This document shows, piece by piece, positions 1 to 64,000 of a DNA stretch of 64,000 nucleotides. The DNA lies in the IMG/VR virus record IMGVR_UViG_3300023202_000247, positions 1 through 64,000 of that record; one strand, given 5' to 3'. Below the pieces are notes generated by a model that had not been told where the DNA came from, did no database searches, and worked only from the letters and a program-made list of their open reading frames with translations. Position numbers and translations under genes: made by a program. Numbering within the stretch: the stretch's first letter is position 1; each line of letters opens with the position of its first letter. Source of the stretch: a virus.

Positions 1-632
1 AAATGTGCCGTATCCTTATTCTCTTATTTATTCTATCCAAATGTGCCGTATCCTTTAATTATGGTGGCCCCTTCTTTTATAAATGTGCCGTATCCTTATT
101 CTCTTATTTATTCTATCCAAATGTGTCGTATCCTTTAATTATGGTGGCCCCTTCTTTTATAAATGTGCCGTATCCTTATTCTCTTATTTATTCTATCCAA
201 ATGTGTCGTATCCTTTAATTATGGTGGCCCCTTCTTTTATAAATGTGCCGTATCCTTATTCTCTTATTTATTCTATCCAAATGTGTCGTATCCTTTAATT
301 ATGGTGGCCCCTTCTTTTATAAATGTGCCGTATCCTTATTCTCTTATTTATTCTATCCAAATGTGTCGTATCCTTTAATTATGGTGGCCCCTTCTTTTAT
401 AAATGTGCCGTATCCTTATTCTCTTATTTATTCTATCCAAATGTGTCGTATCCTTTAATTATGGTGGCCCCTTCTTTTATAAATGTGCCGTATCCTTATT
501 CTCTTATTTATTCTATCCAAATGTGCCGTATCCTTTAATTATGGTGGCCCCTTCTTTTATAAATGTGCCGTATCCTTATTCTCTTATTTATTCTATCCAA
601 ATGTGCCGTATCCTTTAATTATGGTGGCCCCG
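1..632. repeat. 80-bp tandem repeat array (about 7.9 copies)
   Basis: Units begin at 1, 81, 161 and so on to 561 and are almost identical; the last breaks off near 632. Each unit carries two copies of the 17-mer aaatgtgccgtatcctt, 38 bp apart. The only variation I see is C/T in the second 17-mer (tgtcg in units 2-6, tgccg in the others). The array continues beyond the left edge. The 71-residue open frames inside it are by-products of the 80-bp period. Its role is unknown; an iteron, partition or protein-binding array would look like this. Confidence 0.97.
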
Positions 633-884
633 CGGGTGCGCGCTGTCAACTCCCATACCCCCTTAGCTTTTCCACCTATCAACCCCTTCTGCGTTTCATC
701 GTGACACATTCTCCGAAACTGTTTCAACAATGAATCAAAAGAAAAACCAAAAACTAAAAAGCTTGCAGAAACTATTATTCTACTTTTCTTTTCCTTTTTC
801 GCAAAACATACACTTGGCATGCCAATTGCTACGCACGCTATGCGCGCAGGATAGGTAGGTTCTGACCCCATCTTAGACCGGTCG
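633..884. other. gene-free stretch between tandem repeats and structured RNA
   Basis: I see no credible coding frame here. The stretch is A/T-rich around 720-800 and then becomes GC-richer. A perfect 12-bp palindrome (TTGGCATGCCAA) lies at 814-825, followed at 839-844 by TATGCG, which could be a weak promoter for the structured RNA downstream. An antisense frame covers part of it but runs into the tandem repeat and has no support. Confidence 0.5.
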
Positions 885-2440
885 GCCGAATTAAAAAAAA
901 GATTGGAACCCTTAGGGTGCGGCCCCGTATTCAGTACAAGCCCGGCGAAAAACCGGGCCCCGGTTCTCTGAAAACCTAACGCATGTTCTGTCGCCGCACT
1001 TTCTAGGCTAGTCCCGGAAAGTTTCGCAGAAACCCGGAGTTACCGGCCTCTGCGGAAAAAAGTCAGCCTTACCGGTTGACGCGGCGGAACGCGTGATTAG
1101 GTTCCTAATGGGTCGCAACGGCCCCCCGGCGAAAGCCGGGATGATCATTGAAAACAGAATACCTCGCAAGCGGTAAGCCCCGGCTTGCGAGTAGAATCCT
1201 AAAAGGTTCCCATTAGTTTGGGAGCGCAGATTAGGACGTAATTCACGGGGCGGCCGATCTTCGGCCTAATATGTTACCGCGCTCTAAGTGTGCCGTAAGG
1301 GCGCTTATCGCGGTAATGGTATCACACACCGGATCTATAGGGTCAATCAAGTTAACTTCGAACCCTCTGAACCGGCGGATCTTGTCACGCTGTGAAGTGT
1401 TGCACGGTCCCGGGGCGAAAGCTTTGGTTAAGTGGTATCGCAGTTTTACCGGGTAACCGGGACCACATAGTTTTCGTGACTATAGCCAACCTGCATTAGT
1501 AGGGAAACTGTAATGGTTAATAAGTGGCCTAACTCTGTGAATTACGCTAGTCCCGAATTGGGATAAAAGCTCTAATGTCTAGCTCGAGACACTAGTACTT
1601 AGGCGGCTCCTAGTCGTCCGAACCGTCAATCAGGTTTTACCTCGAACGGTTGTGCGCACCTGTCTACGCCGATACCAAGGTTTGACAGTGTTGCAAGGGT
1701 AATGCTCGGTTTTCTACCACTAGCTAGGATGTTACCAGCGGGCCATAGGCCCGACGCGTCACACGCAAACCGTGCGTATGCGCTTTGCTGACCCGTAAAA
1801 CGGCGGTTTTGAGCGCTAAGCCTTCCCCAAAGGCTAAAGTCGGTGGTAACAGTGGAATTCTAGTGGCACAATCGCTGCGAAGCTGCTTAATGTAGTTTTT
1901 GCGGATTGTCACTGATTAACGTGTATGAGTCTGTTAGAGTTTAAAAACGGCCCTACGTATATCGTAGCGGGGCAATCCCGGACAATTGTTCGTTAATTCC
2001 CATGCATAATGCGTGGTCGAGTTATCGATTCTAATCTGTAATGTTTCAATCGGGGAGAATATCTGAGGCAATGTAGGCAGATACACAAGTCTAGCAGCGG
2101 TTATCCGTTGCGTTACGGGCTTTCCCGGCCGTCTTTTTGACGATAACGTAACAATTACGTTATTCGCCGGATCGCGTTGTGATACGCGAGACGTCTATAA
2201 AGCTACGTTGGGCATAATCGTAGGTCATAATGACTTTGCGGTTATTGTAGTTTTTGCCAAAGGTGTTTTAGTAGATTGAAACGGGGGAAGCGGCAAGCGA
2301 GATAGATGAACCGTAGTTTTTACGGGTGTAGTGTGTCTCGCTTGCTTGCTACCTTGGCGGTTTGATGCAGTAATTGTAGGAATCGCGAAGATAGCAAACG
2401 TGGGTGCGGGTGGTTTTCGGAAAGAAAGTTATGCGGAAAA
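885..2440 (+). ncRNA. giant structured non-coding RNA region (class unknown)
   Basis: About 1.5 kb lacks a believable ORF in a genome where genes otherwise overlap, yet it is packed with perfect stems. Examples: 1022-1030/1049-1057, 1062-1068/1074-1080, 1125-1130/1135-1140 with a GAAA loop, 1163-1171/1183-1191, 1105-1112 with 1209-1216 closing a multibranch around the previous two, 1252-1257/1261-1266, 1274-1281/1309-1316, 1406-1413/1457-1464, 1739-1744/1748-1753, 1953-1957/1963-1967, 2143-2151/2155-2163, and 2293-2302/2336-2345 enclosing 2311-2315/2321-2325. GNRA loops recur. This is the look of the giant ornate phage RNAs (GOLLD and ROOL families), but I cannot assign a family. The strand is inferred from gene direction. 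Boundaries are approximate, and it may be more than one RNA. Confidence 0.65.
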
Positions 2441-2441
2441 C

Positions 2442-2518
2442 GCAAAGTCTTTTCAGGGATCACCCGCGCACACCAATTCCTAAACCCCCTAAAACTTCAA
2501 AGTCTTTCAGGCGATCAA
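2442..2518. repeat. short direct repeat downstream of structured RNA
   Basis: Two near-identical segments reading aaagtctttcagg-gatca (with one or two single-base insertions) lie at about 2442-2463 and 2501-2518. They sit just upstream of the TATAAT box and could be operator sites for the first coding operon. Confidence 0.4.
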
Positions 2519-2520
2519 TG

Positions 2521-2526
2521 TATAAT
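2521..2526 (+). promoter_or_regulatory. candidate -10 box (TATAAT) ahead of first coding operon
   Basis: A consensus TATAAT follows the direct repeat, 60 bp before the first gene start. No convincing -35 hexamer sits at normal spacing, so this is a candidate only. It may need an activator or a phage factor. Confidence 0.35.
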
Positions 2527-2551
2527 TTTTCGCCCTAAACCCCCAAAACCA

Positions 2552-2567
2552 GGGCGCAATTGCGCCC
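2552..2567. promoter_or_regulatory. 16-bp perfect palindrome (GGGCGCAATTGCGCCC)
   Basis: A perfect inverted repeat lies between the TATAAT box and the ribosome-binding site (GCGAGG) of the first gene. It could be an operator or a 5' UTR hairpin. Confidence 0.5.
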
Positions 2568-2585
2568 AAAGCAAGCGAGGTAATA

Positions 2586-2759
2586 ATGACCGCACGCAAC
2601 GCACACGCACGCAACGCACGCACGGCCCACAAGCGCGAGACGCACGACAAGCGCTCGCACTACGGGTTTTTCAATAGAATGACCAACAAGCTCGAGCGCT
2701 CGAAGCGCTTCGAGCTTGTCTGGATTGACGACATTCCGTGCATGGTCCGCGTCAGCTGA
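2586..2759 (+). CDS. small basic protein, unknown function
   Basis: A 57-residue protein starting at an ATG behind GCGAGG. The first 25 residues are Ala/Arg/His/Thr repeats (ARNAHARNART). The tail ending IDDIPCMVRVS resembles the DGIPCVRLG core of the protein at 3962-4168, so the two probably share a small domain. It is GC-rich like the whole 2.6-6.4 kb block. No family is recognised. Confidence 0.55.
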   Translation: MTARNAHARNARTAHKRETHDKRSHYGFFNRMTNKLERSKRFELVWIDDIPCMVRVS

Positions 2760-2899
2760 GCGCTGGGAATCTGATCCGAACGTTCGAGCATCCGTCGCAT
2801 CCCGCGTCCAGGCGCAAGTGCGTCTCGACGTTGGATGCCGCGGGCATTCGAGCCCGAGCCAACAACCGGGCGGTGATCCGTCCGGTTAAGGAGAACATC

Positions 2900-3163
2900 A
2901 TGGCAAAGAAGACCACGAAGAAGACCGCAAAGAAGACCACGAAGAAGACCACGAAGATGAACGCCAAGGGACCAACCCGCGTGCCGCGCAACCGTGGCGT
3001 GAAGGCCACCCCGGTGGCAGATCGCTTCGTGTGGAAGCGGGAGTGCCCGGTAGTGGCCTTTCGTAAGGGTGATTCGGTCGAAACGGCCGAGGAGCTTCTG
3101 CTCGAGCGCCCGAATCTCGAGCGCAAGTGGGTTCCGGCGGCCGACTGCCAGCTGTCCAGCTAG
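2900..3163 (+). CDS. Lys-rich-tailed small protein, unknown function
   Basis: 87 residues. The start is the ATG 6-8 nt after AAGGAG; an upstream in-frame ATG at 2738 lacks a site. Residues 3-20 are an almost pure Lys/Thr/Ala tract (KKTTKKTAKKTTKK), like histone-H1-type tails in bacteria and phages, followed by a more ordinary 60-residue body. DNA or RNA binding through the tail is plausible but inferred. Confidence 0.7.
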   Translation: MAKKTTKKTAKKTTKKTTKMNAKGPTRVPRNRGVKATPVADRFVWKRECPVVAFRKGDSVETAEELLLERPNLERKWVPAADCQLSS

Positions 3164-3168
3164 GGGGC

Positions 3169-3403
3169 GAAGGTGCGCGGCTAGTCAAACGAGCCAGTAG
3201 GCTTTTCCCGTCAAGCCAAGTCCCGCCGGGTCTCGGCTCGGGCCGTAAGGTCCGGGCCGAGATCCGTTCAGAGTCCGCGCCGAGCCAATAGGCTGGCGCG
3301 GCCGTGAGCACGCATTGATGCGTGCGAGCGAAGGTTTCAATCCATTCTGGCTAATAATGCCAGGGTTCAAAGCCCGTGTAACAATCACGGGAGGAGTGTA
3401 TCT
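3169..3403 (+). promoter_or_regulatory. five-hairpin structured leader, copy 1
   Basis: Five consecutive stems precede the start codon. These are a 17-bp stem 3228-3244/3249-3265 with GTAA loop (three G-U pairs), 3276-3286/3291-3300 with one bulge, a palindrome 3308-3325, 3347-3351/3359-3363 with a 7-nt loop, and 3373-3378/3386-3391 with a 7-nt loop. The last stem abuts the Shine-Dalgarno AGGAG. It looks like a cis-regulatory RNA (riboswitch- or thermosensor-like) or a small structured RNA. The ligand is unknown. Confidence 0.65.
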
Positions 3404-3454
3404 ATGACCAACCAGCAAGCAATCCGTCACATGGGCTCGCCCGATCTCGAGGTA
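3169..3454. repeat. 286-bp duplicated cassette head, copy 1
   Basis: As read, identical to 4824-5109. It spans a structured leader plus the first 17 codons of the following gene (MTNQQAIRHMGSPDLEV). After this point the two genes diverge completely, so the duplication joins a common 5' module to different bodies. Confidence 0.95.
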
Positions 3455-3754
3455 ATCGAACATGCCCTCGAAGTGCACGGCTCATACGCCGAGGCCGTAG
3501 CCGCGCTGGAGTCGTGGCACCACGGGATCCTGGTGTCCGCGGGTGGCGGGTCGTACAGAGCGATCTACTGCTGCGCGCCGGAGGATATGCCGAGCGTGCT
3601 GAGCCATGCCGATTCCCGTCGGCACGCTCCGATGCTCGTGACGATCGCCCACCGAGGAGCCGCGCCACAGCACTGGGCCCAGGATCCGTCCGGCCATCGT
3701 CGCGGCGGTAGCAGGGTGATCCGGGTGCAGCGCCCGGCCGAGGTGCAGTCATGA
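3404..3754 (+). CDS. hypothetical protein with shared MTNQQAIRHMG head
   Basis: 116 residues behind AGGAG. Residues 1-17 are identical to those of the protein at 5059; the rest is unrelated. The C-terminal RPAEVQS is encoded by the recurring junction motif that also forms the start region of the next gene (ATGA overlap). No domain is recognised. Arg/His content of the tail is high and GC is high, consistent with recent acquisition. Confidence 0.6.
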   Translation: MTNQQAIRHMGSPDLEVIEHALEVHGSYAEAVAALESWHHGILVSAGGGSYRAIYCCAPEDMPSVLSHADSRRHAPMLVTIAHRGAAPQHWAQDPSGHRRGGSRVIRVQRPAEVQS

Positions 3755-3759
3755 GCGCC
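3738..3759 (+). repeat. recurrent gene-junction motif (copy 1)
   Basis: The motif ccgaggtgcagtcatgag plus cgcc encodes the end of one gene (EVQS stop) and supplies the ribosome-binding site (GAGGTG) and start (ATGAGCGCC) of the next. It recurs at 4465-4486, 5487-5506 (GTG form) and 30231-30253, each time between different genes. Confidence 0.7.
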
Positions 3760-3927
3760 GACACCGCGATCGTAGTCACGCGCCACCTGGCGCTGGTAGA
3801 GTACCTGCGTGAGCAGGGCCTCATCGACGAGGACACCGACGTGGTGGCCCACGTCACCGATCCGGAGCAGATTCGGGGGCTGCACGTGATAGGGCCCGTC
3901 CCACTGCACCTCGCGGCGGATCAATAG
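3751..3927 (+). CDS. csx16: Csx16-like protein, short (N-terminal half)
   Basis: 58 residues. It contains IVVTRHLALVEYLREQG at the N-terminus and HVIGPVPLHLAAD near the C-terminus. These correspond to the VTRHpGAieW...G and hVIGtLPvhLAA signatures of the Csx16 (VVA1548) family. That family is associated with type III CRISPR and has been described as a cyclic-oligoadenylate ring nuclease. Family members are normally about 90-110 residues; this one stops right after the LAA motif, so it is either a minimal form or truncated. Role (inference): defusing type III CRISPR second messengers. It is translationally coupled to the previous gene by ATGA. Decayed copies lie at 5462 and 6018. Confidence 0.6.
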   Translation: MSADTAIVVTRHLALVEYLREQGLIDEDTDVVAHVTDPEQIRGLHVIGPVPLHLAADQ

Positions 3928-3961
3928 GCTGATCGGAGAGTGGGCGGACGCTCACGGGCTA

Positions 3962-4168
3962 GTGAAGTTCCGGGGGTTGCTCGGGCGCACGCACGCTCTC
4001 CCGGGAGACACCGCAGCAGCGCTCGAGCTGGTGCGACTGAGCAGACTGGATCCTCCGTACGGAGGTGAGATCCAGTGGGTGGGCATGCTCGATGGGATCC
4101 CGTGCGTGCGCCTCGGGATCAAGGTTGCCGGTCACGAGCTGTACGTGTCCTTCGTGCCGGAGCGCTGA
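3962..4168 (+). CDS. small hypothetical protein (DGIPCVRLG family)
   Basis: 68 residues with a GTG start and a poor ribosome-binding site. The C-terminal half, MLDGIPCVRLGIKVAGHEL, recurs almost exactly in the short ORF at 5531 and more loosely in the 57-residue protein at 2586. No known family is recognised; it is a local repeat family of cassette genes. Confidence 0.5.
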   Translation: MKFRGLLGRTHALPGDTAAALELVRLSRLDPPYGGEIQWVGMLDGIPCVRLGIKVAGHELYVSFVPER

Positions 4169-4275
4169 CACCCCCATCCTGCCCCGGAGCATGCTCCGGG
4201 TCGGGAGTGGCGGATTCAGCCGCTGACTGGAGGATAGAGATGAAACGGTTCCGTTTGGACCCCGATACCGGCTTT
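4127..4275. repeat. 149-bp duplicated cassette joint, copy 1
   Basis: As read, identical to 5573-5721. It covers the end of the DGIPCVRLG gene, an 18-bp perfect palindrome (CCCGGAGCATGCTCCGGG), a strong ribosome-binding site and the first 12 codons (MKRFRLDPDTGF) of the next gene, after which the copies diverge. Confidence 0.95.
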
Positions 4276-4494
4276 CGGCACGTGCCGGTGGTTCCTGCCG
4301 CGGGCTGGGACGAGCAAGATGAACACGTGATGCTGCGGTGGCCGTATGTAGGCTTGCTCGAGCGCTACGAGCGCGAGCCGGTACTCATCTGCTCCGCCGC
4401 GGTCCAAACGGGCCTGTGGACTCGTGGACATGGTTGGTTCGCGGCGGGTGTGTCTGTGCGCGGGTCGAGGCGCAGTCATGAGCGCCGACCTTGA
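4240..4494 (+). CDS. hypothetical protein with MKRFRLDPDTGF head (body A)
   Basis: 84 residues; the ATG is chosen because it follows TGGAGGATAGAG and begins the duplicated head. Residues 1-12 are shared with the protein at 5686; the remainder is different and contains RWPYVGLLERYERE. The end overlaps a junction motif. Function unknown. Confidence 0.6.
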   Translation: MKRFRLDPDTGFRHVPVVPAAGWDEQDEHVMLRWPYVGLLERYEREPVLICSAAVQTGLWTRGHGWFAAGVSVRGSRRSHERRP

Positions 4495-4513
4495 GCTACT
4501 GCGCGACAACTGA
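4478..4513 (+). pseudogene. 11-codon remnant starting at junction motif
   Basis: The frame MSADLELLRDN begins at the same ATGAGCGCCGAC start used by the Csx16-like gene at 3751 but stops after 11 codons. It marks another use of the junction and is probably a decayed cassette, not a functional protein. Confidence 0.4.
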
Positions 4514-4585
4514 GCCCGCGGGGGCGGGGCCCGAGTATCTCGGACCTCGCACCGGCTGACTCAATCGAGCCGAAAGGAGTAGACC

Positions 4586-4825
4586 ATGTACGCAGTCATC
4601 CGCAACGCCACCCGCTACACCGGGACCCAAACATTCGCCGGCCACGTCGAGAGCCGGCACGACTCGCTCGAGGATGCGCTCCGCGCGGAGGCTCGCTCAC
4701 AGCGAGCCTGCACGCGCGCGAACGGCCCCCACACCTGGCTCGATCTGAGGGTCATCGAGATCGAGTGGGACGGCGGCGAGGCCGCCCGGGGCGAATCCCG
4801 GAGTAGCGTCGACCTCCTCGACTGA
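4586..4825 (+). CDS. hypothetical 79-residue protein
   Basis: It has a clear ribosome-binding site (AAAGGAG) 8 nt before the ATG. The 18 bp upstream, gcaccggctgactcaatc, recur at 40985-41002, so its leader has been copied elsewhere. The pattern MYAVIRNATRYTGTQTF then a Glu/Arg-rich middle resembles small phage orphan proteins. No family is recognised. Confidence 0.7.
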   Translation: MYAVIRNATRYTGTQTFAGHVESRHDSLEDALRAEARSQRACTRANGPHTWLDLRVIEIEWDGGEAARGESRSSVDLLD

Positions 4826-5058
4826 AGGTGCGCGGCTAGTCAAACGAGCCAGTAGGCTTTTCCCGTCAAGCCAAGTCCCGCCGGGTCTCGGCTCGGGCCG
4901 TAAGGTCCGGGCCGAGATCCGTTCAGAGTCCGCGCCGAGCCAATAGGCTGGCGCGGCCGTGAGCACGCATTGATGCGTGCGAGCGAAGGTTTCAATCCAT
5001 TCTGGCTAATAATGCCAGGGTTCAAAGCCCGTGTAACAATCACGGGAGGAGTGTATCT
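4824..5058 (+). promoter_or_regulatory. five-hairpin structured leader, copy 2
   Basis: All five stems described for 3169-3403 are present unchanged, ending at the AGGAG of the next gene. Retention of an identical 235-nt leader in front of an unrelated body suggests the leader itself is the functional or mobile unit. Confidence 0.65.
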
Positions 5059-5109
5059 ATGACCAACCAGCAAGCAATCCGTCACATGGGCTCGCCCGAT
5101 CTCGAGGTA
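4824..5109. repeat. 286-bp duplicated cassette head, copy 2
   Basis: Second copy of the leader plus 17-codon head found at 3169-3454, offset by 1,655 bp. Confidence 0.95.
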
Positions 5110-5439
5110 CATGATCTGGCTCGTTTTTGCGAGTCAAAGGTGAAGCGCGTTCGCAAGCGTGCGCTGCACTTGGCGAGCATGCACTTGGTCGAAACCCCGA
5201 AGTGGGGTGCGGCCGAACAGCTGCTAGCCCGGCGAGTGATCCGGGGAATCCAACGGAATCAGGGTGCAAGTCTATCCGACTTGTATGCTCCGGTTCCGGC
5301 CGCGTTCGTACGGGCGTGTGCGTGGGCGCTGGCGTGCAAAGGAAGCACGCGAGGCAAGCTCGAGGGCAAGTTTAGACGAGCCCTACGTGAGAGTCAGTAC
5401 GAGCAGAGCGCGGGGAAGTCCGCGCGGAAGGCTGCGTAA
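5059..5439 (+). CDS. hypothetical protein with MTNQQAIRHMG head (body B)
   Basis: 126 residues. The first 17 match the gene at 3404; the body is a basic, Ala/Arg-rich, mostly helical-looking domain (CESKVKRVRKRALHLASMH; RALRESQYEQSAGKSARKAA). A nucleic-acid-binding role would fit the charge but is inference. Confidence 0.65.
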   Translation: MTNQQAIRHMGSPDLEVHDLARFCESKVKRVRKRALHLASMHLVETPKWGAAEQLLARRVIRGIQRNQGASLSDLYAPVPAAFVRACAWALACKGSTRGKLEGKFRRALRESQYEQSAGKSARKAA

Positions 5440-5461
5440 GATGGGCGGATTCAAAGGAGAT

Positions 5462-5503
5462 ATGATGATAGTCACACGCCACCTGGTCGAGGTGCAGTCG
5501 TGA
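5462..5503 (+). pseudogene. 13-codon remnant of Csx16-like gene
   Basis: MMIVTRHLVEVQS keeps only the VTRH start motif of the Csx16-like protein and then runs directly into the EVQS stop encoded by the junction motif. It has a good ribosome-binding site (AAGGAGATATG). It looks like an internally deleted copy of 3751-3927. Confidence 0.5.
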
Positions 5504-5530
5504 GCCGGCAGGAGCATCCGCACGAGGTGC

Positions 5531-5614
5531 ATGGTCGACGGGGCTCCGTGTGTGCGCCTCGGGATCAAGATCGCCGGTCACGAGCTGTACGTGTCCTTCG
5601 TGCCGGAGCGCTGA
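5531..5614 (+). pseudogene. 27-codon remnant of DGIPCVRLG-family gene
   Basis: The frame MVDGAPCVRLGIKIAGHEL matches the C-terminal half of 3962-4168. The 5' part has been replaced by junction-like sequence. It may still be translated (GAGGTG close to the ATG) but is most simply a truncated duplicate. Confidence 0.45.
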
Positions 5615-5721
5615 CACCCCCATCCTGCCCCGGAGCATGCTCCGGGTCGGGAGTGGCGGATTCAGCCGCTGACTGGAGGATAGAGATGAAACGGTTCCGT
5701 TTGGACCCCGATACCGGCTTT
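5573..5721. repeat. 149-bp duplicated cassette joint, copy 2
   Basis: Second copy of 4127-4275, offset by 1,446 bp. That offset differs from the 1,655 bp of the other duplication, so the two duplications happened separately. Confidence 0.95.
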
Positions 5722-6021
5722 GATGCAATGTTGGATTACGATGACGGCGAGCGTTGTTGGCGCGTGTCGGCGGACCTGCTCGATGATATCGAGGCCGAAG
5801 TCGCCGAGCGCATCGCCGAGGCTGTGCGCACTCTGGCCGAGCCGCTGCAAGCAACCGAGTCCAGCGATGGGGAGTGGTACGACGTTGCCACCGTGAATGC
5901 GTGCGCCGCGTGCGGTGCCCCCACGCGCTACATGGGCTGGCTCCACGGCTACGTGCAGCCGCTCTGCCTGCGGGGCTGCCCCGTGCAGGGCTGTCGCCCG
6001 CCCACCATCGAGGAATCATGA
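5686..6021 (+). CDS. MKRFRLDPDTGF-head protein with zinc-ribbon tail (body B)
   Basis: 111 residues. The head is shared with 4240. The middle is acidic (DDIEAEVAERIAEAVRTLAE, probably helical). The C-terminus holds NACAACGAP and later CLRGCPVQGC, four to five cysteines that could bind zinc. It overlaps the next start by ATGA. Function unknown. Confidence 0.65.
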   Translation: MKRFRLDPDTGFDAMLDYDDGERCWRVSADLLDDIEAEVAERIAEAVRTLAEPLQATESSDGEWYDVATVNACAACGAPTRYMGWLHGYVQPLCLRGCPVQGCRPPTIEES

Positions 6022-6155
6022 AAACAATAGTAGTAACGCGCCACCCGGCGCTAGTGGAGTACATTCACGAGATCGGCCTAGCCGGTCCGGACACTAAGGT
6101 TATTCCGCATGCACAGGCTGCGGAGCGCGGCGCAACCACCATCTATTGGGCATAA
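6018..6155 (+). pseudogene. degenerate Csx16-like copy
   Basis: 45 residues beginning MKTIVVTRHPALVEYIHEIG, clearly related to the Csx16-like protein at 3751 (VTRHxALVEYxxExGL). The second half (HAQAAERGATTIYWA) lacks the HVIGxxPxxLAA motif. It is a frame-shortened paralogue, possibly non-functional or a diverged short product. Confidence 0.5.
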
Positions 6156-6162
6156 GGAAGAA

Positions 6163-6336
6163 ATGAAGATCGAAGTTTCCACGGAAGAGCATGCACGCAT
6201 CATGAAGCACGTTGCCGAGGCCCGCGTGAAGGAGCGCCGAGTCCGCGAAGCTCGCGCACGTCGACGGGAAGCTCTTCGGAAGTACCCTGGCGCAACCATC
6301 GGCGAATTGCTCGAGGCGAAGCACGCGAACCAATAG
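6163..6336 (+). CDS. small Arg/Glu-rich helical protein
   Basis: 57 residues behind AAGGAAG. Almost the whole sequence is charged and helix-forming (AEARVKERRVREARARRREALRK), a probable coiled coil or basic helix, ending IGELLEAKHANQ. No family is recognised. Confidence 0.65.
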   Translation: MKIEVSTEEHARIMKHVAEARVKERRVREARARRREALRKYPGATIGELLEAKHANQ

Positions 6337-6351
6337 GTCGAGCGGCAGTCG

Positions 6352-6385
6352 CCGGGCATGAGCATCGACCAAAGCTCATGCCCGG
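6352..6385. terminator. 12-bp hairpin, possible terminator
   Basis: The arms CCGGGCATGAGC and GCTCATGCCCGG are perfect, with a 10-nt loop. There is no T-tract, so if it ends transcription it is not a classic intrinsic terminator. It marks the right boundary of the GC-rich cassette block. Confidence 0.45.
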
Positions 6386-6411
6386 CCGCAGCAATTCAAC
6401 CAAAAGGAAAC

Positions 6412-6483
6412 ATGACGACTTTTGCATTCTGCATTCTGATTGCCGTGGTTGCGGGTCTCACCCGTATCAGCATCGCATCATGA
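6412..6483 (+). CDS. 23-residue hydrophobic peptide
   Basis: MTTFAFCILIAVVAGLTRIS has a strong ribosome-binding site (AAAAGGAAAC) and its stop overlaps the next start as ATGA. It could be a tiny membrane peptide or a leader peptide that couples translation to the next gene, which has no ribosome-binding site of its own. Confidence 0.45.
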   Translation: MTTFAFCILIAVVAGLTRISIAS

Positions 6484-6887
6484 GCAAGCACGCACGTAAA
6501 AGACCGGTTCGAGACGGATGGTGTCGGCAGGCGCGTCGCGAGATGCACACGCTCAATCCGGCATCGAACACCGGAGCCATCTGCGAAAAGGCACGTCTTT
6601 ATGGCATGCCGACTGGTAGTGGTATGTACCGACACGTGGTCGGAACGTCCACGACGTGCAGCAAAACTGGAAAGGAGCGGGTGGTCATTACCGCCCGTCC
6701 AGCCGGCGACCCGCCAGCAAGCAAGCTGGTTTTCGCCGATGAAACCACGGATGAACGTGAAAGCAATCGTCCGAGCCTGAGTCACGTGCTGGTCGGAGCC
6801 AAGCGAAAGGTTGTCAAGCGGCGTCGCAAGCGTCGCAAGATTCTGACACCCGCACAGCGCCGTGCGCGTCGGATTGTCGAGGTGTGA
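6480..6887 (+). CDS. basic hypothetical protein
   Basis: 135 residues if translation starts at the ATGA overlap, which I prefer; a longer frame begins at 6378 inside the hairpin. It is strongly basic, especially the C-terminus (KRKVVKRRRKRRKILT), suggesting nucleic-acid binding. No domain is recognised. Confidence 0.6.
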   Translation: MSKHARKRPVRDGWCRQARREMHTLNPASNTGAICEKARLYGMPTGSGMYRHVVGTSTTCSKTGKERVVITARPAGDPPASKLVFADETTDERESNRPSLSHVLVGAKRKVVKRRRKRRKILTPAQRRARRIVEV

Positions 6888-6888
6888 C

Positions 6889-7059
6889 ATGTGCAAGTTG
6901 AAGGAGTTCGAACAGGCAAACGGCGGCCACCGCTACGACGGTCGGTGTCGTTGTCAAACGTGCGTCGACTTCGAGTTTTACTTGAAGCTTTCGATCGCAA
7001 AAGAATCCGAGCAAAAGCGCACGAAGCGCGAAAACGGAAGTCTGCTACAATGTCTTTGA
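6889..7059 (+). CDS. small Cys-containing protein
   Basis: 56 residues; starts after GTCGAGGTGTG. The segment GRCRCQTCVDFEFYLK has three clustered cysteines, perhaps part of a metal site. It overlaps the next gene by 10 nt. Confidence 0.6.
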   Translation: MCKLKEFEQANGGHRYDGRCRCQTCVDFEFYLKLSIAKESEQKRTKRENGSLLQCL

Positions 7060-7193
7060 GCGATGATTCGCGGCGTCAGCTGAAGTACTCGCTCGGAGAA
7101 AAGCTCGGGTTGTTTCCGGCGAAGCCCGAGCCGACTCCGCAGGACGCTCGCTCGAAGGCGGAACTGTTCGAAATTCACAGGAACGGGTTGTAG
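7050..7193 (+). CDS. 47-residue hypothetical protein
   Basis: Begins inside the end of the previous gene and has no strong site of its own, so it is probably coupled. The sequence LKYSLGEKLGLFPAKPEPTP is unlike any family I recognise. Confidence 0.5.
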   Translation: MSLSDDSRRQLKYSLGEKLGLFPAKPEPTPQDARSKAELFEIHRNGL

Positions 7194-7198
7194 CAAAG

Positions 7199-7375
7199 AT
7201 GCATAGGCAACAATGCGACAAGACCGTTGCCCGACACGCACTCACCTGCCAAGACGATATCTTCTACCATGATCAGGAGTCGATCCCGTGTAGCCTCGAA
7301 TATCACCACCGCCAGCACAACGTCCAATGCCCAGCATGCGGCGAGTGGATGTGTGAATGGTATCAGGTCAACTAA
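7199..7375 (+). CDS. small His/Cys-rich protein
   Basis: 58 residues starting 5 nt after the previous stop. It contains a C-terminal CPACGEWMC and many His residues, so a single zinc site is likely. Function unknown. Confidence 0.55.
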   Translation: MHRQQCDKTVARHALTCQDDIFYHDQESIPCSLEYHHRQHNVQCPACGEWMCEWYQVN

Positions 7376-7399
7376 CGGCGCTGGTCGCCCGGAGACAAG

Positions 7400-7747
7400 A
7401 TGCACAAGCAACAATCTATCAATATATGGATCCCAAAGCTGCGCAAGAATGCACCTAGTAACGCTAGCGGCATGCGCGGTATCCACACCCCGTATGCAAC
7501 GCGGAAGGAGGCGCTGTCGCATACGCACTGGGCCAACCAAGCTCCGTATGCGACGGCCAAGCGCGTGACCATCTGCGACGCACTCGGGCCCGACTGGTGT
7601 AGAGACGACGCCGGGCGGGTGCTCGCACAGATCGTGCTCGACGCCGAGGATTACGGCGACGTGCTGTACGAGGTGCACCGTGAAGCCGCGCGCCTCATTG
7701 ACGAAGGTCGCAACGTCGACGCGATCCGATTGTATCTCGGGCTGTAA
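7400..7747 (+). CDS. hypothetical 115-residue protein
   Basis: Starts after GGAGACAAG. The first half is basic and low in structure; the second half (AGRVLAQIVLDAEDYGDVLYEVHREAARLIDEG) is a regular helical segment. The codon pattern supports coding. No family is recognised. Confidence 0.65.
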   Translation: MHKQQSINIWIPKLRKNAPSNASGMRGIHTPYATRKEALSHTHWANQAPYATAKRVTICDALGPDWCRDDAGRVLAQIVLDAEDYGDVLYEVHREAARLIDEGRNVDAIRLYLGL

Positions 7748-7756
7748 GGAGAAAAC

Positions 7757-8527
7757 ATGAAAGAAAACATCAAGATCAGCAGTGACGCGGGTTGGGGCGA
7801 TCTGGAGATTGGCATCAACGTCTACAGTATCAAACAGTTGACACACTGTGCTAACTCTCTCGAGCATGCTGCTTGGAAGATTCGCCAGCGAATCGACAAT
7901 ATCTCGAAGGGAAACAAGAAGCTGGACCCATACATCTACGCGGAGATTCGCAAAGAGTGTGGCGGTACGGTGTTTCACCGACGTTCAGGAAACAAATTCT
8001 ATTACGAAAACCTGGACACAAAGACCTACATCGCCACACGAGTGCGTGCGAGCGCGTCGCTCGCTGACGAATCCGACGAATATATTTTGCAGCAAGTGGA
8101 AAACGCGATGTACCGCCTGAAAAAGCAGCGCCGAATTCTCGACGAAGAAACGGCCGCGATGCGTAGGGAAGGTATTGACGTTTCGTCACTTAAAAAAATC
8201 GCGATGCTCGAATTCAACAAAGCGGGGTTTTTCCAGAATCCCGAGGATGTTGACAAACTGGTGGACGAGTACCTTTCGACGCCACTTCGAGACATGCACG
8301 TTATCGTGGCGGAAGCAGTGGAAACCCTGCGTGAACGTGGCGAGCTGTATAAAATGTCCAGTGTCTCTAAGGTTTGCAAGTACCGACCCGCCGTCGTCGT
8401 CGTCGGCGAAGACTACGCCGTTGCCAAGATCGCAATCATCAAAGAAGTCCGCCGGATCGCAAACTGTGATTTGCGTACGGCCAAGGATGCAACCGAGCGT
8501 TACATCACAGAAACGAAACTAGGTTAA
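7757..8527 (+). CDS. protein with ribosomal L7/L12 C-terminal-like domain
   Basis: 256 residues behind AAGGAGAAAAC. Residues 1-215 are unassigned and largely helical. The C-terminal 35 residues, KIAIIKEVRRIANCDLRTAKDATE, match the hallmark helix-turn of the L7/L12 C-terminal domain (K-I-x-V-I-K-x-V-R...L-x-x-A-K). That domain binds translation factors in ribosomes, and stand-alone copies occur in other bacterial and phage proteins. A ribosome- or factor-binding role is inference. Confidence 0.65.
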   Translation: MKENIKISSDAGWGDLEIGINVYSIKQLTHCANSLEHAAWKIRQRIDNISKGNKKLDPYIYAEIRKECGGTVFHRRSGNKFYYENLDTKTYIATRVRASASLADESDEYILQQVENAMYRLKKQRRILDEETAAMRREGIDVSSLKKIAMLEFNKAGFFQNPEDVDKLVDEYLSTPLRDMHVIVAEAVETLRERGELYKMSSVSKVCKYRPAVVVVGEDYAVAKIAIIKEVRRIANCDLRTAKDATERYITETKLG

Positions 8528-8531
8528 TGCG

Positions 8532-8714
8532 ATGAATAACTCGGAGTGTAGGTTGTGCGGGCATGTGCATCCCGACGACTCCAAGCAGTGTCCTTTGCGT
8601 TGTTCTGCGTGTGGAGGGGAGTTGGATAGCACGGGAAACTGTGCTTTGTACTGTGTCGACGATTCTTACGGTGTTGACCGCGAAAGCGTGAAAAAGGAGG
8701 AATACGATGAATAA
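8532..8714 (+). CDS. zinc-ribbon protein
   Basis: 60 residues with CRLCGH, CPLRCSACGG and NCALYC, giving two or more CxxC knuckles typical of a zinc ribbon. It overlaps the next gene by 8 nt. Function unknown. Confidence 0.65.
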   Translation: MNNSECRLCGHVHPDDSKQCPLRCSACGGELDSTGNCALYCVDDSYGVDRESVKKEEYDE

Positions 8715-8901
8715 CCTGAAAAACAGATTCGAGCGAGACATGGCGAAGGGTAGGCTGGCTCGGGCGCGCATTGCGCTGAACGATGCCGAGCGTCGTCAGA
8801 GTCTCGGAGTCGGCAATCCCTTCACGGTCGGCATGGAAGTCGAGGCGGCACGTGCGCGTCTCGGCCGGTGTCGCCGACAGCTTGCGGATCTGAGCCGATA
8901 A
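8707..8901 (+). CDS. small helical hypothetical protein
   Basis: 64 residues with ribosome-binding site AAGGAGG inside the previous gene. It is Arg/Ala/Glu-rich (GRLARARIALNDAERRQS; ARARLGRCRRQLADLSR), predicted helical hairpin. No family is recognised. Confidence 0.65.
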   Translation: MNNLKNRFERDMAKGRLARARIALNDAERRQSLGVGNPFTVGMEVEAARARLGRCRRQLADLSR

Positions 8902-8924
8902 CGTACCGCCGAAAGGAAAAGACG

Positions 8925-9518
8925 ATGGAACATCTCATGCTGATTAGCACGCCGGGCTGCGGTCGTACGATGTACGCACGGTCACTGGCCGAAGAACCAT
9001 CTGCCACGAAGTTTTTCATCGCTCGTGAGGGTGCAACGTCTACGTTGCATCGCATGGCGGGATTGCCTCCCCGAAAGGTGCTCGACGTTCCGTTCCGTGC
9101 TCCGTATCACACAGTGAGCGTGACTGGAATAACCGGCTCGCTCATCAACGGATACAATGTCCGTCCGGGTGAATTGTCACTGGCACACGGCGGCATCCTT
9201 TTGCTGGACGAGGCAGCTGAGTTTTCACGCACTGTGCTGGACCACGTGCTCACCGTACTACGTACGGGTGAAGTGGAATTGTATGGTTACAGAGGAACGC
9301 GAGTAATTCTGCCGGCCCAATTCAGGTTGGTAATTTCTACCAATCCTTGTCCGTGCGCATTCCGCACCAGCAACGTTCGCAAGTGTGTGTGTAGCGACCA
9401 ACAGTGCAAGCGGTACATGGATCGACTATCAGCTTTTCGAAACCATTGTCGGGTTGTCGAGGAGCCGGAGATTCGAGAGCGGGTTACAGCTATCAGAGGT
9501 AAAGCAAGCAATGAGTAA
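8925..9518 (+). CDS. Mg-chelatase/ComM-type AAA+ ATPase, short form
   Basis: 197 residues; the ATG follows GAAAGGAAAAGACG. Order: P-loop STPGCGRT (8-15), FRAPYHTVS (57-65), PGELSLAHGG plus ILLLDE Walker B (81-96), sensor-1 VISTNPCPC (136-144), a Cys cluster and YMDRLS. This is the ComM/YifB (Mg-chelatase ChlI) AAA+ core. ComM is a branch-migration helicase in transformation. Here the N-terminal Lon-like domain and the C-terminal lid are missing, and the P-loop Lys is Arg (GCGRT), which usually weakens ATP binding. The phage role is unknown. Confidence 0.75.
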   Translation: MEHLMLISTPGCGRTMYARSLAEEPSATKFFIAREGATSTLHRMAGLPPRKVLDVPFRAPYHTVSVTGITGSLINGYNVRPGELSLAHGGILLLDEAAEFSRTVLDHVLTVLRTGEVELYGYRGTRVILPAQFRLVISTNPCPCAFRTSNVRKCVCSDQQCKRYMDRLSAFRNHCRVVEEPEIRERVTAIRGKASNE

Positions 9519-9801
9519 AACAGTAGAGGGGTCGACGTGTCGGCCCGAGCGCGAGCACTTGCAGCCCGGTGTCGTGATGCGATTCCTTTGCCTGCCGTTC
9601 GCGGATTGCGTGATTGTCAAGGTCGAAAACGAAACGGTTTACTTTGCCCGTCCGTATCTATACGTTAGCGGTGCGGAGTCGATTCCGGTTCCGTTGACTG
9701 GCGTCGAACGATTCGAAGCAAGTATCGATCGTGTGCTCGAAGACGATGGCATGTTCTCCACCGTGATGTGCTACGACGGTCCGAAGAGGTTTCTGACATG
9801 A
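9511..9801 (+). CDS. hypothetical 96-residue protein
   Basis: Overlaps the ATPase gene by 8 nt and the next by ATGA. The segment LQPGVVMRFLCLPFADCVIVKVENETVYFARPY suggests a small beta-barrel. No family is recognised; it may be cotranslated with the ATPase. Confidence 0.65.
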   Translation: MSKTVEGSTCRPEREHLQPGVVMRFLCLPFADCVIVKVENETVYFARPYLYVSGAESIPVPLTGVERFEASIDRVLEDDGMFSTVMCYDGPKRFLT

Positions 9802-10079
9802 CATACATCGTACGTTTCACGCAAGAGATGGCAGTCGAGGCGGCGGATGAATCCGCCGCCGAGAAGCGAGCCGAAGCAATTGTGGATACGATGGGTACGA
9901 CCGAATTGCTCACACACATTCATTACGGACACATCAAAACCATCAACCCGAACGATGAATTGAAAAAGCTTCGAACGCTCGTGGATGAGCTCCGTCGTCG
10001 CGCTCGAATCCATGCGAGTCGAGGTTACGAAGAGTCGGCAAACCTTCTCGAAAACTTCATCACGGGAAAAGAAAGATGA
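9798..10079 (+). CDS. hypothetical 93-residue protein
   Basis: Start chosen at the ATGA overlap with site GAAGAGG. The N-terminus MTYIVRFTQEMAVEAADES is a beta strand plus helix pattern like small phage ferredoxin-like folds; the C-terminal helix is KKLRTLVDELRRRARIH. Function unknown. Confidence 0.7.
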   Translation: MTYIVRFTQEMAVEAADESAAEKRAEAIVDTMGTTELLTHIHYGHIKTINPNDELKKLRTLVDELRRRARIHASRGYEESANLLENFITGKER

Positions 10080-10570
10080 GTGACGAATTCTACAAGCATT
10101 CTGGTGTGAGTCCGGATCTGGTTCTAGTTGCCGTGTATCAATACGACGATCTGGAACACGGCATGGTAACCGAGCGGCAAGAAAAGACGGTGGAGCAATG
10201 GGCGCACATGCTTGGCCCGACCGTTTTCGGTTCGCTCGAAACGCTTCACGATATCTGTGACGCAATCTGGTCGGACGAGTGTGTTTGGGTGGGCACGGCC
10301 GAGCAGCATGAGGCGATGGAGGCTGACGAGGAACGCCGCCGGCTCGAGAAGCTAGCCGGAAAGATTGCGAAGGCTGCAAAGGTTGGCGTCGATTCTCTCG
10401 CATTTCTGCGGGTGGTCGACGAGCACATTCAGCGGGCCGAGCGAGAACGAGCCGACTGGAACAGCGGCGAGATTCGCGCCGAGCAGTGGGCCGCGTGCAT
10501 GCATTCGGGCGCTGGTCAGAGTGCATACTTCGACGACTTGAATTTCGAGAACGGTAGGTATGGCTCATAA
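10076..10570 (+). CDS. hypothetical 164-residue protein
   Basis: ATGA-coupled to the previous gene. An N-terminal mixed domain is followed by a long charged helix (EQHEAMEADEERRRLEKLA). No family is recognised. Confidence 0.7.
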   Translation: MSDEFYKHSGVSPDLVLVAVYQYDDLEHGMVTERQEKTVEQWAHMLGPTVFGSLETLHDICDAIWSDECVWVGTAEQHEAMEADEERRRLEKLAGKIAKAAKVGVDSLAFLRVVDEHIQRAERERADWNSGEIRAEQWAACMHSGAGQSAYFDDLNFENGRYGS

Positions 10571-10654
10571 CTGAACGACCTAGAAGCAATCAAGAATTGG
10601 TTGGCCGAGCAGTGTCCGTTGCTGTTCGCTCAATACAACGAGCAAAAGTCATGA
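10571..10654 (+). CDS. possible 27-residue ORF with CTG start
   Basis: The frame begins with CTG directly after the previous TAA and reads LNDLEAIKNWLAEQC to a TGA that overlaps the next ATG (ATGA). No conventional start exists. It fits the tight packing of the operon but remains doubtful. Confidence 0.3.
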   Translation: MNDLEAIKNWLAEQCPLLFAQYNEQKS

Positions 10655-10920
10655 GCGTCAATGTTCATTGCCGAACCAATCTCGACGTCGAGCACGAGTG
10701 TTGGCCTGAAACGTTGTGTGTTCGTCCGATGGTGGGAGACTACATCGAGTCCAAAACTCGACGAAAAGTCGACGGATACGATCGGCGACTTCGCTTGGTG
10801 GTATGTCAAGTGGAAGTCCACGAAGACTGCTGTCAAGTTGAGCTTCACCTTCCACCGGGCGAAACCATCAAACAATTCACGTCCCGCTATCGTCGCAACT
10901 ATCTCGGACGAGCCTGGTAG
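10651..10920 (+). CDS. hypothetical 89-residue protein
   Basis: Start taken at ATGAGCGTC, coupled to the short ORF above. It is Cys/His/Val-rich, with LRLVVCQVEVHEDCCQVEL reading as beta strands. No family is recognised. Confidence 0.6.
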   Translation: MSVNVHCRTNLDVEHECWPETLCVRPMVGDYIESKTRRKVDGYDRRLRLVVCQVEVHEDCCQVELHLPPGETIKQFTSRYRRNYLGRAW

Positions 10921-10921
10921 C

Positions 10922-11152
10922 GTGGAAATCGTCAAACAGAAAACCCGCCGCGGCGCTCCGTCGCGGTGGGAGTATCGAGACTACGAGATCGAATCGGCCA
11001 AGCCATACAGATACACGGTGTACGATCCCGACGGTGAGCTGCTGGACACATACATGAGTCTAGATGAAGCGGCTGACGCAATTGACATGAGTCTAGATGA
11101 AGCAGCTGACGCAATTGAGTTGCTGGACGAAGCAATCGAAGAACGGAGTTAA
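10922..11152 (+). CDS. hypothetical protein with duplicated MSLDEAADAI segment
   Basis: 76 residues from a GTG start one base after the previous stop. It contains a recent in-frame tandem duplication near 11052-11118: the 10 residues MSLDEAADAI occur twice, and the DNA copies are nearly identical. The phrase YTVYDPDGELLDTYMSLDEA is typical of small phage proteins with a beta-hairpin then a helix. Confidence 0.6.
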   Translation: MEIVKQKTRRGAPSRWEYRDYEIESAKPYRYTVYDPDGELLDTYMSLDEAADAIDMSLDEAADAIELLDEAIEERS

Positions 11153-11154
11153 AC

Positions 11155-11724
11155 ATGGGAATCAAAGACGCAATGCCGGAGCGCTGGGGAGACCGGCACG
11201 AACTAACCTGTACTCGTCACTTGAACCGCCGCATGGCGGTGCGCGAGTTTCGCAAAACAAAGTGTCTCACGCTTCGAGAAGAGTGTTTTGATGACGGTGA
11301 GATCACGTTTTGTGAGACGCTAACGCTCGAGAATGATGGTAGCATTACGCTCGAGTCGTACGGTTGCCACGAGGATGAATGCTTCAAACGGAAGGTAAGC
11401 GTAAAAGAATTTCGAAAACTAATCAGTCGTCACTTCGATCGTCACGCTCGTGTATGGGTAAATGCCTACGCTGTGAACCGAATCTGCTTCAGCCCGGCTG
11501 AGGGAGGGTGTTACGCTGACATTGGCGAAGCCGTTGCCAGCGCTCCGGTGTTGGACAGGGACGGTCGACCGATGGAAGTTGCAGCGCACATGTTCGAGGC
11601 GTTGCGTGACGAATACGACGATGGTCGTAATCGTTTCAGTGTGCTCGGCGGGGCGGACTTGATTATCCGTTTCGAAAAGGAAGCGGCCGAAAATTGGCCG
11701 CAGGGACCGCTAAGGTACGAATGA
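11155..11724 (+). CDS. hypothetical 189-residue protein
   Basis: Starts right after the previous stop; ends by ATGA overlap. Mixed composition with several cysteines (CLTLREECFDDGEITFCETL; YGCHEDECF). No family is recognised, but codon use and length make it a confident gene. Confidence 0.75.
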   Translation: MGIKDAMPERWGDRHELTCTRHLNRRMAVREFRKTKCLTLREECFDDGEITFCETLTLENDGSITLESYGCHEDECFKRKVSVKEFRKLISRHFDRHARVWVNAYAVNRICFSPAEGGCYADIGEAVASAPVLDRDGRPMEVAAHMFEALRDEYDDGRNRFSVLGGADLIIRFEKEAAENWPQGPLRYE

Positions 11725-12068
11725 AAAAGAACAAGTTCAGGAACAAGTTGCACGTGGCGCTTCGCGACTTCAACAAAGAGCAGGCGCAGAAACTGTCGGA
11801 CGAGATCCACAAGGCAGAAGAGGATGGTTACGAAACTATCCCTGTCGGAAGACTCTTTGTGGGAAACGTTGACCAATCGCATATGCAGTTGAGCAAACAA
11901 ACGCTCGAGCTGCTGGGTCAGTATGACTCGGCGGCTCGGGCGGCTCATACGAACATGGAAAGCCTCCGACAGTTTCAAAAGCCGTCGGTTGGGTTGTTCG
12001 TATGTGCATGGTTCGATCGAAATAACGGTGTTTACTCCGCATTGGAGTGGAAGCAAAAAAGGATTTAA
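11721..12068 (+). CDS. hypothetical 115-residue protein
   Basis: ATGA-coupled. A basic N-terminus (MKKNKFRNKLHVALRDFNKE) leads into a helical body. Immediately precedes the ArdC-like gene. Function unknown. Confidence 0.7.
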   Translation: MKKNKFRNKLHVALRDFNKEQAQKLSDEIHKAEEDGYETIPVGRLFVGNVDQSHMQLSKQTLELLGQYDSAARAAHTNMESLRQFQKPSVGLFVCAWFDRNNGVYSALEWKQKRI

Positions 12069-12070
12069 AG

Positions 12071-13192
12071 ATGGCAAAGAAAAAGAAGAAGTTCGACGCT
12101 CGCGAGAAGGTGGCCGGCTACATTCTCGAGGCGATGGAAAAGCGTCTCAAGATTGTCGAGGTTGTCAATGTGCTTCGGCATCTGCACGGAGTGCCGGAGC
12201 GCGAGCAGCCCGAGGCTTTCTGGAAGAAGCCTTGGAACGCTGGTCTTCTGCCGCGCAATGCGGAGCGCGGTAACCAGTATCGTGGCGGCAATCTGTTTGC
12301 ACTGAGTTTGCTCGGCTCCACGCCGTTCTGGCTCACCTACAAGCAGGCAACCGAGCATGGTGGTGTGGTCGAGACGGGTGAGCACGGAACGCCCATCCTG
12401 TTCACGCAATTCAAGGAATACGAGAAGAAGGATGGTTCCAAGTATACCTCCTTTTTCCGTCGTTACTACTTGGTGTTCAACGTTTCGCAGTGTCGCGCTG
12501 CGACTGCCGACGATGTGGCCAAGTGGCGCAAGCATGCGGCCGAGGGTTTCGGTCGTGTGAAGAACACGGCGGTGCGTGCTCTCGAGGCTGCGAAGGCAAA
12601 GGACAGCGAAAGCGACGAGAAGGTTGCCGAGCGGATGGCAAAGAAGTGGGCGCGATTCGCGAAGAAGTTGGAAAAGCAGCAAGCGGAAGCAACCAAGCTC
12701 CGCGCAGATGTGGAGCCGATTGCTCGTGCCCAAGCCATTCACGACGGTTACGAAAACGGTCCGAAGGTGACTCACAAGGGTGAACGTGCATTCTACCGGC
12801 CCAGCAGTGACTCCATCACGCTGCCAAAGCCGGAGAAGTTCGAGACTCAGGAAGCGTATCATGCGACGCGCTTTCACGAGGAGGTTCATTCGAGCGGACA
12901 CAAGAGCCGGTTGAACCGTGAGACACTGGAAAAGACTGGTTCCTTCGGTGACCACGAATACTCGAAGGAGGAACTGGTTGCCGAATTCGGTGCAGCAATG
13001 CTTTGCAGCGAGGCTGGCATCGAGACGACTCGGGACAATTCGGTCGAGTACCTGATGAATTGGCTCGGCAAGCTCCGAAACGATCCGGTCATGCTGTACG
13101 ACGCAGCGCAGCAAGCCCAACGGGCTGTCGACCACGTTCTCGGAATCACTCACGAAAATGAGAGTGAGGACGAGAGCGAGAAGGCAGCTTGA
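12071..13192 (+). CDS. ArdC-like antirestriction protein
   Basis: 373 residues; the ATG at AAAAGGATTTAAAG is preferred over an ATG 24 nt earlier. The N-terminal ssDNA-binding (DUF1738-like) region contains PWNAGLLPRN, RGGNLFALSLL, FWLTYKQA and GTPILFT. The C-terminal zincin domain carries HEEVH (269-273), SRLNR and YSKEELVAEFGAAMLC. This two-domain layout is that of ArdC, an antirestriction protein that shields incoming DNA. A Lys/Glu/Ala-rich helical insert (about 145-220) separates the domains and is longer than usual. It probably acts soon after DNA entry. The gene ends at a strong hairpin. Confidence 0.85.
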   Translation: MAKKKKKFDAREKVAGYILEAMEKRLKIVEVVNVLRHLHGVPEREQPEAFWKKPWNAGLLPRNAERGNQYRGGNLFALSLLGSTPFWLTYKQATEHGGVVETGEHGTPILFTQFKEYEKKDGSKYTSFFRRYYLVFNVSQCRAATADDVAKWRKHAAEGFGRVKNTAVRALEAAKAKDSESDEKVAERMAKKWARFAKKLEKQQAEATKLRADVEPIARAQAIHDGYENGPKVTHKGERAFYRPSSDSITLPKPEKFETQEAYHATRFHEEVHSSGHKSRLNRETLEKTGSFGDHEYSKEELVAEFGAAMLCSEAGIETTRDNSVEYLMNWLGKLRNDPVMLYDAAQQAQRAVDHVLGITHENESEDESEKAA

Positions 13193-13197
13193 CCAAG

Positions 13198-13233
13198 CGA
13201 CCATGGGGCGAGCTTTTGCTCGCCCCATGGTCG
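13198..13233. terminator. 16-bp perfect hairpin after ArdC-like gene
   Basis: Arms 13198-13213 and 13218-13233 are perfectly complementary with a TTTT loop. No T-tract follows, so it may act as a processing or bidirectional pause element rather than a classic terminator. It separates two operons. Confidence 0.6.
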
Positions 13234-13255
13234 AGCGGGTGCTAAGAAGATATAA

Positions 13256-13459
13256 ATGAGTGCACCTTCATTCAAGCAAGAAATGGAACGTCTAGGAAAC
13301 TCTTACGATAAGAGCGATGAAGACGGTTTCATGTGTATTGCAAGTGACCTATATGTATCGTGGTTTTCACACGATGCAAAGTCTTACGTTCCCCAAACGC
13401 AAAAGCATGGTTCAAATTGTGCGCTGCGTGCCAGTGCATATATTCCAGCCAAAGGATGA
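13256..13459 (+). CDS. hypothetical 67-residue protein
   Basis: First gene after the hairpin, with AAGAAG upstream. Acidic N-terminus, aromatic middle (SDLYVSWFSHDAKSYV). Its stop is 1 nt before the next start. Confidence 0.6.
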   Translation: MSAPSFKQEMERLGNSYDKSDEDGFMCIASDLYVSWFSHDAKSYVPQTQKHGSNCALRASAYIPAKG

Positions 13460-13460
13460 G

Positions 13461-13829
13461 ATGCGAAAAGAAATTTACTTCCCGGAAGCGAAGCGCCTGG
13501 GCGACTTGTTTTCCGAGGTCAAGCCATACACTGGCCAATCGCGCGTTATCAAAACGCTCACGGAAGGTGTGGATGAATGCCGCGTTCGATCCTATTGCAC
13601 CGTAACCGGTGTGAATGGTCGAGATGCGCTCGATGTGACACCTACCAAGAAAGTGCTCGACTTCATCGAGCAAAACATGCTCATCATCGAGCCGGGCACA
13701 TACTTCGAGATGGTGCAGCGTGACAACGGAGAGACGCTGGTGATGGTCAAGTACGACTCGATCATCGGCAGCCGTTGGCTCGCTGTGATTCCTTCTACGG
13801 AGGTTCCTGCATACACGAGGATGAAATGA
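13461..13829 (+). CDS. hypothetical 122-residue protein
   Basis: Start set at the ATG right after the previous stop, with AAAGGATGAG as binding site; earlier in-frame ATGs overlap the upstream gene. Beta-rich sequence with TYFEMVQRDNGETLVMVKYD. No family is recognised. Confidence 0.65.
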   Translation: MRKEIYFPEAKRLGDLFSEVKPYTGQSRVIKTLTEGVDECRVRSYCTVTGVNGRDALDVTPTKKVLDFIEQNMLIIEPGTYFEMVQRDNGETLVMVKYDSIIGSRWLAVIPSTEVPAYTRMK

Positions 13830-13915
13830 AGTTTGATTTCGAGTTTTTGGGTGACCTTTTGATTGCCTATCCGCTCGTCCATTCCTTTGATGAGTGGGAC
13901 GAAAACGAGTCATGA
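13826..13915 (+). CDS. N-terminal fragment paralogous to XRE-domain gene at 18491
   Basis: 29 residues (MKFDFEFLGDLLIAYPLVHS...) matching the start of the protein at 18491 (FKFEFRNSSFLLAYPLIYS). It then ends, overlapping the next ORF by ATGA. With the following ORF it represents an internally deleted, split copy. Confidence 0.55.
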   Translation: MKFDFEFLGDLLIAYPLVHSFDEWDENES

Positions 13916-14052
13916 TTACATTCAAGGATAATGAGGAAAAGCCCATTTACTTTGCGTTTGAGGCTGCGGATGAGTTTCGCAAGTTTTTGAGCAAAGTGGA
14001 CCATTCCTTTTTTAAAAAGGTTAAGGTTTTTCCATCCACCGATAAAGTGTGA
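13912..14052 (+). CDS. middle fragment paralogous to XRE-domain gene at 18491
   Basis: 46 residues, MITFKDNEEKPIYFAFEAAD and on, closely matching residues about 60-105 of the protein at 18491. The C-terminal helix-turn-helix part is absent. The DNA is also similar, so the duplication is recent. It may be translated by coupling. Confidence 0.55.
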   Translation: MITFKDNEEKPIYFAFEAADEFRKFLSKVDHSFFKKVKVFPSTDKV

Positions 14053-14073
14053 GCTTGGAAAGAGGCCCATCAA

Positions 14074-14598
14074 ATGAAAGTACCTAAGTACAGTCCGTGG
14101 GGCAAGGTTGAAACTGCACTTCAAGTAGCTGACGGTATCATGGAGATTAGCACGCCGAGCCACGGTGGTTTCAAGCTCGACCGCAAGCGCAACGCTCTCG
14201 TTCCCGCGCCGCTTCGACGCAAAGGCGGCTGGTACGAGGAAGACTGTGAATGGCCAATCGTGATTCTGGTTTTTCCGGAGCTTGCAGGGAACGAAAGTTC
14301 TGTGGAGCGTGCTCGTCGAGCCGTGAAGAACTACTTTCCGCACCAATACTCTGAGGCTTTCGGTGAGAAGGTGGGGCTCGATGAGAGCTACATTCTTCGC
14401 AGGGAAAAGTTCGAGAGAGAGTCGAAAGAAAAGATGGTTGTGTACTCTGCCATCGGAAAAGGTGATAAGGTCCACGTTCATGCGGAGCGTGCGTCGACGG
14501 GGGAACGAGCACAGTTTCTCGTTCCGAAGGATGAGTACAGAATCAAAATAGATGGCGGGTTCATCGTCGATGAGGCGAGACACGAAAAGGTCGCATAA
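14074..14598 (+). CDS. DUF7007-like protein
   Basis: 174 residues after GAAAGAGG. It contains SPWGKVETALQVADGIMEIS, TPSHGGFKLDRKRN and GGWYEEDCEWPIVILVFPEL. This run (PWG, STPSHGG, GGWYEEDCEW, FPE) is characteristic of a family of phage and plasmid proteins of unknown function that I recall as DUF7007; the family number is from memory. Often found near ArdC-like genes on mobile elements. Confidence 0.65.
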   Translation: MKVPKYSPWGKVETALQVADGIMEISTPSHGGFKLDRKRNALVPAPLRRKGGWYEEDCEWPIVILVFPELAGNESSVERARRAVKNYFPHQYSEAFGEKVGLDESYILRREKFERESKEKMVVYSAIGKGDKVHVHAERASTGERAQFLVPKDEYRIKIDGGFIVDEARHEKVA

Positions 14599-14599
14599 A

Positions 14600-14692
14600 G
14601 TGGAAAAGCTCGAAGTTGGGGGAGCCATTCACGGTGTTCTCTGGAATCTCAGTGGTAGTCGCGGATACTACTCCGTGTATCGGGTAAAGTGA
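14600..14692 (+). CDS. 30-residue ORF with GTG start
   Basis: VEKLEVGGAIHGVLWNLSGS... begins one base after the previous stop and ends in a TGATG overlap with the next gene. The regular packing supports translation. Function unknown. Confidence 0.5.
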   Translation: MEKLEVGGAIHGVLWNLSGSRGYYSVYRVK

Positions 14693-14994
14693 TGGCTCAA
14701 ATAGTAAGATACTACCAAGACAATGTCGTCTACGAAGACGGTCCGTTTGTCGTTTGTGACCTGAACACCGGCGGCTGGAGCGGATGGCGTCTACAGGTTG
14801 AGGTGAAGGGACTTCCGCATCCAGTTGTTCCAGAAGATAGCATTTTCGATCTGGTGGAGAGTCGATATGGTTGCAGGTACATGCTCAAAAGCAACGACCG
14901 CGAACGTATCGTTGAGATGTGTGATTACATGAACAGTCTGGTCAAAGATGGCAAGATTGTTTTGGATGGCAGCTGGTGGGTACACAAACCATGA
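14692..14994 (+). CDS. hypothetical 100-residue protein
   Basis: ATG within a TGATG overlap. Sequence QDNVVYEDGPFVVCDLNTGG suggests a small alpha/beta fold. Coupled to the next gene by ATGA. Confidence 0.65.
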   Translation: MAQIVRYYQDNVVYEDGPFVVCDLNTGGWSGWRLQVEVKGLPHPVVPEDSIFDLVESRYGCRYMLKSNDRERIVEMCDYMNSLVKDGKIVLDGSWWVHKP

Positions 14995-15173
14995 AATATC
15001 GAACGTTCTTGCGCTCAGCACGCAACTTCGAAGAATTTGCAAAGGCTTCCAAGCGCACCGTAGATGAGAACCTTACCTACGAGGAAGCTCGCAGAGCGTG
15101 TCAAAACTACAACAACAACAGAACGCGGCAACAGATTGCGCGCGGGACGAAGATGGAGTTCGAGAGCGAATGA
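14991..15173 (+). CDS. small basic hypothetical protein
   Basis: 60 residues, ATGA-coupled on both sides; RTFLRSARNFEEFAKASKRT then an Asn-rich stretch (QNYNNNRTRQQ). No family is recognised. Confidence 0.6.
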   Translation: MKYRTFLRSARNFEEFAKASKRTVDENLTYEEARRACQNYNNNRTRQQIARGTKMEFESE

Positions 15174-15247
15174 GCACACACGTAGAGGACGAAAAGCTAT
15201 TTGACGAATCAACGATCGCAAGGGATATTCCGTCATCCGCCAACTAA
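15170..15247 (+). CDS. 25-residue acidic peptide
   Basis: MSTHVEDEKLFDESTIARDI, started by ATGA coupling. Too short to classify; could be a truncated gene. Confidence 0.4.
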   Translation: MSTHVEDEKLFDESTIARDIPSSAN

Positions 15248-15313
15248 TCGAAACAGCCCCACAATGGCTGGAAGAGAAATGTGCAACCCTGGAAGGTGAA
15301 GTGCACGAACGCA

Positions 15314-15445
15314 ATGATTGAACTATTCATCTTCACGGTAACTCTCGGAGTGCTCGATTGTTTCGTCGGGTACTTGGAGGCAAAAGAAACGGCACAAGTG
15401 AAAGAAAGGTTAAACAATGCAAACGTTCAAAACTCCAAGGGATAG
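15314..15445 (+). CDS. small membrane protein
   Basis: 43 residues; residues 2-21 (IELFIFTVTLGVLDCFVGYL) form one membrane segment followed by a charged cytoplasmic helix. It overlaps the next gene by 29 nt. Binding site weak. Confidence 0.5.
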   Translation: MIELFIFTVTLGVLDCFVGYLEAKETAQVKERLNNANVQNSKG

Positions 15446-15620
15446 GTTCAAGCGTATCATTTCGTGCCAATGTGGATGTGAGTTTAGCATCAAAGCGAGC
15501 GACATTCACGAGGTACGACGTGGCGGTGTTACGCAGCTATCCTATTACGGTGTGCGTTGTCCACATTGTAACCGTACCCATGAAGGGCGCGATTACGGTG
15601 AAAGGTGGCCAGAGCCATAA
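15417..15620 (+). CDS. zinc-ribbon protein
   Basis: 67 residues. CQCGCEF near residue 19 and CPHC near 48 provide four ligands for one zinc ribbon; the surrounding residues are basic (PRDRFKRII). Possibly nucleic-acid binding. Confidence 0.65.
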   Translation: MQTFKTPRDRFKRIISCQCGCEFSIKASDIHEVRRGGVTQLSYYGVRCPHCNRTHEGRDYGERWPEP

Positions 15621-15698
15621 ACAAAATGGTTTTTCGGACGTTTGCTCATGAAGGTACGTGAAGAAATCAATGAGTGATTCAAACAGAAAGGTGAATAA

Positions 15699-15956
15699 AT
15701 GAGAACCGCAGAAAGTAAAGTTGAAGACCCGTTCGATGAAATAATTGGCGACCTAGCAAAAGAGCTGGGCGTTTCCAAAGAATGTGCATCCAACGTGCGT
15801 TATCTGCGTTCACGTTCACGTTGGACACAAGAACTCGAGGACGAGTTGATTCGTCTTCACAAAGAAGGTAACCCGCCGAACATGAATGAGTTTGGTTGTG
15901 ACAATGGCTCGGCTCTCGAGGCTGAGCTGGAAAAAAAGTACGGAGCAAAGAAGTGA
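15699..15956 (+). CDS. hypothetical 85-residue protein
   Basis: Behind AAAGGTG. Contains LAKELGVSKECASNVRYLRSRS, a plausible helix-turn-helix-like segment; acidic and helical overall. Overlaps the lipoprotein gene by GTGA. Confidence 0.6.
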   Translation: MRTAESKVEDPFDEIIGDLAKELGVSKECASNVRYLRSRSRWTQELEDELIRLHKEGNPPNMNEFGCDNGSALEAELEKKYGAKK

Positions 15957-16570
15957 AAAAGTTTTCAATCATCATGATGCTCATGCTCGTTGCATGTTCA
16001 TCGAAGAACGTTTCTCGTGTCGATACTGTCGATGCGGGTGGGCAAGCGGGAACCGCGGGTGAGGCAGGAGCCGCTGGTGGTAGCGCTGGTTCTGCCGGTG
16101 CTGGTGGAGCCGGTGCTGGTGGAGCCGGTGTTGGTGGAGCTGCCGGTGTTGGTGGTATTGCAGGTTTTGGAGGTTACGCAGGAACTGCTGGGACCAGCGG
16201 TTCCGGTGGTGCTGCTGGTGCTGCTGGCATGGCTGGCGCGGCTGGTGGAGCGTGTGTCCCAACGACGTGCGACGAGTTTGCCGCAGACAACGGCGGTGAG
16301 TATGCGTGCGATGTGATCGAAGATGGCTGCGGTGGCTTTCTGGATTGCGGAACGTGTCATGCTCAATCCGGCAACGCATACATGACTTGTGGAAAAAAGA
16401 ACGTGTGTGGCGGTGGATGTTCCGATGCAGGTTTGCTACCAAGCTGCCCAGATGGGCAGAAATATGCGTGGACCTGTGCAAGGCCAAAGGGCAACTACCT
16501 GCCTCACCCGAGTTGCACTTGGGATAACGTCAATCTCACTTGGTGTTGTGGTGTTCCACACGGACCATGA
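15953..16570 (+). CDS. Gly/Ala-rich lipoprotein of Myxococcota style
   Basis: 205 residues from a GTG in a GTGA overlap. A lipoprotein signal ends in LVAC (lipidated Cys15). Residues about 28-98 are a Gly/Ala repeat linker (AGGAGAGGAG pattern). The tail is Cys-rich (CVPTTCDEF, GCGGFLDCGTC, CSDAG). Lipobox, VDAG, Gly/Ala linker and Cys-rich tail are typical of Myxococcota envelope proteins, so this gene is the best hint of host lineage. Role unknown; surface exclusion or host-envelope interaction would fit. Confidence 0.75.
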   Translation: MKKFSIIMMLMLVACSSKNVSRVDTVDAGGQAGTAGEAGAAGGSAGSAGAGGAGAGGAGVGGAAGVGGIAGFGGYAGTAGTSGSGGAAGAAGMAGAAGGACVPTTCDEFAADNGGEYACDVIEDGCGGFLDCGTCHAQSGNAYMTCGKKNVCGGGCSDAGLLPSCPDGQKYAWTCARPKGNYLPHPSCTWDNVNLTWCCGVPHGP

Positions 16571-16926
16571 TTGTTGACGGATTCTTTGTCGTTGCATCCA
16601 TGTCCGAAGGTTTCGTAGAAAAACTACGAAACCTTCGGGCCCGAGGAATATTGCTTGGAGGTGAGGTACGTCAAACGGATGGTGACTACATCCGTGCAGT
16701 ACGCAAGCAACGTTACTCACCGGTCGTCCCAAAGATTACAAAGAAGAAAAAGAACAAAAAGAAAAAGGGAAAGTCTACACCCGAGCCGGAGTGTTCGGTT
16801 CCACCAGAGCTGCTACAAGGAATGCTTTACTTTCCATTGCTACAGATGGTTGAGCGACCATCTGAATGCGTCGGGGTGAGCGACGAACGTTGTTGTAGCT
16901 ATGGTGCGCAACAAAGGTGTGAGTGA
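16567..16926 (+). CDS. basic Lys-rich hypothetical protein
   Basis: 119 residues started by ATGA. A Lys block (TKKKKNKKKKGK) follows residue 55, and the C-terminus has a Cys cluster (DERCCSYGAQQRC). The first 25 codons contain a perfect 15-bp inverted repeat, so translation of that part competes with an RNA hairpin. A later start cannot be excluded. Confidence 0.55.
   Translation: MIVDGFFVVASMSEGFVEKLRNLRARGILLGGEVRQTDGDYIRAVRKQRYSPVVPKITKKKKNKKKKGKSTPEPECSVPPELLQGMLYFPLLQMVERPSECVGVSDERCCSYGAQQRCE
16604..16638. terminator. 15-bp perfect hairpin within gene start
   Basis: Arms 16604-16618 and 16624-16638 with an AAAAA loop, 34 nt after the lipoprotein stop. It may attenuate transcription after the lipoprotein gene even though an ORF runs through it. 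Confidence 0.5.
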
Positions 16927-17141
16927 TGAGTCCGTACAGAGAAAATCCGACAAAGGATAAGGATCTTTGCATCGAATGCAAGCATTCATTTGATTGTAAC
17001 GGAACCCTGCACTGTTTGGTAAAGAAAGACACGAAACGAAAGCGTAACGCGGAATCACTTGCGCTAGAAGAGTGTTCTTACGTGCGCTACTATACTGGTA
17101 GCAAGTGTCCCAACTTCAAGCTCAAACTACAACTACTGTAG
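16926..17141 (+). CDS. Cys-rich small protein
   Basis: 71 residues; ATG in a TGATGA overlap. Six cysteines (DLCIECKHSFDCNGTLHC; EECSYV; SKCPNF) suggest a zinc-binding fold. Basic centre KKDTKRKRN. Function unknown. Confidence 0.65.
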   Translation: MSPYRENPTKDKDLCIECKHSFDCNGTLHCLVKKDTKRKRNAESLALEECSYVRYYTGSKCPNFKLKLQLL

Positions 17142-17164
17142 GTACATGCTCAAAAGGAGAAAAC

Positions 17165-17503
17165 ATGGGAGCAATTGTTAAATTCCTTCTGCCCGATCCG
17201 CCCGCTCCCAAAGGTGATGGTTGGAAGAAGAAGGAAGACAAGGTAGTTGAATCATTCGTGCTACGTACCTGGGAGTACGTTCTCGAAGACGATAACCTGT
17301 TAACTGTCGCTTGCATGGCAATGCGCGATTACCTGGGTAAGAAGCGTTACAGCGTTGTAGCTTGCGTAAGTCTGACAGGTAAAGAAACAATCGAAGCAGG
17401 CGAAGAACACATTCGTGTGTTTACGAAAGCGTTCGACAAAGACCGAGCCGACATCAAAAAGAACGTCAACAATACGTTCGGTTTCAATGACGGAGATGAT
17501 TGA
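17165..17503 (+). CDS. hypothetical 112-residue protein
   Basis: Strong site AAAAGGAGAAAAC. N-terminal KFLLPDPPAPKGDGWKKKED, then alternating strand-like segments ending in an acidic tail. No family is recognised. Confidence 0.7.
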   Translation: MGAIVKFLLPDPPAPKGDGWKKKEDKVVESFVLRTWEYVLEDDNLLTVACMAMRDYLGKKRYSVVACVSLTGKETIEAGEEHIRVFTKAFDKDRADIKKNVNNTFGFNDGDD

Positions 17504-17504
17504 G

Positions 17505-18227
17505 ATGAAAAGCACGAGCAAGCAAGCTGAGAGATTGAAGATTGAAATCTCGGGTGGTGAGTACTACCAAAACATCTGGCTCACGCTAGAGGATGGTGGA
17601 AGTGGTAGTTGGACCTACGTCTGCCGTGAAGGACTCACATACATTTTCATCAAAATCATGGACATGGTGGATGCATGCGGCAAAGATATCATCGGTGACG
17701 ATAGCATTCATGCCACGGTGTCCACGGTCGACCTGTTCAATGCTTCGCCTGAAAACATTGGCGATGCTTTGAGATGCATCGGCTATGAGGATGAGCTGAA
17801 CATGTTGGAGGAAAGGGACCGTCTAATCGTTGCTCAGGCAATGATGGAGTACGGAAACCATTCTCCACTTGAACAGTTTAGTGGTCGTCCCGTTACCGAG
17901 AAAAACCTTTGGGATGGTTTCAACGAAGATAACCCCTACTTTCGCAAGGTTCGAGCAGAAGCACGACGCTTTGCCGAAACTCTTTTCGACGAAGAAACGC
18001 GCAATGAATTGCTTGACACGAAGGTGGTGAATGCCATCGGCCAAACGGCGCGAGAGTTTGCCGGTGGTATTGGATCACTTTGGAATTCTCTGCGCAAGAT
18101 CAGGGATAACCCGGAAGCAACGGACGAACAGAAGTTGCTTCTAGGTTTGTACCAAAAAGCGGAAAGAACCCTCGGTGGTCAAAAGATTCCGGAGGATTTG
18201 AGGGAAAATGAATCAGCTTCCGGATGA
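17505..18227 (+). CDS. hypothetical 240-residue protein
   Basis: Of three in-frame ATGs, the last is best placed behind GGAG and right after the previous stop. The middle (LIVAQAMMEYGNHSPLEQF) and the tail (GQTAREFAGGIGSLWNSLRK) are helical. Overlaps the next gene by 20 nt. No family is recognised. Confidence 0.7.
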   Translation: MKSTSKQAERLKIEISGGEYYQNIWLTLEDGGSGSWTYVCREGLTYIFIKIMDMVDACGKDIIGDDSIHATVSTVDLFNASPENIGDALRCIGYEDELNMLEERDRLIVAQAMMEYGNHSPLEQFSGRPVTEKNLWDGFNEDNPYFRKVRAEARRFAETLFDEETRNELLDTKVVNAIGQTAREFAGGIGSLWNSLRKIRDNPEATDEQKLLLGLYQKAERTLGGQKIPEDLRENESASG

Positions 18228-18477
18228 AGTAAAACAATTCATTACTACGTGTAATGAGAACGCGCAAAAAGCGATTGAAATTGATGATATCATCTACGTC
18301 CAAAAATGCGAAGATGGTTCATTTGAAATAAGCGATAACTACGATCGCTTTTTTAGTACTGTGTGGAAGTACACCGCTGACAAAAAGTGGATGGTGTACG
18401 ACCGAGGCGAAGAACGCTGGGATGAATATTCATTCGAACTAGCAATGGAAGATGCCTCCATTTTGATGACGGGGTGA
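18208..18477 (+). CDS. hypothetical 89-residue protein
   Basis: Starts within the previous gene after GAGGATTTGAGGG. Acidic; FITTCNENAQKAIEIDDIIY then WKYTADKKWMVYDRGEERW. Function unknown. Confidence 0.65.
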   Translation: MNQLPDEVKQFITTCNENAQKAIEIDDIIYVQKCEDGSFEISDNYDRFFSTVWKYTADKKWMVYDRGEERWDEYSFELAMEDASILMTG

Positions 18478-18490
18478 AAGCAGGAATAAA

Positions 18491-19054
18491 ATGGGCAGTT
18501 TTAAATTCGAGTTTCGGAACAGTAGCTTTTTGCTCGCCTATCCGCTCATCTATTCTCATGGTGAGTGGAGTCCGAGACAGGACAAAGAGAACGTTGTGCG
18601 TGTCGACTTGGATAAGGTTGACACGATTCGAACCGAGAATGTTGCCAATGGTGGTTGTGACAATTCCGTTCTGATCACATTCAAAGATGATGGCGAGGAG
18701 CCCATTTACTTTGCGTTTGAGGCTGCGGATGAGTTTCGCGAGTTTCTGAGCGAGGTAGATATTTCCTTTTTCAAAAAGGTTAAGGTTTACCCAGCATTTG
18801 GTCCTCGAAACGAGAAAGAAAGGGCCATCTTTGCATGTGAAAACCTCCGCGTTGATGTTCAGTGTGCCATTAACGAGTTGATGGTTGAGAAAGGCATCAG
18901 TCAAGAACAACTAGCAGCTCTCACAGGGTATAGCCTTTCCAAGATCAAAGCTGTCTTTAGCGATGATTGCAAGCTTTCCGTTCGCAAGCTCGGACGCATT
19001 GCTCATGCATTGGGTGTTGAATGTACCATCTCTTTCAAAGGAAAAGATCAATGA
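18491..19054 (+). CDS. two-domain protein with C-terminal XRE helix-turn-helix
   Basis: 187 residues. Residues 1-105 form a domain duplicated in broken form at 13826-14052 (FKFEFRNSSFLLAYPLI; EPIYFAFEAADEF; FFKKVKVYP). Residues about 125-180 are a Cro/CI-type helix-turn-helix (VEKGISQEQLAALTGYSLS, then KLSVRKLGRIAHALG). Likely a DNA-binding regulator or the antitoxin-like part of an addiction pair. The N-terminal domain is unassigned. Confidence 0.75.
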   Translation: MGSFKFEFRNSSFLLAYPLIYSHGEWSPRQDKENVVRVDLDKVDTIRTENVANGGCDNSVLITFKDDGEEPIYFAFEAADEFREFLSEVDISFFKKVKVYPAFGPRNEKERAIFACENLRVDVQCAINELMVEKGISQEQLAALTGYSLSKIKAVFSDDCKLSVRKLGRIAHALGVECTISFKGKDQ

Positions 19055-19344
19055 ACGAATATGAGGTTATCGATCATGGCTGGGATCATTCCCAATACTT
19101 TCGTGGCTGTGGTGTAACGTACTCGGACTACGACCACTGTGCAACAGGGGTTGGTTTCTCTCCAAAGGAAGCTCTCGAAAATGCTTTGGAGCAGATGGCG
19201 ATGAGCGGTGTCGACTGGACCGAAAAGATTCTGGACGAATTGTCGGAAGAGGATGAAAGAGATTGCGAGTGCAAAGATACCGAAGAGTGCGAGCACTACC
19301 ACTACGTTTCTGTACGATGGAAGGACTCTGATGAGCAAAGCTAA
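19051..19344 (+). CDS. acidic hypothetical protein
   Basis: 97 residues, ATGA-coupled to the XRE gene with AAAGGAAAAG. The central GVGFSPKEALENALEQM is typical of small phage proteins; the tail is acidic with Cys/His (CECKDTEECEHYHY). Function unknown. Confidence 0.65.
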   Translation: MNEYEVIDHGWDHSQYFRGCGVTYSDYDHCATGVGFSPKEALENALEQMAMSGVDWTEKILDELSEEDERDCECKDTEECEHYHYVSVRWKDSDEQS

Positions 19345-19522
19345 GAGTGCCCTGGAGCAGAAGCACATGCAACAGAAAGCTGACGTGCGTACAGCTGAAA
19401 TCTACAAAGCTTTCCGAGATATTCAAGATGGTCCCAATCCGATGACCGATGAAGAAATCATCAAGCTGTCGAAGAAGCGACCACACTATGCTTTTCTTGC
19501 AAAGTATGCGAAGAAGGGCTGA
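19331..19522 (+). CDS. small helical hypothetical protein
   Basis: 63 residues overlapping the previous gene by 14 nt. Charged helix SALEQKHMQQKADVRTAEIY, then TDEEIIKLSKKRPHYAF. No family is recognised. Confidence 0.6.
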   Translation: MSKAKSALEQKHMQQKADVRTAEIYKAFRDIQDGPNPMTDEEIIKLSKKRPHYAFLAKYAKKG

Positions 19523-19526
19523 TAAC

Positions 19527-19877
19527 ATGAACAAAGACACGAACACGCTTCTTGGCGAGTTGGAAGACTTGCGATTCGGCAAGGAAAATGCCGAACGTTT
19601 TGAGGCAATCATCGACGAGTTGGTAGCGCGCGGTGTGTATAAACCCACACCGACTGCTACTACTCGTGAAGAATTCGGCAAGATGGTCAGCGGTTGGGGA
19701 GCACGTTGGCACGAGTGGACGACAGCAGGTGGTCCGCTCGAGTGTCCATCGTGCAAGGCAGACTTACGAGATTACAAAGCCGGCCCACCTTTCAAACGGG
19801 TGATTGGGTTGAGCAATCGTGATAGAATTCATACCTGGCAATGTCCGGATTGCAATCACCAATGGGCGCGACGATGA
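19527..19877 (+). CDS. zinc-ribbon protein
   Basis: 116 residues. A helical N-terminus (ERFEAIIDELVARGV) precedes a zinc ribbon formed by ECPSCKADL and QCPDCNHQW. ATGA overlap with the next gene, which also has CPSC. Confidence 0.7.
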   Translation: MNKDTNTLLGELEDLRFGKENAERFEAIIDELVARGVYKPTPTATTREEFGKMVSGWGARWHEWTTAGGPLECPSCKADLRDYKAGPPFKRVIGLSNRDRIHTWQCPDCNHQWARR

Positions 19878-20179
19878 ACGAAGAACAAGTATGTCCGTCA
19901 TGTAAACAAAAAGAAAAGGCTGCGTACATCAGACAACACGTTCTCGCGGAAGTGTCATGCGTTGCAAGTGAAGTAACCGAGCCTCCCATGTACGAGCCTT
20001 GGCTTTTGAGGTTTCGCTTGGGGCAAGCTTTGGTTGACGTTGAATTGGAGCCTGGTCGAATCACGGTGCTCGACGGAGTATCCAAAAGTGCTAGCCATTT
20101 CGATAGCGTTGAAGGTGCGACAGCATGTGTAGTCGGGCTGCTGAAAGATCACTCTCCTTTCAACACACGCAGGCTGTAA
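19874..20179 (+). CDS. hypothetical protein with CPSC motif
   Basis: 101 residues started by ATGA. QVCPSCKQKEKAAYIRQ near the N-terminus, then a beta-rich segment (WLLRFRLGQALVDVELEPGR). Function unknown. Confidence 0.65.
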   Translation: MNEEQVCPSCKQKEKAAYIRQHVLAEVSCVASEVTEPPMYEPWLLRFRLGQALVDVELEPGRITVLDGVSKSASHFDSVEGATACVVGLLKDHSPFNTRRL

Positions 20180-20217
20180 ATGAGATTCAATCAGACAACT
20201 GGAAGGTACGAGTAAAA

Positions 20218-20397
20218 ATGTTCACCAAAGTTTTTGTGTTCTTCTGTGTTTTCATCGTGAGCGGTGTTCTGTTCTCCGGCTGTGATACGTTGTCACGTGG
20301 TACCGGACTAACCGTTCTCAACTTCAGCATCACATGGGCATTCATGCTCGCCATTGCAACCGCATACATGTGCGTGAAAGGCGTGGGCAAGAAATGA
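20218..20397 (+). CDS. small lipoprotein/membrane protein
   Basis: 59 residues. Hydrophobic start with a lipobox-like LFSGC (Cys22) and a second membrane segment (WAFMLAIATAYMCV). Could be a lipidated inner-membrane peptide such as an exclusion protein; spanin (Rz1-like) identity is not supported because it lacks a Pro-rich periplasmic part. Confidence 0.6.
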   Translation: MFTKVFVFFCVFIVSGVLFSGCDTLSRGTGLTVLNFSITWAFMLAIATAYMCVKGVGKK

Positions 20398-20837
20398 GCG
20401 AAGAGAACGTGTTGCGTGACGAATTGCGATTGACCGCAATTCGTCTGCGCAACATCATGCAACAAAACAAAAATAATCTCTCTGCTGCGGTCAATCATCG
20501 GCTTCAAATGGAGGCAAACAAGGTTGCTGAGCTTGCGGAGAAAGTGGAAAAGCAGCTGAGCGATGTTGTCGTGGATTTTGATGATGCCATCCGTACTCAG
20601 TTTGATCCCTTCGATGGTGGTCTGTTGAATGACCCGTCCGCATACCGTCAATCACTGACGGAGTATGAGGTGTCAAAGCGGTTTCGTTTGCGACTTCGCG
20701 AACATTTGCGAGCGAACGGCTTCGAGGAAGTTGCAGAGCGAATGCCCAACCGAGACTTGGACTTGGAGTCTCAGTGCAAGGTTGATTTCGCTAGGCGGCG
20801 TCTCGAAGGGTTGGAATGTCTGGAGGAAAAGGAATGA
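20394..20837 (+). CDS. hypothetical 147-residue protein
   Basis: ATGA-coupled. Long helices (RLRNIMQQNKNNLSAAVNHR; EANKVAELAEKVEKQLSDVV) suggest a coiled coil. No family is recognised. Confidence 0.7.
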   Translation: MSEENVLRDELRLTAIRLRNIMQQNKNNLSAAVNHRLQMEANKVAELAEKVEKQLSDVVVDFDDAIRTQFDPFDGGLLNDPSAYRQSLTEYEVSKRFRLRLREHLRANGFEEVAERMPNRDLDLESQCKVDFARRRLEGLECLEEKE

Positions 20838-21208
20838 ATATCAAGTTTGGAAAGCTAAATGTTCAGATGGATCTTTCATCTCTTTCGCTGGAAGAGCTGA
20901 ATAGTGTCGATGTTCAGTTGCGTGAAGCGCGAAAGAGGGTAAGTGACAGCATCAATAGCATTCGCTATGTTTCTGACATTAAGGATCTCAACAAGTGGTT
21001 CGACTTCAGCGGCGGCAACTTCAATCGAACTGAATTGTATCGGACAATGCTCAATTTGATTGAAATGACGCTTAAAAACGAAAACCACTGTCCGAATTCC
21101 TTTTTTGCTAAGAAGATTGCAGATTTTCAATGGCTTCATTCTCGAGTCTTGGGCGTAGACTTGAGTCTAGTTGAAGCTGGAGATATTGTTGGCAGCTTCA
21201 TCAAGTAG
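20834..21208 (+). CDS. hypothetical 124-residue protein
   Basis: Overlaps the previous gene (GGAATGAA). Helical, with SLSLEELNSVDVQLREARKR at the start. Function unknown. Confidence 0.7.
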   Translation: MNIKFGKLNVQMDLSSLSLEELNSVDVQLREARKRVSDSINSIRYVSDIKDLNKWFDFSGGNFNRTELYRTMLNLIEMTLKNENHCPNSFFAKKIADFQWLHSRVLGVDLSLVEAGDIVGSFIK

Positions 21209-21216
21209 GAACAAAG

Positions 21217-21618
21217 ATGAAAAACTTGGTAGGTAAGAAGGTTCACATTGCTCCGGAGTCTTGTGCAAGTCAGGATTACGGAAGGTGGTTCGGTCACTCT
21301 GGTGTGGTCGAACGTAGGTCCGCCAAGAACAAGGGATACTGGGTCCGTGTAGATACGGGCACCAAGACGGAGCCTGTCATCTTCGTTCGCGAAGTTGACT
21401 TGGACTACCTGTTCGTTCCCGAAGACGAGGTGGATTACAGCGTAAATGTAACCATCGAGGAACGTGACAGTGGTTGGTTCTGGTTGACGATGGACAGCAA
21501 GTACGAGATGGGACCGTTTCGTTCACAGCAGGATGCGGACGAGAACGCAACCAAGACTGGCTTCCGTTATCGTGAGCCCAAGGAAACGTTTCGGACCGTC
21601 AATGAATCGCTGAACTGA
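21217..21618 (+). CDS. hypothetical 133-residue protein
   Basis: Starts 8 nt after the previous stop. The N-terminus LVGKKVHIAPESC...GHSGVVERRSAKNKGYWVRVD resembles SH3-like/KOW barrels; a second part is VNVTIEERDSGWFWLTMDSK. Weak assignment only. Confidence 0.7.
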   Translation: MKNLVGKKVHIAPESCASQDYGRWFGHSGVVERRSAKNKGYWVRVDTGTKTEPVIFVREVDLDYLFVPEDEVDYSVNVTIEERDSGWFWLTMDSKYEMGPFRSQQDADENATKTGFRYREPKETFRTVNESLN

Positions 21619-21624
21619 AATACC

Positions 21625-21867
21625 GTGTTAGATAAACAGTGGCGAACGTTGCCAACCACAAAGGATAACTGGTCAGAAACGACCAAGATTATCGAACAGT
21701 TGAACGACAACCTAACGAAGCTTTATGGTCAGTATAAGATTGACCAGGATCGTATCGCTGAAAAGAATCAGCAGATTGAACGGCTCGAAAGCTTTGTTCG
21801 TTATGTCAACGAACACGCTGAGAAAAACCCGATGCTCAGGGAACATTTGAGTCATTGGACCGGCTGA
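21625..21867 (+). CDS. coiled-coil protein with GTG start
   Basis: 80 residues; GTG in TACCGTG, no good binding site. IIEQLNDNLTKLYGQYKIDQ and RIAEKNQQIERLESFVRYVN are heptad-like. Function unknown. Confidence 0.6.
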   Translation: MLDKQWRTLPTTKDNWSETTKIIEQLNDNLTKLYGQYKIDQDRIAEKNQQIERLESFVRYVNEHAEKNPMLREHLSHWTG

Positions 21868-21933
21868 AAACATCAACAATTTCAACAACTTGCTCCAAAC
21901 TGGAGAATAACAAATGAAGAAAGAGGTAGAGCT

Positions 21934-22164
21934 ATGAGTAGTGATCTAAAAGATGATGTCAGAGATGAACTAGAGAACTGTATCAGGACTCTAGATGTTG
22001 AGGGTTTGATCGATGCTCTTGACAATCTAAAGGGGAGTTATGCTGTCCAATACATTCTCAGTGTAATGGAAGAGAATGACTTCGACATCTCTCTACTGGA
22101 TCTCTTGAAAAATGCACGAGATTCTGATGATGAAGAGGATGAAGGTGTGGAAAATGACGAATAA
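21934..22164 (+). CDS. acidic hypothetical protein
   Basis: 76 residues behind AAAGAGGTAGAG. Strongly acidic, helical, ending in DSDDEEDEGVENDE. It could mimic DNA, as many small acidic anti-defence proteins do, but nothing specific shows this. Confidence 0.65.
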   Translation: MSSDLKDDVRDELENCIRTLDVEGLIDALDNLKGSYAVQYILSVMEENDFDISLLDLLKNARDSDDEEDEGVENDE

Positions 22165-22516
22165 CAACTTTCGTGTCAAGGGTGGTGGTCGAGCAAATGC
22201 GCGGCGTACTCGTCGAGCATTCCGGATGAAGCGTCGCAACGTTGGCAAGGTGCTTGCGATGGTTGCGGGTCTCGTCGCGCTTCATTCGTCGGAGGAATTT
22301 GCCAAGGCTGAGCCTGCGAAGATGGTCGAGCCTGCTGAGCCTGCCGAGGCTGTCAAGGTGTCCGATGCTTTGGCAGAGGTTTTGGCCAAGCGTTCGTGGC
22401 AGAAGGCTGACCGCGATGTCGTGTGCAGTGAGGCAACGCGACTGGGCCTGACTGCCGCAGAGTTTGCCGAGAAGTTCGGCGTGAGCGAGCGGCGCGTCAA
22501 GAACGCTGGTGTGTAG
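22154..22516 (+). CDS. basic protein with C-terminal helix-turn-helix
   Basis: 120 residues. Basic N-terminus (RANARRTRRAFRMKRRN), short hydrophobic helix (VLAMVAGLVALHS), Glu/Pro/Ala linker (KMVEPAEPAEAVK), then GLTAAEFAEKFGVSERRVKN, a typical HTH. Likely a DNA-binding protein, perhaps membrane-tethered. Last gene before a strong hairpin. Confidence 0.65.
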   Translation: MTNNNFRVKGGGRANARRTRRAFRMKRRNVGKVLAMVAGLVALHSSEEFAKAEPAKMVEPAEPAEAVKVSDALAEVLAKRSWQKADRDVVCSEATRLGLTAAEFAEKFGVSERRVKNAGV

Positions 22517-22519
22517 CAC

Positions 22520-22548
22520 GATGGGGCGGGGCAATGCCCCGCCCCATC
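22520..22548. terminator. 13-bp GC-rich hairpin
   Basis: GATGGGGCGGGGC / GCCCCGCCCCATC with an AAT loop, 3 nt after the stop codon. No T-tract follows. Same style as the hairpins at 13198 and 58583, so this genome seems to use long GC hairpins between operons. Confidence 0.6.
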
Positions 22549-22562
22549 CATCGGTGACAATC

Positions 22563-22790
22563 ATGGAAATAAGAGCTGACGAAAAGCTACCGATCATCGA
22601 GCAGGTGAAGCAGGTAGTCGAGCAAAAGCAAGCTATGCTCGTAGGTGGCATGCTGCTGGATATGTTTAGTGCATCGCTCGTGATGAGCATGTACGATCGG
22701 ATTGAGTCTCCCGAAGTCAAGCGAAAGTTCGAGAGTCTTCCGGTCGAACAAATGGTTCACATCTGTCTAGACATTCAGGCAAAGCAATGA
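22563..22790 (+). CDS. hypothetical 75-residue protein
   Basis: The ATG directly follows the hairpin; no clear binding site. IEQVKQVVEQKQAMLVGGML is helical and somewhat hydrophobic. Function unknown. Confidence 0.6.
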   Translation: MEIRADEKLPIIEQVKQVVEQKQAMLVGGMLLDMFSASLVMSMYDRIESPEVKRKFESLPVEQMVHICLDIQAKQ

Positions 22791-23056
22791 AAAGTTGGAA
22801 TCCTCGCTATGTCGAGTATGCTCGTGCTCATGATGTGACTCCCGTTCAGATGCGTGCTCTGGACCAAGCACATTGGCCAGGAGGCAGAAACGCCGGCTTC
22901 ATTCTTTGGATGAATGAGCGCTGGAATGAGTTTTGCAAAAAGCATGGTCTCAAACGTCACGCAAGTGGCCCTGGTGAGACGAATGACTATCTCGACCAGG
23001 ACAAGTTCGATGAATGGCTGCCGGGTCGTGTTGATGAACTGTTGAAAGAGGGTTGA
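22787..23056 (+). CDS. hypothetical 89-residue protein
   Basis: ATGA-coupled. Trp-rich (SWNPRYVEYARAHDVTPVQM; GFILWMNERWNEFCKKHG). Pattern of a small alpha-helical phage protein; no family is recognised. Confidence 0.65.
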   Translation: MKSWNPRYVEYARAHDVTPVQMRALDQAHWPGGRNAGFILWMNERWNEFCKKHGLKRHASGPGETNDYLDQDKFDEWLPGRVDELLKEG

Positions 23057-23121
23057 TGAAAAATGGTGTACATCCTGACCGACTGCAAAGCGCCATTCGT
23101 GTGAGAGACGTTCTGAAATGA
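23056..23121 (+). CDS. 21-residue coupled mini-ORF
   Basis: MKNGVHPDRLQSAIRVRDVL fits between its neighbours with a TGATG start and an ATGA end. Could be a true micropeptide or a translational bridge. Confidence 0.4.
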   Translation: MKNGVHPDRLQSAIRVRDVLK

Positions 23122-23450
23122 AATACACAGATGAAACCCTTGATACCTGTAGAGCTTACGATTTGAGCGTTGGTATGGAGGTTCAATTTAGACGTAAAGT
23201 ATTTAAGCTAAATGCCATTGTAGAAGAAATCAAGTCACCAGATGCACTAATAAACGCTTCCGTCAAGCGTTTTTTATATTGGGTAGATATAAATGAACTA
23301 TACCCTGTCGATTACGAAGCCGATGAAGATGAGAACAATGTCTCGTGCGGTGCAACGTGCGTCGAGTGCGGAACCATGAATGAGTACCAGCCTGCTCGAG
23401 CTGGTTACGTCTGCGGGTTATGCAAGGGTCGCAGAGCCATGTGGTGTTGA
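23118..23450 (+). CDS. zinc-ribbon protein
   Basis: 110 residues. N-terminal beta domain (GMEVQFRRKVFKLNAIVEEI) and C-terminal ribbon CGATCVECGTMNEY with CGLCKGRRAMWC. ATGA-coupled. Function unknown. Confidence 0.65.
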   Translation: MKYTDETLDTCRAYDLSVGMEVQFRRKVFKLNAIVEEIKSPDALINASVKRFLYWVDINELYPVDYEADEDENNVSCGATCVECGTMNEYQPARAGYVCGLCKGRRAMWC

Positions 23451-23451
23451 C

Positions 23452-24045
23452 GTGCTTGACTGGAACGAGTCTTATCCGAACGACTTACGAGAATGCGTAA
23501 AAACCCTTAGCCCTGAGTTTGCCAACAAACTCGGCAAAAAGTTGGGAAGCGGTTCAGACCACGTAGTCTATGAACTATGTGGCGATGAACGCAAGGTTGT
23601 ATCCGTAACGACACGGCTGGGAAGCTGCTTGCGTGGCAAGTTTTTTCTAGAAAAAGCAAGAGGTCTTAAGACAAAGCCTTCTCCACATATCGTGCGTGTA
23701 TACGACTGTGGAATCTTTGGAAAGCTGGGAGATGAGCATACCATAATCTATACGATTATGGAAAAACTGAATCCACTTGACGAATATGTGCAGAATGTTG
23801 TTGATACGGTTGTTGATATGTTGTGGGAACGCACCTATGGCAAGTGGAGTCAGCACATCAATCAGCGAGCTAACGAGTTAATCACTGAGTTATCAGCTGA
23901 AAAGCAAAAATCAGTTAGAACGTTTTTTAGGGCTTTGCGTTCATCGCACTTTCACTGTCATGACCTATGGAAAAATTACATGGCTGATGACACAGGAAAG
24001 TTGAAAGTAATTGATATCGATCAGTTACACAGGATTACCAGATGA
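23452..24045 (+). CDS. protein-kinase-like fold protein
   Basis: About 197 residues from a GTG just after the previous stop; a longer frame overlaps the upstream gene. Order of motifs: glycine loop KLGSGSDHVVYEL, a possible ATP-Lys region, hinge-like IIYTIMEKLNPLDEYV, catalytic loop HCHDLWKNYM and metal site LKVIDIDQL. This matches the eukaryotic-like kinase / aminoglycoside-phosphotransferase superfamily in reduced form. The substrate is unknown; phage kinases often modify host machinery or trigger immunity to rivals (inference). Confidence 0.6.
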   Translation: MLDWNESYPNDLRECVKTLSPEFANKLGKKLGSGSDHVVYELCGDERKVVSVTTRLGSCLRGKFFLEKARGLKTKPSPHIVRVYDCGIFGKLGDEHTIIYTIMEKLNPLDEYVQNVVDTVVDMLWERTYGKWSQHINQRANELITELSAEKQKSVRTFFRALRSSHFHCHDLWKNYMADDTGKLKVIDIDQLHRITR

Positions 24046-24317
24046 GATTTGTTTACCTAGTACGAGGAAACACTGTAGGCGTCGACACCAAGCAGTGGGT
24101 AGTGCGAGCCGCCAAGTCCGAGGAGCGAGCTGAAGAGTTTGTCGACAGACTCAACGATTGGTGCAAAGACCACAATGTCTTTGGAAACTTCAATGTTATG
24201 GCTAAGCATGAAGACATCGAAGCTTTGGCAACGAAGCCCAATCCGTTCGACCCGCATATGGAAGTTGGAGACCACGGTGTGCACTATGATGTGCAAGTGG
24301 TTGAGATGTTGGGATGA
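24042..24317 (+). CDS. hypothetical 91-residue protein
   Basis: ATGA-coupled to the kinase-like gene. The N-terminus MRFVYLVRGNTVGVDTKQWV is reminiscent of small phage alpha/beta proteins. Function unknown. Confidence 0.65.
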   Translation: MRFVYLVRGNTVGVDTKQWVVRAAKSEERAEEFVDRLNDWCKDHNVFGNFNVMAKHEDIEALATKPNPFDPHMEVGDHGVHYDVQVVEMLG

Positions 24318-24607
24318 CTGAACAAGAACACAGAGCATACATACAAAGTCTTCCGCGTGAAATCATGTGGAGGGGTGCAACGCTCAAGCTCAGCTGTTTA
24401 CAGGGTGGCAGTCCAGAATACATCGATCCGGACCGTCGGCTTTCCGTCCTTCAAGTTGGCGATCCCGACGTTCACCAAAGCTGGCGAGCCAGGTTCGAAG
24501 CTTCGAGCGGTTCATCGAAATTGTTCGTTTGTGGATACGGTAAGGATCCGTACGGTGCAATCCGTTCTGCTGATGGACACGCTGTCGCATTGGCAAAGCT
24601 TTTGTGA
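24314..24607 (+). CDS. hypothetical 97-residue protein
   Basis: ATGA-coupled. GDPDVHQSWRARFEASSGSS and a Gly-rich C-terminus. No family is recognised. Confidence 0.65.
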   Translation: MTEQEHRAYIQSLPREIMWRGATLKLSCLQGGSPEYIDPDRRLSVLQVGDPDVHQSWRARFEASSGSSKLFVCGYGKDPYGAIRSADGHAVALAKLL

Positions 24608-24822
24608 TGAAAAAGTATTCGGTTCACATCGGAGACCGAGCTGGAGTTTGGGGAGTCTTCGACTATCAGACATGGGCCAACGTGCTCGTCGGCGCTGTAC
24701 AATTCGCTAGGCGTTTCGGTCGGGATAAGAAGGTCGTTGTGTTCAACAATGACATGTGCGACTATGACTGGAACGGTTTGAGCGAACGGCAAGAATACAT
24801 TTTGGAAAGATGTGGAGTGTGA
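24607..24822 (+). CDS. hypothetical 71-residue protein
   Basis: ATG in a TGATG overlap. YSVHIGDRAGVWGVFDYQTW then RRFGRDKKVVVFNNDM; mixed alpha/beta. Function unknown. Confidence 0.6.
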   Translation: MKKYSVHIGDRAGVWGVFDYQTWANVLVGAVQFARRFGRDKKVVVFNNDMCDYDWNGLSERQEYILERCGV

Positions 24823-24826
24823 AGTC

Positions 24827-24904
24827 ATGAATAAACCATCTGTGATAAAAATTGCTTTTGCTTCAGATGGTGTCTTGCTTTGCGCTCCGGAGAGGTTGAG
24901 ATGA
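24827..24904 (+). CDS. 25-residue mini-ORF
   Basis: MNKPSVIKIAFASDGVLLC..., ending in an ATGA overlap with the membrane protein gene. Weakly supported by packing alone. Confidence 0.4.
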   Translation: MNKPSVIKIAFASDGVLLCAPERLR

Positions 24905-25182
24905 TAACAATCAGGTTACGTCTAGGTATAACTGACTACTCTTTTGTAACTGTCGTCGCGCTAGCTTTTCAATTACTTTCGATGGCGTGTTTCATTCCGT
25001 TCGTAATGACACCAAGTGACGCTGCTTACTTTGCACTTAACGATTTCGCATTCTTAATCGCGGCCTTTTTTGCAGCAGGAGGAACAATTGCATCGGTACC
25101 AGCGTTGATCTTTCACTTGGAACTATTCAGCCAATATCAAGAGCTAAAAGAAAAGGAAAAGCTATGGAAAACGTTCAAGTGA
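24901..25182 (+). CDS. membrane protein
   Basis: 93 residues behind GGAGAGGTTGAG. Two membrane segments (SFVTVVALAFQLLSMACFIP and FLIAAFFAAGGTIASVPALI) then a charged helix. Overlaps the next gene by 19 nt. Function unknown. Confidence 0.7.
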   Translation: MITIRLRLGITDYSFVTVVALAFQLLSMACFIPFVMTPSDAAYFALNDFAFLIAAFFAAGGTIASVPALIFHLELFSQYQELKEKEKLWKTFK

Positions 25183-25907
25183 AAACCAAGATTAAGTCCA
25201 CCAAACCATATGCCTTTCGTCTTTGGGAATCCCGACTTTACGAGCTTGTAGATGAGTACAAAAATCTGTGCGATGGCACAGAAGAACTCAAGGCTGCGCT
25301 CGAAGCCGTTAACGCAAAACGTGTGGAATGCGCCCTGCATGAGTTTGCAGGTGAGCTGGAAAATTGGAAGGATGCTCACGATAGCAATACTGAACAGTAC
25401 TATGACATTGCTGAAGATTGCAGGGTCGTACTAGAAGCAGCTTCGGATTTTTGGTTCGAGCAGACGAAAAAGACGCGACCTGCGTATCAGTATCAAGTCT
25501 TCTTTGAAGATCACGAACCGATGTTCATCACGGTTCCGTTTCTCAACGATGACGGAAAACTTGCTTATTCCTGGATCGAGCATGTTGCATCGTACCAAGG
25601 CAAAAAGGTAAAGGAGATTGTGCTCCTCGATGGCGGCCCGCTCGAACAAATCGAGATGACCAACAAGCAGTTGAGGAATATCAAAAATGATGCGTTTTTA
25701 GAGTTGGTGTTGAAAGACATGATTAACCGTGTTAAAAGTAGCATGGATGACATCGATGATTGGAGAAAGAGTAATCTGCGCAACGAACAAGAACTTCATA
25801 GTTTTTTGAAAGCGGCAAACTCCTCGCTACTCACTCTTTCTCTCATGGCTGCAAAGGGTTACGGTCAATCAGCGCAGTTTGGCCGCTTCACCAAGAATAG
25901 AACATGA
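25164..25907 (+). CDS. hypothetical 247-residue protein
   Basis: Starts inside the membrane-protein gene with AAAAGGAAAAGCT. Helical N-terminal half (ALEAVNAKRVECALHEFAGE), a central beta segment (YQYQVFFEDHEPMFITVPFL) and a helical tail. No family is recognised. Confidence 0.75.
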   Translation: MENVQVKTKIKSTKPYAFRLWESRLYELVDEYKNLCDGTEELKAALEAVNAKRVECALHEFAGELENWKDAHDSNTEQYYDIAEDCRVVLEAASDFWFEQTKKTRPAYQYQVFFEDHEPMFITVPFLNDDGKLAYSWIEHVASYQGKKVKEIVLLDGGPLEQIEMTNKQLRNIKNDAFLELVLKDMINRVKSSMDDIDDWRKSNLRNEQELHSFLKAANSSLLTLSLMAAKGYGQSAQFGRFTKNRT

Positions 25908-26647
25908 CACTATACAAACTCGATGAGTGGGAGCACAATGGTCGTGACGATTCCGACTGGTACGCCGTTGTCTACGACGATGAGAAAGACGACGTGTACC
26001 GCGTCGAGACTGGCACGACTCGCGCAGCCAATGCGCTAAACATCGGCCCCAAGATGCAGGAGCCAACCGAAGAAGTTTTGAAGAAGGCTGAGATTGCTTA
26101 CGCTCGCAAGCTCGTGCCAGTTGTGAAGACTCAAGAAGAAAGCCGAATTCTTTTTCCAGATCCGACGAAACTACCCAAGGGTTTGGAGCTGCGTACAACC
26201 AGACGTATACGTTTTCAGAAGCGCGAGTACGTCCACAGTGAATGTAAAAAATGTGGAGGTACTGGCAAGTGGGTCAACCCTTTCTCGCAAAAGGACGTGC
26301 GCAATTGTTTTAACTGCAATGGCACTGGGCAATATGCCAAGAGTGTTGGTGTTACGGACAAAAATGGTAAGAAAGTTTGGGTATACATCCAACCTGGCAC
26401 TGTTGTGAAGGTTCGTGATTCCAAGAGCTATGGCACATTCTATCGGAATGGTTACAATAAGCCAAATGGTTGGAATACAACTGTGAGCTTTACATTGCCT
26501 GACGGCAGTGAAGGACGAGCAAAGCTTGAAGCTTTGCGGTTGAATGAGCCGTTGCCCACGGACGAGTGGGCCGAAGAGAAAGCAATGAAACTTGCAAAGA
26601 CTCGTAACTTTTACGTTCTGTTTAGAACGGCTGGAGGGAGGCTATGA
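25904..26647 (+). CDS. protein with DnaJ-type zinc finger
   Basis: 247 residues, ATGA-coupled. A pair of CxxCxGxG repeats (CKKCGGTGKW and CFNCNGTGQY, about residues 113-145) forms one DnaJ-type zinc centre. The flanking parts are beta-rich (VWVYIQPGTVVKVRDSKSYG). No J domain. Such fingers bind unfolded protein or RNA in other contexts; role here unknown. Confidence 0.75.
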   Translation: MTLYKLDEWEHNGRDDSDWYAVVYDDEKDDVYRVETGTTRAANALNIGPKMQEPTEEVLKKAEIAYARKLVPVVKTQEESRILFPDPTKLPKGLELRTTRRIRFQKREYVHSECKKCGGTGKWVNPFSQKDVRNCFNCNGTGQYAKSVGVTDKNGKKVWVYIQPGTVVKVRDSKSYGTFYRNGYNKPNGWNTTVSFTLPDGSEGRAKLEALRLNEPLPTDEWAEEKAMKLAKTRNFYVLFRTAGGRL

Positions 26648-27354
26648 GCGATAGAAACAAGCGTATCGTTGAATCGATGCAAGAGATGTTGTCCAACCAT
26701 GTGCTTATACGTGAGCATGTGTGGAATGATGACAAGCAGGCAAGCTGGGTGCTGGCTCGTGAGGGTCCGAGCGAACCCATCGAGGTAATTGCTGGCGTTG
26801 GAAATACCATCCTGATTCATGGCAACTGGCCGTTGATTCGGCTATGCTGTGAGGGTGGCAGCTGCTTCGAACGGCTCATGTGTGTAGCACATGCACGAGC
26901 CGATAAGCTCATGACGTATGCATCGTTGGGTGGTACCGAGTATGATGCTTACAATGCGAGCGAAGCAGCTGAAAAGCTCATGGAACTACGCGGTGATTAC
27001 AACGCTGATCATCAGTATGATCTTGGCAAGTTGATGGATGAAGCTATCAATCATGTTGAGATTGAAACGTCATTGTACGATTACCTACATCATAACAACT
27101 ACAGCTTCGAGCACGATACTTTTCGAGTAGTTCATGATAATCTGATTCAAGGTCAGGTAATCCTGAATCACTTGGTCAAGATATTGATTCGTCATCGTGA
27201 AGATGGTCCAGCTATTGAACATGCAGATGGATATAAATCTTGGTGGATAAATGGTACCAAACTGACAGAAGAAGAGTTTAACAATCGTTACTCATCTTGT
27301 ACCAGCAAGATTGTAGAGATTGACGGAAAACGTTACAAACTAGAAGAGGTTTGA
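26644..27354 (+). CDS. hypothetical protein ending in a MORN-like unit
   Basis: 236 residues, ATGA-coupled. The first 170 are a unique helical domain with His/Asn-rich parts. The end carries one MORN-like unit (HREDGPAIEHADGYKSWW) and the LTEEEFNN...IVEIDGKRYKLEEV tail shared by all the repeat proteins that follow. It is a fusion of an unrelated domain to the family's C-terminus. Confidence 0.75.
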   Translation: MSDRNKRIVESMQEMLSNHVLIREHVWNDDKQASWVLAREGPSEPIEVIAGVGNTILIHGNWPLIRLCCEGGSCFERLMCVAHARADKLMTYASLGGTEYDAYNASEAAEKLMELRGDYNADHQYDLGKLMDEAINHVEIETSLYDYLHHNNYSFEHDTFRVVHDNLIQGQVILNHLVKILIRHREDGPAIEHADGYKSWWINGTKLTEEEFNNRYSSCTSKIVEIDGKRYKLEEV

Positions 27355-27357
27355 AAA

Positions 27358-27864
27358 ATGGAAAAACTTCGAGTAGAGATTAATGATTGTGGTGACAAAA
27401 GGTATTACAAGTGGAATACGTATGAACTGCATAATCCATATGGTCCAGCAATTGAATTTGCATATGGATCTAAATCTTGGTATCTAAACGGTAAACTTCA
27501 TCGTGAAGATGGTCCAGCAATTGAATGGACAGATGGACATAAAGAGTGGTGGATAAACGGTAAAGTTCATCGTGAGGATGGTCCAGCAATTGAACATGTA
27601 GATGGAGCTAAAGAGTGGTGGATAAACGGTAAACGTCACCGAGAAGATGGCCCAGCTGTTGAATACGCAAATGGATCTAAATTTTGGTATGTAAACAGTA
27701 AACGTCATCGTGAAGATGGTCCAGCAATTGAATGGGCAGATGGACATAAAGAGTGGTATCTAAACGGTGTCGAATTGACAGAAAAAGAGTTCAACAATCG
27801 TCACTCTTGCGCTGGTAAAGTTGTAGAGATTGACGGAAAACGTTACAAGCTAGAAGAGGTTTGA
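27358..27864 (+). CDS. MORN-like repeat protein (5 units)
   Basis: 168 residues starting 3 nt after the previous stop. Head MEKLRVEINDCGDKRYYKW, then five units of about 23 residues following HREDGPAIEWxDGxKEWW-xNGK, then the LTEKEFNN tail. The repeat resembles MORN-type beta-hairpin repeats common in giant viruses and some jumbo phages. The function of these is unknown; recognition surfaces or decoys are possibilities. Confidence 0.8.
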   Translation: MEKLRVEINDCGDKRYYKWNTYELHNPYGPAIEFAYGSKSWYLNGKLHREDGPAIEWTDGHKEWWINGKVHREDGPAIEHVDGAKEWWINGKRHREDGPAVEYANGSKFWYVNSKRHREDGPAIEWADGHKEWYLNGVELTEKEFNNRHSCAGKVVEIDGKRYKLEEV

Positions 27865-27867
27865 AAA

Positions 27868-28236
27868 ATGGAAAAGCTTCGAGTAGAGATTAAAGATTGT
27901 GGTACCAAGAGATACTACAAGTGGGATACGGATGAACTGCATAATCCGTATGGTCCAGCTGTTGAATATGCAGATGGAGATAAAGTTTGGTATCTAAACG
28001 GTAAACGTCATCGTGAAGATGGTCCAGCTGTTGAAGATGCAGATGGAGATAAATCTTGGTGGATAAACGGTAAACGTCACCGAGAAGATGGTCCAGCAAT
28101 TGAATATGCAGATGGAGATAAAGAATGGTGGGTAAACGGTGTCGAATTGACAGAAAAAGAGTTTCACAATCGTCACTCTTGTACCAGCAAGATTGTAGAG
28201 ATTGATGGAAAACGTTACAAACTAGAAGAGGTTTGA
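27868..28236 (+). CDS. MORN-like repeat protein (3 units)
   Basis: 122 residues; same head and tail as its neighbours, with three repeat units. The gap to the previous stop is 3 nt and the leader (gaggtttgaaaa) is repeated, so the genes arose by unequal tandem duplication. Confidence 0.8.
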   Translation: MEKLRVEIKDCGTKRYYKWDTDELHNPYGPAVEYADGDKVWYLNGKRHREDGPAVEDADGDKSWWINGKRHREDGPAIEYADGDKEWWVNGVELTEKEFHNRHSCTSKIVEIDGKRYKLEEV

Positions 28237-28239
28237 AAA

Positions 28240-28677
28240 ATGGAAAAACTTCGAGTAGAGATTGACCATCATGGTAACAATAGATACTACAAGTGGGATA
28301 CGGATGAACTGCATAATCCATATGGTCCAGCTGTTGAATATGCAGATGGAGATAAAGTTTGGTATCTAAACGGTAAACGTCATCGTGAAGCTGGTCCAGC
28401 TGTTGAATGGGAAGATGGAGATAAAGAGTGGTGGATAAATGGTAAACGTCACCGAGAAAATGGTCCAGCAATTGAACATGTAGATGGATCTAAATTTTGG
28501 TATATAAACAATAAACTTCATCGTGAAGATGGTCCAGCAATTGAATATGCAGATGGAGATAAAGAATGGTGGGTAAACGGTGTCGAATTGACAGAAAAAG
28601 AGTTTCACAATCGTCACTCTTATGCTGGCAAAGTTGTAGAGATTGACGGAAAACGTTACAAACTAGAAGAGGTTTGA
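28240..28677 (+). CDS. MORN-like repeat protein (4 units)
   Basis: 145 residues, four units. Differs from the neighbouring copies by repeat number and by substitutions at the x positions of the unit. Same tail. Confidence 0.8.
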   Translation: MEKLRVEIDHHGNNRYYKWDTDELHNPYGPAVEYADGDKVWYLNGKRHREAGPAVEWEDGDKEWWINGKRHRENGPAIEHVDGSKFWYINNKLHREDGPAIEYADGDKEWWVNGVELTEKEFHNRHSYAGKVVEIDGKRYKLEEV

Positions 28678-28680
28678 AAT

Positions 28681-28980
28681 ATGGAAAAGCTTCGAGTAGA
28701 GATTAATGATTGTGGTGACAAGAGGTATTACAAGTGGGATACGGATGAGTATCATAATCCATATGGTCCTGCTATTGAACGTGCAAATGGAACTAAATGT
28801 TGGTATGTAAACGATAAGCGTCATCGTGAAGATGGCCCTGCTATTGAATTTGCAAATGGACATAAAGAGTGGTATCTAAACGGTGTCGAATTGACAGAAA
28901 AAGAGTTCAACAATCGTCACTATTGCGCTGGTAAAGTTGTAGAGATTGACGGAAAACGCTATAAACTAGAAGAGGTTTGA
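28681..28980 (+). CDS. MORN-like repeat protein (2 units)
   Basis: 99 residues, two units between the conserved head and tail. Smallest member and the last of cluster 1. Confidence 0.8.
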   Translation: MEKLRVEINDCGDKRYYKWDTDEYHNPYGPAIERANGTKCWYVNDKRHREDGPAIEFANGHKEWYLNGVELTEKEFNNRHYCAGKVVEIDGKRYKLEEV

Positions 28981-29011
28981 GAACAAGAGATGATGCTAAT
29001 CAGGTTGTAAT

Positions 29012-29362
29012 ATGAAAAAAGAAGCTGACGATTACGATCATATCATTTTCGTCAATCTGCCCGGTAATGGGGGAACGATTCGAAGGTTTTTCTGGACCGG
29101 AAAAGATTGGTCGGAAAAGTTTGAAGATGCAATGGCATATCCGAAATACAGCGGGGGCTTGCGAGCCCTCTTCGATATTCCCGAGGAAAAAATCCAGGAA
29201 ATTTGCGTTTCAAAAGATGATGGGCAAATCGTAGCTAGTGCACTTACTACACCTAGACATCATATGAAGCTTTCCCACTTTGGGCTTTGGGATCCATTCA
29301 AGGATAAGCCCAGTGAATTCGAGGAAGATAACAGAAACACGTACAAATTCAAGGAAGAGTAA
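29012..29362 (+). CDS. hypothetical 116-residue protein
   Basis: Acidic; YDHIIFVNLPGNGGTIRRFF then SGGLRALFDIPEEKIQEICV. No strong binding site. Abuts the next gene, which begins at the base after its stop. Function unknown. Confidence 0.65.
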   Translation: MKKEADDYDHIIFVNLPGNGGTIRRFFWTGKDWSEKFEDAMAYPKYSGGLRALFDIPEEKIQEICVSKDDGQIVASALTTPRHHMKLSHFGLWDPFKDKPSEFEEDNRNTYKFKEE

Positions 29363-29680
29363 GTGAAAGCAGCAGAAGACGATTACAACTGTAAACACAC
29401 GAATAAGAACCGTCCCTTCAATTCCGTGTTTGACACATTGGGTGAAGGGTATATCGTCCTACGTGATTGTCTCGATTGTCACTCGACTTTGACCGAGCCG
29501 ATGCCAACGGATGTGCGTGACTGTTTAGAGTTATTGCGAGAAGCATGTAGACTATACAAAAAGCCTTACCATCTTTACTGGTGGGAAGCTACGCTCATGG
29601 TGCGGGCAACTGGTGACGTGACGTATTCAGACGCCATTGCTCAAACAATCATGAAGATGCGAAAGGAATCAAATGCGTAA
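29363..29680 (+). CDS. hypothetical 105-residue protein
   Basis: GTG start immediately after the previous stop. Contains CKH and DCLDCHSTL, a possible metal site. Alpha-helical second half. No family is recognised. Confidence 0.65.
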   Translation: MKAAEDDYNCKHTNKNRPFNSVFDTLGEGYIVLRDCLDCHSTLTEPMPTDVRDCLELLREACRLYKKPYHLYWWEATLMVRATGDVTYSDAIAQTIMKMRKESNA

Positions 29681-29726
29681 AAAATGCGAGCCTAATTGTG
29701 ATCTTGATAACCTGGAGGATAGGGAG

Positions 29727-30248
29727 ATGAGTGATATCGAATATGTGAGCTGGTATCGTGAGGGAGAGCATGGCTGCATCGTTGCTGTGCTGACGGGCAT
29801 GCCGGAGCAGAATGTCCGTGTGGGCATCGGGGACACGTGCCTCGAGGCATATGAGGCGCTCCAGGGCACCGCGATCCAGTGCACGGGTCGTGACTGCGGT
29901 GAGGCAGCCGCGCTCGAGTGGGCAGTCGGTGCGGGCTGGTGCGAGTCGGGACTTGATGAGTACGAGCCGGACCCGGACGAATTGACCGTGGGCGACGACG
30001 ACGACGATGATGACACGATTGCCGCGACCATCCACGAGCACGGCAACGGCCTGGTAGACGTGGGAGACCACGTCGCCGGCAACGACGGCGAGCTGTACGA
30101 GGTGGTCGAGACTGGCGGGATCCATTGTAGCCCGAGCGGCAGCGGCGGTGGCAACTACATGCATGGCCGTGTACGGCTCGCCGATTGGGATGATTTGACG
30201 GAAGAAGAGGCGGAATACGTGACGTGCTCAGCCGAGGTGCAGTCATGA
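29727..30248 (+). CDS. acidic GC-rich hypothetical protein
   Basis: 173 residues. The ATG after TGGAGGATAGGGAG is preferred to an upstream ATG at 29673, because the same TGGAGGATA leader precedes the cassette genes at 4240 and 5686. Asp-rich centre (DDDDDDDTIAATIHEHGNG), Gly-rich tail, ending AEVQS like the cassette gene at 3404. GC content is far above its neighbours: an island with the same origin as the 2.6-6.4 kb block. Confidence 0.65.
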   Translation: MSDIEYVSWYREGEHGCIVAVLTGMPEQNVRVGIGDTCLEAYEALQGTAIQCTGRDCGEAAALEWAVGAGWCESGLDEYEPDPDELTVGDDDDDDDTIAATIHEHGNGLVDVGDHVAGNDGELYEVVETGGIHCSPSGSGGGNYMHGRVRLADWDDLTEEEAEYVTCSAEVQS

Positions 30249-30253
30249 GCGCC
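30231..30253 (+). repeat. recurrent gene-junction motif (copy in 30-kb island)
   Basis: gccgaggtgcagtcatgagc plus gcc, identical in core to 3738-3759 though 26 kb away, again joining two unrelated genes with ATGA coupling. Confidence 0.7.
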
Positions 30254-30517
30254 GTCAAGGAATTCGAAGTCAAGGTCTATGACTGTGACCCGAACGATAA
30301 CGGCGGCGGCGAGTGGCCCGAGAGCTATTCAGTACGCTGCGCCCCGGAGGATGCGGAACACATGGCGGCCCTCGAGCTGGAGTATCTCGCGCAAGACCTC
30401 GGCGGCGTGTCCGACTACGCGCCGGGCCAGACTATCTACGCACTCGTTTTCGTGCCCGGGGACGTGCGCCAGGTATCACATGTGCTGACTGCTGAGGATC
30501 TCGGGATCAACAGTTGA
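30245..30517 (+). CDS. hypothetical 90-residue protein (GC-rich island)
   Basis: Begins ATGAGCGCC in the junction motif. VKVYDCDPNDNGGGEWPESY, then APEDAEHMAALELEYLAQDL. Acidic, compact alpha/beta pattern. No family is recognised. Confidence 0.65.
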   Translation: MSAVKEFEVKVYDCDPNDNGGGEWPESYSVRCAPEDAEHMAALELEYLAQDLGGVSDYAPGQTIYALVFVPGDVRQVSHVLTAEDLGINS

Positions 30518-30538
30518 GAAATTGAAGGTTCTTTTGCA

Positions 30539-30598
30539 ATGATTGAGCTGTTTGGTGCGCAAACGAAAAAGCAGTTTCGCGAGTATTATTACAGCTGA
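30539..30598 (+). CDS. 19-residue mini-ORF
   Basis: MIELFGAQTKKQFREYYYS, weak binding site (AAGGTTC). Could be a leader peptide for the next gene. Low confidence. Confidence 0.3.
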   Translation: MIELFGAQTKKQFREYYYS

Positions 30599-30619
30599 CA
30601 CTCGAGACGGAGATGAAAG

Positions 30620-30967
30620 ATGAACGACGATCTAACCTGGCACACCCGACCCGTTGATGCGGGTCAGATAATTCACGAAGAATACGCCGCAGACGGGGAT
30701 TGGCTTTACTGCCGCTCAACTGACCGCAGCGACGGCGAGGTCACCTATTACCGGGTGGCTTGGGATGCCGTAGAGGTAACCGGTGAGTTTGAACCATGGA
30801 ACGGCCGGGTCGGTGCGATTATCGACGATGAGGATTGGGAGAGTTTTGATCCGGCCAACTACGTCGTGCGTACGATTGTGAGCGACAACGGCATCACGTA
30901 TGAGGTACTGGCCGACGGCACAATGCGGCTGGTTAACTTTCTCGAGGCTGGAATCGAGTTGGAATGA
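30620..30967 (+). CDS. paralogue A of a GC-rich hypothetical protein
   Basis: 115 residues behind GACGGAGATGAAAG. Residues 4-75 (THTRPVDAG-type start, AADGDWLYCRSTDRSDGEV, WNGRVGAIIDDEDWE) are nearly identical to the shorter protein at 32097. This copy has an extra 38-residue C-terminus. Function unknown. Confidence 0.7.
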   Translation: MNDDLTWHTRPVDAGQIIHEEYAADGDWLYCRSTDRSDGEVTYYRVAWDAVEVTGEFEPWNGRVGAIIDDEDWESFDPANYVVRTIVSDNGITYEVLADGTMRLVNFLEAGIELE

Positions 30968-31521
30968 AAAAGCTTACGTACGAGCAACGCATCAACCTTT
31001 ACGATGCGTTGCGAAAGGAAGGATGGCGCACGCCTGACAAAGAAACTCATGAATCTCACATGCAAGTCCGCATGGAAGGTTTGACTCATGAACTGCTTCA
31101 TATCGTAGACGTGCTCGGGCCAAAGATTTTTGAGCGAAAGGGTTTGAAAAGCCCAGATTTTGTAATTGGTACGGTTAAGAAAGCTTATCCTGACCCACCA
31201 AGGAAAAGTCACTACGAAATCAGTGGTGCTAGAGAGCTTTTTCAGAATCTTCCTTGCACCTACACAGCAAACTATCCGGGGGATAGAGCAGAAGTTCGTG
31301 TAAGTTCCGCTACGGTTCTCGTCCTGAAGCACTTTGGATTCAATGTCAAACGTAGCTTCAAACATAGTGTTTATAACAAGGTCTTGTTCAATATCAAGAT
31401 GAACTTGACAAGTCCGAATTACAAGATGAACGCTCAGTATATGGTCGATATGTGTATGGATCATCCTCGTGTTCGAGAGATGGCTGCACAAACGATTGAA
31501 TACTACGAAAGGTTTGTATAA
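30964..31521 (+). CDS. hypothetical 185-residue protein
   Basis: ATGA-coupled to the previous gene, but base composition drops back to the phage norm. MKKLTYEQRINLYDALRKEG; helical. No family is recognised. Confidence 0.7.
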   Translation: MKKLTYEQRINLYDALRKEGWRTPDKETHESHMQVRMEGLTHELLHIVDVLGPKIFERKGLKSPDFVIGTVKKAYPDPPRKSHYEISGARELFQNLPCTYTANYPGDRAEVRVSSATVLVLKHFGFNVKRSFKHSVYNKVLFNIKMNLTSPNYKMNAQYMVDMCMDHPRVREMAAQTIEYYERFV

Positions 31522-31776
31522 GTGGCCAAGAACCTTTCTGAGCTTTGTAATGAATGGGAAAGACGAGCCGCGGCACTCCTATCAAACCCGGAAGCCTCTT
31601 CACATGACAAAGAGCTTGGGAGATGGCTCGCAAGTTTTGTGCAAGGAATACAAGGCGGCAGTGTGATTAGTCATGTTGCCGTTGCCATAAGGTATAGTCT
31701 GCATGAGACTACAAAACAAGCAGCTCATGAGTGCTTGAAAGAATACTGTGCTATACGCAGGCAGCGAAAAGGATAA
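31522..31776 (+). CDS. hypothetical 84-residue protein
   Basis: GTG start directly after the previous stop. Helical (ELCNEWERRAAALLSNPEAS). Function unknown. Confidence 0.6.
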   Translation: MAKNLSELCNEWERRAAALLSNPEASSHDKELGRWLASFVQGIQGGSVISHVAVAIRYSLHETTKQAAHECLKEYCAIRRQRKG

Positions 31777-31780
31777 ATAG

Positions 31781-32071
31781 ATGACTGAGAAAATGACCAG
31801 CTACGACGTTCCAATTGTTCACCACGCAGCATTGACCCTCAGCGAAACCGCTCCCAATAACCACGATGACCGCTACGGCGTGCTTGGCTGGCTCAACGAC
31901 GGTCGCGCTGTGGTGGCTGGGCTCATCGGTCGCTCACTATGGGACGAGCTGGAGGCAGACGACTATGTGATCGAGTATCAGACGTGCCTCCCGTGCGAGC
32001 ATGATCATCCGGACGCGATGGAGGTCGAGGGCGCATACAGTACGTACTGGGTTCGCTGGGACGACCGCTGA
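31781..32071 (+). CDS. hypothetical protein (GC-rich)
   Basis: 96 residues; HHAALTLSETAPNNHDDRYG, VVAGLIGRSLWDELEADDYV, CLPCEHDHPD. GC-rich third positions. Sits between the two paralogues at 30620 and 32097 and may have moved with them. Confidence 0.65.
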   Translation: MTEKMTSYDVPIVHHAALTLSETAPNNHDDRYGVLGWLNDGRAVVAGLIGRSLWDELEADDYVIEYQTCLPCEHDHPDAMEVEGAYSTYWVRWDDR

Positions 32072-32096
32072 CACAGAGTAATTGATTGACACCAAG

Positions 32097-32342
32097 ATGA
32101 CTAACGATCTAAAATGGTACACTCGACCCGTTGATGCGGGTCAGATCATCCACGAAGAGTACGCCGCAGACGGGGATTGGCTCTACTGCCGCTCGACCGA
32201 CCGTAGCGACGGCGAGGTCACCTATTACCGGGTGGCTTGGGATGCCGTGGAGGTGACCGGCGACTTCGAGCCCTGGAACGGCCGGGTCGGCGCGATTATC
32301 GACGATGAGGATTGGGAGTTATTTAACCCGAAAAAAGAGTAA
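32097..32342 (+). CDS. paralogue B of a GC-rich hypothetical protein
   Basis: 81 residues; the ATG is preferred to an upstream TTG. Nearly identical to the first 75 residues of the gene at 30620, also at the DNA level, so the duplication is recent. The C-terminal extension is replaced by NPKKE. Confidence 0.7.
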   Translation: MTNDLKWYTRPVDAGQIIHEEYAADGDWLYCRSTDRSDGEVTYYRVAWDAVEVTGDFEPWNGRVGAIIDDEDWELFNPKKE

Positions 32343-32345
32343 GCA

Positions 32346-32567
32346 ATGAATCATAAGTTTAGAATGGTTTCGGTCTTTTGCGCACATGCCATCGGGTCCG
32401 TGTATGACCACATTCGCGAGTACACTCAAAAGCTGGTTCAATCGAGACCTGGTAACAAAGAATGCTGTGCTCCTAAAAGTCACAGACCTGCCATGGATTC
32501 AATTGGCATGCCTCCCGTAAACGTGTACATGCTTCGTCGTCGTAAGAATTACGAGCTACCGAACTGA
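32346..32567 (+). CDS. small ORF carrying a CRISPR-type repeat
   Basis: 73 residues. A complete 36-nt repeat of the CTGTG/CACAG class lies in frame in the middle and encodes GNKECCAPKSHR. Either the repeat inserted into a real gene or the ORF is fortuitous. The N-terminus (FRMVSVFCAHAIGSVYDHI) looks protein-like. Confidence 0.4.
   Translation: MNHKFRMVSVFCAHAIGSVYDHIREYTQKLVQSRPGNKECCAPKSHRPAMDSIGMPPVNVYMLRRRKNYELPN
32452..32487 (+). repeat. solo CRISPR-type repeat, class 2 (complete 36 nt)
   Basis: Starts gtaacaaagaatg, then CTGTG, loop ctcctaaaagt, CACAG, ac. Same length and layout as the array repeats at 44040-45293 but with the alternative stem. No second repeat is adjacent. Confidence 0.85.
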
Positions 32568-32586
32568 AGATAAAATAAGAGATTAC

Positions 32587-32922
32587 ATTTGCATATGTGG
32601 CAATTGTGACCACGAGTGGAAACAATCTGGAAATATTGACACTTTAAAGGTTTCATGCTCCGAGTGTTTTGATGACGATGATATCGCTTGGCACGAACTG
32701 GAAGATGAAGAGTTTGACAAGACAGTAAACCATTTAGCAGAAGAAATCGAAGGGATTTATGCGCCAGGCGAGCTTTATAACTACGTACAAGACGCTCTAA
32801 TGGAGGAAGCTGCTAAAAAAGCAAAAAGCATTAGATACCAGCAGGATAAACAGCTCGAAGCTCTTGTAAGAGTAAAAGGAAGTGAGTGGGTTAGAAAAAA
32901 TCTAATTCATCCATGGCGCTAA
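32587..32922 (+). CDS. zinc-ribbon/coiled-coil protein without a conventional start codon
   Basis: The frame reads CICGNCDHEWKQSG, KVSCSECFDDDDIAWHELED, then a long charged helix and ends KNLIHPWR; composition and a CxC-xx-C / CxxC zinc ribbon show it is coding. The frame is open from 32521, but no ATG, GTG or TTG precedes the ribbon. An ATT at 32587 lies 5 nt after AAGAG and is the best-placed start. Alternatives are a start lost by mutation or a sequencing error. About 111 residues. Confidence 0.6.
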   Translation: MCICGNCDHEWKQSGNIDTLKVSCSECFDDDDIAWHELEDEEFDKTVNHLAEEIEGIYAPGELYNYVQDALMEEAAKKAKSIRYQQDKQLEALVRVKGSEWVRKNLIHPWR

Positions 32923-32924
32923 CG

Positions 32925-32948
32925 TTATCGGGCCATATGGCCCGATAA
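32925..32948. terminator. perfect palindromic hairpin
   Basis: TTATCGGGCC ATAT GGCCCGATAA, starting 2 nt after the stop codon. The sequence ggcccgata recurs just downstream (32951-32959). Probable terminator or processing hairpin. Confidence 0.6.
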
Positions 32949-32977
32949 ATGGCCCGATACAATTTTGGAATGAGGAA

Positions 32978-33163
32978 ATGGACGATGGCGGGCACAACTT
33001 GGAAAGCAGCATGAGCAGTCACATCTGTTGTCCAGCACAAACCGTAGAGAAAGCTTGTCTCAAAGCTCGCGATGTTTTGGAGCAAAAGCATGAGCAAATT
33101 CTAAAAGAAGGTAAAAACAGGGTAACCAAAGCGGAGGCATCATTGCTACGCTTTTTACGGTAA
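32978..33163 (+). CDS. small helical hypothetical protein
   Basis: 61 residues after TGAGGAA. HICCPAQTVEKACLKARDVL then a charged helix. A shorter start at 33011 is possible. The following 145 nt (33164-33308) contain only short unstarted frames; I support no gene there. Confidence 0.5.
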   Translation: MDDGGHNLESSMSSHICCPAQTVEKACLKARDVLEQKHEQILKEGKNRVTKAEASLLRFLR

Positions 33164-33308
33164 AGTTCTCGAAAGCGTTCAAAGCCGAAGTGGTGGCGTC
33201 CTTGGATTCCCGCACGATTCAAGCGAGAACCTGACAAACTATCTCTTCGTGAGATGTTGAGACCCAATTGACAGTTGGATCTTTGATTCGTGTGTAAGTG
33301 ACTACATT

Positions 33309-33500
33309 TTGTATGAACGATATGTATTGCTTGGACGTGCAAAAGAAACCATGCTGCCCGTTTCCTACTCTTATTACGATGACGTGGAAGAGCTGGAACG
33401 CTTGATTAACTTGTGCAACGTTAGCACTGGTGAAATTTTTCTCACCGGTGAAGATTTGAAACTTATCGGCGATTTCCTAGAATCAAGTCCATATCGATGA
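33309..33500 (+). CDS. hypothetical protein, start uncertain (TTG)
   Basis: Up to 63 residues. The body YYDDVEELERLINLCNVSTG...EDLKLIGDFLESSPYR is clearly coding-like. Upstream there is only a TTG (33309), and the first in-frame ATG is at 33351. No binding site is evident. Confidence 0.5.
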   Translation: MYERYVLLGRAKETMLPVSYSYYDDVEELERLINLCNVSTGEIFLTGEDLKLIGDFLESSPYR

Positions 33501-33550
33501 TAACAATAGAAAGAAAGGAGGAGGTTATGTATTAACCTCAACAAAGGAGC

Positions 33551-34009
33551 GTGGCCTTGTCCACGAAGAAACTCAGCCGTACGGTCAACGAACGAGGCCG
33601 TAACAAAGGAAACAAAGCTAGGCGTCGTCAGTCCAACAGACGTAACAGACAGCAGGCCAACGTGTTCTTGCGCCAATGCGCACTGGACCCCGACTTGTTC
33701 TCGGAAAAGCCGCTACCAAAACGGGAGCCGGTCCTCAAAGAGTGCGGGGCAAACATGGGACCCTTGTGTCGCTGGATAAACAAGAACATCCAAGGGCTCA
33801 GCTACGATGAGAAACGTGGCCGAGTATTGCAGGCATTCGAGAGAACGAATAGCTTGCGCATCATGTTCGTGTTAATCGATTGCTTAGAAGATGATATAGC
33901 ATTCACGTTGTTTTGCGGATACGAATCCACATACTGGCTATATCCCAAACACACAATCTGGAATAAGAAAAACTATCTTTGCCGAAACCGAACGCCCTGG
34001 AAAGGATAG
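33551..34009 (+). CDS. basic hypothetical protein
   Basis: 152 residues; GTG behind AAAGGAGC. Very basic N-terminus (GRNKGNKARRRQSNRRNRQQ) suggests RNA/DNA binding. The second half is mixed (RIMFVLIDCLEDDIAFTLFC). Followed by 400 nt of structured non-coding DNA. Confidence 0.65.
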   Translation: MALSTKKLSRTVNERGRNKGNKARRRQSNRRNRQQANVFLRQCALDPDLFSEKPLPKREPVLKECGANMGPLCRWINKNIQGLSYDEKRGRVLQAFERTNSLRIMFVLIDCLEDDIAFTLFCGYESTYWLYPKHTIWNKKNYLCRNRTPWKG

Positions 34010-34019
34010 TTTCCCTTAT

Positions 34020-34265
34020 CACGACCGACCCGCTGGTCGAATGTCTCCGTTGTGTCACGGTTGCCGCAGTGCGTCACAACAAAACGTAGACACAACTGTT
34101 ACACAACGGAGACAAAAGTCGTTACCAGCCAGCGGGCCGGCGTGATATATTCCTTTTCTACCACTCGGCTCGCTATTCGCTCGCCTCGTAACTACTATAA
34201 CAACTCTGATCATATATTGATCGATCTGTAGCTACGAAGACGAGCGTAGCGAGTCTGAGTAGCTT
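34020..34265 (+). ncRNA. structured non-coding block (two nested/long hairpins)
   Basis: First structure: an outer stem 34029-34036/34129-34136 encloses a perfect 14-bp stem 34042-34055/34101-34114. Second structure: a long imperfect hairpin with arms 34158-34195 and 34228-34262 and an A/T-rich loop containing tgatcatatattgatcgatc. Together they fill the gap between two genes. Either a small RNA, an operator region or an origin-like element; I see no ORF. Confidence 0.55.
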
Positions 34266-34424
34266 GCAGGTTTTCATTTGATTACATTACCTGATAGTGT
34301 TTTTAACATGGGTAGTTATCATAAAAGGTAATTATGGTGGCAGCCCGCGCTCATAATTTTACAAGGATGCTGTGCTCCTAAAAGTCAAGAGCTGAACAAG
34401 AACGTATGGATGAAAGAGTAAACA
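34266..34424. other. leader region upstream of 34425 gene
   Basis: A/T-rich sequence with no ORF, containing a degenerate class-2 repeat and ending in gaaagagtaaac before the ATG. The same gaaagagtaaa string precedes the gene at 44214, which also follows a class-2 repeat. Confidence 0.5.
34359..34392 (+). repeat. solo CRISPR-type repeat, class 2, degenerate 3' end
   Basis: ttacaaggatgctgtgctcc then taaaagtcaagagc. It keeps the 5' arm CTGTG and the loop but the 3' arm is changed (CAAGAG for CACAGAC). Confidence 0.7.
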
Positions 34425-34799
34425 ATGCATAAATTTCTCAAGGATATGGAGCAAAGTGGCGACCTACTCCTCTTTAAGCAAAAACAGATGCATCTAAATG
34501 AAGGTCCGACATTCTTTGGCAAGTCATTAACTGAGCGATGCTGTGGTACCAATTCATTTTTGACGGTGCGCTACTCATTCTTCACGTTAGAAATTCGTCA
34601 AGCTTATGACGTAGAAAACGTAAAGAAGAGTTTTACGCCTGTTAGGTGGGAATTGCGTTTCGAAGGTGGTCATGAAATCGACTGGGGTATGGCAGAGACC
34701 GTTGTAGATGCCATCGAAGATGCAGAGTCTGCGTTGCGAAAACGAGTAAAAGAATTCGTAGATATCGTTACGCTTTCTAAGAACGTTTCTAATGATTGA
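34425..34799 (+). CDS. hypothetical 124-residue protein
   Basis: Follows GAAAGAG. MHKFLKDMEQSGDLLLFKQK, then TVRYSFFTLEIRQAYDVENV. Its leader contains a solo repeat, as does that of the gene at 44214. No family is recognised. Confidence 0.65.
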   Translation: MHKFLKDMEQSGDLLLFKQKQMHLNEGPTFFGKSLTERCCGTNSFLTVRYSFFTLEIRQAYDVENVKKSFTPVRWELRFEGGHEIDWGMAETVVDAIEDAESALRKRVKEFVDIVTLSKNVSND

Positions 34800-34892
34800 T
34801 AATTTACAACATGTCCAAGAATACGAGGGAATCCACAATGATCTAATGATTGATAATTTACAACATGTCCAAGAATACGAGGGAATCCACAA
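34788..34892. repeat. 51-bp tandem direct repeat
   Basis: Two copies (34788-34838 and 34842-34892) of tctaatgattgataatttac... separated by 3 bp. The first copy contains the end of the upstream gene. Probably a slippage duplication. Confidence 0.85.
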
Positions 34893-34956
34893 TAAATAAA
34901 CCACTGGAATAACTGGTCTGGTAGCATTCCGGCCAAACTAAACGATAGGAAAAGAA

Positions 34957-35265
34957 ATGAATAGGCTCAAAGAAGACTCCTACAAAGATGCAGCTGCTCT
35001 CATTCGTATGTACAAAAAGTACGATGATGAACGGTTCTTGACCCAAGCAGCTTTTGTGCTGAGTACCACAAACGAATACGGTGTTGAGTTGTCTACGGTG
35101 ATTGCCATGTCGGAGCTGGATGCTGTCAAGGTTAATCATCAAAACCTGATGAAGTTGCACGAGTTCAAGGCTGATGGCCAAAAGGATCCTGTGCCGCTCA
35201 AATGGTGGGTATCAAACTTGTGTGAACTTGACAATCTGTTAAATCATCGAAACTATAATGCCTGA
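34957..35265 (+). CDS. hypothetical 102-residue protein
   Basis: Behind AGGAAAAG. Helical (DAAALIRMYKKYDDERFLTQ). Overlaps the PARG-like gene by 8 nt, so probably cotranslated with it. Confidence 0.7.
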   Translation: MNRLKEDSYKDAAALIRMYKKYDDERFLTQAAFVLSTTNEYGVELSTVIAMSELDAVKVNHQNLMKLHEFKADGQKDPVPLKWWVSNLCELDNLLNHRNYNA

Positions 35266-36517
35266 AAGATTTTTCAATATATTCGAGTACGAATCTTCCA
35301 GTTTAGATGATAACTGTATCATTTATCATGACGTAACGTTTATAAATGACGTTACACAGATCAAAGCTGGAACGAAATTTAGTCAGTGTGCTTTTCAAGT
35401 TGCATCTGGCAGACTAGTAGTTAGTGACGGTCGCACGGTAAATCTCGAGTACTATCAAGAGTTTCTTCGAGAACGCAACCGCTGTGATAAGTGCGGCGGT
35501 CCGGTTGAGCTTCAAAGCAATCTGAAACAATCTTTTTGTATTGACTCTCTATCTAACAATCCTGGTAAAGCATATAATCGTGAATGGATGAGCATTCCAC
35601 ACTGGTGGGAGTATGAGTGGTGTCACAAATGTGAAAGTATATCGGAGAGTGACAAAAAAGAAGTTATGGTTAAGCTCAGGCAAAATTTGAAGCGCTGCAA
35701 GATCGCAGAGAATATCTTGGGCATCTGTGAACGTGGCCATTATCATACACATGGTGGACAACATGTAAAACTAGAAATCAATAAGTCTCCAGATGTAGTT
35801 GCTCATAAAGGTTTCGATTACAAGCCGTTGCTCCATACCCCTCAGTTGAGTGTAAACAACGAAACAACGCAAAACGCCATCTTTCGTTTACATGAAAAAT
35901 ACCCAGAGGCAAGTATCGTTGCGCTGAACTTTGCATCAGCTAAGCGTCCGGGTGGTGGCTTCCTCGAAGGTTCCATGGCGCAAGAGGAAGACTTGTGTTA
36001 TAGTTCAACACTATACGCATCTCTTCGCAATGCTAGTTCGTTTTACGAGATGAATGCTGAAAGCAGGCTGATTTGTGGTCATCCATATAATGCTGGACTT
36101 TACGAAAACGTACTAGCCATTAGTCGCAACGTTGCCTTTATCAAAAATAATGCATATGGAGTTTTTACCAGGCCAACATACGTAGATGTGGTTACATGTG
36201 CCGCACCGAACGCAAACGAATTCTTCAGACTCTATGAGCGTGCTGATAAAGATGGCCAATCAATTTTAGAAGAGGTGTTGGACAAGCGTATTCGTTTCAT
36301 GCTACATGAAATTGGTCCACGGTATGACATTCTCATCTTGGGAGCATGGGGCTGTGGTGTGTTTGGAAATGACCCGCACTTTGTTGCGCGACTGTTCAAA
36401 CAGAACTTGCAAATGGATTTCTGCGAGAAGGTGAAGCTTGCACACTTTCCCGTGTATGACAGGGAACCTGGCTCTAAGACATTCAACACATTTAAAAAGG
36501 TTCTACAGTATGTTTGA
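35258..36517 (+). CDS. poly(ADP-ribose) glycohydrolase, TIGR02452/DUF2263 type
   Basis: 419 residues. The N-terminal part has two CxxC knuckles (CDKC 76-79 and CHKC 122-125). The C-terminal macrodomain has ALNFASAKRPGGGFLEGS then MAQEED (222-245), giving the PARG signature GGG...QEE with catalytic Glu243/244. It also has DVVTCAAPN and ILGAWGCGVFGNDP. Microbial PARGs remove ADP-ribose from proteins or nucleic acids. In a phage this could reverse ADP-ribosylation by host defence (DarT-type or other ART toxins) or serve NAD salvage. That role is inference; the family call is firm. Confidence 0.88.
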   Translation: MPERFFNIFEYESSSLDDNCIIYHDVTFINDVTQIKAGTKFSQCAFQVASGRLVVSDGRTVNLEYYQEFLRERNRCDKCGGPVELQSNLKQSFCIDSLSNNPGKAYNREWMSIPHWWEYEWCHKCESISESDKKEVMVKLRQNLKRCKIAENILGICERGHYHTHGGQHVKLEINKSPDVVAHKGFDYKPLLHTPQLSVNNETTQNAIFRLHEKYPEASIVALNFASAKRPGGGFLEGSMAQEEDLCYSSTLYASLRNASSFYEMNAESRLICGHPYNAGLYENVLAISRNVAFIKNNAYGVFTRPTYVDVVTCAAPNANEFFRLYERADKDGQSILEEVLDKRIRFMLHEIGPRYDILILGAWGCGVFGNDPHFVARLFKQNLQMDFCEKVKLAHFPVYDREPGSKTFNTFKKVLQYV

Positions 36518-36701
36518 TAAGCTTGCTCCATTTGGAGCTGCGCAGGTCCATACGGACCAGTATCTGCGCTGGTGTCGACGTGAATTGTCGATGAGTCATA
36601 AAGAATACGAAAGCTGTGGAGAGATCAACGCAACCGGGCTTGCAGAGGCATGTGCTCAGGAGCTTGAAGCATATGTAGATTTTGAAGAATTCAAAATCTA
36701 G
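36510..36701 (+). CDS. hypothetical 63-residue protein, amber-terminated
   Basis: Starts 8 nt before the PARG stop. RRELSMSHKEYESCGEINAT then a helical acidic tail. It ends at TAG, after which the same frame continues with coding character for 23 codons, so the stop may be a recent mutation. Confidence 0.6.
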   Translation: MFDKLAPFGAAQVHTDQYLRWCRRELSMSHKEYESCGEINATGLAEACAQELEAYVDFEEFKI

Positions 36702-36707
36702 CCGGAA

Positions 36708-36773
36708 GTGTTTGATGCTGCCGCAGAAGCTGCGCTCGAATGGGAGCGAGCTGTAATCAAAGGAGATAATTAA
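36708..36773 (+). pseudogene. in-frame continuation after TAG
   Basis: VFDAAAEAALEWERAVIKGD follows in the same frame as the previous gene. It could also start independently at GTG after GGAA. Either a read-through extension or the detached 3' end of a broken gene. Confidence 0.35.
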
Positions 36774-37040
36774 ATGCTACATTTCAATCTACCAACTACT
36801 CGCGAGCGTGCTGACTGGGGCTGTTATGGCCGTGGAGTTAGCGAGCAATACCGTCTCGTTGCCATCGAAGATGATGATACGATTCGTGCATGGGATTATG
36901 TTGGTGAAACTTACAGCGTGCATCACGATCTGAGTGATGCAGAGTGCGAAGAGATCAGGCGTATGGCTGTGCTTGTACGTAATGGCAAGTACTATACGGC
37001 TGGCGGCTTCCTCATAAGGAAAGATGAACAAGCGGCGTAA
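36774..37040 (+). CDS. hypothetical 88-residue protein
   Basis: Strong site AAAGGAGATAATTAA. DDDTIRAWDYVGETYSVHHD and RRMAVLVRNGKYYTAGGFLI: small alpha/beta. Overlaps the next gene by 17 nt. Confidence 0.7.
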   Translation: MLHFNLPTTRERADWGCYGRGVSEQYRLVAIEDDDTIRAWDYVGETYSVHHDLSDAECEEIRRMAVLVRNGKYYTAGGFLIRKDEQAA

Positions 37041-37227
37041 AGCAACCATCATCAAGGTTCTCGAGTCGGCATCTGTACGTATTCAGACGGCTCCGAAAAC
37101 AGCTGCGTGGATGCTTACACATCCCGAGTCTTTGCATGATGAAGCAAAGGTTCGGGATGTGGCCATACAGTATAGTGAGCCATGGATTGGACAACCATTT
37201 ATCGTGGTAGATGTTGAGTATGAGTAA
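37024..37227 (+). CDS. small basic hypothetical protein
   Basis: 67 residues with AAGGAAAG inside the previous gene. MNKRRKATIIKVLESASVRI; no family is recognised. Confidence 0.6.
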   Translation: MNKRRKATIIKVLESASVRIQTAPKTAAWMLTHPESLHDEAKVRDVAIQYSEPWIGQPFIVVDVEYE

Positions 37228-37288
37228 AAAATCTGAAGAAAACGATATGCTCAATGTGAGCGAGAACACTGAACTGATTGGAAGGTAA
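37220..37288 (+). CDS. 22-residue mini-ORF
   Basis: MSKKSEENDMLNVSENTELI overlaps the previous stop. Weak support. Confidence 0.35.
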   Translation: MSKKSEENDMLNVSENTELIGR

Positions 37289-37303
37289 TTAGGTGAGGTT
37301 CAA

Positions 37304-37528
37304 ATGGGAAATAAATTCGCGACTTATTCTTTGGTAGCGGTTCATTCCCGTGAAGCTGGCCAAGTCAGCGGCATGTGGGTGCAGGACCATGTTGGAACTC
37401 TGGACACTGCTAAGAAAGCTGCTGCCCGAACTGAAACTGTGAACGGGAACGTAAAGATCGCAGTGGTTTTCGGAGTCAACAAGACTGGCCCGATGCCGAG
37501 TTATCACGAATGTTTGGTGGAGCTGTGA
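37304..37528 (+). CDS. hypothetical 74-residue protein
   Basis: Moderate site (GTGAGG). Alternating pattern TYSLVAVHSREAGQVSGMWV. Ends in a TGATG overlap with the membrane protein. Confidence 0.65.
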   Translation: MGNKFATYSLVAVHSREAGQVSGMWVQDHVGTLDTAKKAAARTETVNGNVKIAVVFGVNKTGPMPSYHECLVEL

Positions 37529-38079
37529 TGGTCATCATATCTTTTCTCACAGGCTATTGTCTATTTTCCTATGTTGCAGCCGGCTTGATTGCAAACAAGC
37601 GTGTCGGAGGCCAAGAAGCCAAAGTTATGTTTGGAGATGTAATGGTTGGTATTCTGTGGCCGTTGTGGATTTCGTTAGCCTGCTTTAAGGCTTTGTATCT
37701 TTTCGCATGTTGGTTGCCCAATGCATTTGTAAGACTTTACAAATGGTCTGTTGTATCTGGTAGTACTGTAAAGACATCGTTGCTTGCAGCAATTTCAATG
37801 TCACTCGGACTTGAGTCTGAGAAAAAGGATGATGTACGAGAGCATGGTGCTTATCGTACATGCGCAAGGGTCGAACTTCTAGAAGTGGACAATGATTATG
37901 ACTACATCGATCGTCCGCTTCTGATTCCAACAGAGGTGAATTGGGATTGGGACTACTCATACGGTGACTGCGAAGATGATGAAGATGGATTTTACGATGA
38001 AAAGTTTCAAAACATGCTGGATGAAAGCCCCGCCATCAAGATGGCAAAGTTTCGAGACGTGATGAATGATGATGGCTAA
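37528..38079 (+). CDS. membrane protein with acidic tail
   Basis: 183 residues. At least two membrane segments (IISFLTGYCLFSYVAAGLIA; VMVGILWPLWISLACFKALY), then an Asp/Tyr-rich cytoplasmic tail (DWDYSYGDCEDDEDGFYDEK). Paired with the next membrane-protein gene, which it overlaps. Function unknown. Confidence 0.7.
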   Translation: MVIISFLTGYCLFSYVAAGLIANKRVGGQEAKVMFGDVMVGILWPLWISLACFKALYLFACWLPNAFVRLYKWSVVSGSTVKTSLLAAISMSLGLESEKKDDVREHGAYRTCARVELLEVDNDYDYIDRPLLIPTEVNWDWDYSYGDCEDDEDGFYDEKFQNMLDESPAIKMAKFRDVMNDDG

Positions 38080-38476
38080 GCCGATACGATTCGTTGTAAT
38101 CCTACCATCGTTGCTTTTTACATTGAGTGCGTTTATCCTGCTTTGGGTGGCCACTCGAGGTTCGGTGTTTGAGGCGATTGTTTTTCTCATAGCATCGCTC
38201 TTCCATTTCTTTGCAGCTTACAAGTTCTACCTTTACATGGATATGAAAGATGCTCCGTTACCAAAGCGCAAGGAGCATCCGGGTCCATTGGTTGCGTTGG
38301 TATATCCCAATGCATTTCCAAATGTTGACCGGGAAAAACTTCAAGAACATATCAAAGAGTGTTTGCCATGCAGACTCTTTGTTGAAAGCGAATGTGAGAA
38401 CAATCCTCATCGCGATGCGACTCGCGATGAATTGCGTGAAATCTGGGAACGAAGAATAAATAAAGAAACGGAGTAA
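38066..38476 (+). CDS. two-segment membrane protein
   Basis: 136 residues; three consecutive ATGs make the exact start unclear. Two membrane helices (VILPSLLFTLSAFILLWVAT; AIVFLIASLFHFFAAYKFYL), then a soluble part with HIKECLPCRLF, a His/Cys group like anti-sigma-type zinc sites. Function unknown. Confidence 0.7.
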   Translation: MMMAKPIRFVVILPSLLFTLSAFILLWVATRGSVFEAIVFLIASLFHFFAAYKFYLYMDMKDAPLPKRKEHPGPLVALVYPNAFPNVDREKLQEHIKECLPCRLFVESECENNPHRDATRDELREIWERRINKETE

Positions 38477-38573
38477 AAAGTGACTAAAAGGATTTCTTGC
38501 AGTGTTCAAAAAGCTTTCGCATAGTGACCAGCAAAAGGTTTTGAACTCCATTTGAAACAAAAGAGTCGTATAG

Positions 38574-39359
38574 ATGGAAAAGTTACGAGTAGAGATTAAT
38601 TGTCGTGGTAACAAGATGTATTACAAGTGGGATACGGATGAACTGCATAATCCGTATGGTCCAGCTGTTGAATACGCAAATGGAACTAAATATTGGTATC
38701 TAAACGGTAAACATCACAGAGATGATGGCCCAGCTGTTGAATATGCAAATGGAGCTAAAGAGTGGTGGATAAACGATAAGCGTCATCGTGAGGATGGTCC
38801 AGCTGTTGAAGGTGCAAATGGACATAAAGAGTGGTATCTAAACAATAAACTTCATCGTGAAGATGGTCCAGCTGTTGAAGGTGCAAATGGACATAAAGAT
38901 TGGTATCTAAATAGTAAACGTCACCGAGAAGATGGTCCAGCTGTTGAATATGCAAATGGATATAAATCTTGGTGGATAAATGGTAAACGTCACCGAGAAG
39001 ATGGTCCAGCTATTGAATATGCAGATGGATATAAAGATTGGTATGTAAACGGCAAGCTTCATCGTGAAAATGGTCCAGCTGTTGAATTTGCAAATGGACA
39101 TAAAGAATGGTATCTAAACGGTAAACTTCATCGTAAAGATGGTCCAGCAATTGAAAATGCAAATGGACGTAAAGAGTGGTGGGTAAACGGAAAGCTTCAT
39201 CGTGAGGATGGTCCAGCTGTTGAATATGCAAATGGAGATAAATGTTGGTATGTAAATGGTACCAAACTGACAGAAGAAGAGTTCAACAGTCGTCACTCAT
39301 CTTGTACCAGCAAGATTGTTAAGATTGACGGAAAACGCTACAAGTTAGAAGAGATTTGA
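38574..39359 (+). CDS. MORN-like repeat protein (9 units)
   Basis: 261 residues: the longest member. Head MEKLRVEINCRGNKMYYKW, nine units of the HREDGPAVEYANGxKxWY pattern, tail LTEEEFNSRHSSCTSKI. Adjacent units are more alike than distant ones, a sign of repeat expansion. First gene of cluster 2. Confidence 0.8.
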   Translation: MEKLRVEINCRGNKMYYKWDTDELHNPYGPAVEYANGTKYWYLNGKHHRDDGPAVEYANGAKEWWINDKRHREDGPAVEGANGHKEWYLNNKLHREDGPAVEGANGHKDWYLNSKRHREDGPAVEYANGYKSWWINGKRHREDGPAIEYADGYKDWYVNGKLHRENGPAVEFANGHKEWYLNGKLHRKDGPAIENANGRKEWWVNGKLHREDGPAVEYANGDKCWYVNGTKLTEEEFNSRHSSCTSKIVKIDGKRYKLEEI

Positions 39360-39361
39360 AA

Positions 39362-39802
39362 ATGGAAAAGATAAGATTAGAGATTAATTGTCGTGGTGAC
39401 AAGAAGTATTACAAGTGGGATACGGATGAGTATCATAATCCATATGGTCCAGCTGTTGAATACGAAAATGGAGATAAATATTGGTATTTAAACGATAAGT
39501 GTCACCGAGAAGATGGTCCAGCTGTTGAACATGCAGATGGGCGTAAAGCTTGGTATCTAAACGGAAATCGTCACCGAGAAGATGGTCCAGCTGTTGAATA
39601 TACAAGTGGGGATAAAGAGTGGTGGGTAAATGGGGTACTTCACCGAGAAGATGGTCCGGCAATTGAAGGTGCAGATGGACGTAAATCTTGGTATGTAAAC
39701 GGTACCAAACTGACAAAAGAAGAATTCAACAGTCGTCACTCATCTTGTACCAGCAAGATTGTGGAGATTGACGGAAAACGTTACAAGCTAGAAGAAGTTT
39801 GA
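39362..39802 (+). CDS. MORN-like repeat protein (4 units)
   Basis: 146 residues. The ATG after the TTGAAA is used as in cluster 1. Four units; one carries TSGDKEWWVNGVL. Confidence 0.8.
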   Translation: MEKIRLEINCRGDKKYYKWDTDEYHNPYGPAVEYENGDKYWYLNDKCHREDGPAVEHADGRKAWYLNGNRHREDGPAVEYTSGDKEWWVNGVLHREDGPAIEGADGRKSWYVNGTKLTKEEFNSRHSSCTSKIVEIDGKRYKLEEV

Positions 39803-39804
39803 GC

Positions 39805-40314
39805 ATGGAAAAGCTAAGATTAGAGATTGACTGTGATGGTACAAAAAAGTATTACAAGTGGGATATGGATGAACTGCATAATCCATATGGTCCAGCTGTT
39901 GAATACGAAAATGGAGATAAATATTGGTATCTAAACGATAAGCTTCACCGAGAAGATGGTCCAGCTGTTGAACATGCAGATGGAAATAAATCTTGGTATC
40001 TAAACGGTAAACTTCATCGTGAGGGTGGTCCAGCTGTTGAAAATGCAAATGGAGATAAAGAGTGGTGGGTAAACGTAAAGCTTCATCGTGAGGATGGTCC
40101 AGCAGTTGAACATGTAGATGGATCTAAATTTTGGTATGTAAACAACAAGCTTCACCGAGATGATGGTCCAGCTGTTGAATATGCAAATGGAACTAAATGT
40201 TGGTATGTAAACGGTACCAAACTGACAAAAGAAGAATTCAACAGTCGTCACTCATCTTGTACCAGCAAGATTGTGGAGATTGACGGAAAACGTTACAAGC
40301 TAGAAGAGATTTGA
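39805..40314 (+). CDS. MORN-like repeat protein (5 units)
   Basis: 169 residues, five units; head reads MEKLRLEIDCDGTKKYYKW. Same tail as cluster 1 proteins, showing the two clusters are one family. Confidence 0.8.
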   Translation: MEKLRLEIDCDGTKKYYKWDMDELHNPYGPAVEYENGDKYWYLNDKLHREDGPAVEHADGNKSWYLNGKLHREGGPAVENANGDKEWWVNVKLHREDGPAVEHVDGSKFWYVNNKLHRDDGPAVEYANGTKCWYVNGTKLTKEEFNSRHSSCTSKIVEIDGKRYKLEEI

Positions 40315-40316
40315 AA

Positions 40317-40685
40317 ATGGAAAAGCTAAGATTAGAGATTAATTGTCGTGGTGACAAGAAGTATTACAAGTGGGATACGTGTGAACTGCATAATCCATAT
40401 GGTCCAGCAATTGAATTTGCTGGAGATAAATATTGGTATCTAAACGATAAGTGTCATCGAAAAGATGGTCCAGCAATTGAATTTGTAAATGGAACCAAAT
40501 CTTGGTGGATAAACAATAAACTTCATCGGGAAGATGGTCCAGCAATTGAATGGGCAAATGGATCTAAATATTGGTATGTAAACGGTGTCGAATTGACAGA
40601 GGCAGAGTTCAACAATCGTCACTCATCTTGTGCTGGTAAAGTTGTAGAAATTGACGGAAAACGTTACAAACTAGAAGAGATTTGA
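40317..40685 (+). CDS. MORN-like repeat protein (3 units)
   Basis: 122 residues, three units; the first unit has lost one residue (EFAGDKYWY). Tail intact. Confidence 0.8.
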   Translation: MEKLRLEINCRGDKKYYKWDTCELHNPYGPAIEFAGDKYWYLNDKCHRKDGPAIEFVNGTKSWWINNKLHREDGPAIEWANGSKYWYVNGVELTEAEFNNRHSSCAGKVVEIDGKRYKLEEI

Positions 40686-40687
40686 AA

Positions 40688-41254
40688 ATGGAAAAGCTAA
40701 GATTAGAGATTAACCATCATGGTGACAAGAGGTATTACAAGTGGGATACGGATGAACTGCATAATCCGTATGGTCCATCTGTTGAATACAAAAATGGATC
40801 TAAATATTGGTATGTAAACGGCAAGCTTCATCGTGAAAATGGTCCAGCTATTGAATTTGCAAGTGGGCGTAAAGATTGGTATGTAAACGGCAAGCTTCAT
40901 CGTGAAAATAGTCCAGCTATTGAATTTGCAAATGGACATAAAGAATGGTATGTAAACGGTAAACTTCATCGTGAAGATGGTCCAGCACCGGCTGACTCAA
41001 TCACGAGCTGGAACATTCGGGAAGATGATGGTTCGAATCCATCACGGCCGGTCATGCACAAATTGCATAAATTGTTAATATCATTGTGGTTTTTGATGCT
41101 CGTACTCATATGTGTGGGTGACCATGTGTATGAGTATCACGAGTGTAAAAGTATCGAGCAGCGTAGTAAGTTCTCCGTGATAAACGGATGTGAAGTAAAT
41201 GTGGGTGGAACGTGGGTTCCACGGCAAGCGTGGGGTGGTGATAAAAATGAATGA
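40688..41254 (+). CDS. chimeric MORN-like protein with membrane tail
   Basis: 188 residues. Three full units and the start of a fourth break off at EDGPAPAD. The rest is foreign: ITSWNIREDDGSNPSRPV, then a membrane segment (LLISLWFLMLVLICVGDHVY) and a short outside domain with two Cys. The join coincides with the 18 bp shared with 4549-4566 and a T-arm-like motif, pointing to an illegitimate recombination. Confidence 0.65.
   Translation: MEKLRLEINHHGDKRYYKWDTDELHNPYGPSVEYKNGSKYWYVNGKLHRENGPAIEFASGRKDWYVNGKLHRENSPAIEFANGHKEWYVNGKLHREDGPAPADSITSWNIREDDGSNPSRPVMHKLHKLLISLWFLMLVLICVGDHVYEYHECKSIEQRSKFSVINGCEVNVGGTWVPRQAWGGDKNE
40985..41002. repeat. 18-bp segment shared with 4549-4566
   Basis: gcaccggctgactcaatc is present in the leader of the gene at 4586 and at the breakpoint in the chimeric MORN-like gene. 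Confidence 0.7.
41027..41043 (+). other. tRNA T-arm-like hairpin
   Basis: GATGG TTCGAAT CCATC has the exact geometry of a tRNA T arm. Flanks ACCGGCT (40987-40993) and GGCCGGT (41046-41052) could pair as an acceptor stem, but the interval is too short and lacks an anticodon arm. A tRNA fossil or an att-like site is possible; not a functional tRNA. Confidence 0.35.
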
Positions 41255-41393
41255 AGAAAAATATGTTGACTATGATGAGGATACCAATTGCTATGGTATC
41301 TTTGCTGTAGAGCGAGACTTTTGTTTCGCATTGTTCACGGACGAAAAAACTGCCAAGCAGTACATGAAGGATGCATACGGACAAGATTGTTGA
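41247..41393 (+). CDS. hypothetical 48-residue protein
   Basis: Overlaps the chimeric gene by 8 nt. ENCYGIFAV-type core (TNCYGIFAVERDFCFALFTD) then an EKTAKQYMK helix. Overlaps the GIY-YIG gene. Confidence 0.55.
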   Translation: MNEEKYVDYDEDTNCYGIFAVERDFCFALFTDEKTAKQYMKDAYGQDC

Positions 41394-41916
41394 TTATATC
41401 AACAGCCGTTTGATAAGTATTCAAAAGAAGTACAACTTTCCTCCGAACGTCAAGTTGCGTGACGTTCCAGATAATAAAGATGCAATAAAACATTATCATC
41501 AATTCAAAGAATTGGTGAGGTTAATTGAAAAAACGAATCTCGACGTTGATATTCCGTATGACGAGAGTGGTGAGTCGCCCACAGAAAAGTTTGTGAAGCT
41601 CACTCAACGTGATGTATTCGTTTACTTCTGCCAAGAAGGCTTCTCCACAACTTGGAAGATTGGATACTCAACCCAATCATTTCGAAGAATAAAAGCAGTG
41701 CAGACTGGCAATCCGAACGATTTGCACTTGCGCTATGAGGTGCCTGGTTCCTTTGACCTAGAGCAAAGCCTTCATAGGTATCTGAAGAACTTTAGAATCA
41801 AGGGTCGGTCGAAGGAGTGGTTCGACCTTGACCCTGCAATGGTTGAGAACATTGTTAAACGCCTGAAAAATGGCGAAGATTTTTATACACAAAAGGCTTT
41901 GAAAAATGAAACGTAA
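41371..41916 (+). CDS. GIY-YIG-type nuclease domain protein (T5orf172-like)
   Basis: 181 residues. The second half holds DVFVYFCQEGFSTTWKIGYS, RRIKAVQTGNPNDLHL, YEVPGSFDLEQSLHRYLKNF and RSKEWFDL. This is the T5orf172/MUG113 form of the GIY-YIG fold (VYxx...WKIGxS...R...QTGNP...E..LH..f...r..gEWF.l). These occur as phage endonucleases or are fused to other DNA-acting domains. It overlaps the Cas12-like gene by 11 nt, so the two are cotranslated; a functional link (for example target processing or array editing) is speculation. Confidence 0.75.
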   Translation: MHTDKIVDYINSRLISIQKKYNFPPNVKLRDVPDNKDAIKHYHQFKELVRLIEKTNLDVDIPYDESGESPTEKFVKLTQRDVFVYFCQEGFSTTWKIGYSTQSFRRIKAVQTGNPNDLHLRYEVPGSFDLEQSLHRYLKNFRIKGRSKEWFDLDPAMVENIVKRLKNGEDFYTQKALKNET

Positions 41917-43921
41917 GACTTCATCGTTGCCTACGCGAATTTACACATATGGCATCGTAAGTATGGATACAGATAGTCATAGCATCATCATGGAGCAGTT
42001 GTTCGAAGGCAACAAAGTTCGTAATCAACTTGTTGCTCTCGAGCGTGAGCGACGCGCAAAGTTTCGCACGCTTCGCTCCGAGGTTGCTCCGCAGCTCGCT
42101 GTTCTCGAGATGGAAAAAGACGGTATCGTATCCCTATACGATGATGCACTTGTCCAGTTGAAGAAGCTCAAGCGTACTGAGCGTGATGGTTCGGCAGAGC
42201 TTGATGTTTTGAATGGTGTGAAAAAGAAACTAGCCATAGTCAAAGAACGTCTGAAGAAGATGCGGCAAGAGGTTGATGACGAGCACTTCAAGCCTGGTAA
42301 AATCGCTTTCAAGAAAGAGTACAAGAAAAGGGTTGAAGATTACAAGGCTCAAGATGAAAACGGTAACTGCGGGCCACATATCCAAGCACGTATCAAAAAA
42401 GAATTGCGTGAAGAGTTTCGTGCCGATTGCAAGTACTCTAGTTGGTTGAAGAGTGACGAGATTCAGGAGTGGTTCGAGTCAGAGTTCAAGCGCATCAAGA
42501 ATGAGAGTCCTTGTTACCCTGGTACCAAGGCTGCTGTATCTGATGCAGCTATGAAGTCATTTAGTGACTCTATGGTTGATCCAGCATTCAAACCTTTTGA
42601 TGGTGGTCGAGTCGAGCGTCAGCTGTTAGAGGCGGTAAAAGGAAAGTATATTGCTGCCATTCCAGAACGAATCATGTCTGGAGAGCTACGTAACATTTGC
42701 ATCACGCCGGTAATGCCAAAACTCAGCAATGGTGGAGAATATCAGGCAAAAATCAGATTGGCCAATGATGTTTACGTAACTGTAAACTTCATCATGCATC
42801 GACCATTGCCTCAAGACTCGTCCGCAAAGTTTGTTCGCGTTCTCGCAAAACGAGTTGGAAATCATTTCAAGTTCGAGTTACAATTTGTAATCGAGTTTGA
42901 TTTGCCCGATCGTCAAACTACTGATAGCTTGATTGCTCTCGACATTGGTTGGCGAGTGCTAGATGATGGTAGTTTCTTGGTTGCTACGTCATGGGATGGT
43001 AAAGAAACGAAACAGTTGAAGTTGCCATCCGAACTTGCAAGTATCAACGCACGATGTGTAGAGCTTCTTGGTTATGCTGATAAGCATCTTGATAATATCA
43101 AGGTGTTTGCTGGTGAACACAAGGAAGACATTGCCAAGGTAATTGGTGATCGTATGGATCTTTCACACATTCACAAGTGGCGCTCGTCAAAAAAGATGCG
43201 CAAACTAACAAACATCTTTGTGCAAGATGTACTTGATGAGCGTGTCCATGAACTATGGAGGTCTTGGAAAAAGCATCGTGGGTTCAACAAAACTAAGGGT
43301 CAAACTTGGTCTCAGTGGAGGGCTTTGCGAAAGACACCACCAAAGGATCTGTATGATAAGCCAGACATCATCTTTGCGTGGGCATCTAGCCTTGATTTGA
43401 GTAATGATGAGTGCATTGCTGTGTGTTTGGAATGGTGGCGTCGTAAGGATATTCACCTGACTGACTATGCACGGAATACTCAGCATCGTTTGTTCTTGCG
43501 TCGTCGCGAAATCTTCCGAGTTTTTGCAAGTCAGATTGCTAAAAAGTATGATACTTTGGTAATTGCAAAGCTCAATCGCTCCAAGCTAGCAGAAAAGCCC
43601 AAGGCGGATAAGGACCGACGTACCAAGCATGACGAGAACACAAATAGTGTGCGTCAGTTTGTTGGGCCTTCCATTCTAGTACAAGCATGTAAGGAAGCGT
43701 TCCGAGGCTCCGTTGTGGAGCTTTCTGGCGTGAAGAATCTTCATCACAACTGTGGAGGCAAGCCTAAGACTGAACACAAGATTCAAAATGTCTTGTGTGG
43801 TAAGTGTGAAAAAATGTTTAACCATGATTTGAATTACGCAAAGGTATTGTATCATCGCGGTAGCGAGCGGTCCGGTGGTGCCGCAGGTACCGGCAGCGCT
43901 CGTAAAAGTGCAAGTGCGTGA
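41906..43921 (+). CDS. cas12: compact Cas12-like (type V) effector with altered RuvC-II
   Basis: 671 residues. A helical charged N-terminal half (about 25-150) leads to a C-terminal RuvC: RuvC-I IALDIGWR (Asp346), RuvC-II TLVIAKLNRSKL (Ala554 where Glu is expected in VIExLN), RuvC-III FNHDLNYAKVL (Asp641). A zinc ribbon between them has LHHNC (Cys616) and CGKC (631, 634), one knuckle lacking a Cys. Size, RuvC/zinc-ribbon order and adjacent arrays point to a type V effector like the compact phage-borne ones (Cas12j, Cas12l), not a TnpB. Loss of the Glu predicts no or weak DNA cleavage, so a binding/silencing mode as in Cas12m or Cas12c is likely (inference). The last codons are copied in front of array 2. 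No cas1/cas2 visible. Confidence 0.8.
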   Translation: MKRKTSSLPTRIYTYGIVSMDTDSHSIIMEQLFEGNKVRNQLVALERERRAKFRTLRSEVAPQLAVLEMEKDGIVSLYDDALVQLKKLKRTERDGSAELDVLNGVKKKLAIVKERLKKMRQEVDDEHFKPGKIAFKKEYKKRVEDYKAQDENGNCGPHIQARIKKELREEFRADCKYSSWLKSDEIQEWFESEFKRIKNESPCYPGTKAAVSDAAMKSFSDSMVDPAFKPFDGGRVERQLLEAVKGKYIAAIPERIMSGELRNICITPVMPKLSNGGEYQAKIRLANDVYVTVNFIMHRPLPQDSSAKFVRVLAKRVGNHFKFELQFVIEFDLPDRQTTDSLIALDIGWRVLDDGSFLVATSWDGKETKQLKLPSELASINARCVELLGYADKHLDNIKVFAGEHKEDIAKVIGDRMDLSHIHKWRSSKKMRKLTNIFVQDVLDERVHELWRSWKKHRGFNKTKGQTWSQWRALRKTPPKDLYDKPDIIFAWASSLDLSNDECIAVCLEWWRRKDIHLTDYARNTQHRLFLRRREIFRVFASQIAKKYDTLVIAKLNRSKLAEKPKADKDRRTKHDENTNSVRQFVGPSILVQACKEAFRGSVVELSGVKNLHHNCGGKPKTEHKIQNVLCGKCEKMFNHDLNYAKVLYHRGSERSGGAAGTGSARKSASA

Positions 43922-44039
43922 TTTCATTGCTAAAGATGTAGAATGAGAAAATAATTTTGCAAGTTGTTATAATAATAATTTGCAACCTCTTGCAAAACAA
44001 CCCGTAACCATTTGAAATCATTGATGATTTCAAATGGGG
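43899..44039 (+). promoter_or_regulatory. CRISPR leader, copy 1
   Basis: Contains the end of the effector gene, an A/T-rich stretch with a TATAAT box (43968-43973), tgcaac...tgcaaaacaacc and a perfect 13-bp hairpin with TTGA loop (44008-44020/44025-44037) ending 2 nt before the first repeat. The same arrangement precedes array 2, so it is the array leader and probably its promoter. The hairpin may be an operator or a repeat-flanking processing structure. Confidence 0.7.
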
Positions 44040-44183
44040 GTAACAAAGGATGCTACGCTCCTTAAAGTTGTAGACGATTGGTTGGGAGTGGAGTCGCTAC
44101 GTCGAGCCAGGTAACAAAGGATGCTACGCTCCTTAAAGTCACAGACAAACTCAAAGAATGCTGTGCTCCTAAAAGTCACAGAC
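44040..44183 (+). CRISPR. CRISPR array 1 (2 repeats plus degenerate third)
   Basis: Repeat 44040-44075 (gtaacaaaggatgctacg...), 35-nt spacer 44076-44110, repeat 44111-44146, then a short gap and a class-2 repeat lacking its 5' end (about 44152-44183). The second repeat is a hybrid: its 5' arm is CTACG but its 3' arm is CACAG, as if class 1 and class 2 recombined. Confidence 0.85.
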
Positions 44184-44213
44184 AAAAGAATAACGAAACG
44201 GAAAGAGTAAAGA

Positions 44214-44519
44214 ATGAAGAAGAGTAACGAAACGAATTTTTCATCAGCATATTTCCACATTTACAATGGTGGAATGTCAATTTCTATCGTCAAAATATCT
44301 GAAGGTGATACCTTAGAATTTAGATTGAGAATTGCAAACTCAATTTTCGGAGCAGCGTTTAGTCATGAATTTCCGTTGCCTCCACCAAAGGGGTTGCGTT
44401 GGATTGCAAAATCCTTTGAAAGTTTGGCTGATTATATAGAGAAAGAATCAGCCAATGGTCATAACAGTATTTCTCCATTTGAGACCATCCAGATAAATGG
44501 TAGCGAATCTAAGCTTTAA
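44214..44519 (+). CDS. hypothetical protein between the two CRISPR arrays
   Basis: 101 residues behind GGAAAGAG. SAYFHIYNGGMSISIVKISE, then FGAAFSHEFPLPPPKGLRWI. No family is recognised. It lies between the arrays and was apparently bypassed or inserted when the leader was duplicated. A role as an accessory or anti-CRISPR factor is only a positional guess. Confidence 0.6.
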   Translation: MKKSNETNFSSAYFHIYNGGMSISIVKISEGDTLEFRLRIANSIFGAAFSHEFPLPPPKGLRWIAKSFESLADYIEKESANGHNSISPFETIQINGSESKL

Positions 44520-44522
44520 AGG

Positions 44523-44686
44523 ACTCTCGCAAAAGTGCAAGTGCGTGATTTCATTGCAATCGGAGACAGCATGCCCCTAAAGATGTAGACTGAAAAAATA
44601 ATTTTGCAAGTTGTTATAATAATAATCTGCAACCACTCGCAAAACAACCCGTAACCATTTGAAATCATTGATGATTTCAAATGGGG
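44523..44686 (+). promoter_or_regulatory. CRISPR leader, copy 2
   Basis: Repeats the last codons of the effector gene (aaaagtgcaagtgcgtga), a small insertion ending gcccctaaagatgtagac, a TATAAT (44615-44620) and the 13-bp hairpin (44655-44667/44672-44684). Confidence 0.7.
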
Positions 44687-45380
44687 GTAACAAAGGATGC
44701 TACGCTCCTTAAAGTTGTAGACGACGATAGCCGCTGCAGTGTGCACTGAATACGCAAGTAACAAAGGATGCTACGCTCCTTAAAGTTGTAGACAAATCGC
44801 CCGGCCAGACAGGGAGCTGGCGAAGTTGGTCGAGCCGGTGTAACAAAGGATGCTACCCTCCTTAAAGTTGTAGACTATTCTTACAATGTGCATCTGAGCA
44901 TTATTTACAAGTAACAAAGGATGCTACGCTCCTTAAAGTTGTAGATTAGGACTGATTGTGGTGAAGCAGAAAGAAGGTAACAAAGGATGCTACGCTCCTT
45001 AAAGTTGTAGACTAGACAGCTCGCCGAGCGATCCGAAGTTGGTCGAGCCGGTGTAACAAAGGATGCTACCCTCCTTAAAGTTGTAGACTATTCTTACAAT
45101 GTGCATCTGAGCATTATTTACAAGTAACAAAGGATGCTACGCTCCTTAAAGTTGTAGATTAGGACTGATTGTGGTGAAGCAGAAAGAAGGTAACAAAGGA
45201 TGCTACGCTCCTTAAAGTTGTAGACTAGACCGCGGCACCGCGTGTGACGCTCCTCATGTAATAAAGGATGCTACGCTCCTTAAAGTTGTAGACAGGGGAC
45301 GAGCCGTGAGCGGCTCGTAATAAAGGATGTAGACAGCCACAGCCATAGCCAATGGATGCCACGCTCCTTAAAGTTGTTGT
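44687..45380 (+). CRISPR. CRISPR array 2 (9 good repeats, 2 degenerate)
   Basis: 36-nt repeats at 44687, 44758, 44840, 44911, 44977, 45053, 45124, 45190 and 45258; spacers are 35, 46, 35, 30, 40, 35, 30, 32 and 23 nt. The end is degenerate: a short repeat at 45317-45334 and a decayed one at 45351-45380. A 213-bp block is tandemly duplicated, so two spacers occur twice (44876/45089 and 44947/45160) and two others share 18 nt (gaagttggtcgagccggt). Variants CTACC and a final GAT for GAC are copied with the block. Spacer-length spread and the block copying suggest growth by recombination, consistent with absent cas1/cas2. The last spacer contains a 6-bp hairpin, GAGCCG/CGGCTC. Confidence 0.92.
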
Positions 45381-45424
45381 AAAAATGTACCTGGGGTGCG
45401 CCTATATAAAGTAACAGTAATAAA

Positions 45425-45625
45425 ATGTCACCAAAACCATGGACCATTGAAGGTATAATAATTTCTGCAAGGAATGATTTGGCTTTAGGTAAGACACCAA
45501 GTGGTGGGCCACTTACAATCATAGCCGCAAGCATACTTGCCAAACAATATAGTCCACGAAAGCAAGAGTATGGAAGCAACGGAAAGCAACGATTCGCTGT
45601 ATACATTCCAGCAAAAAACAAATGA
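45425..45625 (+). CDS. hypothetical 66-residue protein
   Basis: First gene after the array. MSPKPWTIEGIIISARNDLA; overlaps the next start by 56 nt. Weak binding site. Function unknown. Confidence 0.5.
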   Translation: MSPKPWTIEGIIISARNDLALGKTPSGGPLTIIAASILAKQYSPRKQEYGSNGKQRFAVYIPAKNK

Positions 45626-46016
45626 TGTAGATGCCAACCCGCGAGCCGCCCGAGCTTTCGTCTCGAGACTGGCGCGTGACGATGAAATGGCGTATGATTG
45701 GCTTGTGAAAGGTGAGGTGGGTACCTCCTCGCCTCGTGAACGTTTCATAGCAATTGTAGCGATGGCACGTCAGGACCAAGGGTTTGACGAAGAGTACTCA
45801 GAGGTTGAGCTTCATCATGACATTCTGTCTGAAGGTATTGACTTATTCTCGCTGATCCCTGTGCTTGCAATCAGATACATCATGTATCTGCTGGACAATC
45901 CTGATATGTTAGAGTTCTACAGACGGATTGATGATTTCAAGCTAAAAGCATTCTCATTGCATGTCAAACGTAATGGAATCAAACCATGTCAAGCGGGCCT
46001 TATCGTCGTAGGTTAA
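45570..46016 (+). CDS. hypothetical 148-residue protein
   Basis: Helical, Arg/Asp-rich (AARAFVSRLARDDEMAYDWL), with a hydrophobic C-terminal part (LIPVLAIRYIMYLLDNPDML). Start chosen from the ATG after AAGCAAGAG. No family is recognised. Confidence 0.65.
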   Translation: MEATESNDSLYTFQQKTNDVDANPRAARAFVSRLARDDEMAYDWLVKGEVGTSSPRERFIAIVAMARQDQGFDEEYSEVELHHDILSEGIDLFSLIPVLAIRYIMYLLDNPDMLEFYRRIDDFKLKAFSLHVKRNGIKPCQAGLIVVG

Positions 46017-46102
46017 GGTCCCAAAAGCATCAGGGTAGTGTTGTTTTTATCGCAATGGATGGCTTACATGTGATTGAGAGCTTCTTTGGAGGTATAAGAT
46101 AA

Positions 46103-46240
46103 ATGCAGAAAATCATAGGCAAAGTGTTGTTCGTTGGCAAACCCGGTTACATTCTATCATTTGTGACAATCTCACTGATGTGTTACATGTCATATGTAGC
46201 TGGTAAAATTGTCAGGGTGACAAATGAGCAAGTATCGTAG
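46103..46240 (+). CDS. small membrane protein
   Basis: 45 residues behind TGGAGGTATAAGATAA. One membrane helix (ILSFVTISLMCYMSYVAG). A further 15-codon frame (46224-46271) overlaps its end and leads into the next gene by TGATG. Confidence 0.55.
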   Translation: MQKIIGKVLFVGKPGYILSFVTISLMCYMSYVAGKIVRVTNEQVS

Positions 46241-46270
46241 AAGTGCAGAACCTCCGGATATCCGCAAGTG

Positions 46271-46444
46271 ATGAGCAATTTCAAGTATAAAGTCACCAAA
46301 GTTGGTGATCAATGCTTTGTTAAATATCTTTTCCTTTTGCGCGGCACATGGGTGAGCATGGGTGGGTGCATATGTGCCGAAGCAGAAATTGAAAAACGAC
46401 TCCAGCGTTTCGTCGAAGATGTAATAGATGCAGCTAATGGATAA
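46271..46444 (+). CDS. hypothetical 57-residue protein
   Basis: ATG in a TGATG overlap. SNFKYKVTKVGDQCFVKYLF then a helical end (EIEKRLQRFVEDVIDAAN). Function unknown. Confidence 0.6.
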   Translation: MSNFKYKVTKVGDQCFVKYLFLLRGTWVSMGGCICAEAEIEKRLQRFVEDVIDAANG

Positions 46445-46447
46445 AAA

Positions 46448-47152
46448 ATGACCTCTACAGTAGATATTCCCCAGACCGTTCTCGATAAGATTCAAGGTCT
46501 CCTCAACATGACGGAGGCCAATGGTTGCTCGGAAGCAGAGGCGGCCAATGCTGCGGCAGCTGCCAGCGCTTTGATGCTCAAGCATCGTATTGAGCGAGCT
46601 GAACTTGATAAAGATGAAAAACCCGAGTTAATTGAGGTTATCATTGATTTTGGGTTCAAGCGAACAACCAGTTGGAAGTTTCATTTGCTTGGTCAGATTG
46701 CGAGGTTAAACGGTTGTTTTATTGTTTTTGATTCTCAAAGGCTTGGAAATAGTGGAGCTTACTCTGCTTATGGTCGAAGTGAAAACATCGTAATTGTGCG
46801 ATGGTTGTACAAATATCTCGTTGAGAACATCGAAAGGCTTGCTAAAGAGCAAAAGCCTGGTGGCATGAGTCGTGGCGAGGGCAAACGTTGGAACAATAGT
46901 TTCAAGCTTGGAGCCAGTGATCGTATCTCCAATCGATTGCAAGAAGAGCATGACCGAGAAAAGCAGCGTAATGTTAGTGAGACCGCGCTCGTAAAAGTTG
47001 AATCTGAGTTTGATGAAGCAAAGTATTTTGCCACACAACTTTGTGGTAAACTTACCTTTACTAACAAAACACACTGTGTTGATATGAATGCTTATGAAAA
47101 GGGTCAACAGGCAGGAAACAAGGTTTCCCTAAACAAACCACTGCAATCATGA
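46448..47152 (+). CDS. DUF2786-domain protein
   Basis: 234 residues. The N-terminal 45 (TVLDKIQGLLNMTEANGCSE then AEAANAAAAASALMLKH) match DUF2786, a helical domain at the start of many phage and prophage proteins. The rest (WKFHLLGQIARLNGC; YGRSENIVIVRWLY) fits the accompanying DUF7168-type region. Exact function unknown. Confidence 0.8.
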   Translation: MTSTVDIPQTVLDKIQGLLNMTEANGCSEAEAANAAAAASALMLKHRIERAELDKDEKPELIEVIIDFGFKRTTSWKFHLLGQIARLNGCFIVFDSQRLGNSGAYSAYGRSENIVIVRWLYKYLVENIERLAKEQKPGGMSRGEGKRWNNSFKLGASDRISNRLQEEHDREKQRNVSETALVKVESEFDEAKYFATQLCGKLTFTNKTHCVDMNAYEKGQQAGNKVSLNKPLQS

Positions 47153-47388
47153 GATACGAATACAAAACAACTATTAATTATACTTATCATCTTGAAACAA
47201 TGATAACACCTGTTAAACCAAATGATGAAAGTAATTGGGAGTGTGTAAATGTTAGCATTTCCCGTTCAGGTGTATTTGTTTACTTAGCGTGGCTCTGGCG
47301 CAGACGTATCGACGAATCAACGAGTCCTTATCGTAGTAGCGGTGGTCAGTTTGATGATGATTCCTGTGAACAATTCGGGGATAAATAA
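47149..47388 (+). CDS. hypothetical 79-residue protein
   Basis: ATGA-coupled. Beta-rich start (YEYKTTINYTYHLETMI), Arg cluster WLWRRRIDES. No family is recognised. Confidence 0.6.
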   Translation: MRYEYKTTINYTYHLETMITPVKPNDESNWECVNVSISRSGVFVYLAWLWRRRIDESTSPYRSSGGQFDDDSCEQFGDK

Positions 47389-47391
47389 AGC

Positions 47392-47859
47392 ATGATGAAT
47401 AACAAAGAAAAGGAGATGATGCGTATCCTTGATGCAATCGCATTGCACGTGGCAGCCATGGAGGATACACAAACAATTAAACCTGAAGACGCAGAGTTTT
47501 TGAAAAACTTTGTTACTGAGGGTTTAAGTCTACTGGGTGTTGACTTAGAACTTAGAGTTTTAGCTGAAATTGCTAAGCAACACACAACTACAACACCAGA
47601 AGATATTCAACAGAGAATGAAAGAGGCAGCTGAAATCGTTGCCAAAGCTCGAAAAAACCCGGTGATAAGGTATAGGATGACTTTCAGGGAAGCTGTTCAA
47701 AATCGTGACGCAGTCAACTGCGGACGATATGTAGATGTATTTCGTAGCAACGGTATGAAATACGATGATGTATTCAAGCGTGTACAAGCGATTGACCCAA
47801 CAGTTACTCTTGCTGAGTGGGAAACGCTAATGGATGAAGCTGACAATGAAAAAGAATAG
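47392..47859 (+). CDS. hypothetical 155-residue protein
   Basis: Starts 3 nt after the previous stop (a second ATG follows). All-helical, with TVTLAEWETLMDEADN at the end. Function unknown. Confidence 0.7.
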   Translation: MMNNKEKEMMRILDAIALHVAAMEDTQTIKPEDAEFLKNFVTEGLSLLGVDLELRVLAEIAKQHTTTTPEDIQQRMKEAAEIVAKARKNPVIRYRMTFREAVQNRDAVNCGRYVDVFRSNGMKYDDVFKRVQAIDPTVTLAEWETLMDEADNEKE

Positions 47860-48400
47860 TACTGACAAGCCCGTGCCCAATGCTCGTCCGATGGTAATTG
47901 GAGAGCACAGGTTTTGGTTCGAGATTGGTAAGCGTAAGCTCAATGTGTGGGAACCAGATGGCGAGCGTACTGCTTTCAATCTCAGCGAGGTAGTTGAGCG
48001 TAGTCAATATGATATTGATGAAGGTCGCTACGATGGTACTGATGATGGTATGATCAAGCCATCTGATGTGTCTAAGTTTATCCGCAAGATGTATGCAGGT
48101 AAGTACAAGATGCCTGCTGAGAAAAAGAAGAGTGGGGAGTTTGTCCTCGAGGTTGACTGGGCAAAAGTGTGGGATACCAAGCGCAAGGCTGAAATTCTCG
48201 AGAAAAATCCTGGCACATCTATGTTCAAGATTAACATCATCACCAGTATTGAGATTTATTTGCAAGTATGTGGATGGGAGAATGTTAGGTGTAATGGTCT
48301 CGGAAGCTTGTGGAAGCATCCAAAGCTCAGCAATGAACACAGTTGGCAAACTGCGTTCTTCGTTGCTATAACTGATGACAAAGAAATTCCGCTAGTGTAA
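47846..48400 (+). CDS. hypothetical 184-residue protein
   Basis: Overlaps the previous gene; an ATG 12 nt earlier is also possible. Mixed alpha/beta: GEHRFWFEIGKRKLNVWEPD, FNLSEVVERSQYDIDEGRYD. No family is recognised. Confidence 0.7.
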   Translation: MKKNSTDKPVPNARPMVIGEHRFWFEIGKRKLNVWEPDGERTAFNLSEVVERSQYDIDEGRYDGTDDGMIKPSDVSKFIRKMYAGKYKMPAEKKKSGEFVLEVDWAKVWDTKRKAEILEKNPGTSMFKINIITSIEIYLQVCGWENVRCNGLGSLWKHPKLSNEHSWQTAFFVAITDDKEIPLV

Positions 48401-48402
48401 AT

Positions 48403-48714
48403 ATGCTGAAAATTCAAGGTAGTTTATTGGGTGAGCAAATTATTACGGAGCAGGGGTGGGGCCGTAAAAACTTGTACCCAGAAATCAAGCATAAGAATAA
48501 AGCTGGTGATAAATGCGTGGTGCGCATCAAAGGGCAACAGGCATGGATTGACAAAAGGCTTCAGTTCTCACCAACTATGTACTATCTCATGACGCTCGAA
48601 TCTGATGGTGGATATCCTCCGAAGGTTGTGCTCGAAGAAATCGAGCGCAAAAAATCAGGGCGACACTGGCGTCAGGTATTCAACGAGATGAAAGCGAAAT
48701 GTGATGAGCAATAA
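48403..48714 (+). CDS. hypothetical 103-residue protein
   Basis: Basic; GRKNLYPEIKHKNKAGDKCV, then VLEEIERKKSGRHWRQVFNE. Overlaps the next gene by 11 nt. Confidence 0.65.
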   Translation: MLKIQGSLLGEQIITEQGWGRKNLYPEIKHKNKAGDKCVVRIKGQQAWIDKRLQFSPTMYYLMTLESDGGYPPKVVLEEIERKKSGRHWRQVFNEMKAKCDEQ

Positions 48715-49093
48715 TATCCTAGCAATGCCAGAAGCTACGGAGTTTTCGGATCTATTCAAGTATGCAACGTTAGAGGAGTTGCCTCCAATCATGTGGGGTC
48801 ACAGACGCAACGTTAAGTTTGGACGCATCTGTGAGGTTAACATTGCTGGTTGTGCTCGGAGCATGTATGTATCACCCAACGATGCGCTACTCGAAACACT
48901 AAAGCGAAATGTGTTTGCCATTTATGACGAAACCTATTTTCGTATCGTAAATGAAAACAAAATCAGTGGTCGACGCAGTGTCAAAACCAACAAAGCTTAC
49001 GTTGTTTGCTCGTACCGAAAGATGATTAAGCATGTGCGATTGGCACGCATTGACATATCGAGTGTGCCTCATCCAAAAATCGGTGGTAAATGA
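48704..49093 (+). CDS. hypothetical 129-residue protein
   Basis: ATG preferred over the GTG three bases earlier. NVKFGRICEVNIAGCARSMY; basic C-terminus. No family is recognised. Confidence 0.65.
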   Translation: MSNNILAMPEATEFSDLFKYATLEELPPIMWGHRRNVKFGRICEVNIAGCARSMYVSPNDALLETLKRNVFAIYDETYFRIVNENKISGRRSVKTNKAYVVCSYRKMIKHVRLARIDISSVPHPKIGGK

Positions 49094-49485
49094 GTAACAG
49101 TCCGTATCGAAGAGACCCACGGCCAATCGAGCCAAAGGTTGGTTGGTTCAGCCGAATCTTTCGGGCGATAAGGAAATATGAGATGAGCAACAACCTTGCA
49201 AATACTTTACAATTTACAGTGGCAGCAATAGTATTTACATTTTCATTTTGCTTTATCGTCTTTCACGTACAAAATTGTTTGGTTTCCAAAGGGGAGCGAG
49301 GTTGTGTTTCCAAGGCTTACGATATAGAACAGTATCGTAAAAATTATTATACACTAGAGTGTAAGCACTCACAACAAAAGATTATCTCCAAAGAAATTAA
49401 CGGAGTAAAATACTTAGTTTGTGAATGTCAAGATATGAAAGGAGATGCCGGTGTCCAAGAAAAGCAAGACGAGCAAGTTCCTTGA
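49090..49485 (+). CDS. single-pass membrane protein
   Basis: 131 residues, ATGA-coupled. Basic N-terminus, membrane helix (FTVAAIVFTFSFCFIVFHV), then an outside domain with Cys residues (CLVSKGERGCV; YLVCECQD). Function unknown. Confidence 0.65.
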   Translation: MSNSPYRRDPRPIEPKVGWFSRIFRAIRKYEMSNNLANTLQFTVAAIVFTFSFCFIVFHVQNCLVSKGERGCVSKAYDIEQYRKNYYTLECKHSQQKIISKEINGVKYLVCECQDMKGDAGVQEKQDEQVP

Positions 49486-49657
49486 GGATACTTCTGCATT
49501 CATTGCCAAAATGTTGGATAACGAGTCCTTTTTGCATGACTACGCAGAAAAGCGTACCAATGCTACCGAGCCGTTAACTGATGTCAAGCATAGTCCATTC
49601 AAGACTGGTGTGGAGGTTGCGGCAGATATGGGTGACCCGCAGTGGAGTAAGCGATGA
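49451..49657 (+). CDS. hypothetical protein, GTG start
   Basis: 68 residues. AAAGGAG is spaced correctly for this GTG but lies directly against an ATG six bases upstream. KFLEDTSAFIAKMLDNESFL then HSPFKTGVEVAADM. Overlaps neighbours on both sides. Confidence 0.6.
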   Translation: MSKKSKTSKFLEDTSAFIAKMLDNESFLHDYAEKRTNATEPLTDVKHSPFKTGVEVAADMGDPQWSKR

Positions 49658-50010
49658 TTGTAACAGTTGAAGTTACCGACCGTGCCATTGCATCTACGCT
49701 AGTTACGGCCTTCGAAACTGGGAGCTGGTGTGAGCCTGGAAAGGTTCATGATCATGTTGGTGAAAACAATCCAGCTTTCAAAGGATTTCCATGGTATGCT
49801 GCTTGGCCAGTTGCTGTGGTCTTTTTGAACGAGGATGATTTCTCGGAAAAAGAATTTCTTCTAAATGAGGTCAAGATTCGACATGGGCTCAAATTGATGC
49901 TCGAAAAGAGTCCCAGCCATTTTGCTGACGTTGCCATGGGCGATGCGGATGTTGACGTTGCAGATTTGTTTTTGCAGTACTGTGTCTTTGAAGAAGAGAA
50001 GTACGCTTGA
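49654..50010 (+). CDS. hypothetical 118-residue protein
   Basis: ATGA-coupled. MIVTVEVTDRAIASTLVTAF, then WPVAVVFLNEDDFSEKEFLL. Acidic; no family is recognised. Confidence 0.7.
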   Translation: MIVTVEVTDRAIASTLVTAFETGSWCEPGKVHDHVGENNPAFKGFPWYAAWPVAVVFLNEDDFSEKEFLLNEVKIRHGLKLMLEKSPSHFADVAMGDADVDVADLFLQYCVFEEEKYA

Positions 50011-50183
50011 GCGTTTTCATAAATCATTGTAATGACGGCTCCCATCTTTGGATATGTTTTACCAACAGAATGTTGGCGGACGAGTATATGTCCAAACGTG
50101 GGGGCGCATACACCATACGGGAGGGTGTGGGGTTTGATCCTAAATGGATTGAAACCGAAAAGAAACTACGAAGGAGTTGCTAA
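50007..50183 (+). CDS. 58-residue protein with TTG start
   Basis: TTGA overlap with the previous stop. SVFINHCNDGSHLWICFTNR and a basic end (IETEKKLRRSC) are convincing as protein; no ATG gives this frame in full. The last base of its stop overlaps the next ATG. Confidence 0.55.
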   Translation: MSVFINHCNDGSHLWICFTNRMLADEYMSKRGGAYTIREGVGFDPKWIETEKKLRRSC

Positions 50184-50518
50184 TGGCATCTGCTGATATT
50201 ATCAGGTTTCCCGACAAGCCAAGTAAAAAGCTCAGCGCTATCGATATGATGTCGCTAGCTCAAGAAATCGTCGAGCATGTGTTTGACGACTCAACGTTGG
50301 TTGAGCATCATGATGGCGATGGTGATCCGACGATTTACATCGATACATATACATGTGTCTATTGCAATGGTGATACATATTACGCTGCATCTACTGACCC
50401 TGATGGTTACTTCACCAAAGACGATGAAGCATTTGATAGTTTCAATGACGCCATGCGGGCTGCGCTCGTGTTGGTTGTTCAGAAACGCTTTGCTGAATAC
50501 CTAGAAGAGTTTCCGTGA
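50183..50518 (+). CDS. acidic hypothetical protein
   Basis: 111 residues behind GAAGGAGTTGCTA. Asp/Tyr-rich centre (HHDGDGDPTIYIDTYTCVYC). GTGA overlap with the next gene. Confidence 0.65.
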   Translation: MASADIIRFPDKPSKKLSAIDMMSLAQEIVEHVFDDSTLVEHHDGDGDPTIYIDTYTCVYCNGDTYYAASTDPDGYFTKDDEAFDSFNDAMRAALVLVVQKRFAEYLEEFP

Positions 50519-50958
50519 AATATGTTGGCTCATGGGGAATCGTTGCGCCTGTTGATGATATATGCAATATCTTCTTTAAAAGAAAGAAGGATGGTGCCTA
50601 TGTATATGTGTACACAGGTAAGAAGTCCATGAGCTATGAGTTTTTCTTTAGTGTCGAGCCTGGGACGATGCTCATGTCTGTGCGTGATGTGCTAGACACA
50701 TCTACGGTCAATGAGTTGTTGTCCATAACGAACAACATGTTGCGCGAAGAATTCGTCAACAAAAAGTTGCGTCCCAGGTTCGTCATGAATATATCAGCCG
50801 AAGAATGGTTGAGCAAAGATTCACAGGGCATTATGCTCGGGTTGAAAGCTCTGGGTATTGATGCTGTAGTTGAACGCGAAGTGTTTGAGTCACAACAGCA
50901 AGGCTATGAGATATCCAGGGCGGATTTGTTTGGGGAATTGAGTAAATGGAACATTTAA
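50515..50958 (+). CDS. hypothetical 147-residue protein
   Basis: GTG in a GTGA overlap. SWGIVAPVDDICNIFFKRKK, then a helical end. No family is recognised. Confidence 0.65.
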   Translation: MKYVGSWGIVAPVDDICNIFFKRKKDGAYVYVYTGKKSMSYEFFFSVEPGTMLMSVRDVLDTSTVNELLSITNNMLREEFVNKKLRPRFVMNISAEEWLSKDSQGIMLGLKALGIDAVVEREVFESQQQGYEISRADLFGELSKWNI

Positions 50959-51020
50959 CTTCAAAGTTGATGGCCAATTGTTTACCAGAACCCGATCATA
51001 GTGATCGATAAGGTATAAAA

Positions 51021-51434
51021 ATGGAACGTTTAAGCGAAGAAGATGCTGATAAGCGTTTGAAGTTTGATTCCGACCTTGTAAAGTATCGTTCGGAACTAGA
51101 AGACGCAGTTGAAACATATAACAATGCTTGTAAGGAAGCGCGAAAGACCCTTGTAAAAGAAATTTCTCGTTATAATCAAGTCGTCAATGATGCAAACTCT
51201 TTCATTGAAGACCAGCATGATGCTATGAAAGCATACTATCACAATCAAAGTGCTTCTTGGAAAGAATCTGATGAAGGAGATGAGTATTTTGATTGGATGG
51301 CTCAGTGGAACGTGAGTCTACAAGATTGTTTAGAACCAGATGAACGATATGAGTTGGGCATTGATGATATTCTTGATGCTTTTGATGGCGAAGAACACAT
51401 CATGTCAAACCTAGACGACAGCCCTGGCTATTAA
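51021..51434 (+). CDS. coiled-coil acidic protein
   Basis: 137 residues; long helix DADKRLKFDSDLVKYRSELE onward, acidic C-terminus (ILDAFDGEEHIMSNLDD). Directly upstream of rIIA and possibly cotranscribed. Confidence 0.65.
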   Translation: MERLSEEDADKRLKFDSDLVKYRSELEDAVETYNNACKEARKTLVKEISRYNQVVNDANSFIEDQHDAMKAYYHNQSASWKESDEGDEYFDWMAQWNVSLQDCLEPDERYELGIDDILDAFDGEEHIMSNLDDSPGY

Positions 51435-51446
51435 ATAAGGTACAAA

Positions 51447-53645
51447 ATGAGATTTCAAAAGCCTGAAAGTACTGTAATTAGCGCAAGTACTCCTGAAAAA
51501 GTTTCGGAGTTTGGAATTCGTAAGAAGGATATGGTATTCGTCTTGTCGATTTTGCGCGACAAGATGTACTCCGATCCTATGGGAGCGATCTGTCGAGAGA
51601 TTGCATGCAATGCTCGTGACGCTCATCGCGAAGCTGGCATTCCCGATACTCCAATCGAGATTTATCTGCCGAGCGCAACCAGTCCACACATCGAGTTTGT
51701 CGACTTTGGGCCTGGAATCAATCCCACGCGCATGGAAGATATTTTCATCAACTATGGTGCAAGTACCAAGCGTAAGAGCAACCAACAGACTGGTGGCTTT
51801 GGCCTGGGCGCAAAGACTCCGTTTGCGTACACGGATACGTTTAGCGTTGTTACGGTTTGGAACGGTAAGAAGCGCGAGTATACGGCATTCATTGATGATA
51901 GCCGCCACGGTTTGCTACATCTCGTTCGTACGTCTGATACGGATGAACCCACTGGTACTCGTATTATCGTTCCAGTTACTCCGTACGACAACGATCGTTT
52001 CATTACAAAGGCAGTGAAAGCAACCAAATACTGGAGTGTAAAGCCAAAATTCCACGGGCTTTCCAAGCACGTTGTCAGCGATGAGCCGTTGGCGGTACTG
52101 CTAGAGGACGAAGACTATATTATCTTCGACAACAACAAGACCTTATCATCGGATAAGTTTGCACTCGTAGATGAAATTCCATATGATTTCAAGATTCACG
52201 ATGTAATCGAAGATAGTGAGGAGCTTCAACACCTCAAATTCAAGCACATGTGTCTCAAGTTTAACACCGGTGAAGTCATCATGACTCCCAACCGTGAGAG
52301 CTTGCAGCTCGATGATTATACGAAAAAGAGCCTTCTCAAAAAACTGGTTGCTGTTAACGAAAAGCTTGTCAAGCAAGCTTTTGAAAAAGTTGATCGGCAA
52401 CAGTATCTCGATGATGCTGAATATGCTTTGATGGGTGCTGGGACCATCATTGGTACAAAGAATATTCCAGATGAATATTTCTGGAATGATGTCAAGCTTC
52501 GCTGTTCGACCATGCGTAAGGCTGGCAAGCTTGATGAGATGCAAATCATCAAGTATTTTTGGAAAACTCGTCGCAGTGGCCAATACATCGAGTCTGATAC
52601 AGTTAGCCATCTAGAATTGGATTGTAAGATTATCGTCGATCACAATTGGGAGATTGATGATGATGGCAAGCGCAAGTTCTTGCATGGACGCAATACGATT
52701 ACTCGATACGTCCGTCATTACATGCAAAAGGTTGCGGGCGGTGCATCTTTTGATGATGTTTATTATGTCGTCCGATTCCACAACGATGCGACTGAGCAAA
52801 AGTGGCTTGACCAAATCAAGTATCTAAACCCAGCAAACGTTATTGACTTTGCAAATTTGCCCAAGCCTCCGCGCAAGCGTGGTGGTAGTCGCCGCCACGT
52901 TGAACGTGGTAGTATCGATGCGTATTGTCTCAATAGGTACTATCTTGGTAATTATGACCATGATAGGTACTTGAAGCCGGAAATCATCGAAAAAGATGGA
53001 GAAGGTGTTTACATCATTTCATTTAGCAAGTCGAAGCGTCATTTTGGCGCAGGTGATTTGAAGATTGATTCCATCTTTAGCCTGCCACTAGCACTGAAGT
53101 CTTTCTATGAAAGTGTGACTGGTGAATCTCTAAAGATTCACGTTGTGTCCAAGCGCTTCGAGAAGACTCTCGGTGACGACTGGGTTCGCCTCGACGATTT
53201 CATCAAGGAAAACGTCGAGGACTTGTTTGACAAGGTCGATGTGCGCATGGCAAACACGCATGCTAAAGTCAAACGCTTTCAACGAACTCTCGAGGACAGG
53301 GACCTCGAAGTCGCTATGGAGCTTGATAAAGAGTTTGCTGCATTCTTGGAAAAAATCAAGGATATTAAAGCACCACCGTTTATCAAACTAATTGCAGAGT
53401 CTGTGGGTTTCGATCTGGAATCCTATGGTCGTGACGAGGAATTGTGCAAAGAGGCCGAGCGTTTCAAGCATTATTTCTTGTTAGATGGTTATTATGGAAA
53501 AAAGCGTCGAGACATTATCAATCTTATGATTGATTACAGACGCTTGAAAGATTTGGAAAAAGACGGTGGTCTCTCTGAGACCGAGGAAAACGAAAATGTT
53601 CAGCTTAACGCTGACGAGTTGCAACAATTGAACGAAGCAGTCTAA
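51447..53645 (+). CDS. rIIA: rIIA-like GHKL ATPase
   Basis: 732 residues. N-terminal Bergerat (GHKL) ATPase: EIACNARDAH (N box, 51-60), EFVDFGPGI (G1, Asp86), GGFGLGAKT (G2, 116-124). This is the architecture of the T4 rIIA family. In T4, rIIA and rIIB together protect infection against the lambda Rex exclusion system. The gene overlaps the rIIB homologue by 1 nt, as expected for a pair acting together, and is a firm phage marker. Confidence 0.85.
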   Translation: MRFQKPESTVISASTPEKVSEFGIRKKDMVFVLSILRDKMYSDPMGAICREIACNARDAHREAGIPDTPIEIYLPSATSPHIEFVDFGPGINPTRMEDIFINYGASTKRKSNQQTGGFGLGAKTPFAYTDTFSVVTVWNGKKREYTAFIDDSRHGLLHLVRTSDTDEPTGTRIIVPVTPYDNDRFITKAVKATKYWSVKPKFHGLSKHVVSDEPLAVLLEDEDYIIFDNNKTLSSDKFALVDEIPYDFKIHDVIEDSEELQHLKFKHMCLKFNTGEVIMTPNRESLQLDDYTKKSLLKKLVAVNEKLVKQAFEKVDRQQYLDDAEYALMGAGTIIGTKNIPDEYFWNDVKLRCSTMRKAGKLDEMQIIKYFWKTRRSGQYIESDTVSHLELDCKIIVDHNWEIDDDGKRKFLHGRNTITRYVRHYMQKVAGGASFDDVYYVVRFHNDATEQKWLDQIKYLNPANVIDFANLPKPPRKRGGSRRHVERGSIDAYCLNRYYLGNYDHDRYLKPEIIEKDGEGVYIISFSKSKRHFGAGDLKIDSIFSLPLALKSFYESVTGESLKIHVVSKRFEKTLGDDWVRLDDFIKENVEDLFDKVDVRMANTHAKVKRFQRTLEDRDLEVAMELDKEFAAFLEKIKDIKAPPFIKLIAESVGFDLESYGRDEELCKEAERFKHYFLLDGYYGKKRRDIINLMIDYRRLKDLEKDGGLSETEENENVQLNADELQQLNEAV

Positions 53646-54553
53646 TGGGAAAAATTACAGCACATACTTTGACCAAGCAATCATTTACGGTTTCTTGGGT
53701 TGATGACGACGACAAGTCGCGCTTTCGCACCATCAATGCGGATGACCCCGTGTATGAGAAATGTAAGGAAGCACTAAAAGACGGTGACGAAGAGTTGATT
53801 CTCAAGCTTCTTTATGAAGTTGAGAATAAGGTTAAGGCATCGATTGATAAAACGTTGGCAGCTGGCGTAGAGCTGGTTGAGGGTCGCTACGTCACTATCG
53901 ATGGTGAGACTGTTGGCCAAGAGTTGAGCAAGCGTATCATGGATCTTGCCGAGGAAGGGCTTCCATTTGATGCGATGGTTGAGTTCTGGCGAAACCTTTC
54001 CGAGAACCCATCGTTCCGTGCGGTGACTGGGCTGTTCAGGTTCTTGGAGACCAATCACTTCCCCATTACACCCGATGGACATTTCATTGCGTGGAAGGGA
54101 ATCGGTAGTAACTTCAAGGATCTTCACTCTAACACTATGGATAATAGTGTCGGGGCGGTTGTAAAGATGCCGCGCAATCATGTGAACGAAGATCCGAACG
54201 TCGCATGTGCAACAGGCTTGCATGTTGCAAGTCACGAGTACGCCACTGAAAACTATGGTGGCGCTGTCGTTGTCGAGGTTAAGGTCAATCCCAAGAACGT
54301 CGTTGCAGTCCCGTACGACCATAATTCTGAGAAGCTTCGCGCTTGTGAGTATAAGGTTGTGCGTGTCGCTCGTGAACCCATCATGGATCAGGTCTTTGAC
54401 GATAACGCTCTCGATAATGAGACTCGCGTTGTTGACATTGACAATGATTATGATGATGACGATGACGAGGATTATAACCCCGGCGTTTCACACGTTAGTC
54501 CTTATAATGATTACGAGGATGATGAGGATGACGATGATGACGATGATTGGTGA
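53645..54553 (+). CDS. rIIB: rIIB-like protein
   Basis: 302 residues. It contains DLAEEGLPFDAMVEFWRNLS, RFLETNHFPITPDGHFIAWK, NHVNEDPNVACATGLHVASH and VVVEVKVNPKNVVAVPYD, all typical of the T4 rIIB family. The C-terminal 45 residues are an Asp/Glu-rich tail. Sits directly after rIIA. Confidence 0.85.
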   Translation: MGKITAHTLTKQSFTVSWVDDDDKSRFRTINADDPVYEKCKEALKDGDEELILKLLYEVENKVKASIDKTLAAGVELVEGRYVTIDGETVGQELSKRIMDLAEEGLPFDAMVEFWRNLSENPSFRAVTGLFRFLETNHFPITPDGHFIAWKGIGSNFKDLHSNTMDNSVGAVVKMPRNHVNEDPNVACATGLHVASHEYATENYGGAVVVEVKVNPKNVVAVPYDHNSEKLRACEYKVVRVAREPIMDQVFDDNALDNETRVVDIDNDYDDDDDEDYNPGVSHVSPYNDYEDDEDDDDDDDW

Positions 54554-54562
54554 GGTGTAGAG

Positions 54563-54673
54563 ATTTGGGTTAATGCCCTGCTTGATGCAGATGATTCTCT
54601 TCAAACTCTTTATGATGTCTTGGCTCGTGTAGCCTGCTTGCGTAGTGGCGAAACATGGTGTTCAGATAAATAA
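54563..54673 (+). CDS. possible 36-residue ORF with ATT start
   Basis: WVNALLDADDSLQTLYDVLA and on, protein-like, between rIIB and the ligase gene. The frame has no ATG/GTG/TTG; an ATT stands 5 nt after GAGGTG-TAGAG. Could be a genuine non-canonical start or a decayed gene. Confidence 0.35.
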   Translation: MWVNALLDADDSLQTLYDVLARVACLRSGETWCSDK

Positions 54674-54678
54674 ATCTC

Positions 54679-55497
54679 ATGTCCCGCATCAATGAGTATG
54701 TAGGTCCGAAAGAGAGCGTCCGCAAGGACGCTCTTTTTCGTTATACCTCTGACAAATGGCTTGCCCAAGAAAAGCATGATGGTGTTTGGGCATTGATTTC
54801 AACCGATGAGTATGGCAAGATTGAATCCATCATATCTCGTACGGGTTTGCAGCATCCCGACGAGTACACACGTGGATTCATCGGTCTCGGTATCGGACTC
54901 ACATCTAGCAAGCTCGTTGCAGAGCTAGAGGCCGGAACGCAAGCTGCAACGAAACGTTTCAAGCGTAATGGTTATCGTAAGATTTGGTTCTTTGATGTCA
55001 TTCAGTTGCTCGGAAAAGATATTCATGAGCTAAGCCTGGAACAACGTCTTCACCTACTAAAGAGAGCATTACCATCTTCTCGAAACTTTTCCATCGTAAG
55101 AACTTCAAACTCTAACCTAGAGCAGTTCTATGACGAAGTTATGGCTGCCGGTGGTGAAGGAATCGTTCTCAAACAAAAAGATAGCAAGTACATTTCCGAA
55201 TATTCCAGTGGTAAAACCACCAAGTGGGTGCGCTGTAAACCTACGAATACACTGGACTTTTTCGTCATGGGTACTGGGTTGACGGAAAGTCGTGTACCGA
55301 ATTTGGAGCTTGGCCTTTACAAGAATGGTAAGCTGTGTTATGTTCAGTCGCTCACGGTCCCGAAGGGTTATCGAGCGAAGGAGCTGGTTGGCAAGGTAAT
55401 CGAGTGTGTCGGAGACGTGCAGATGGACTCGGGAGCGCTGAGACATGCACGTTTCAAAAGAGTGAGAAATGACAAAAATCCCGAAGCATGCACGTAG
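54679..55497 (+). CDS. ATP-dependent DNA ligase
   Basis: 272 residues. Nucleotidyltransferase motifs in order: EKHDGVWA (nucleophile Lys32), a FDVIQLLG segment, GEGIVLKQ (motif IV), TKWVRCKP (motif V), then an OB-fold. Seals nicks and breaks using ATP. Small size and linkage to Ku suggest it acts with Ku in end-joining, like a stand-alone LigD ligase. It overlaps the next ORF by 29 nt. Confidence 0.85.
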   Translation: MSRINEYVGPKESVRKDALFRYTSDKWLAQEKHDGVWALISTDEYGKIESIISRTGLQHPDEYTRGFIGLGIGLTSSKLVAELEAGTQAATKRFKRNGYRKIWFFDVIQLLGKDIHELSLEQRLHLLKRALPSSRNFSIVRTSNSNLEQFYDEVMAAGGEGIVLKQKDSKYISEYSSGKTTKWVRCKPTNTLDFFVMGTGLTESRVPNLELGLYKNGKLCYVQSLTVPKGYRAKELVGKVIECVGDVQMDSGALRHARFKRVRNDKNPEACT

Positions 55498-55741
55498 TTT
55501 GATTGTTACATATGAGTCGACACGTGCTCTTGGTCTTCCATGGAATCCATTGGCAGCCAGACGTGCACAAATGCAAGTCTGCGATGCTGTGGATAGTATG
55601 CGAAAGTATCAAAGCTTGCTCAATTCTAACGAAGAATTCGTAAAAGTTTGGGCAGTTCAAAAAGAACTTATTGATCGATACGTAGTTGAACTCCAACTAA
55701 TCAAAGATCCAAAGGTAGAGTTGAAAAATGAAAAGTACTAA
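55469..55741 (+). CDS. hypothetical protein between ligase and Ku
   Basis: 90 residues, overlapping both flanking genes (29 and 14 nt). Helical: PKHARSLIVTYESTRALGLP, then FVKVWAVQKELIDRYVVELQ. Position suggests an accessory to end-joining, but no family is recognised. Confidence 0.65.
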   Translation: MTKIPKHARSLIVTYESTRALGLPWNPLAARRAQMQVCDAVDSMRKYQSLLNSNEEFVKVWAVQKELIDRYVVELQLIKDPKVELKNEKY

Positions 55742-56597
55742 GAAGAGTGGTGCTCCGCGTGCAACTGGTAGTGCGGTCATTTCGTTCGGAATGGTTTCCA
55801 TTCCCGTCAAGCTGTATACTTCTACGAAAGATGAGAGTGTTCGTTTTAACATGATCAACCCTGCAACGCACAATCGTTGCAAGCAGAAGATTGTGGATGC
55901 GGTGACCGAGGAAGAGGTTAATCGCAACGAAACTCTCAAAGGTTTCGAGTATCAGAAAGATAACATCGTTACCTTCACCAAAGAAGAATTGGAAAAGCTC
56001 TCGGCATCTCAAGACAAGATGGTTGAGATTACCGAGTTCGTCAACAGCGATGACATCGATCCTGTTTACTTCTCCAAGAGTTACTATCTTGGTGCAGACA
56101 AGGGTGGAGATAAGCCTTACGCATTGCTGACCGAGGTAATGCGACGCACTGGTCGCGTAGCTATTGGTCGCTGGTATACTCGTGGCCAGGGACGATTGGT
56201 TCTGCTTGCACCATACGGTGAAGGATTGATTCTTCACCAGCTATGGTATGCTAATGAGGTTCGAGGCTGTGAGCACATTGCTCCAGAAGCTACGGTTTCT
56301 GAACAAGAAATTGCTCTTGCTGAGAAGCTTGTGGCCACGCTTGCCAGTGATGAGTTCGATGCAACCAAGTATCGTGACGAGTATGGTGACCGTGTGCGTG
56401 AGAGTGCGGAGTTGAAGGCTGCTGGTGGTGAGATTGCAACCCCGCAGGTCGAGAACAAAACCAATGTTACCGACCTGTTTGCTGCTCTCAACGCTAGTCT
56501 CGATAAGGTTGAGACCAAGGAAACGAAGGCAACTAAGAAAAAGGCTGCAAAGAAGACCGCACGTAAGCGCTCAACGAAAAAGAAGGCTTCGTCATAA
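55728..56597 (+). CDS. ku: Ku DNA end-binding protein
   Basis: 289 residues. AVISFGMVSIPVKLYTSTKD at the start, YFSKSYYLGADKGGDKPYAL, RVAIGRWYTRGQGRLVLLAP and a basic Lys/Arg/Ala tail (KKKAAKKTARKRSTKKK) define a bacterial-type Ku homodimer ring with DNA-binding extension. With the ligase it would give the phage its own non-homologous end-joining, for genome circularisation or repair of cuts by host nucleases. Confidence 0.92.
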   Translation: MKSTKKSGAPRATGSAVISFGMVSIPVKLYTSTKDESVRFNMINPATHNRCKQKIVDAVTEEEVNRNETLKGFEYQKDNIVTFTKEELEKLSASQDKMVEITEFVNSDDIDPVYFSKSYYLGADKGGDKPYALLTEVMRRTGRVAIGRWYTRGQGRLVLLAPYGEGLILHQLWYANEVRGCEHIAPEATVSEQEIALAEKLVATLASDEFDATKYRDEYGDRVRESAELKAAGGEIATPQVENKTNVTDLFAALNASLDKVETKETKATKKKAAKKTARKRSTKKKASS

Positions 56598-56671
56598 TAG
56601 GAGAAAAACGGTTTGAGGTATCGGCCGACATGCGCGACTGCACAGTATCATTGAATTTGAGGAAGAAAACA

Positions 56672-56719
56672 ATGAAAAAGTTTTTCAAAATGGACGAACG
56701 TACACGTCTGGAGGATTGA
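56672..56719 (+). CDS. 15-residue mini-ORF
   Basis: MKKFFKMDERTRLED behind GAGGAAGAAAAC; stop 3 nt before the next ATG. May be a leader peptide. Low confidence. Confidence 0.3.
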   Translation: MKKFFKMDERTRLED

Positions 56720-56722
56720 AAA

Positions 56723-56962
56723 ATGGAAGAGCAGAATCATATGACAAACGAAGAAAATCAACAATGGTGGGACAAATACGAATATATTCAAAAGCACCAT
56801 GCTTTGATGTGTCAAATTCCATTTGAAAAACGCAAGGTTGGCGACCTCACCGTTTTTCAGTTTAAGGAAATGATTGCTCCGGTTATTCGTCTACATGCAT
56901 TTGTTGCTTGTTTTGTGAGTACGTTTTTCATGGTACTACTTATTTTGTTCTGCTTGGCCTGA
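56723..56962 (+). CDS. small membrane protein
   Basis: 79 residues after TGGAGGATTG. Soluble N-terminal 50 residues (Trp/Asn/Gln-rich) and one C-terminal membrane anchor (FVACFVSTFFMVLLILFCLA). Function unknown. Confidence 0.65.
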   Translation: MEEQNHMTNEENQQWWDKYEYIQKHHALMCQIPFEKRKVGDLTVFQFKEMIAPVIRLHAFVACFVSTFFMVLLILFCLA

Positions 56963-57071
56963 ACGACGTTTGATTCCTCGGAAAGCCCGGAATCGCGATT
57001 ACGCCAATATACCGTACGCTCGCAAATATGGACTATGAAAAAGAATAGTTAGCAAAGAAAGCAATGGTTGG

Positions 57072-57482
57072 GTGAATCTAAACTTTAAATTCTCCGAAGA
57101 CATTGAAGAGGAGAATAGAGGTTTTATTTGTCATAAGCTCTCGGTCGTAGCAAACGACCGAGAGCTTGGCTATATCAAAGTAAGCTACATTCCAAGCTCA
57201 GTTTACAGAACGTGCTATGCATCTGCGCTCGATTATGCAGTTAAGCATGCTGGTTGGCATATGGATGATAGATTCTACGACCTTGCGACTGTTTCCTATT
57301 CGAGAGTATATGAAGAGTTTCAACGAAAAGGTATTGCTACAGCTATGTATCTTGAGATGGCCCGACAGCTCAAGAAAAGGTACTATATCAAGCTAAGAGC
57401 TAGTGCTCTTTGGGAATCCTTCAAAGAAAAGGGCTTGACAAAAACCTGGGAAGGATTTACAATACTGAATCCTTTAGAATAA
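57072..57482 (+). CDS. GNAT-like acetyltransferase
   Basis: 136 residues; GTG after AATGGTTGG. ELGYIKVSYIP and VYEEFQRKGIATAMYLEMAR (acetyl-CoA-binding motif A, Q/R-x-x-G-x-A/T) fit the GNAT fold. Target unknown. The N-terminal strand region is shorter than usual. Confidence 0.65.
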   Translation: MNLNFKFSEDIEEENRGFICHKLSVVANDRELGYIKVSYIPSSVYRTCYASALDYAVKHAGWHMDDRFYDLATVSYSRVYEEFQRKGIATAMYLEMARQLKKRYYIKLRASALWESFKEKGLTKTWEGFTILNPLE

Positions 57483-57492
57483 GGAGAGTCGA

Positions 57493-57651
57493 ATGCTTCC
57501 GGACGAACAAAGACTGCTAGATTTCTTCAACAACAAGTCAAAACCATTCGACCCAGCGTCTGATGGGCCGACCATTGGTCATCCAAATGGATACAATCCG
57601 AAAGATATTTGTCTAGCATCTGATCAATGGTTGGAGGAGTCTCACGATTAG
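57493..57651 (+). CDS. hypothetical 52-residue protein
   Basis: Strong site AAGGAGAGTCG. MLPDEQRLLDFFNNKSKPFD then a Gly/Asp/Asn-rich loop. Last gene before a 400-nt gap. Confidence 0.65.
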   Translation: MLPDEQRLLDFFNNKSKPFDPASDGPTIGHPNGYNPKDICLASDQWLEESHD

Positions 57652-57655
57652 TGGG

Positions 57656-57675
57656 CCTTTCCTTTGCCGGAAAGG
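57656..57675. terminator. short hairpin after 57493 gene
   Basis: CCTTTCC / GGAAAGG with a 6-nt loop, 5 nt after the stop. No T-tract. The following 200 nt (57676-57880) hold no ORF I can support, only a repeat remnant (cttaggtcacagac, 57789-57802). Confidence 0.4.
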
Positions 57676-57882
57676 TCGACGTTTAACCCGTCGGCTCCGG
57701 TTCTCACCGAGACTTGCGTTGCTTTGATCAACCGCAATTCGCTTTACAGCATGTTTGATCGGATGATGCAGTTTTACTTTCGGAACACTTAGGTCACAGA
57801 CAAGTATCGTAGTTAGATGGAGCCTCAGTGGTAACGCAGAACGTGAGACGAGGCTGTCACTGCATTTGATCTACGAAGAATT

Positions 57883-57992
57883 TTTACAAAGGATGCTGTG
57901 CTCCTAAAAGTCACAGACGGCTTGACGCCGCCAGAATTCGTGATTAGCATGATGTTTCATCACAAAGGATGCTGTGCTCCTAAGTCACAGAC
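57883..57992 (+). CRISPR. two-repeat mini-array of class-2 repeats
   Basis: Repeat 57883-57918 (tttacaaaggatgctgtg...cacagac) and a second, 2 nt shorter repeat ending at 57992, separated by about 40 nt (ggcttgacgccgccagaatt...). Both have the CTGTG/CACAG stem. The pair lies 58 nt upstream of the HTH gene, in its presumed leader. Confidence 0.7.
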
Positions 57993-58049
57993 GCTCATCG
58001 AAACAACGGACCCCTGTAACCTTCTCGAAAACAAGAAAGACCTGGAAAA

Positions 58050-58556
58050 ATGAGTAACCAAACCAAGCAAGCCTACACTTCGCATGACGCCGCCAAGATC
58101 CTGGGTGTGAGCAATAGCTCCGTGCTCAAGTGGATTGACGACGAAAAGCTCGCAGCCTACCGTACCCCTGGTGGTCACCGGCGCATCAAGCCCGAGGATC
58201 TTCGTGCGTTCGCTGCCGAGTATGAGATGCCGTTTGCTGCCGGCGACGCTGGCGAGGGCAAGGTATTCTTCCTGGGCAAGCGTCTGCCCAAGAGCCTGAA
58301 GGATTACGACACCCAGAAGTTCTCGCCGAGTGACATGGTCAAAACGATCGTGGCCATCGCTTCCGAGAAGCCTGCGGTTGTCGTGCAGGCCGAGGGTGAC
58401 AATGCCGAGAGCGTACTCGAGGCAATTCAGGAGAGCAGTGCGGGTTCCCGCTACGTTCTCGTGGCCGAGGAGAACGAGGAGAACGCGGCCCTGCTCAAGA
58501 GCGTGAAGAAGCTCGGCGGCGAGGTTGTGGCCTCTCTGAAGGATCTCGAGCTGTAA
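58050..58556 (+). CDS. helix-turn-helix regulator with receiver-like domain
   Basis: 168 residues. Residues 8-55 (YTSHDAAKILGVSNSSVLKW, then RTPGGHRRIKPEDLRAF) are an excisionase/MerR-type HTH. The second domain (FSPSDMVKTIVAIASEKPAV; VLEAIQESSAGSRYVLVAEE; KSVKKLGGEVVASLKDLE) has the pattern of a degenerate response-regulator receiver. This fusion is common in Myxococcota. GC-rich third positions and flanking hairpins mark it as a separate unit, probably host-derived. Likely a transcription regulator. Confidence 0.75.
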   Translation: MSNQTKQAYTSHDAAKILGVSNSSVLKWIDDEKLAAYRTPGGHRRIKPEDLRAFAAEYEMPFAAGDAGEGKVFFLGKRLPKSLKDYDTQKFSPSDMVKTIVAIASEKPAVVVQAEGDNAESVLEAIQESSAGSRYVLVAEENEENAALLKSVKKLGGEVVASLKDLEL

Positions 58557-58582
58557 TAGCTAAACGATTCTCCTGACGATGA

Positions 58583-58611
58583 CATCCCGCATGCATAATG
58601 CATGCGGGATG
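58583..58611. terminator. 14-bp palindromic hairpin
   Basis: CATCCCGCATGCAT / ATGCATGCGGGATG separated by one base, 27 nt after the regulator stop. Likely terminator or operator. The first ATG of the next frame (58602) lies inside it, which argues against that start. Confidence 0.6.
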
Positions 58612-58637
58612 CTCGCGTTTATACGTTGGTACATTTT

Positions 58638-59783
58638 ATGTATCAACATATGAGCATGAGCGTGTTCACGTCCAAAAACCCAATTGAAAATATCGAAACA
58701 ATATTTTGTGAGAAAGGAGCGTATGAATACCCATTGACCAAAATCATTTTGGACAGGTACTCAAAAGCAAATGTTATCGACGTTGATTCTCACAATAACA
58801 TACCAGATGTTTATGACGACCCAGATAACGTCAAATATTGGAACAAGATAAAAGCTCATACACTAGTGCTTGGCATCAAGAAAAGTGTTAGTGCTAGGCC
58901 CAATTGCAGAAGTACTGATTGGATTGCGCCAAGCTTCTCAAATGGATGTGCGCTGGCCTGTTCGTATTGCTATGTTGTGCGACGAAAAGGATATGCAAAC
59001 CCAATTACATTGTTTGTAAACGTCGAACGCATCAAGAAATATTTGCGCGGCCATAGTAAGCGCCGAGGTCCAAAGGTTTTGACACCGGAAAATGCTCAAA
59101 CGGACACGATTTACTGGACATATGATATAGGCGAGAATTGTGATGTGAGCGTTGATGCTTTGCTAAGCGATACGCCTCGCGAGATTGTTCAGTTCTTTCG
59201 CGATGAGATGCCTCACGGCAAAGCCTCGTTTGCAACCAAGTATGTTAACCGTAGCATGCTTGATTATGATCCCGGAAGAAAAACGAGAATCAGATTTTCT
59301 ATGATGCCTCAAAAACCTTCCAAGGTTGTTGATGTACGCACGTCTTCGATTAAAGATCGTATTAATGCAATTAATGATTTTCACCGCGCCGGCTACGAAG
59401 TTCATTTAAACTTTTCTCCTGTCATCATCTACGACGGTTGGGAAAGGGATTACGTGGAGTTGTTTGAGCAAATCAATGACTGCACAAACAATGCTGTAAA
59501 GAAACAGCTCAAGTGTGAGGTCATTTTTCTTACCCATAATGAAAAGCTTCATGAGTTAAACATGAAGTGGCATCCCAAAGCTGAGCGTGAGTACCTGTAT
59601 AGGTATAAAAATGTTGATGGTAAGAATAAGTTTGGGCTCCCCGTGTTACAACAACGTAAGTTGAGCCAAAACGGTATGTGGAATTTGAGATATAAAAATA
59701 ATCACAAGAAAGCTGGTGTACAGACTTTTCGTGATTTGCTCGATTCTCATATGGGCTACTGTAACATACGTTACATTTTTTAG
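58638..59783 (+). CDS. spore-photoproduct-lyase-like radical SAM protein
   Basis: About 381 residues; a longer frame starts inside a hairpin, and ATGs at 58650 and 58656 are also possible. GCALACSYCYVVRRKGY holds the CxxxCxxC Fe-S ligands after WIAPSFSN. TIYWTYDIGENCDVSVDALL and GYEVHLNFSPVIIYDGWERD are typical of the spore photoproduct lyase (SPL) family. SPL reverses UV thymine photoproducts by radical chemistry; phage members may repair DNA or act on another substrate. The last residues (GYCNIRYIF) follow family practice. Confidence 0.8.
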   Translation: MYQHMSMSVFTSKNPIENIETIFCEKGAYEYPLTKIILDRYSKANVIDVDSHNNIPDVYDDPDNVKYWNKIKAHTLVLGIKKSVSARPNCRSTDWIAPSFSNGCALACSYCYVVRRKGYANPITLFVNVERIKKYLRGHSKRRGPKVLTPENAQTDTIYWTYDIGENCDVSVDALLSDTPREIVQFFRDEMPHGKASFATKYVNRSMLDYDPGRKTRIRFSMMPQKPSKVVDVRTSSIKDRINAINDFHRAGYEVHLNFSPVIIYDGWERDYVELFEQINDCTNNAVKKQLKCEVIFLTHNEKLHELNMKWHPKAEREYLYRYKNVDGKNKFGLPVLQQRKLSQNGMWNLRYKNNHKKAGVQTFRDLLDSHMGYCNIRYIF

Positions 59784-59790
59784 GAGAATA

Positions 59791-60015
59791 ATGTCTATTG
59801 AAAAACAAATGTTGAATGCGTTCAAGCATGCTTGTCTTCTCTACGAAGGCACGCCGGTTGTTTGGTCGCTGTTCAGCGGTGGACGTGCTAAACTGCTCGT
59901 GTTCGACCGAGACACACGTAAGATCATCTACCGTAGTAAATGGTATGATGATGTGTCTACATGTCTGAGAAACTTTAACCGTAAGAAAGTCAAACGTGCA
60001 AGAAAATCAGCTTGA
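59791..60015 (+). CDS. basic hypothetical protein
   Basis: 74 residues behind TTAGGAGAATA. SIEKQMLNAFKHACLLYEGT, basic end (NFNRKKVKRARKSA). No family is recognised. Confidence 0.65.
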   Translation: MSIEKQMLNAFKHACLLYEGTPVVWSLFSGGRAKLLVFDRDTRKIIYRSKWYDDVSTCLRNFNRKKVKRARKSA

Positions 60016-60235
60016 CATTAGAACATCTCGTGTGGATAATGACAACTACATAGTAGAGTTTCTTTCCGGGGATTCTATTGAATGGGCAGCTGACAATATC
60101 AAGAACGGTGTTTGGTCAAAGAACGGCTATAGACTTTACTTGGAGTCTCAATATTATGACCATCTCATTTATGAGTTGGAAGATCAAGAGTTTGAGATAG
60201 AGGAAGAGGAATATTACGATGAAACTGACGATTGA
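59996..60235 (+). CDS. acidic hypothetical protein
   Basis: 79 residues, GTG inside the previous gene. Ends in an acidic tail (EFEIEEEEYYDETDD). Overlaps the next gene by 17 nt. Function unknown. Confidence 0.6.
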   Translation: MQENQLDIRTSRVDNDNYIVEFLSGDSIEWAADNIKNGVWSKNGYRLYLESQYYDHLIYELEDQEFEIEEEEYYDETDD

Positions 60236-60743
60236 TAGAAGCAAGTGGTGGCGTGGTAACGGTTCTCGAGACTCAGCGCTTTCAAACAAAGCGAAAAAGA
60301 TGTGTTGCCTTGGATTCCTTTCACTTGCCTGCGGGTATAGCGAGGAAGACATCCGGGGCCTCAAGACAATTGAGCATCTTGTTGAGAACCTGGCCAATGA
60401 TAGTTGCAATCCCGAAGATTGGGAAAGGGTATGTAAACGACTGCCCGAGAAAATTCGTCCAGACTTGGTAAAAGATACGATGCCAAACATCGATGTTCCA
60501 ATGGAGGAGCGCCTTGCAGGTAACGTTGATGATGTTATTATTGAGATTACATCTGAAGATGTTGATTTGGTACAAAAGCTTTATTCTCTAAATGATGATC
60601 CCATCGGCTGGGAACACTTCGATATGGATGAATTCAATGTCTTGTCCAGCGAGGAGAAAGAAGAATACAAAGGGAAACTTCGTGAAAAGTTGTTGACCGA
60701 GACATTTGCAGAAGCTGGAGTTGAAGTTGAGTTCATTGGATGA
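60219..60743 (+). CDS. hypothetical 174-residue protein
   Basis: Site AGAGGAAT upstream. TIDRSKWWRGNGSRDSALSN then KKMCCLGFLSLACGYSEEDI, a signature I associate with an uncharacterised family in large phages. C-terminal half acidic. Confidence 0.7.
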   Translation: MKLTIDRSKWWRGNGSRDSALSNKAKKMCCLGFLSLACGYSEEDIRGLKTIEHLVENLANDSCNPEDWERVCKRLPEKIRPDLVKDTMPNIDVPMEERLAGNVDDVIIEITSEDVDLVQKLYSLNDDPIGWEHFDMDEFNVLSSEEKEEYKGKLREKLLTETFAEAGVEVEFIG

Positions 60744-60922
60744 AACGAAAAAAGGGGAGGCAGCTAAAACCAAAACGCTTCGAAACGATGGAGCAGGCTA
60801 AGGGTTTCATTCTTGGTGTTAAGTTTGCATCAGATATGTATGGTCTTCCCATTATCACAAGTGGAATGCCGTTCATGAGAGGCTACGAGTTTTACGTAAA
60901 CATTTGGAGAGAAGATGTCTGA
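60740..60922 (+). CDS. small basic protein
   Basis: 60 residues, ATGA-coupled. RKKGRQLKPKRFETMEQAKG. Function unknown. Confidence 0.6.
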   Translation: MKRKKGRQLKPKRFETMEQAKGFILGVKFASDMYGLPIITSGMPFMRGYEFYVNIWREDV

Positions 60923-61067
60923 AACAATTATCATGATTGTTGTGCTTGGTGTATCATCTAGTACAATGGATGTTCAGAGTGTTGATGTTTTGAACGATTC
61001 GCCACCCACCACAATTGATCACAAACACTTCATTGAGGTTTCCGATGATGACTACGAACAAGAATAA
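60915..61067 (+). CDS. 50-residue hypothetical protein
   Basis: Overlaps both neighbours. Hydrophobic start (MSETIIMIVVLGVSSS) then acidic tail. Possibly membrane-associated. Confidence 0.5.
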   Translation: MSETIIMIVVLGVSSSTMDVQSVDVLNDSPPTTIDHKHFIEVSDDDYEQE

Positions 61068-61335
61068 GCTCGAGAAGATGTGTGATTTTCTCATCACACA
61101 CACGTCTCTGGGTGATTACGTTGTTCTTAGAAGTGCTTACTCTGAAAGTAAACGAATCAACCGAGAGCTTCAAGCAAAGCTGCTCGAAAAACCAGTTGAC
61201 AAAACTGTCACGAGTGCTTATAGAGAACCTGTCAAGAACTACGACGGGCTTTTCACGAAGCTCAAAGGGTTCGCTGCGCGATTGCCTTCCTCATATCGTC
61301 ACGAGCTGGTGGATATTCTCAAAGAAGAGAGATAA
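61048..61335 (+). CDS. hypothetical 95-residue protein
   Basis: ATG after GAGGTTTCCGATG; a preceding ATG is also possible. Helical, basic (NKNKLEKMCDFLITHTSLGD; RHELVDILKEER). Confidence 0.6.
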   Translation: MTTNKNKLEKMCDFLITHTSLGDYVVLRSAYSESKRINRELQAKLLEKPVDKTVTSAYREPVKNYDGLFTKLKGFAARLPSSYRHELVDILKEER

Positions 61336-61338
61336 AAC

Positions 61339-62169
61339 ATGTCAGATGTCAATGAAAACTTTGCCGCCTATTTTTCCGCAACCGATGTTGCCATGCTTCA
61401 GGAGTTCATCGATGAGCACTTGACCAAATGTAACATGACTGCTAAGGAAATCTACGAGAAGTTCAAGGATAAGACTACACATACTCTTACCGAGGCTGTG
61501 TTTCGTAATGCCCTTGGTAGCAACGTCCGGTGTGGTTACATCGTTGGTGTGGAGGGTCGTCGGCGCGTAGGATACGTGCCCGTACCTCGCGAAACTCCCA
61601 AGGAAAAGCCTGACTGGCATGGTGATAAACGCCAAGGTCGTGGCGGTCGTGGCAAAAAGAAGACTGTCAAACCCGAGCCTGCCAAGCCTGCCAAGCCTGC
61701 CAAGCCTGCCAAGGCCAACACGGTTGAACCGTCCAAGAATGAAGATGAGCATGATGAAAGCCTCGAGGCCGAGGAGACTTTGCATGCCGAGCCAGAGGTA
61801 AAGAAAGAGCTACCCAAGCGTGAACAAAAGCCGCTTCCCCAACCTCAAAAGTATAAAGGGTATCATCGATACTTGTGGGTTCGTAACCGTATGTATAAGG
61901 TTCCGTATTCCCGAGCATCCGATGTGTCCCTGACGATTACCAAGGTCATGAATTGTAAGCAAGATGCTGAAGGTAATATCACTTACAAGGGAAAGACTTG
62001 GAAGTGTGATGACGAAGATATCTTCAAGCGCATGATCACTACGCTTTGGAGTGGAAGCTTCGTTGCTGCTTGCGCTCCCGTTGTTGACGACGGAACTGGT
62101 GTTGCAGTTGAGCTGAGAATTGATAGTGGACAAACACACGTCCAGCTTGATCAAAAGCTTGTTTCGTAG
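61339..62169 (+). CDS. hypothetical protein with PAKPAK linker
   Basis: 276 residues. N-terminal winged-helix-like domain (MTAKEIYEKFKDKTTHTLTE, NVRCGYIVGVEGRRRVGYVP), a basic then Pro/Ala/Lys repeat linker (four PAK units), an acidic stretch and a C-terminal domain with YRYLWVRN-type start and a CDDEDIFKRMITTLWSG segment. DNA binding is plausible. Confidence 0.7.
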   Translation: MSDVNENFAAYFSATDVAMLQEFIDEHLTKCNMTAKEIYEKFKDKTTHTLTEAVFRNALGSNVRCGYIVGVEGRRRVGYVPVPRETPKEKPDWHGDKRQGRGGRGKKKTVKPEPAKPAKPAKPAKANTVEPSKNEDEHDESLEAEETLHAEPEVKKELPKREQKPLPQPQKYKGYHRYLWVRNRMYKVPYSRASDVSLTITKVMNCKQDAEGNITYKGKTWKCDDEDIFKRMITTLWSGSFVAACAPVVDDGTGVAVELRIDSGQTHVQLDQKLVS

Positions 62170-62314
62170 CTGGTGGCCTGCGTATGTTACTGGAGGAGGT
62201 GTCATTCTGTATGTAAAGATACTTACAGGTGGCACCTTCTTCGTAACATTAGCAATGCTTGCAGCATTTACATTACTAATAATAGCAGTAGCAATATATG
62301 ACATACGCAAGTAA
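62159..62314 (+). CDS. small membrane protein
   Basis: About 51 residues from a TTG overlapping the previous stop; a frame from 62120 is longer. Two close hydrophobic segments (YVTGGGVILYVKIL; FVTLAMLAAFTLLIIAVAIY). Start uncertain. Confidence 0.5.
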   Translation: MFRSWWPAYVTGGGVILYVKILTGGTFFVTLAMLAAFTLLIIAVAIYDIRK

Positions 62315-63827
62315 GCTGCCCATGCAGGGTAAGTTCAAGCGCAAGAGAAAGCCCAAGCCATTCAAGAAAGCAGAGCGTGACAATTTAACTTGGAGTGATC
62401 ATCAAGAGGCAATCTTCGATGAGGTTGTTGATGGTGACGAACACATCGTGGTTCTGGCCGGTCCCGGAGCTGGCAAAACCGCAACCATCGTGGAGGCACA
62501 ACATCGCTTGCCCGCACACATGCGTGACAGTATGCTTTTCACCGCCTTCAACGCCTCCGTTGCTGCAAAGTTGGGCAAGAAAATTCCTGCTGATTGTAAA
62601 ACTCATCATGCGGTGGGGTTTGCGTGTGTCAAAAGACACTGGGGTTCGACGTATAACATCGGAGGTTACGGTACCGTTGATGCTTACAACGATGCATTGA
62701 AGCAGCTTGCGGCCAAACATGTGGGCGAAAAGAATCCAAAGCTGATTGAGAATCTAATCAGGGCTTTGGATCTTTGCAAGGTTCAGTTGGCTGAAGACTT
62801 TGACGAGATTGACGATGTAATCATTCGTCATGGCATCCCACTCTGCGATATGAACTCCAAGTCTTTTGCAGAGGTTGTGCTTTCTATGATGGAACGCACT
62901 CGAGAAAGTCCTCTCACTCGCAAGGGTAAGAACGTAATCAGCTTCACGGATATGATTTGGCTTCCGTATGTACACGGATGGCAACCAAAGAAGTATGACT
63001 ACGTGTTCGTGGACGAGGCTCAAGACTTGTCCGAGTGTCGTACCAACTTGCTCATGAAGTCTCTCAATCATGGTGGACGTATGCTTGCAGCGGGAGACAT
63101 ACATCAAGCAATATACAGCTTTGCCGGAGCATCAGTAGATTCGCTCAACGGTTTGATTCGGACTCTCGAGGCACGTTCCTTGCCATTGTCCATCTCGTAT
63201 CGTTGCGCTGTCAATATCGTTGAGCATGCAAAGCGCATCAATCCTACAATTGAGGCAGCGCCAGGTGCAATTGATGGTATCGTTGAAACATTCGAAGGTG
63301 AAGACATTCTAGATAAAGTAAAGTCTGGTGATGCCATTCTTTCGCGTAGCAACTACCCTCTAGTTCGTCTGTGCTTTCAGTTGATTCGCAAGGGTTTCAA
63401 AGCGAATATTCAAGGCCGAGACATCGGCAATCGTTTGCTTTGGCGTATCGAATGTTGGGAACCGTCCAATGTGAATGAATTGTTTCGTATCATTCAAAAT
63501 TGGCGGGATGGAATGGTTGATTACCTGGAATCCTTGAACATTGATACGTCGGGTGTATTCGATGAAGCTAATTGTATCGAGGAATTCGCAAGTAACTGTG
63601 ATACGTTGACAGAGGTGCGTGAGCGCATCAAAGAGTTTTTCAGTGATGATGATGCTCAAGTCAAACTCAGCAGCGTGCACAAGGCCAAGGGTTTGGAATG
63701 GGATAGCGTCATCATGTTGGGAAAGACTTTCAAACCCGACCGTGGGCTCGAAGAGTTAAACATCGAGTATGTGGCAATCACACGTGCCAAGCGTGAGTTG
63801 AAAATTGCAGAAGGGAAGCTACCGTGA
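62298..63827 (+). CDS. superfamily-1 (UvrD/Rep-like) DNA helicase
   Basis: 509 residues. Walker A AGPGAGKT (54-61), Walker B YVFVDEAQDLSE, motif III GDIHQAIYSFAGA, motif IV region SISYRC, motif V SSVHKAKGLEWDSV, motif VI EYVAITRAKREL. ATP-driven 3'-5' unwinding of DNA, probably in replication or recombination. Shorter than UvrD (lacks the large 1B/2B insertions), like other phage forms. Basic N-terminal extension (KFKRKRKPKPFKK). Confidence 0.9.
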   Translation: MTYASKLPMQGKFKRKRKPKPFKKAERDNLTWSDHQEAIFDEVVDGDEHIVVLAGPGAGKTATIVEAQHRLPAHMRDSMLFTAFNASVAAKLGKKIPADCKTHHAVGFACVKRHWGSTYNIGGYGTVDAYNDALKQLAAKHVGEKNPKLIENLIRALDLCKVQLAEDFDEIDDVIIRHGIPLCDMNSKSFAEVVLSMMERTRESPLTRKGKNVISFTDMIWLPYVHGWQPKKYDYVFVDEAQDLSECRTNLLMKSLNHGGRMLAAGDIHQAIYSFAGASVDSLNGLIRTLEARSLPLSISYRCAVNIVEHAKRINPTIEAAPGAIDGIVETFEGEDILDKVKSGDAILSRSNYPLVRLCFQLIRKGFKANIQGRDIGNRLLWRIECWEPSNVNELFRIIQNWRDGMVDYLESLNIDTSGVFDEANCIEEFASNCDTLTEVRERIKEFFSDDDAQVKLSSVHKAKGLEWDSVIMLGKTFKPDRGLEELNIEYVAITRAKRELKIAEGKLP

Positions 63828-64000
63828 AAGATTTTGAAAAAATTATGTTGTTCATTGGAATAGCATGTGTGCTTATGGTACTTGGACTCTTGTTCTTTTT
63901 GCCAACCGATATGTGGACGGGTGCAAGGGGAATAGGAGCGTCGCTCACATTCATTATAAGCATTCCGCTTGTGATGGTTTCACTCGGCAGGAATTTTTTG
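63824..64000 (+). CDS. membrane protein, cut by window end
   Basis: GTG in a GTGA overlap with the helicase. At least two membrane segments (MLFIGIACVLMVLGLLFFLP; ASLTFIISIPLVMVSL). Frame still open at 64000. Confidence 0.65.
   Translation, partial: MKDFEKIMLFIGIACVLMVLGLLFFLPTDMWTGARGIGASLTFIISIPLVMVSLGRNFL

Follow-up and report, generated by a model that had tools for sequence, protein, structure and literature searches.

The sequence analysed here (the window) covers the first 64 kb of IMG/VR virus record IMGVR_UViG_3300023202_000247, which comprises 321,461 bases and, judging from its genes, is a jumbo tailed phage. The record encodes TerL (phrog_675), a DNA polymerase that is split, a PhuZ-tubulin-like protein, rIIA/rIIB, Ku, a DnaB-like helicase and a NAD-dependent ligase. 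Its TerL shares at most 65% identity with IMG/VR relatives. A core of the record at ~137-284 kb is collinear with these TerL relatives, and the first 130 kb, including the region described below, are largely private with respect to them.

The contig end is occupied by an 80-bp tandem array (positions 1-631, found with TRF and a pattern search of the record) that contains 16 copies of the 15-bp iteron-like sequence AAATGTGYCGTATCC, all in one orientation; the rest of the 321-kb record contains no further copy of this sequence. The array is followed on the + strand by a candidate structured non-coding RNA, delimited to 898-2507 by its pairing ends and supported by its fold statistics, its helices and flanks that show no excess structure. 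Just past it, the sequence contains a TATAAT (2520-2525, +) that might serve as a promoter for downstream genes, although it has no good -35 box and was left unscored by our promoter scan. The first downstream ORF (2586-2759, +) encodes 57 amino acids and belongs to no family.

Other features of the record were observed. An identical 286-nt duplicate (3169-3454 and 4824-5109) is strongly structured (z -6.6), and each copy precedes an ORF, the two ORFs being alike only in their first 17 residues (MTNQQAIRHMGSPDLEV); the element looks like a reused 5′ cassette. Two small proteins (3751-3927 and 6018-6155) match Cas_VVA1548 (PF09652, Csx16-like), one of them below the cut-off, and may have a counter-CRISPR role. 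The DNA polymerase (L007:5715-11715) is encoded by two ORFs with a break at profile position 793/794, between which sits a 661-aa homing (HNH) endonuclease ORF. PARG-like, Ku and spore photoproduct lyase-like proteins are encoded at 35258-36517, 55728-56597 and 58602-59783, and coding-like arrays of a 69-bp repeat, probably repeat proteins, are found at 27190-28884 and 38656-40986.

Coding potential, fold and extent of the candidate RNA

A preliminary description of this DNA had proposed a gene-free, densely structured RNA of around 1.5 kb at 885-2440. The absence of genes is borne out by our analysis: the longest open run in 885-2520 is 86 codons, compared with a shuffle median of 106, no period-3 or codon periodicity signal was detected in this interval, and it contains no plausible gene. 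Translation with either the standard code or recoded stops was considered and rejected, open runs being no longer than in shuffles.

The minimum free energy of 885-2520 on the + strand is -654.7 kcal/mol, against approximately -535 ± 12 kcal/mol for dinucleotide shuffles. The corresponding z-scores were -11.1 (24 shuffles), -9.8 (16), -12.3 (60) and -10.2 (24), and the best of 60 shuffles was still 100 kcal/mol less stable. As controls, four coding segments of equal length gave z-scores of -0.8 to -3.9. In the identical test E. coli 16S rRNA scored -3.0, the first 1,636 nt of 23S -2.4 and the orf-less lncRNA region of phage ICP1 -2.5. The predicted fold contains 40 confident helices of at least 5 bp and 45 hairpins, compared with 30.4 ± 3.7 hairpins in 60 shuffles. 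The dense structure proposed earlier is therefore real at the level of fold statistics, and the several GNRA loops mentioned with it are five tetraloops (1131, 1295, 1392, 1417 and 1453), where shuffles contain 0.32 ± 0.65 and not one of the 60 had as many as five. Long-range helices, taken by number alone, were no more frequent than in shuffles and were hence not used as evidence.

The two ends of the region base-pair with each other (898-904 with 2501-2507, and 912-917 with 2487-2492), which sets the unit at approximately 898-2507. The location given in the preliminary description was thus right, and the unit is slightly longer than it had stated. The flanks fold ordinarily, with z-scores of -0.1 for 640-884 and -1.2 for 2521-2585, and the predicted structure breaks off abruptly at either edge. 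Our scans recognised no sigma-70 promoter upstream of the RNA on the + strand and no intrinsic terminator at its 3′ end; a jumbo phage may use other expression signals.

The predicted architecture is that of a closed, multidomain molecule. On the 5′ side (898-926) the closing helices comprise 898-904, 912-917 and 923-926, with pair probabilities of 0.66-0.75; on the 3′ side (2484-2507) the outer ones comprise 2487-2492 and 2501-2507. Inside them, a 5′ multibranch domain (971-1105) is closed by 973-979/1097-1103 and 984-994/1081-1091 (pair probability 0.91-0.96), and is followed by the GNRA hairpin CCCGGC-GAAA-GCCGGG (1125-1140, probability 1.00). A large central domain (1226-2039) is closed by the 11-bp long-range helix 1226-1236/2029-2039 (0.89) and begins with a five-branch subdomain (1237-1546), closed by the 14-bp helix 1237-1250/1533-1546 (0.97), that holds four of the five GNRA loops. 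The inner central part (1650-2028) is poorly determined, with entropy above 1 bit across ~1605-2020. The 3′ domain (2043-2282) is closed by 2043-2051/2274-2282 and 2056-2064/2261-2269 (0.98-0.99), and the 3′ tail domain (2292-2470) consists of three adjacent hairpins: a 13-bp one (2292-2304/2334-2346), 2347-2396, and a 14-bp one (2404-2417/2456-2469). Folded alone, 2041-2510 gives a z-score of -8.7. The 16-nt motif UUAAUGUAGUUUUUGC, found at 1887, recurs at 2242 with one mismatch. One helix of the preliminary description did not withstand this analysis. The segments 1105-1112 and 1209-1216, proposed as a multibranch closure, are perfectly complementary, but forcing the helix costs +11.4 kcal/mol, because two better hairpins at 1110-1124 and 1206-1225 need the same bases.

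Strand specificity and rival explanations

To separate selection on RNA from selection on DNA we relied on G-U pairs. The rationale is that, if the sequence had been selected as DNA (as an origin or as cruciforms), both strands should be stabilised alike and G-U (G-T) pairs should bring no gain. When G-U pairs were forbidden, the excess stability was indeed alike on the two strands (-80 kcal/mol on + and -76 kcal/mol on -). When they were allowed, it was -120 kcal/mol on + and -62 kcal/mol on -. Furthermore, G-U pairs make up 13.5% of confident pairs on the + strand versus 3.9% on the - strand. This comparison, made on one sequence with 24 shuffles per condition, is the best evidence in our analysis for a + strand RNA; it is a strong but not conclusive argument that the selected molecule is this RNA rather than a DNA structure. 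Where homologues are lacking, such a strand-specific test offers a simple argument for a transcribed structure.

The main rival to a trans-acting RNA is a role in replication, in which the array would bind an initiator, the adjacent transcript would prime or regulate replication and the structure would act in cis. Transcripts are known to prime or regulate replication in the case of plasmid RNA II and of phage R-loop origins. Here, 16 repeats of 15 bp in one orientation, unique in the record, lie directly upstream of the RNA, and the first kb is the only place where both GC and AT skew are strongly reversed, the rest of the record being almost uniformly positive. On the other hand, the skew flip extends over the repeat array and its flank, lies for the most part within the array, and could simply reflect their base composition. 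Known primer RNAs are far shorter and have far fewer domains, and the + strand-specific gain from G-U pairs favours selection on RNA over DNA; we regard an origin role as unlikely. A very long cis-acting leader, controlling attenuation or translation of an operon that starts at 2586, would fit the small downstream genes on the same strand and the scan, which found no terminator between them and the RNA. It is less likely because the paired ends close the unit ahead of the TATAAT at 2520, the structure ending at ~2507; moreover, no riboswitch or leader family matches and a leader of 1.6 kb would be extraordinary.

The position of the region at a contig end beside repeats, the GC content of the neighbouring 3-6 kb (~66%, against ~40% elsewhere) and the recovery of the RNA from this one record alone could also point to an artefact, the contig end being chimeric or the region being decayed and its fold an extreme produced by chance. 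Nevertheless, a 27-bp element present at 3736 and 4463 is found again at 30,231, ahead of an unrelated ORF, and the GC content shows no abrupt step: it is 66-69% at 3-6 kb, drifts down gradually across tens of kb and has reached ~40% by kb 80 of the record. Because of this shared repeat and this gradual change we consider the left end part of the phage and favour, on sequence grounds, its being a single molecule with the rest of the contig. The 100 kcal/mol that separate the region from the best of 60 shuffles speak against a chance fold, and an artefact of either kind appears quite improbable. Finally, a large ribozyme, a derivative of a group I or II intron or a mobile-element remnant would also be a large multidomain RNA with GNRA loops, and homing-endonuclease genes exist elsewhere in the record. 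However, even at E≤10 the intron and ribozyme models of Rfam give no match, the flanks contain no recognised interrupted gene, no intron-encoded protein was found and the region is present in single copy, which makes this origin very improbable.

Search for relatives

The preliminary description had been unable to match the region to GOLLD or ROOL, and this suspicion is sustained by the covariance models of both and by the whole of Rfam. No family matched at its gathering score, including rRNA, group I and II introns and OLE; at E≤10 the RNA region matched only two microRNA models, with 17-20 bits, far under their cut-offs. The GOLLD model (RF02032) found nothing at 885-2520, and matched no positive-control genome either; its best score in the record, at another location, was 9.7 bits for a gathering score of 150 bits. 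The ROOL model (RF03087, gathering score 99.1 bits) gave no match at E≤1 or in permissive scans, and no positive control matched at E≤1.

Sequence searches were likewise negative. No homologue was found by blastn in INPHARED or PLSDB, and the best match among 36 TerL-related IMG/VR records was 21 nt long (E 0.008); it lies in a region of overlapping ORFs and was judged to be due to chance. None of 24 degenerate back-translated seeds (three frames of the RNA and 3′ domain) led to a confirmed homologue in IMG/VR, nor did six seeds (one frame) in GTDB contigs. Single-sequence covariance models of the 5′ multibranch domain (R1, 971-1105) and of the 3′ tail domain (R2, 2292-2470) matched only the source among 22 records, and the neighbouring proteins at 3404-3754 and 7757-8527, as well as rIIA, recovered no relatives when used as bait. 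Among six relatives, no long ORF-poor region was comparable to the RNA. Those of genome G035 were discarded as counterparts, being a CRISPR-like repeat array and tRNA arrays. In a 392-kb TerL relative, a CRISPR-like repeat array was seen together with a tmRNA and over 40 tRNA genes (L115:11737-12473; L116; L120-L122). The RNA, which is single copy in its own record, is an orphan within the collections searched; near-identical records may lie outside them.

Interpretation and comparison with known large RNAs

A giant structured non-coding RNA at this locus is well supported by the fold statistics, the lack of coding signal, the enrichment in GNRA loops and the G-U stabilisation of the + strand. 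The sequence is non-coding, present once, and structured strongly and specifically on that strand. What we consider probable is that the locus produces a stable, single non-coding RNA of ~1.6 kb from the + strand, a closed multidomain molecule that would play a structural role in trans, by itself or within an RNP. In this model the + strand of the phage would be transcribed into a discrete RNA that folds, between its paired ends, into a 5′ multibranch domain followed by the large central domain and the two domains on the 3′ side, accumulates during infection and acts in trans as an RNA or RNA-protein particle, as an ‘ornate’ RNA would. Transcription, accumulation and action as a particle are suggested here by analogy with published cases (PMC12286853, PMC7567579, PMC9241854). 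Self-assembly, perhaps through the many exposed hairpin loops, could yield a homo-oligomer or cage, a step drawn purely by analogy that we hold to be rather doubtful, and the particle might protect components of the host or the phage or keep them sequestered. More tentatively, the locus may represent a new class of orphan phage RNAs, ~1.6 kb long and about twice the size of GOLLD, forming an RNA or RNP particle and possibly coupled to replication through the iteron-like array.

Recent work has shown that the large ornate RNAs GOLLD, ROOL and OLE, whose function is unknown, assemble into RNA-only complexes. The region described here combines a long non-coding sequence with extensive predicted multibranch structure, as ornate large RNAs do, and on our model it most plausibly represents an orphan, a new variant among the ornate phage RNAs, approximately twice as long as GOLLD. 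If so, ornate RNAs would arise repeatedly, this being an unrelated example of about double length in a jumbo phage, and the molecule would be a new object for cryo-EM.

GOLLD resembles it as a very large, multibranched phage or prophage RNA with many hairpins, whose function is likewise unknown (PMC12286853). Nonetheless, the solved example of GOLLD is ~830 nt long, compared with ~1,610 nt predicted here, as anticipated by the earlier remark that this region is the longer. GOLLD often lies near tRNAs, whereas the RNA described here has none nearby: the 64-kb window contains no tRNA gene, and the only one found in the record is at ~87.2 kb. ROOL is also a large ornate phage or prophage RNA, abundant and forming an RNA-only octamer cage (PMC12286853); its Rfam model has 574 positions, and it differs in both length and predicted domains. 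Phage ICP1 makes an abundant ncRNA of ~800 nt from an orf-less region between gp139 and gp140 (PMC7567579), but that region is far less structured (z -2.5), half as long and without sequence similarity to ours. Phage K has the long ncRNAs lnc001 and lnc002, which were compared by their authors with GOLLD and ROOL (PMC9241854), with the difference that they were identified by transcription beside tRNA genes; blastn against phages finds no similarity.
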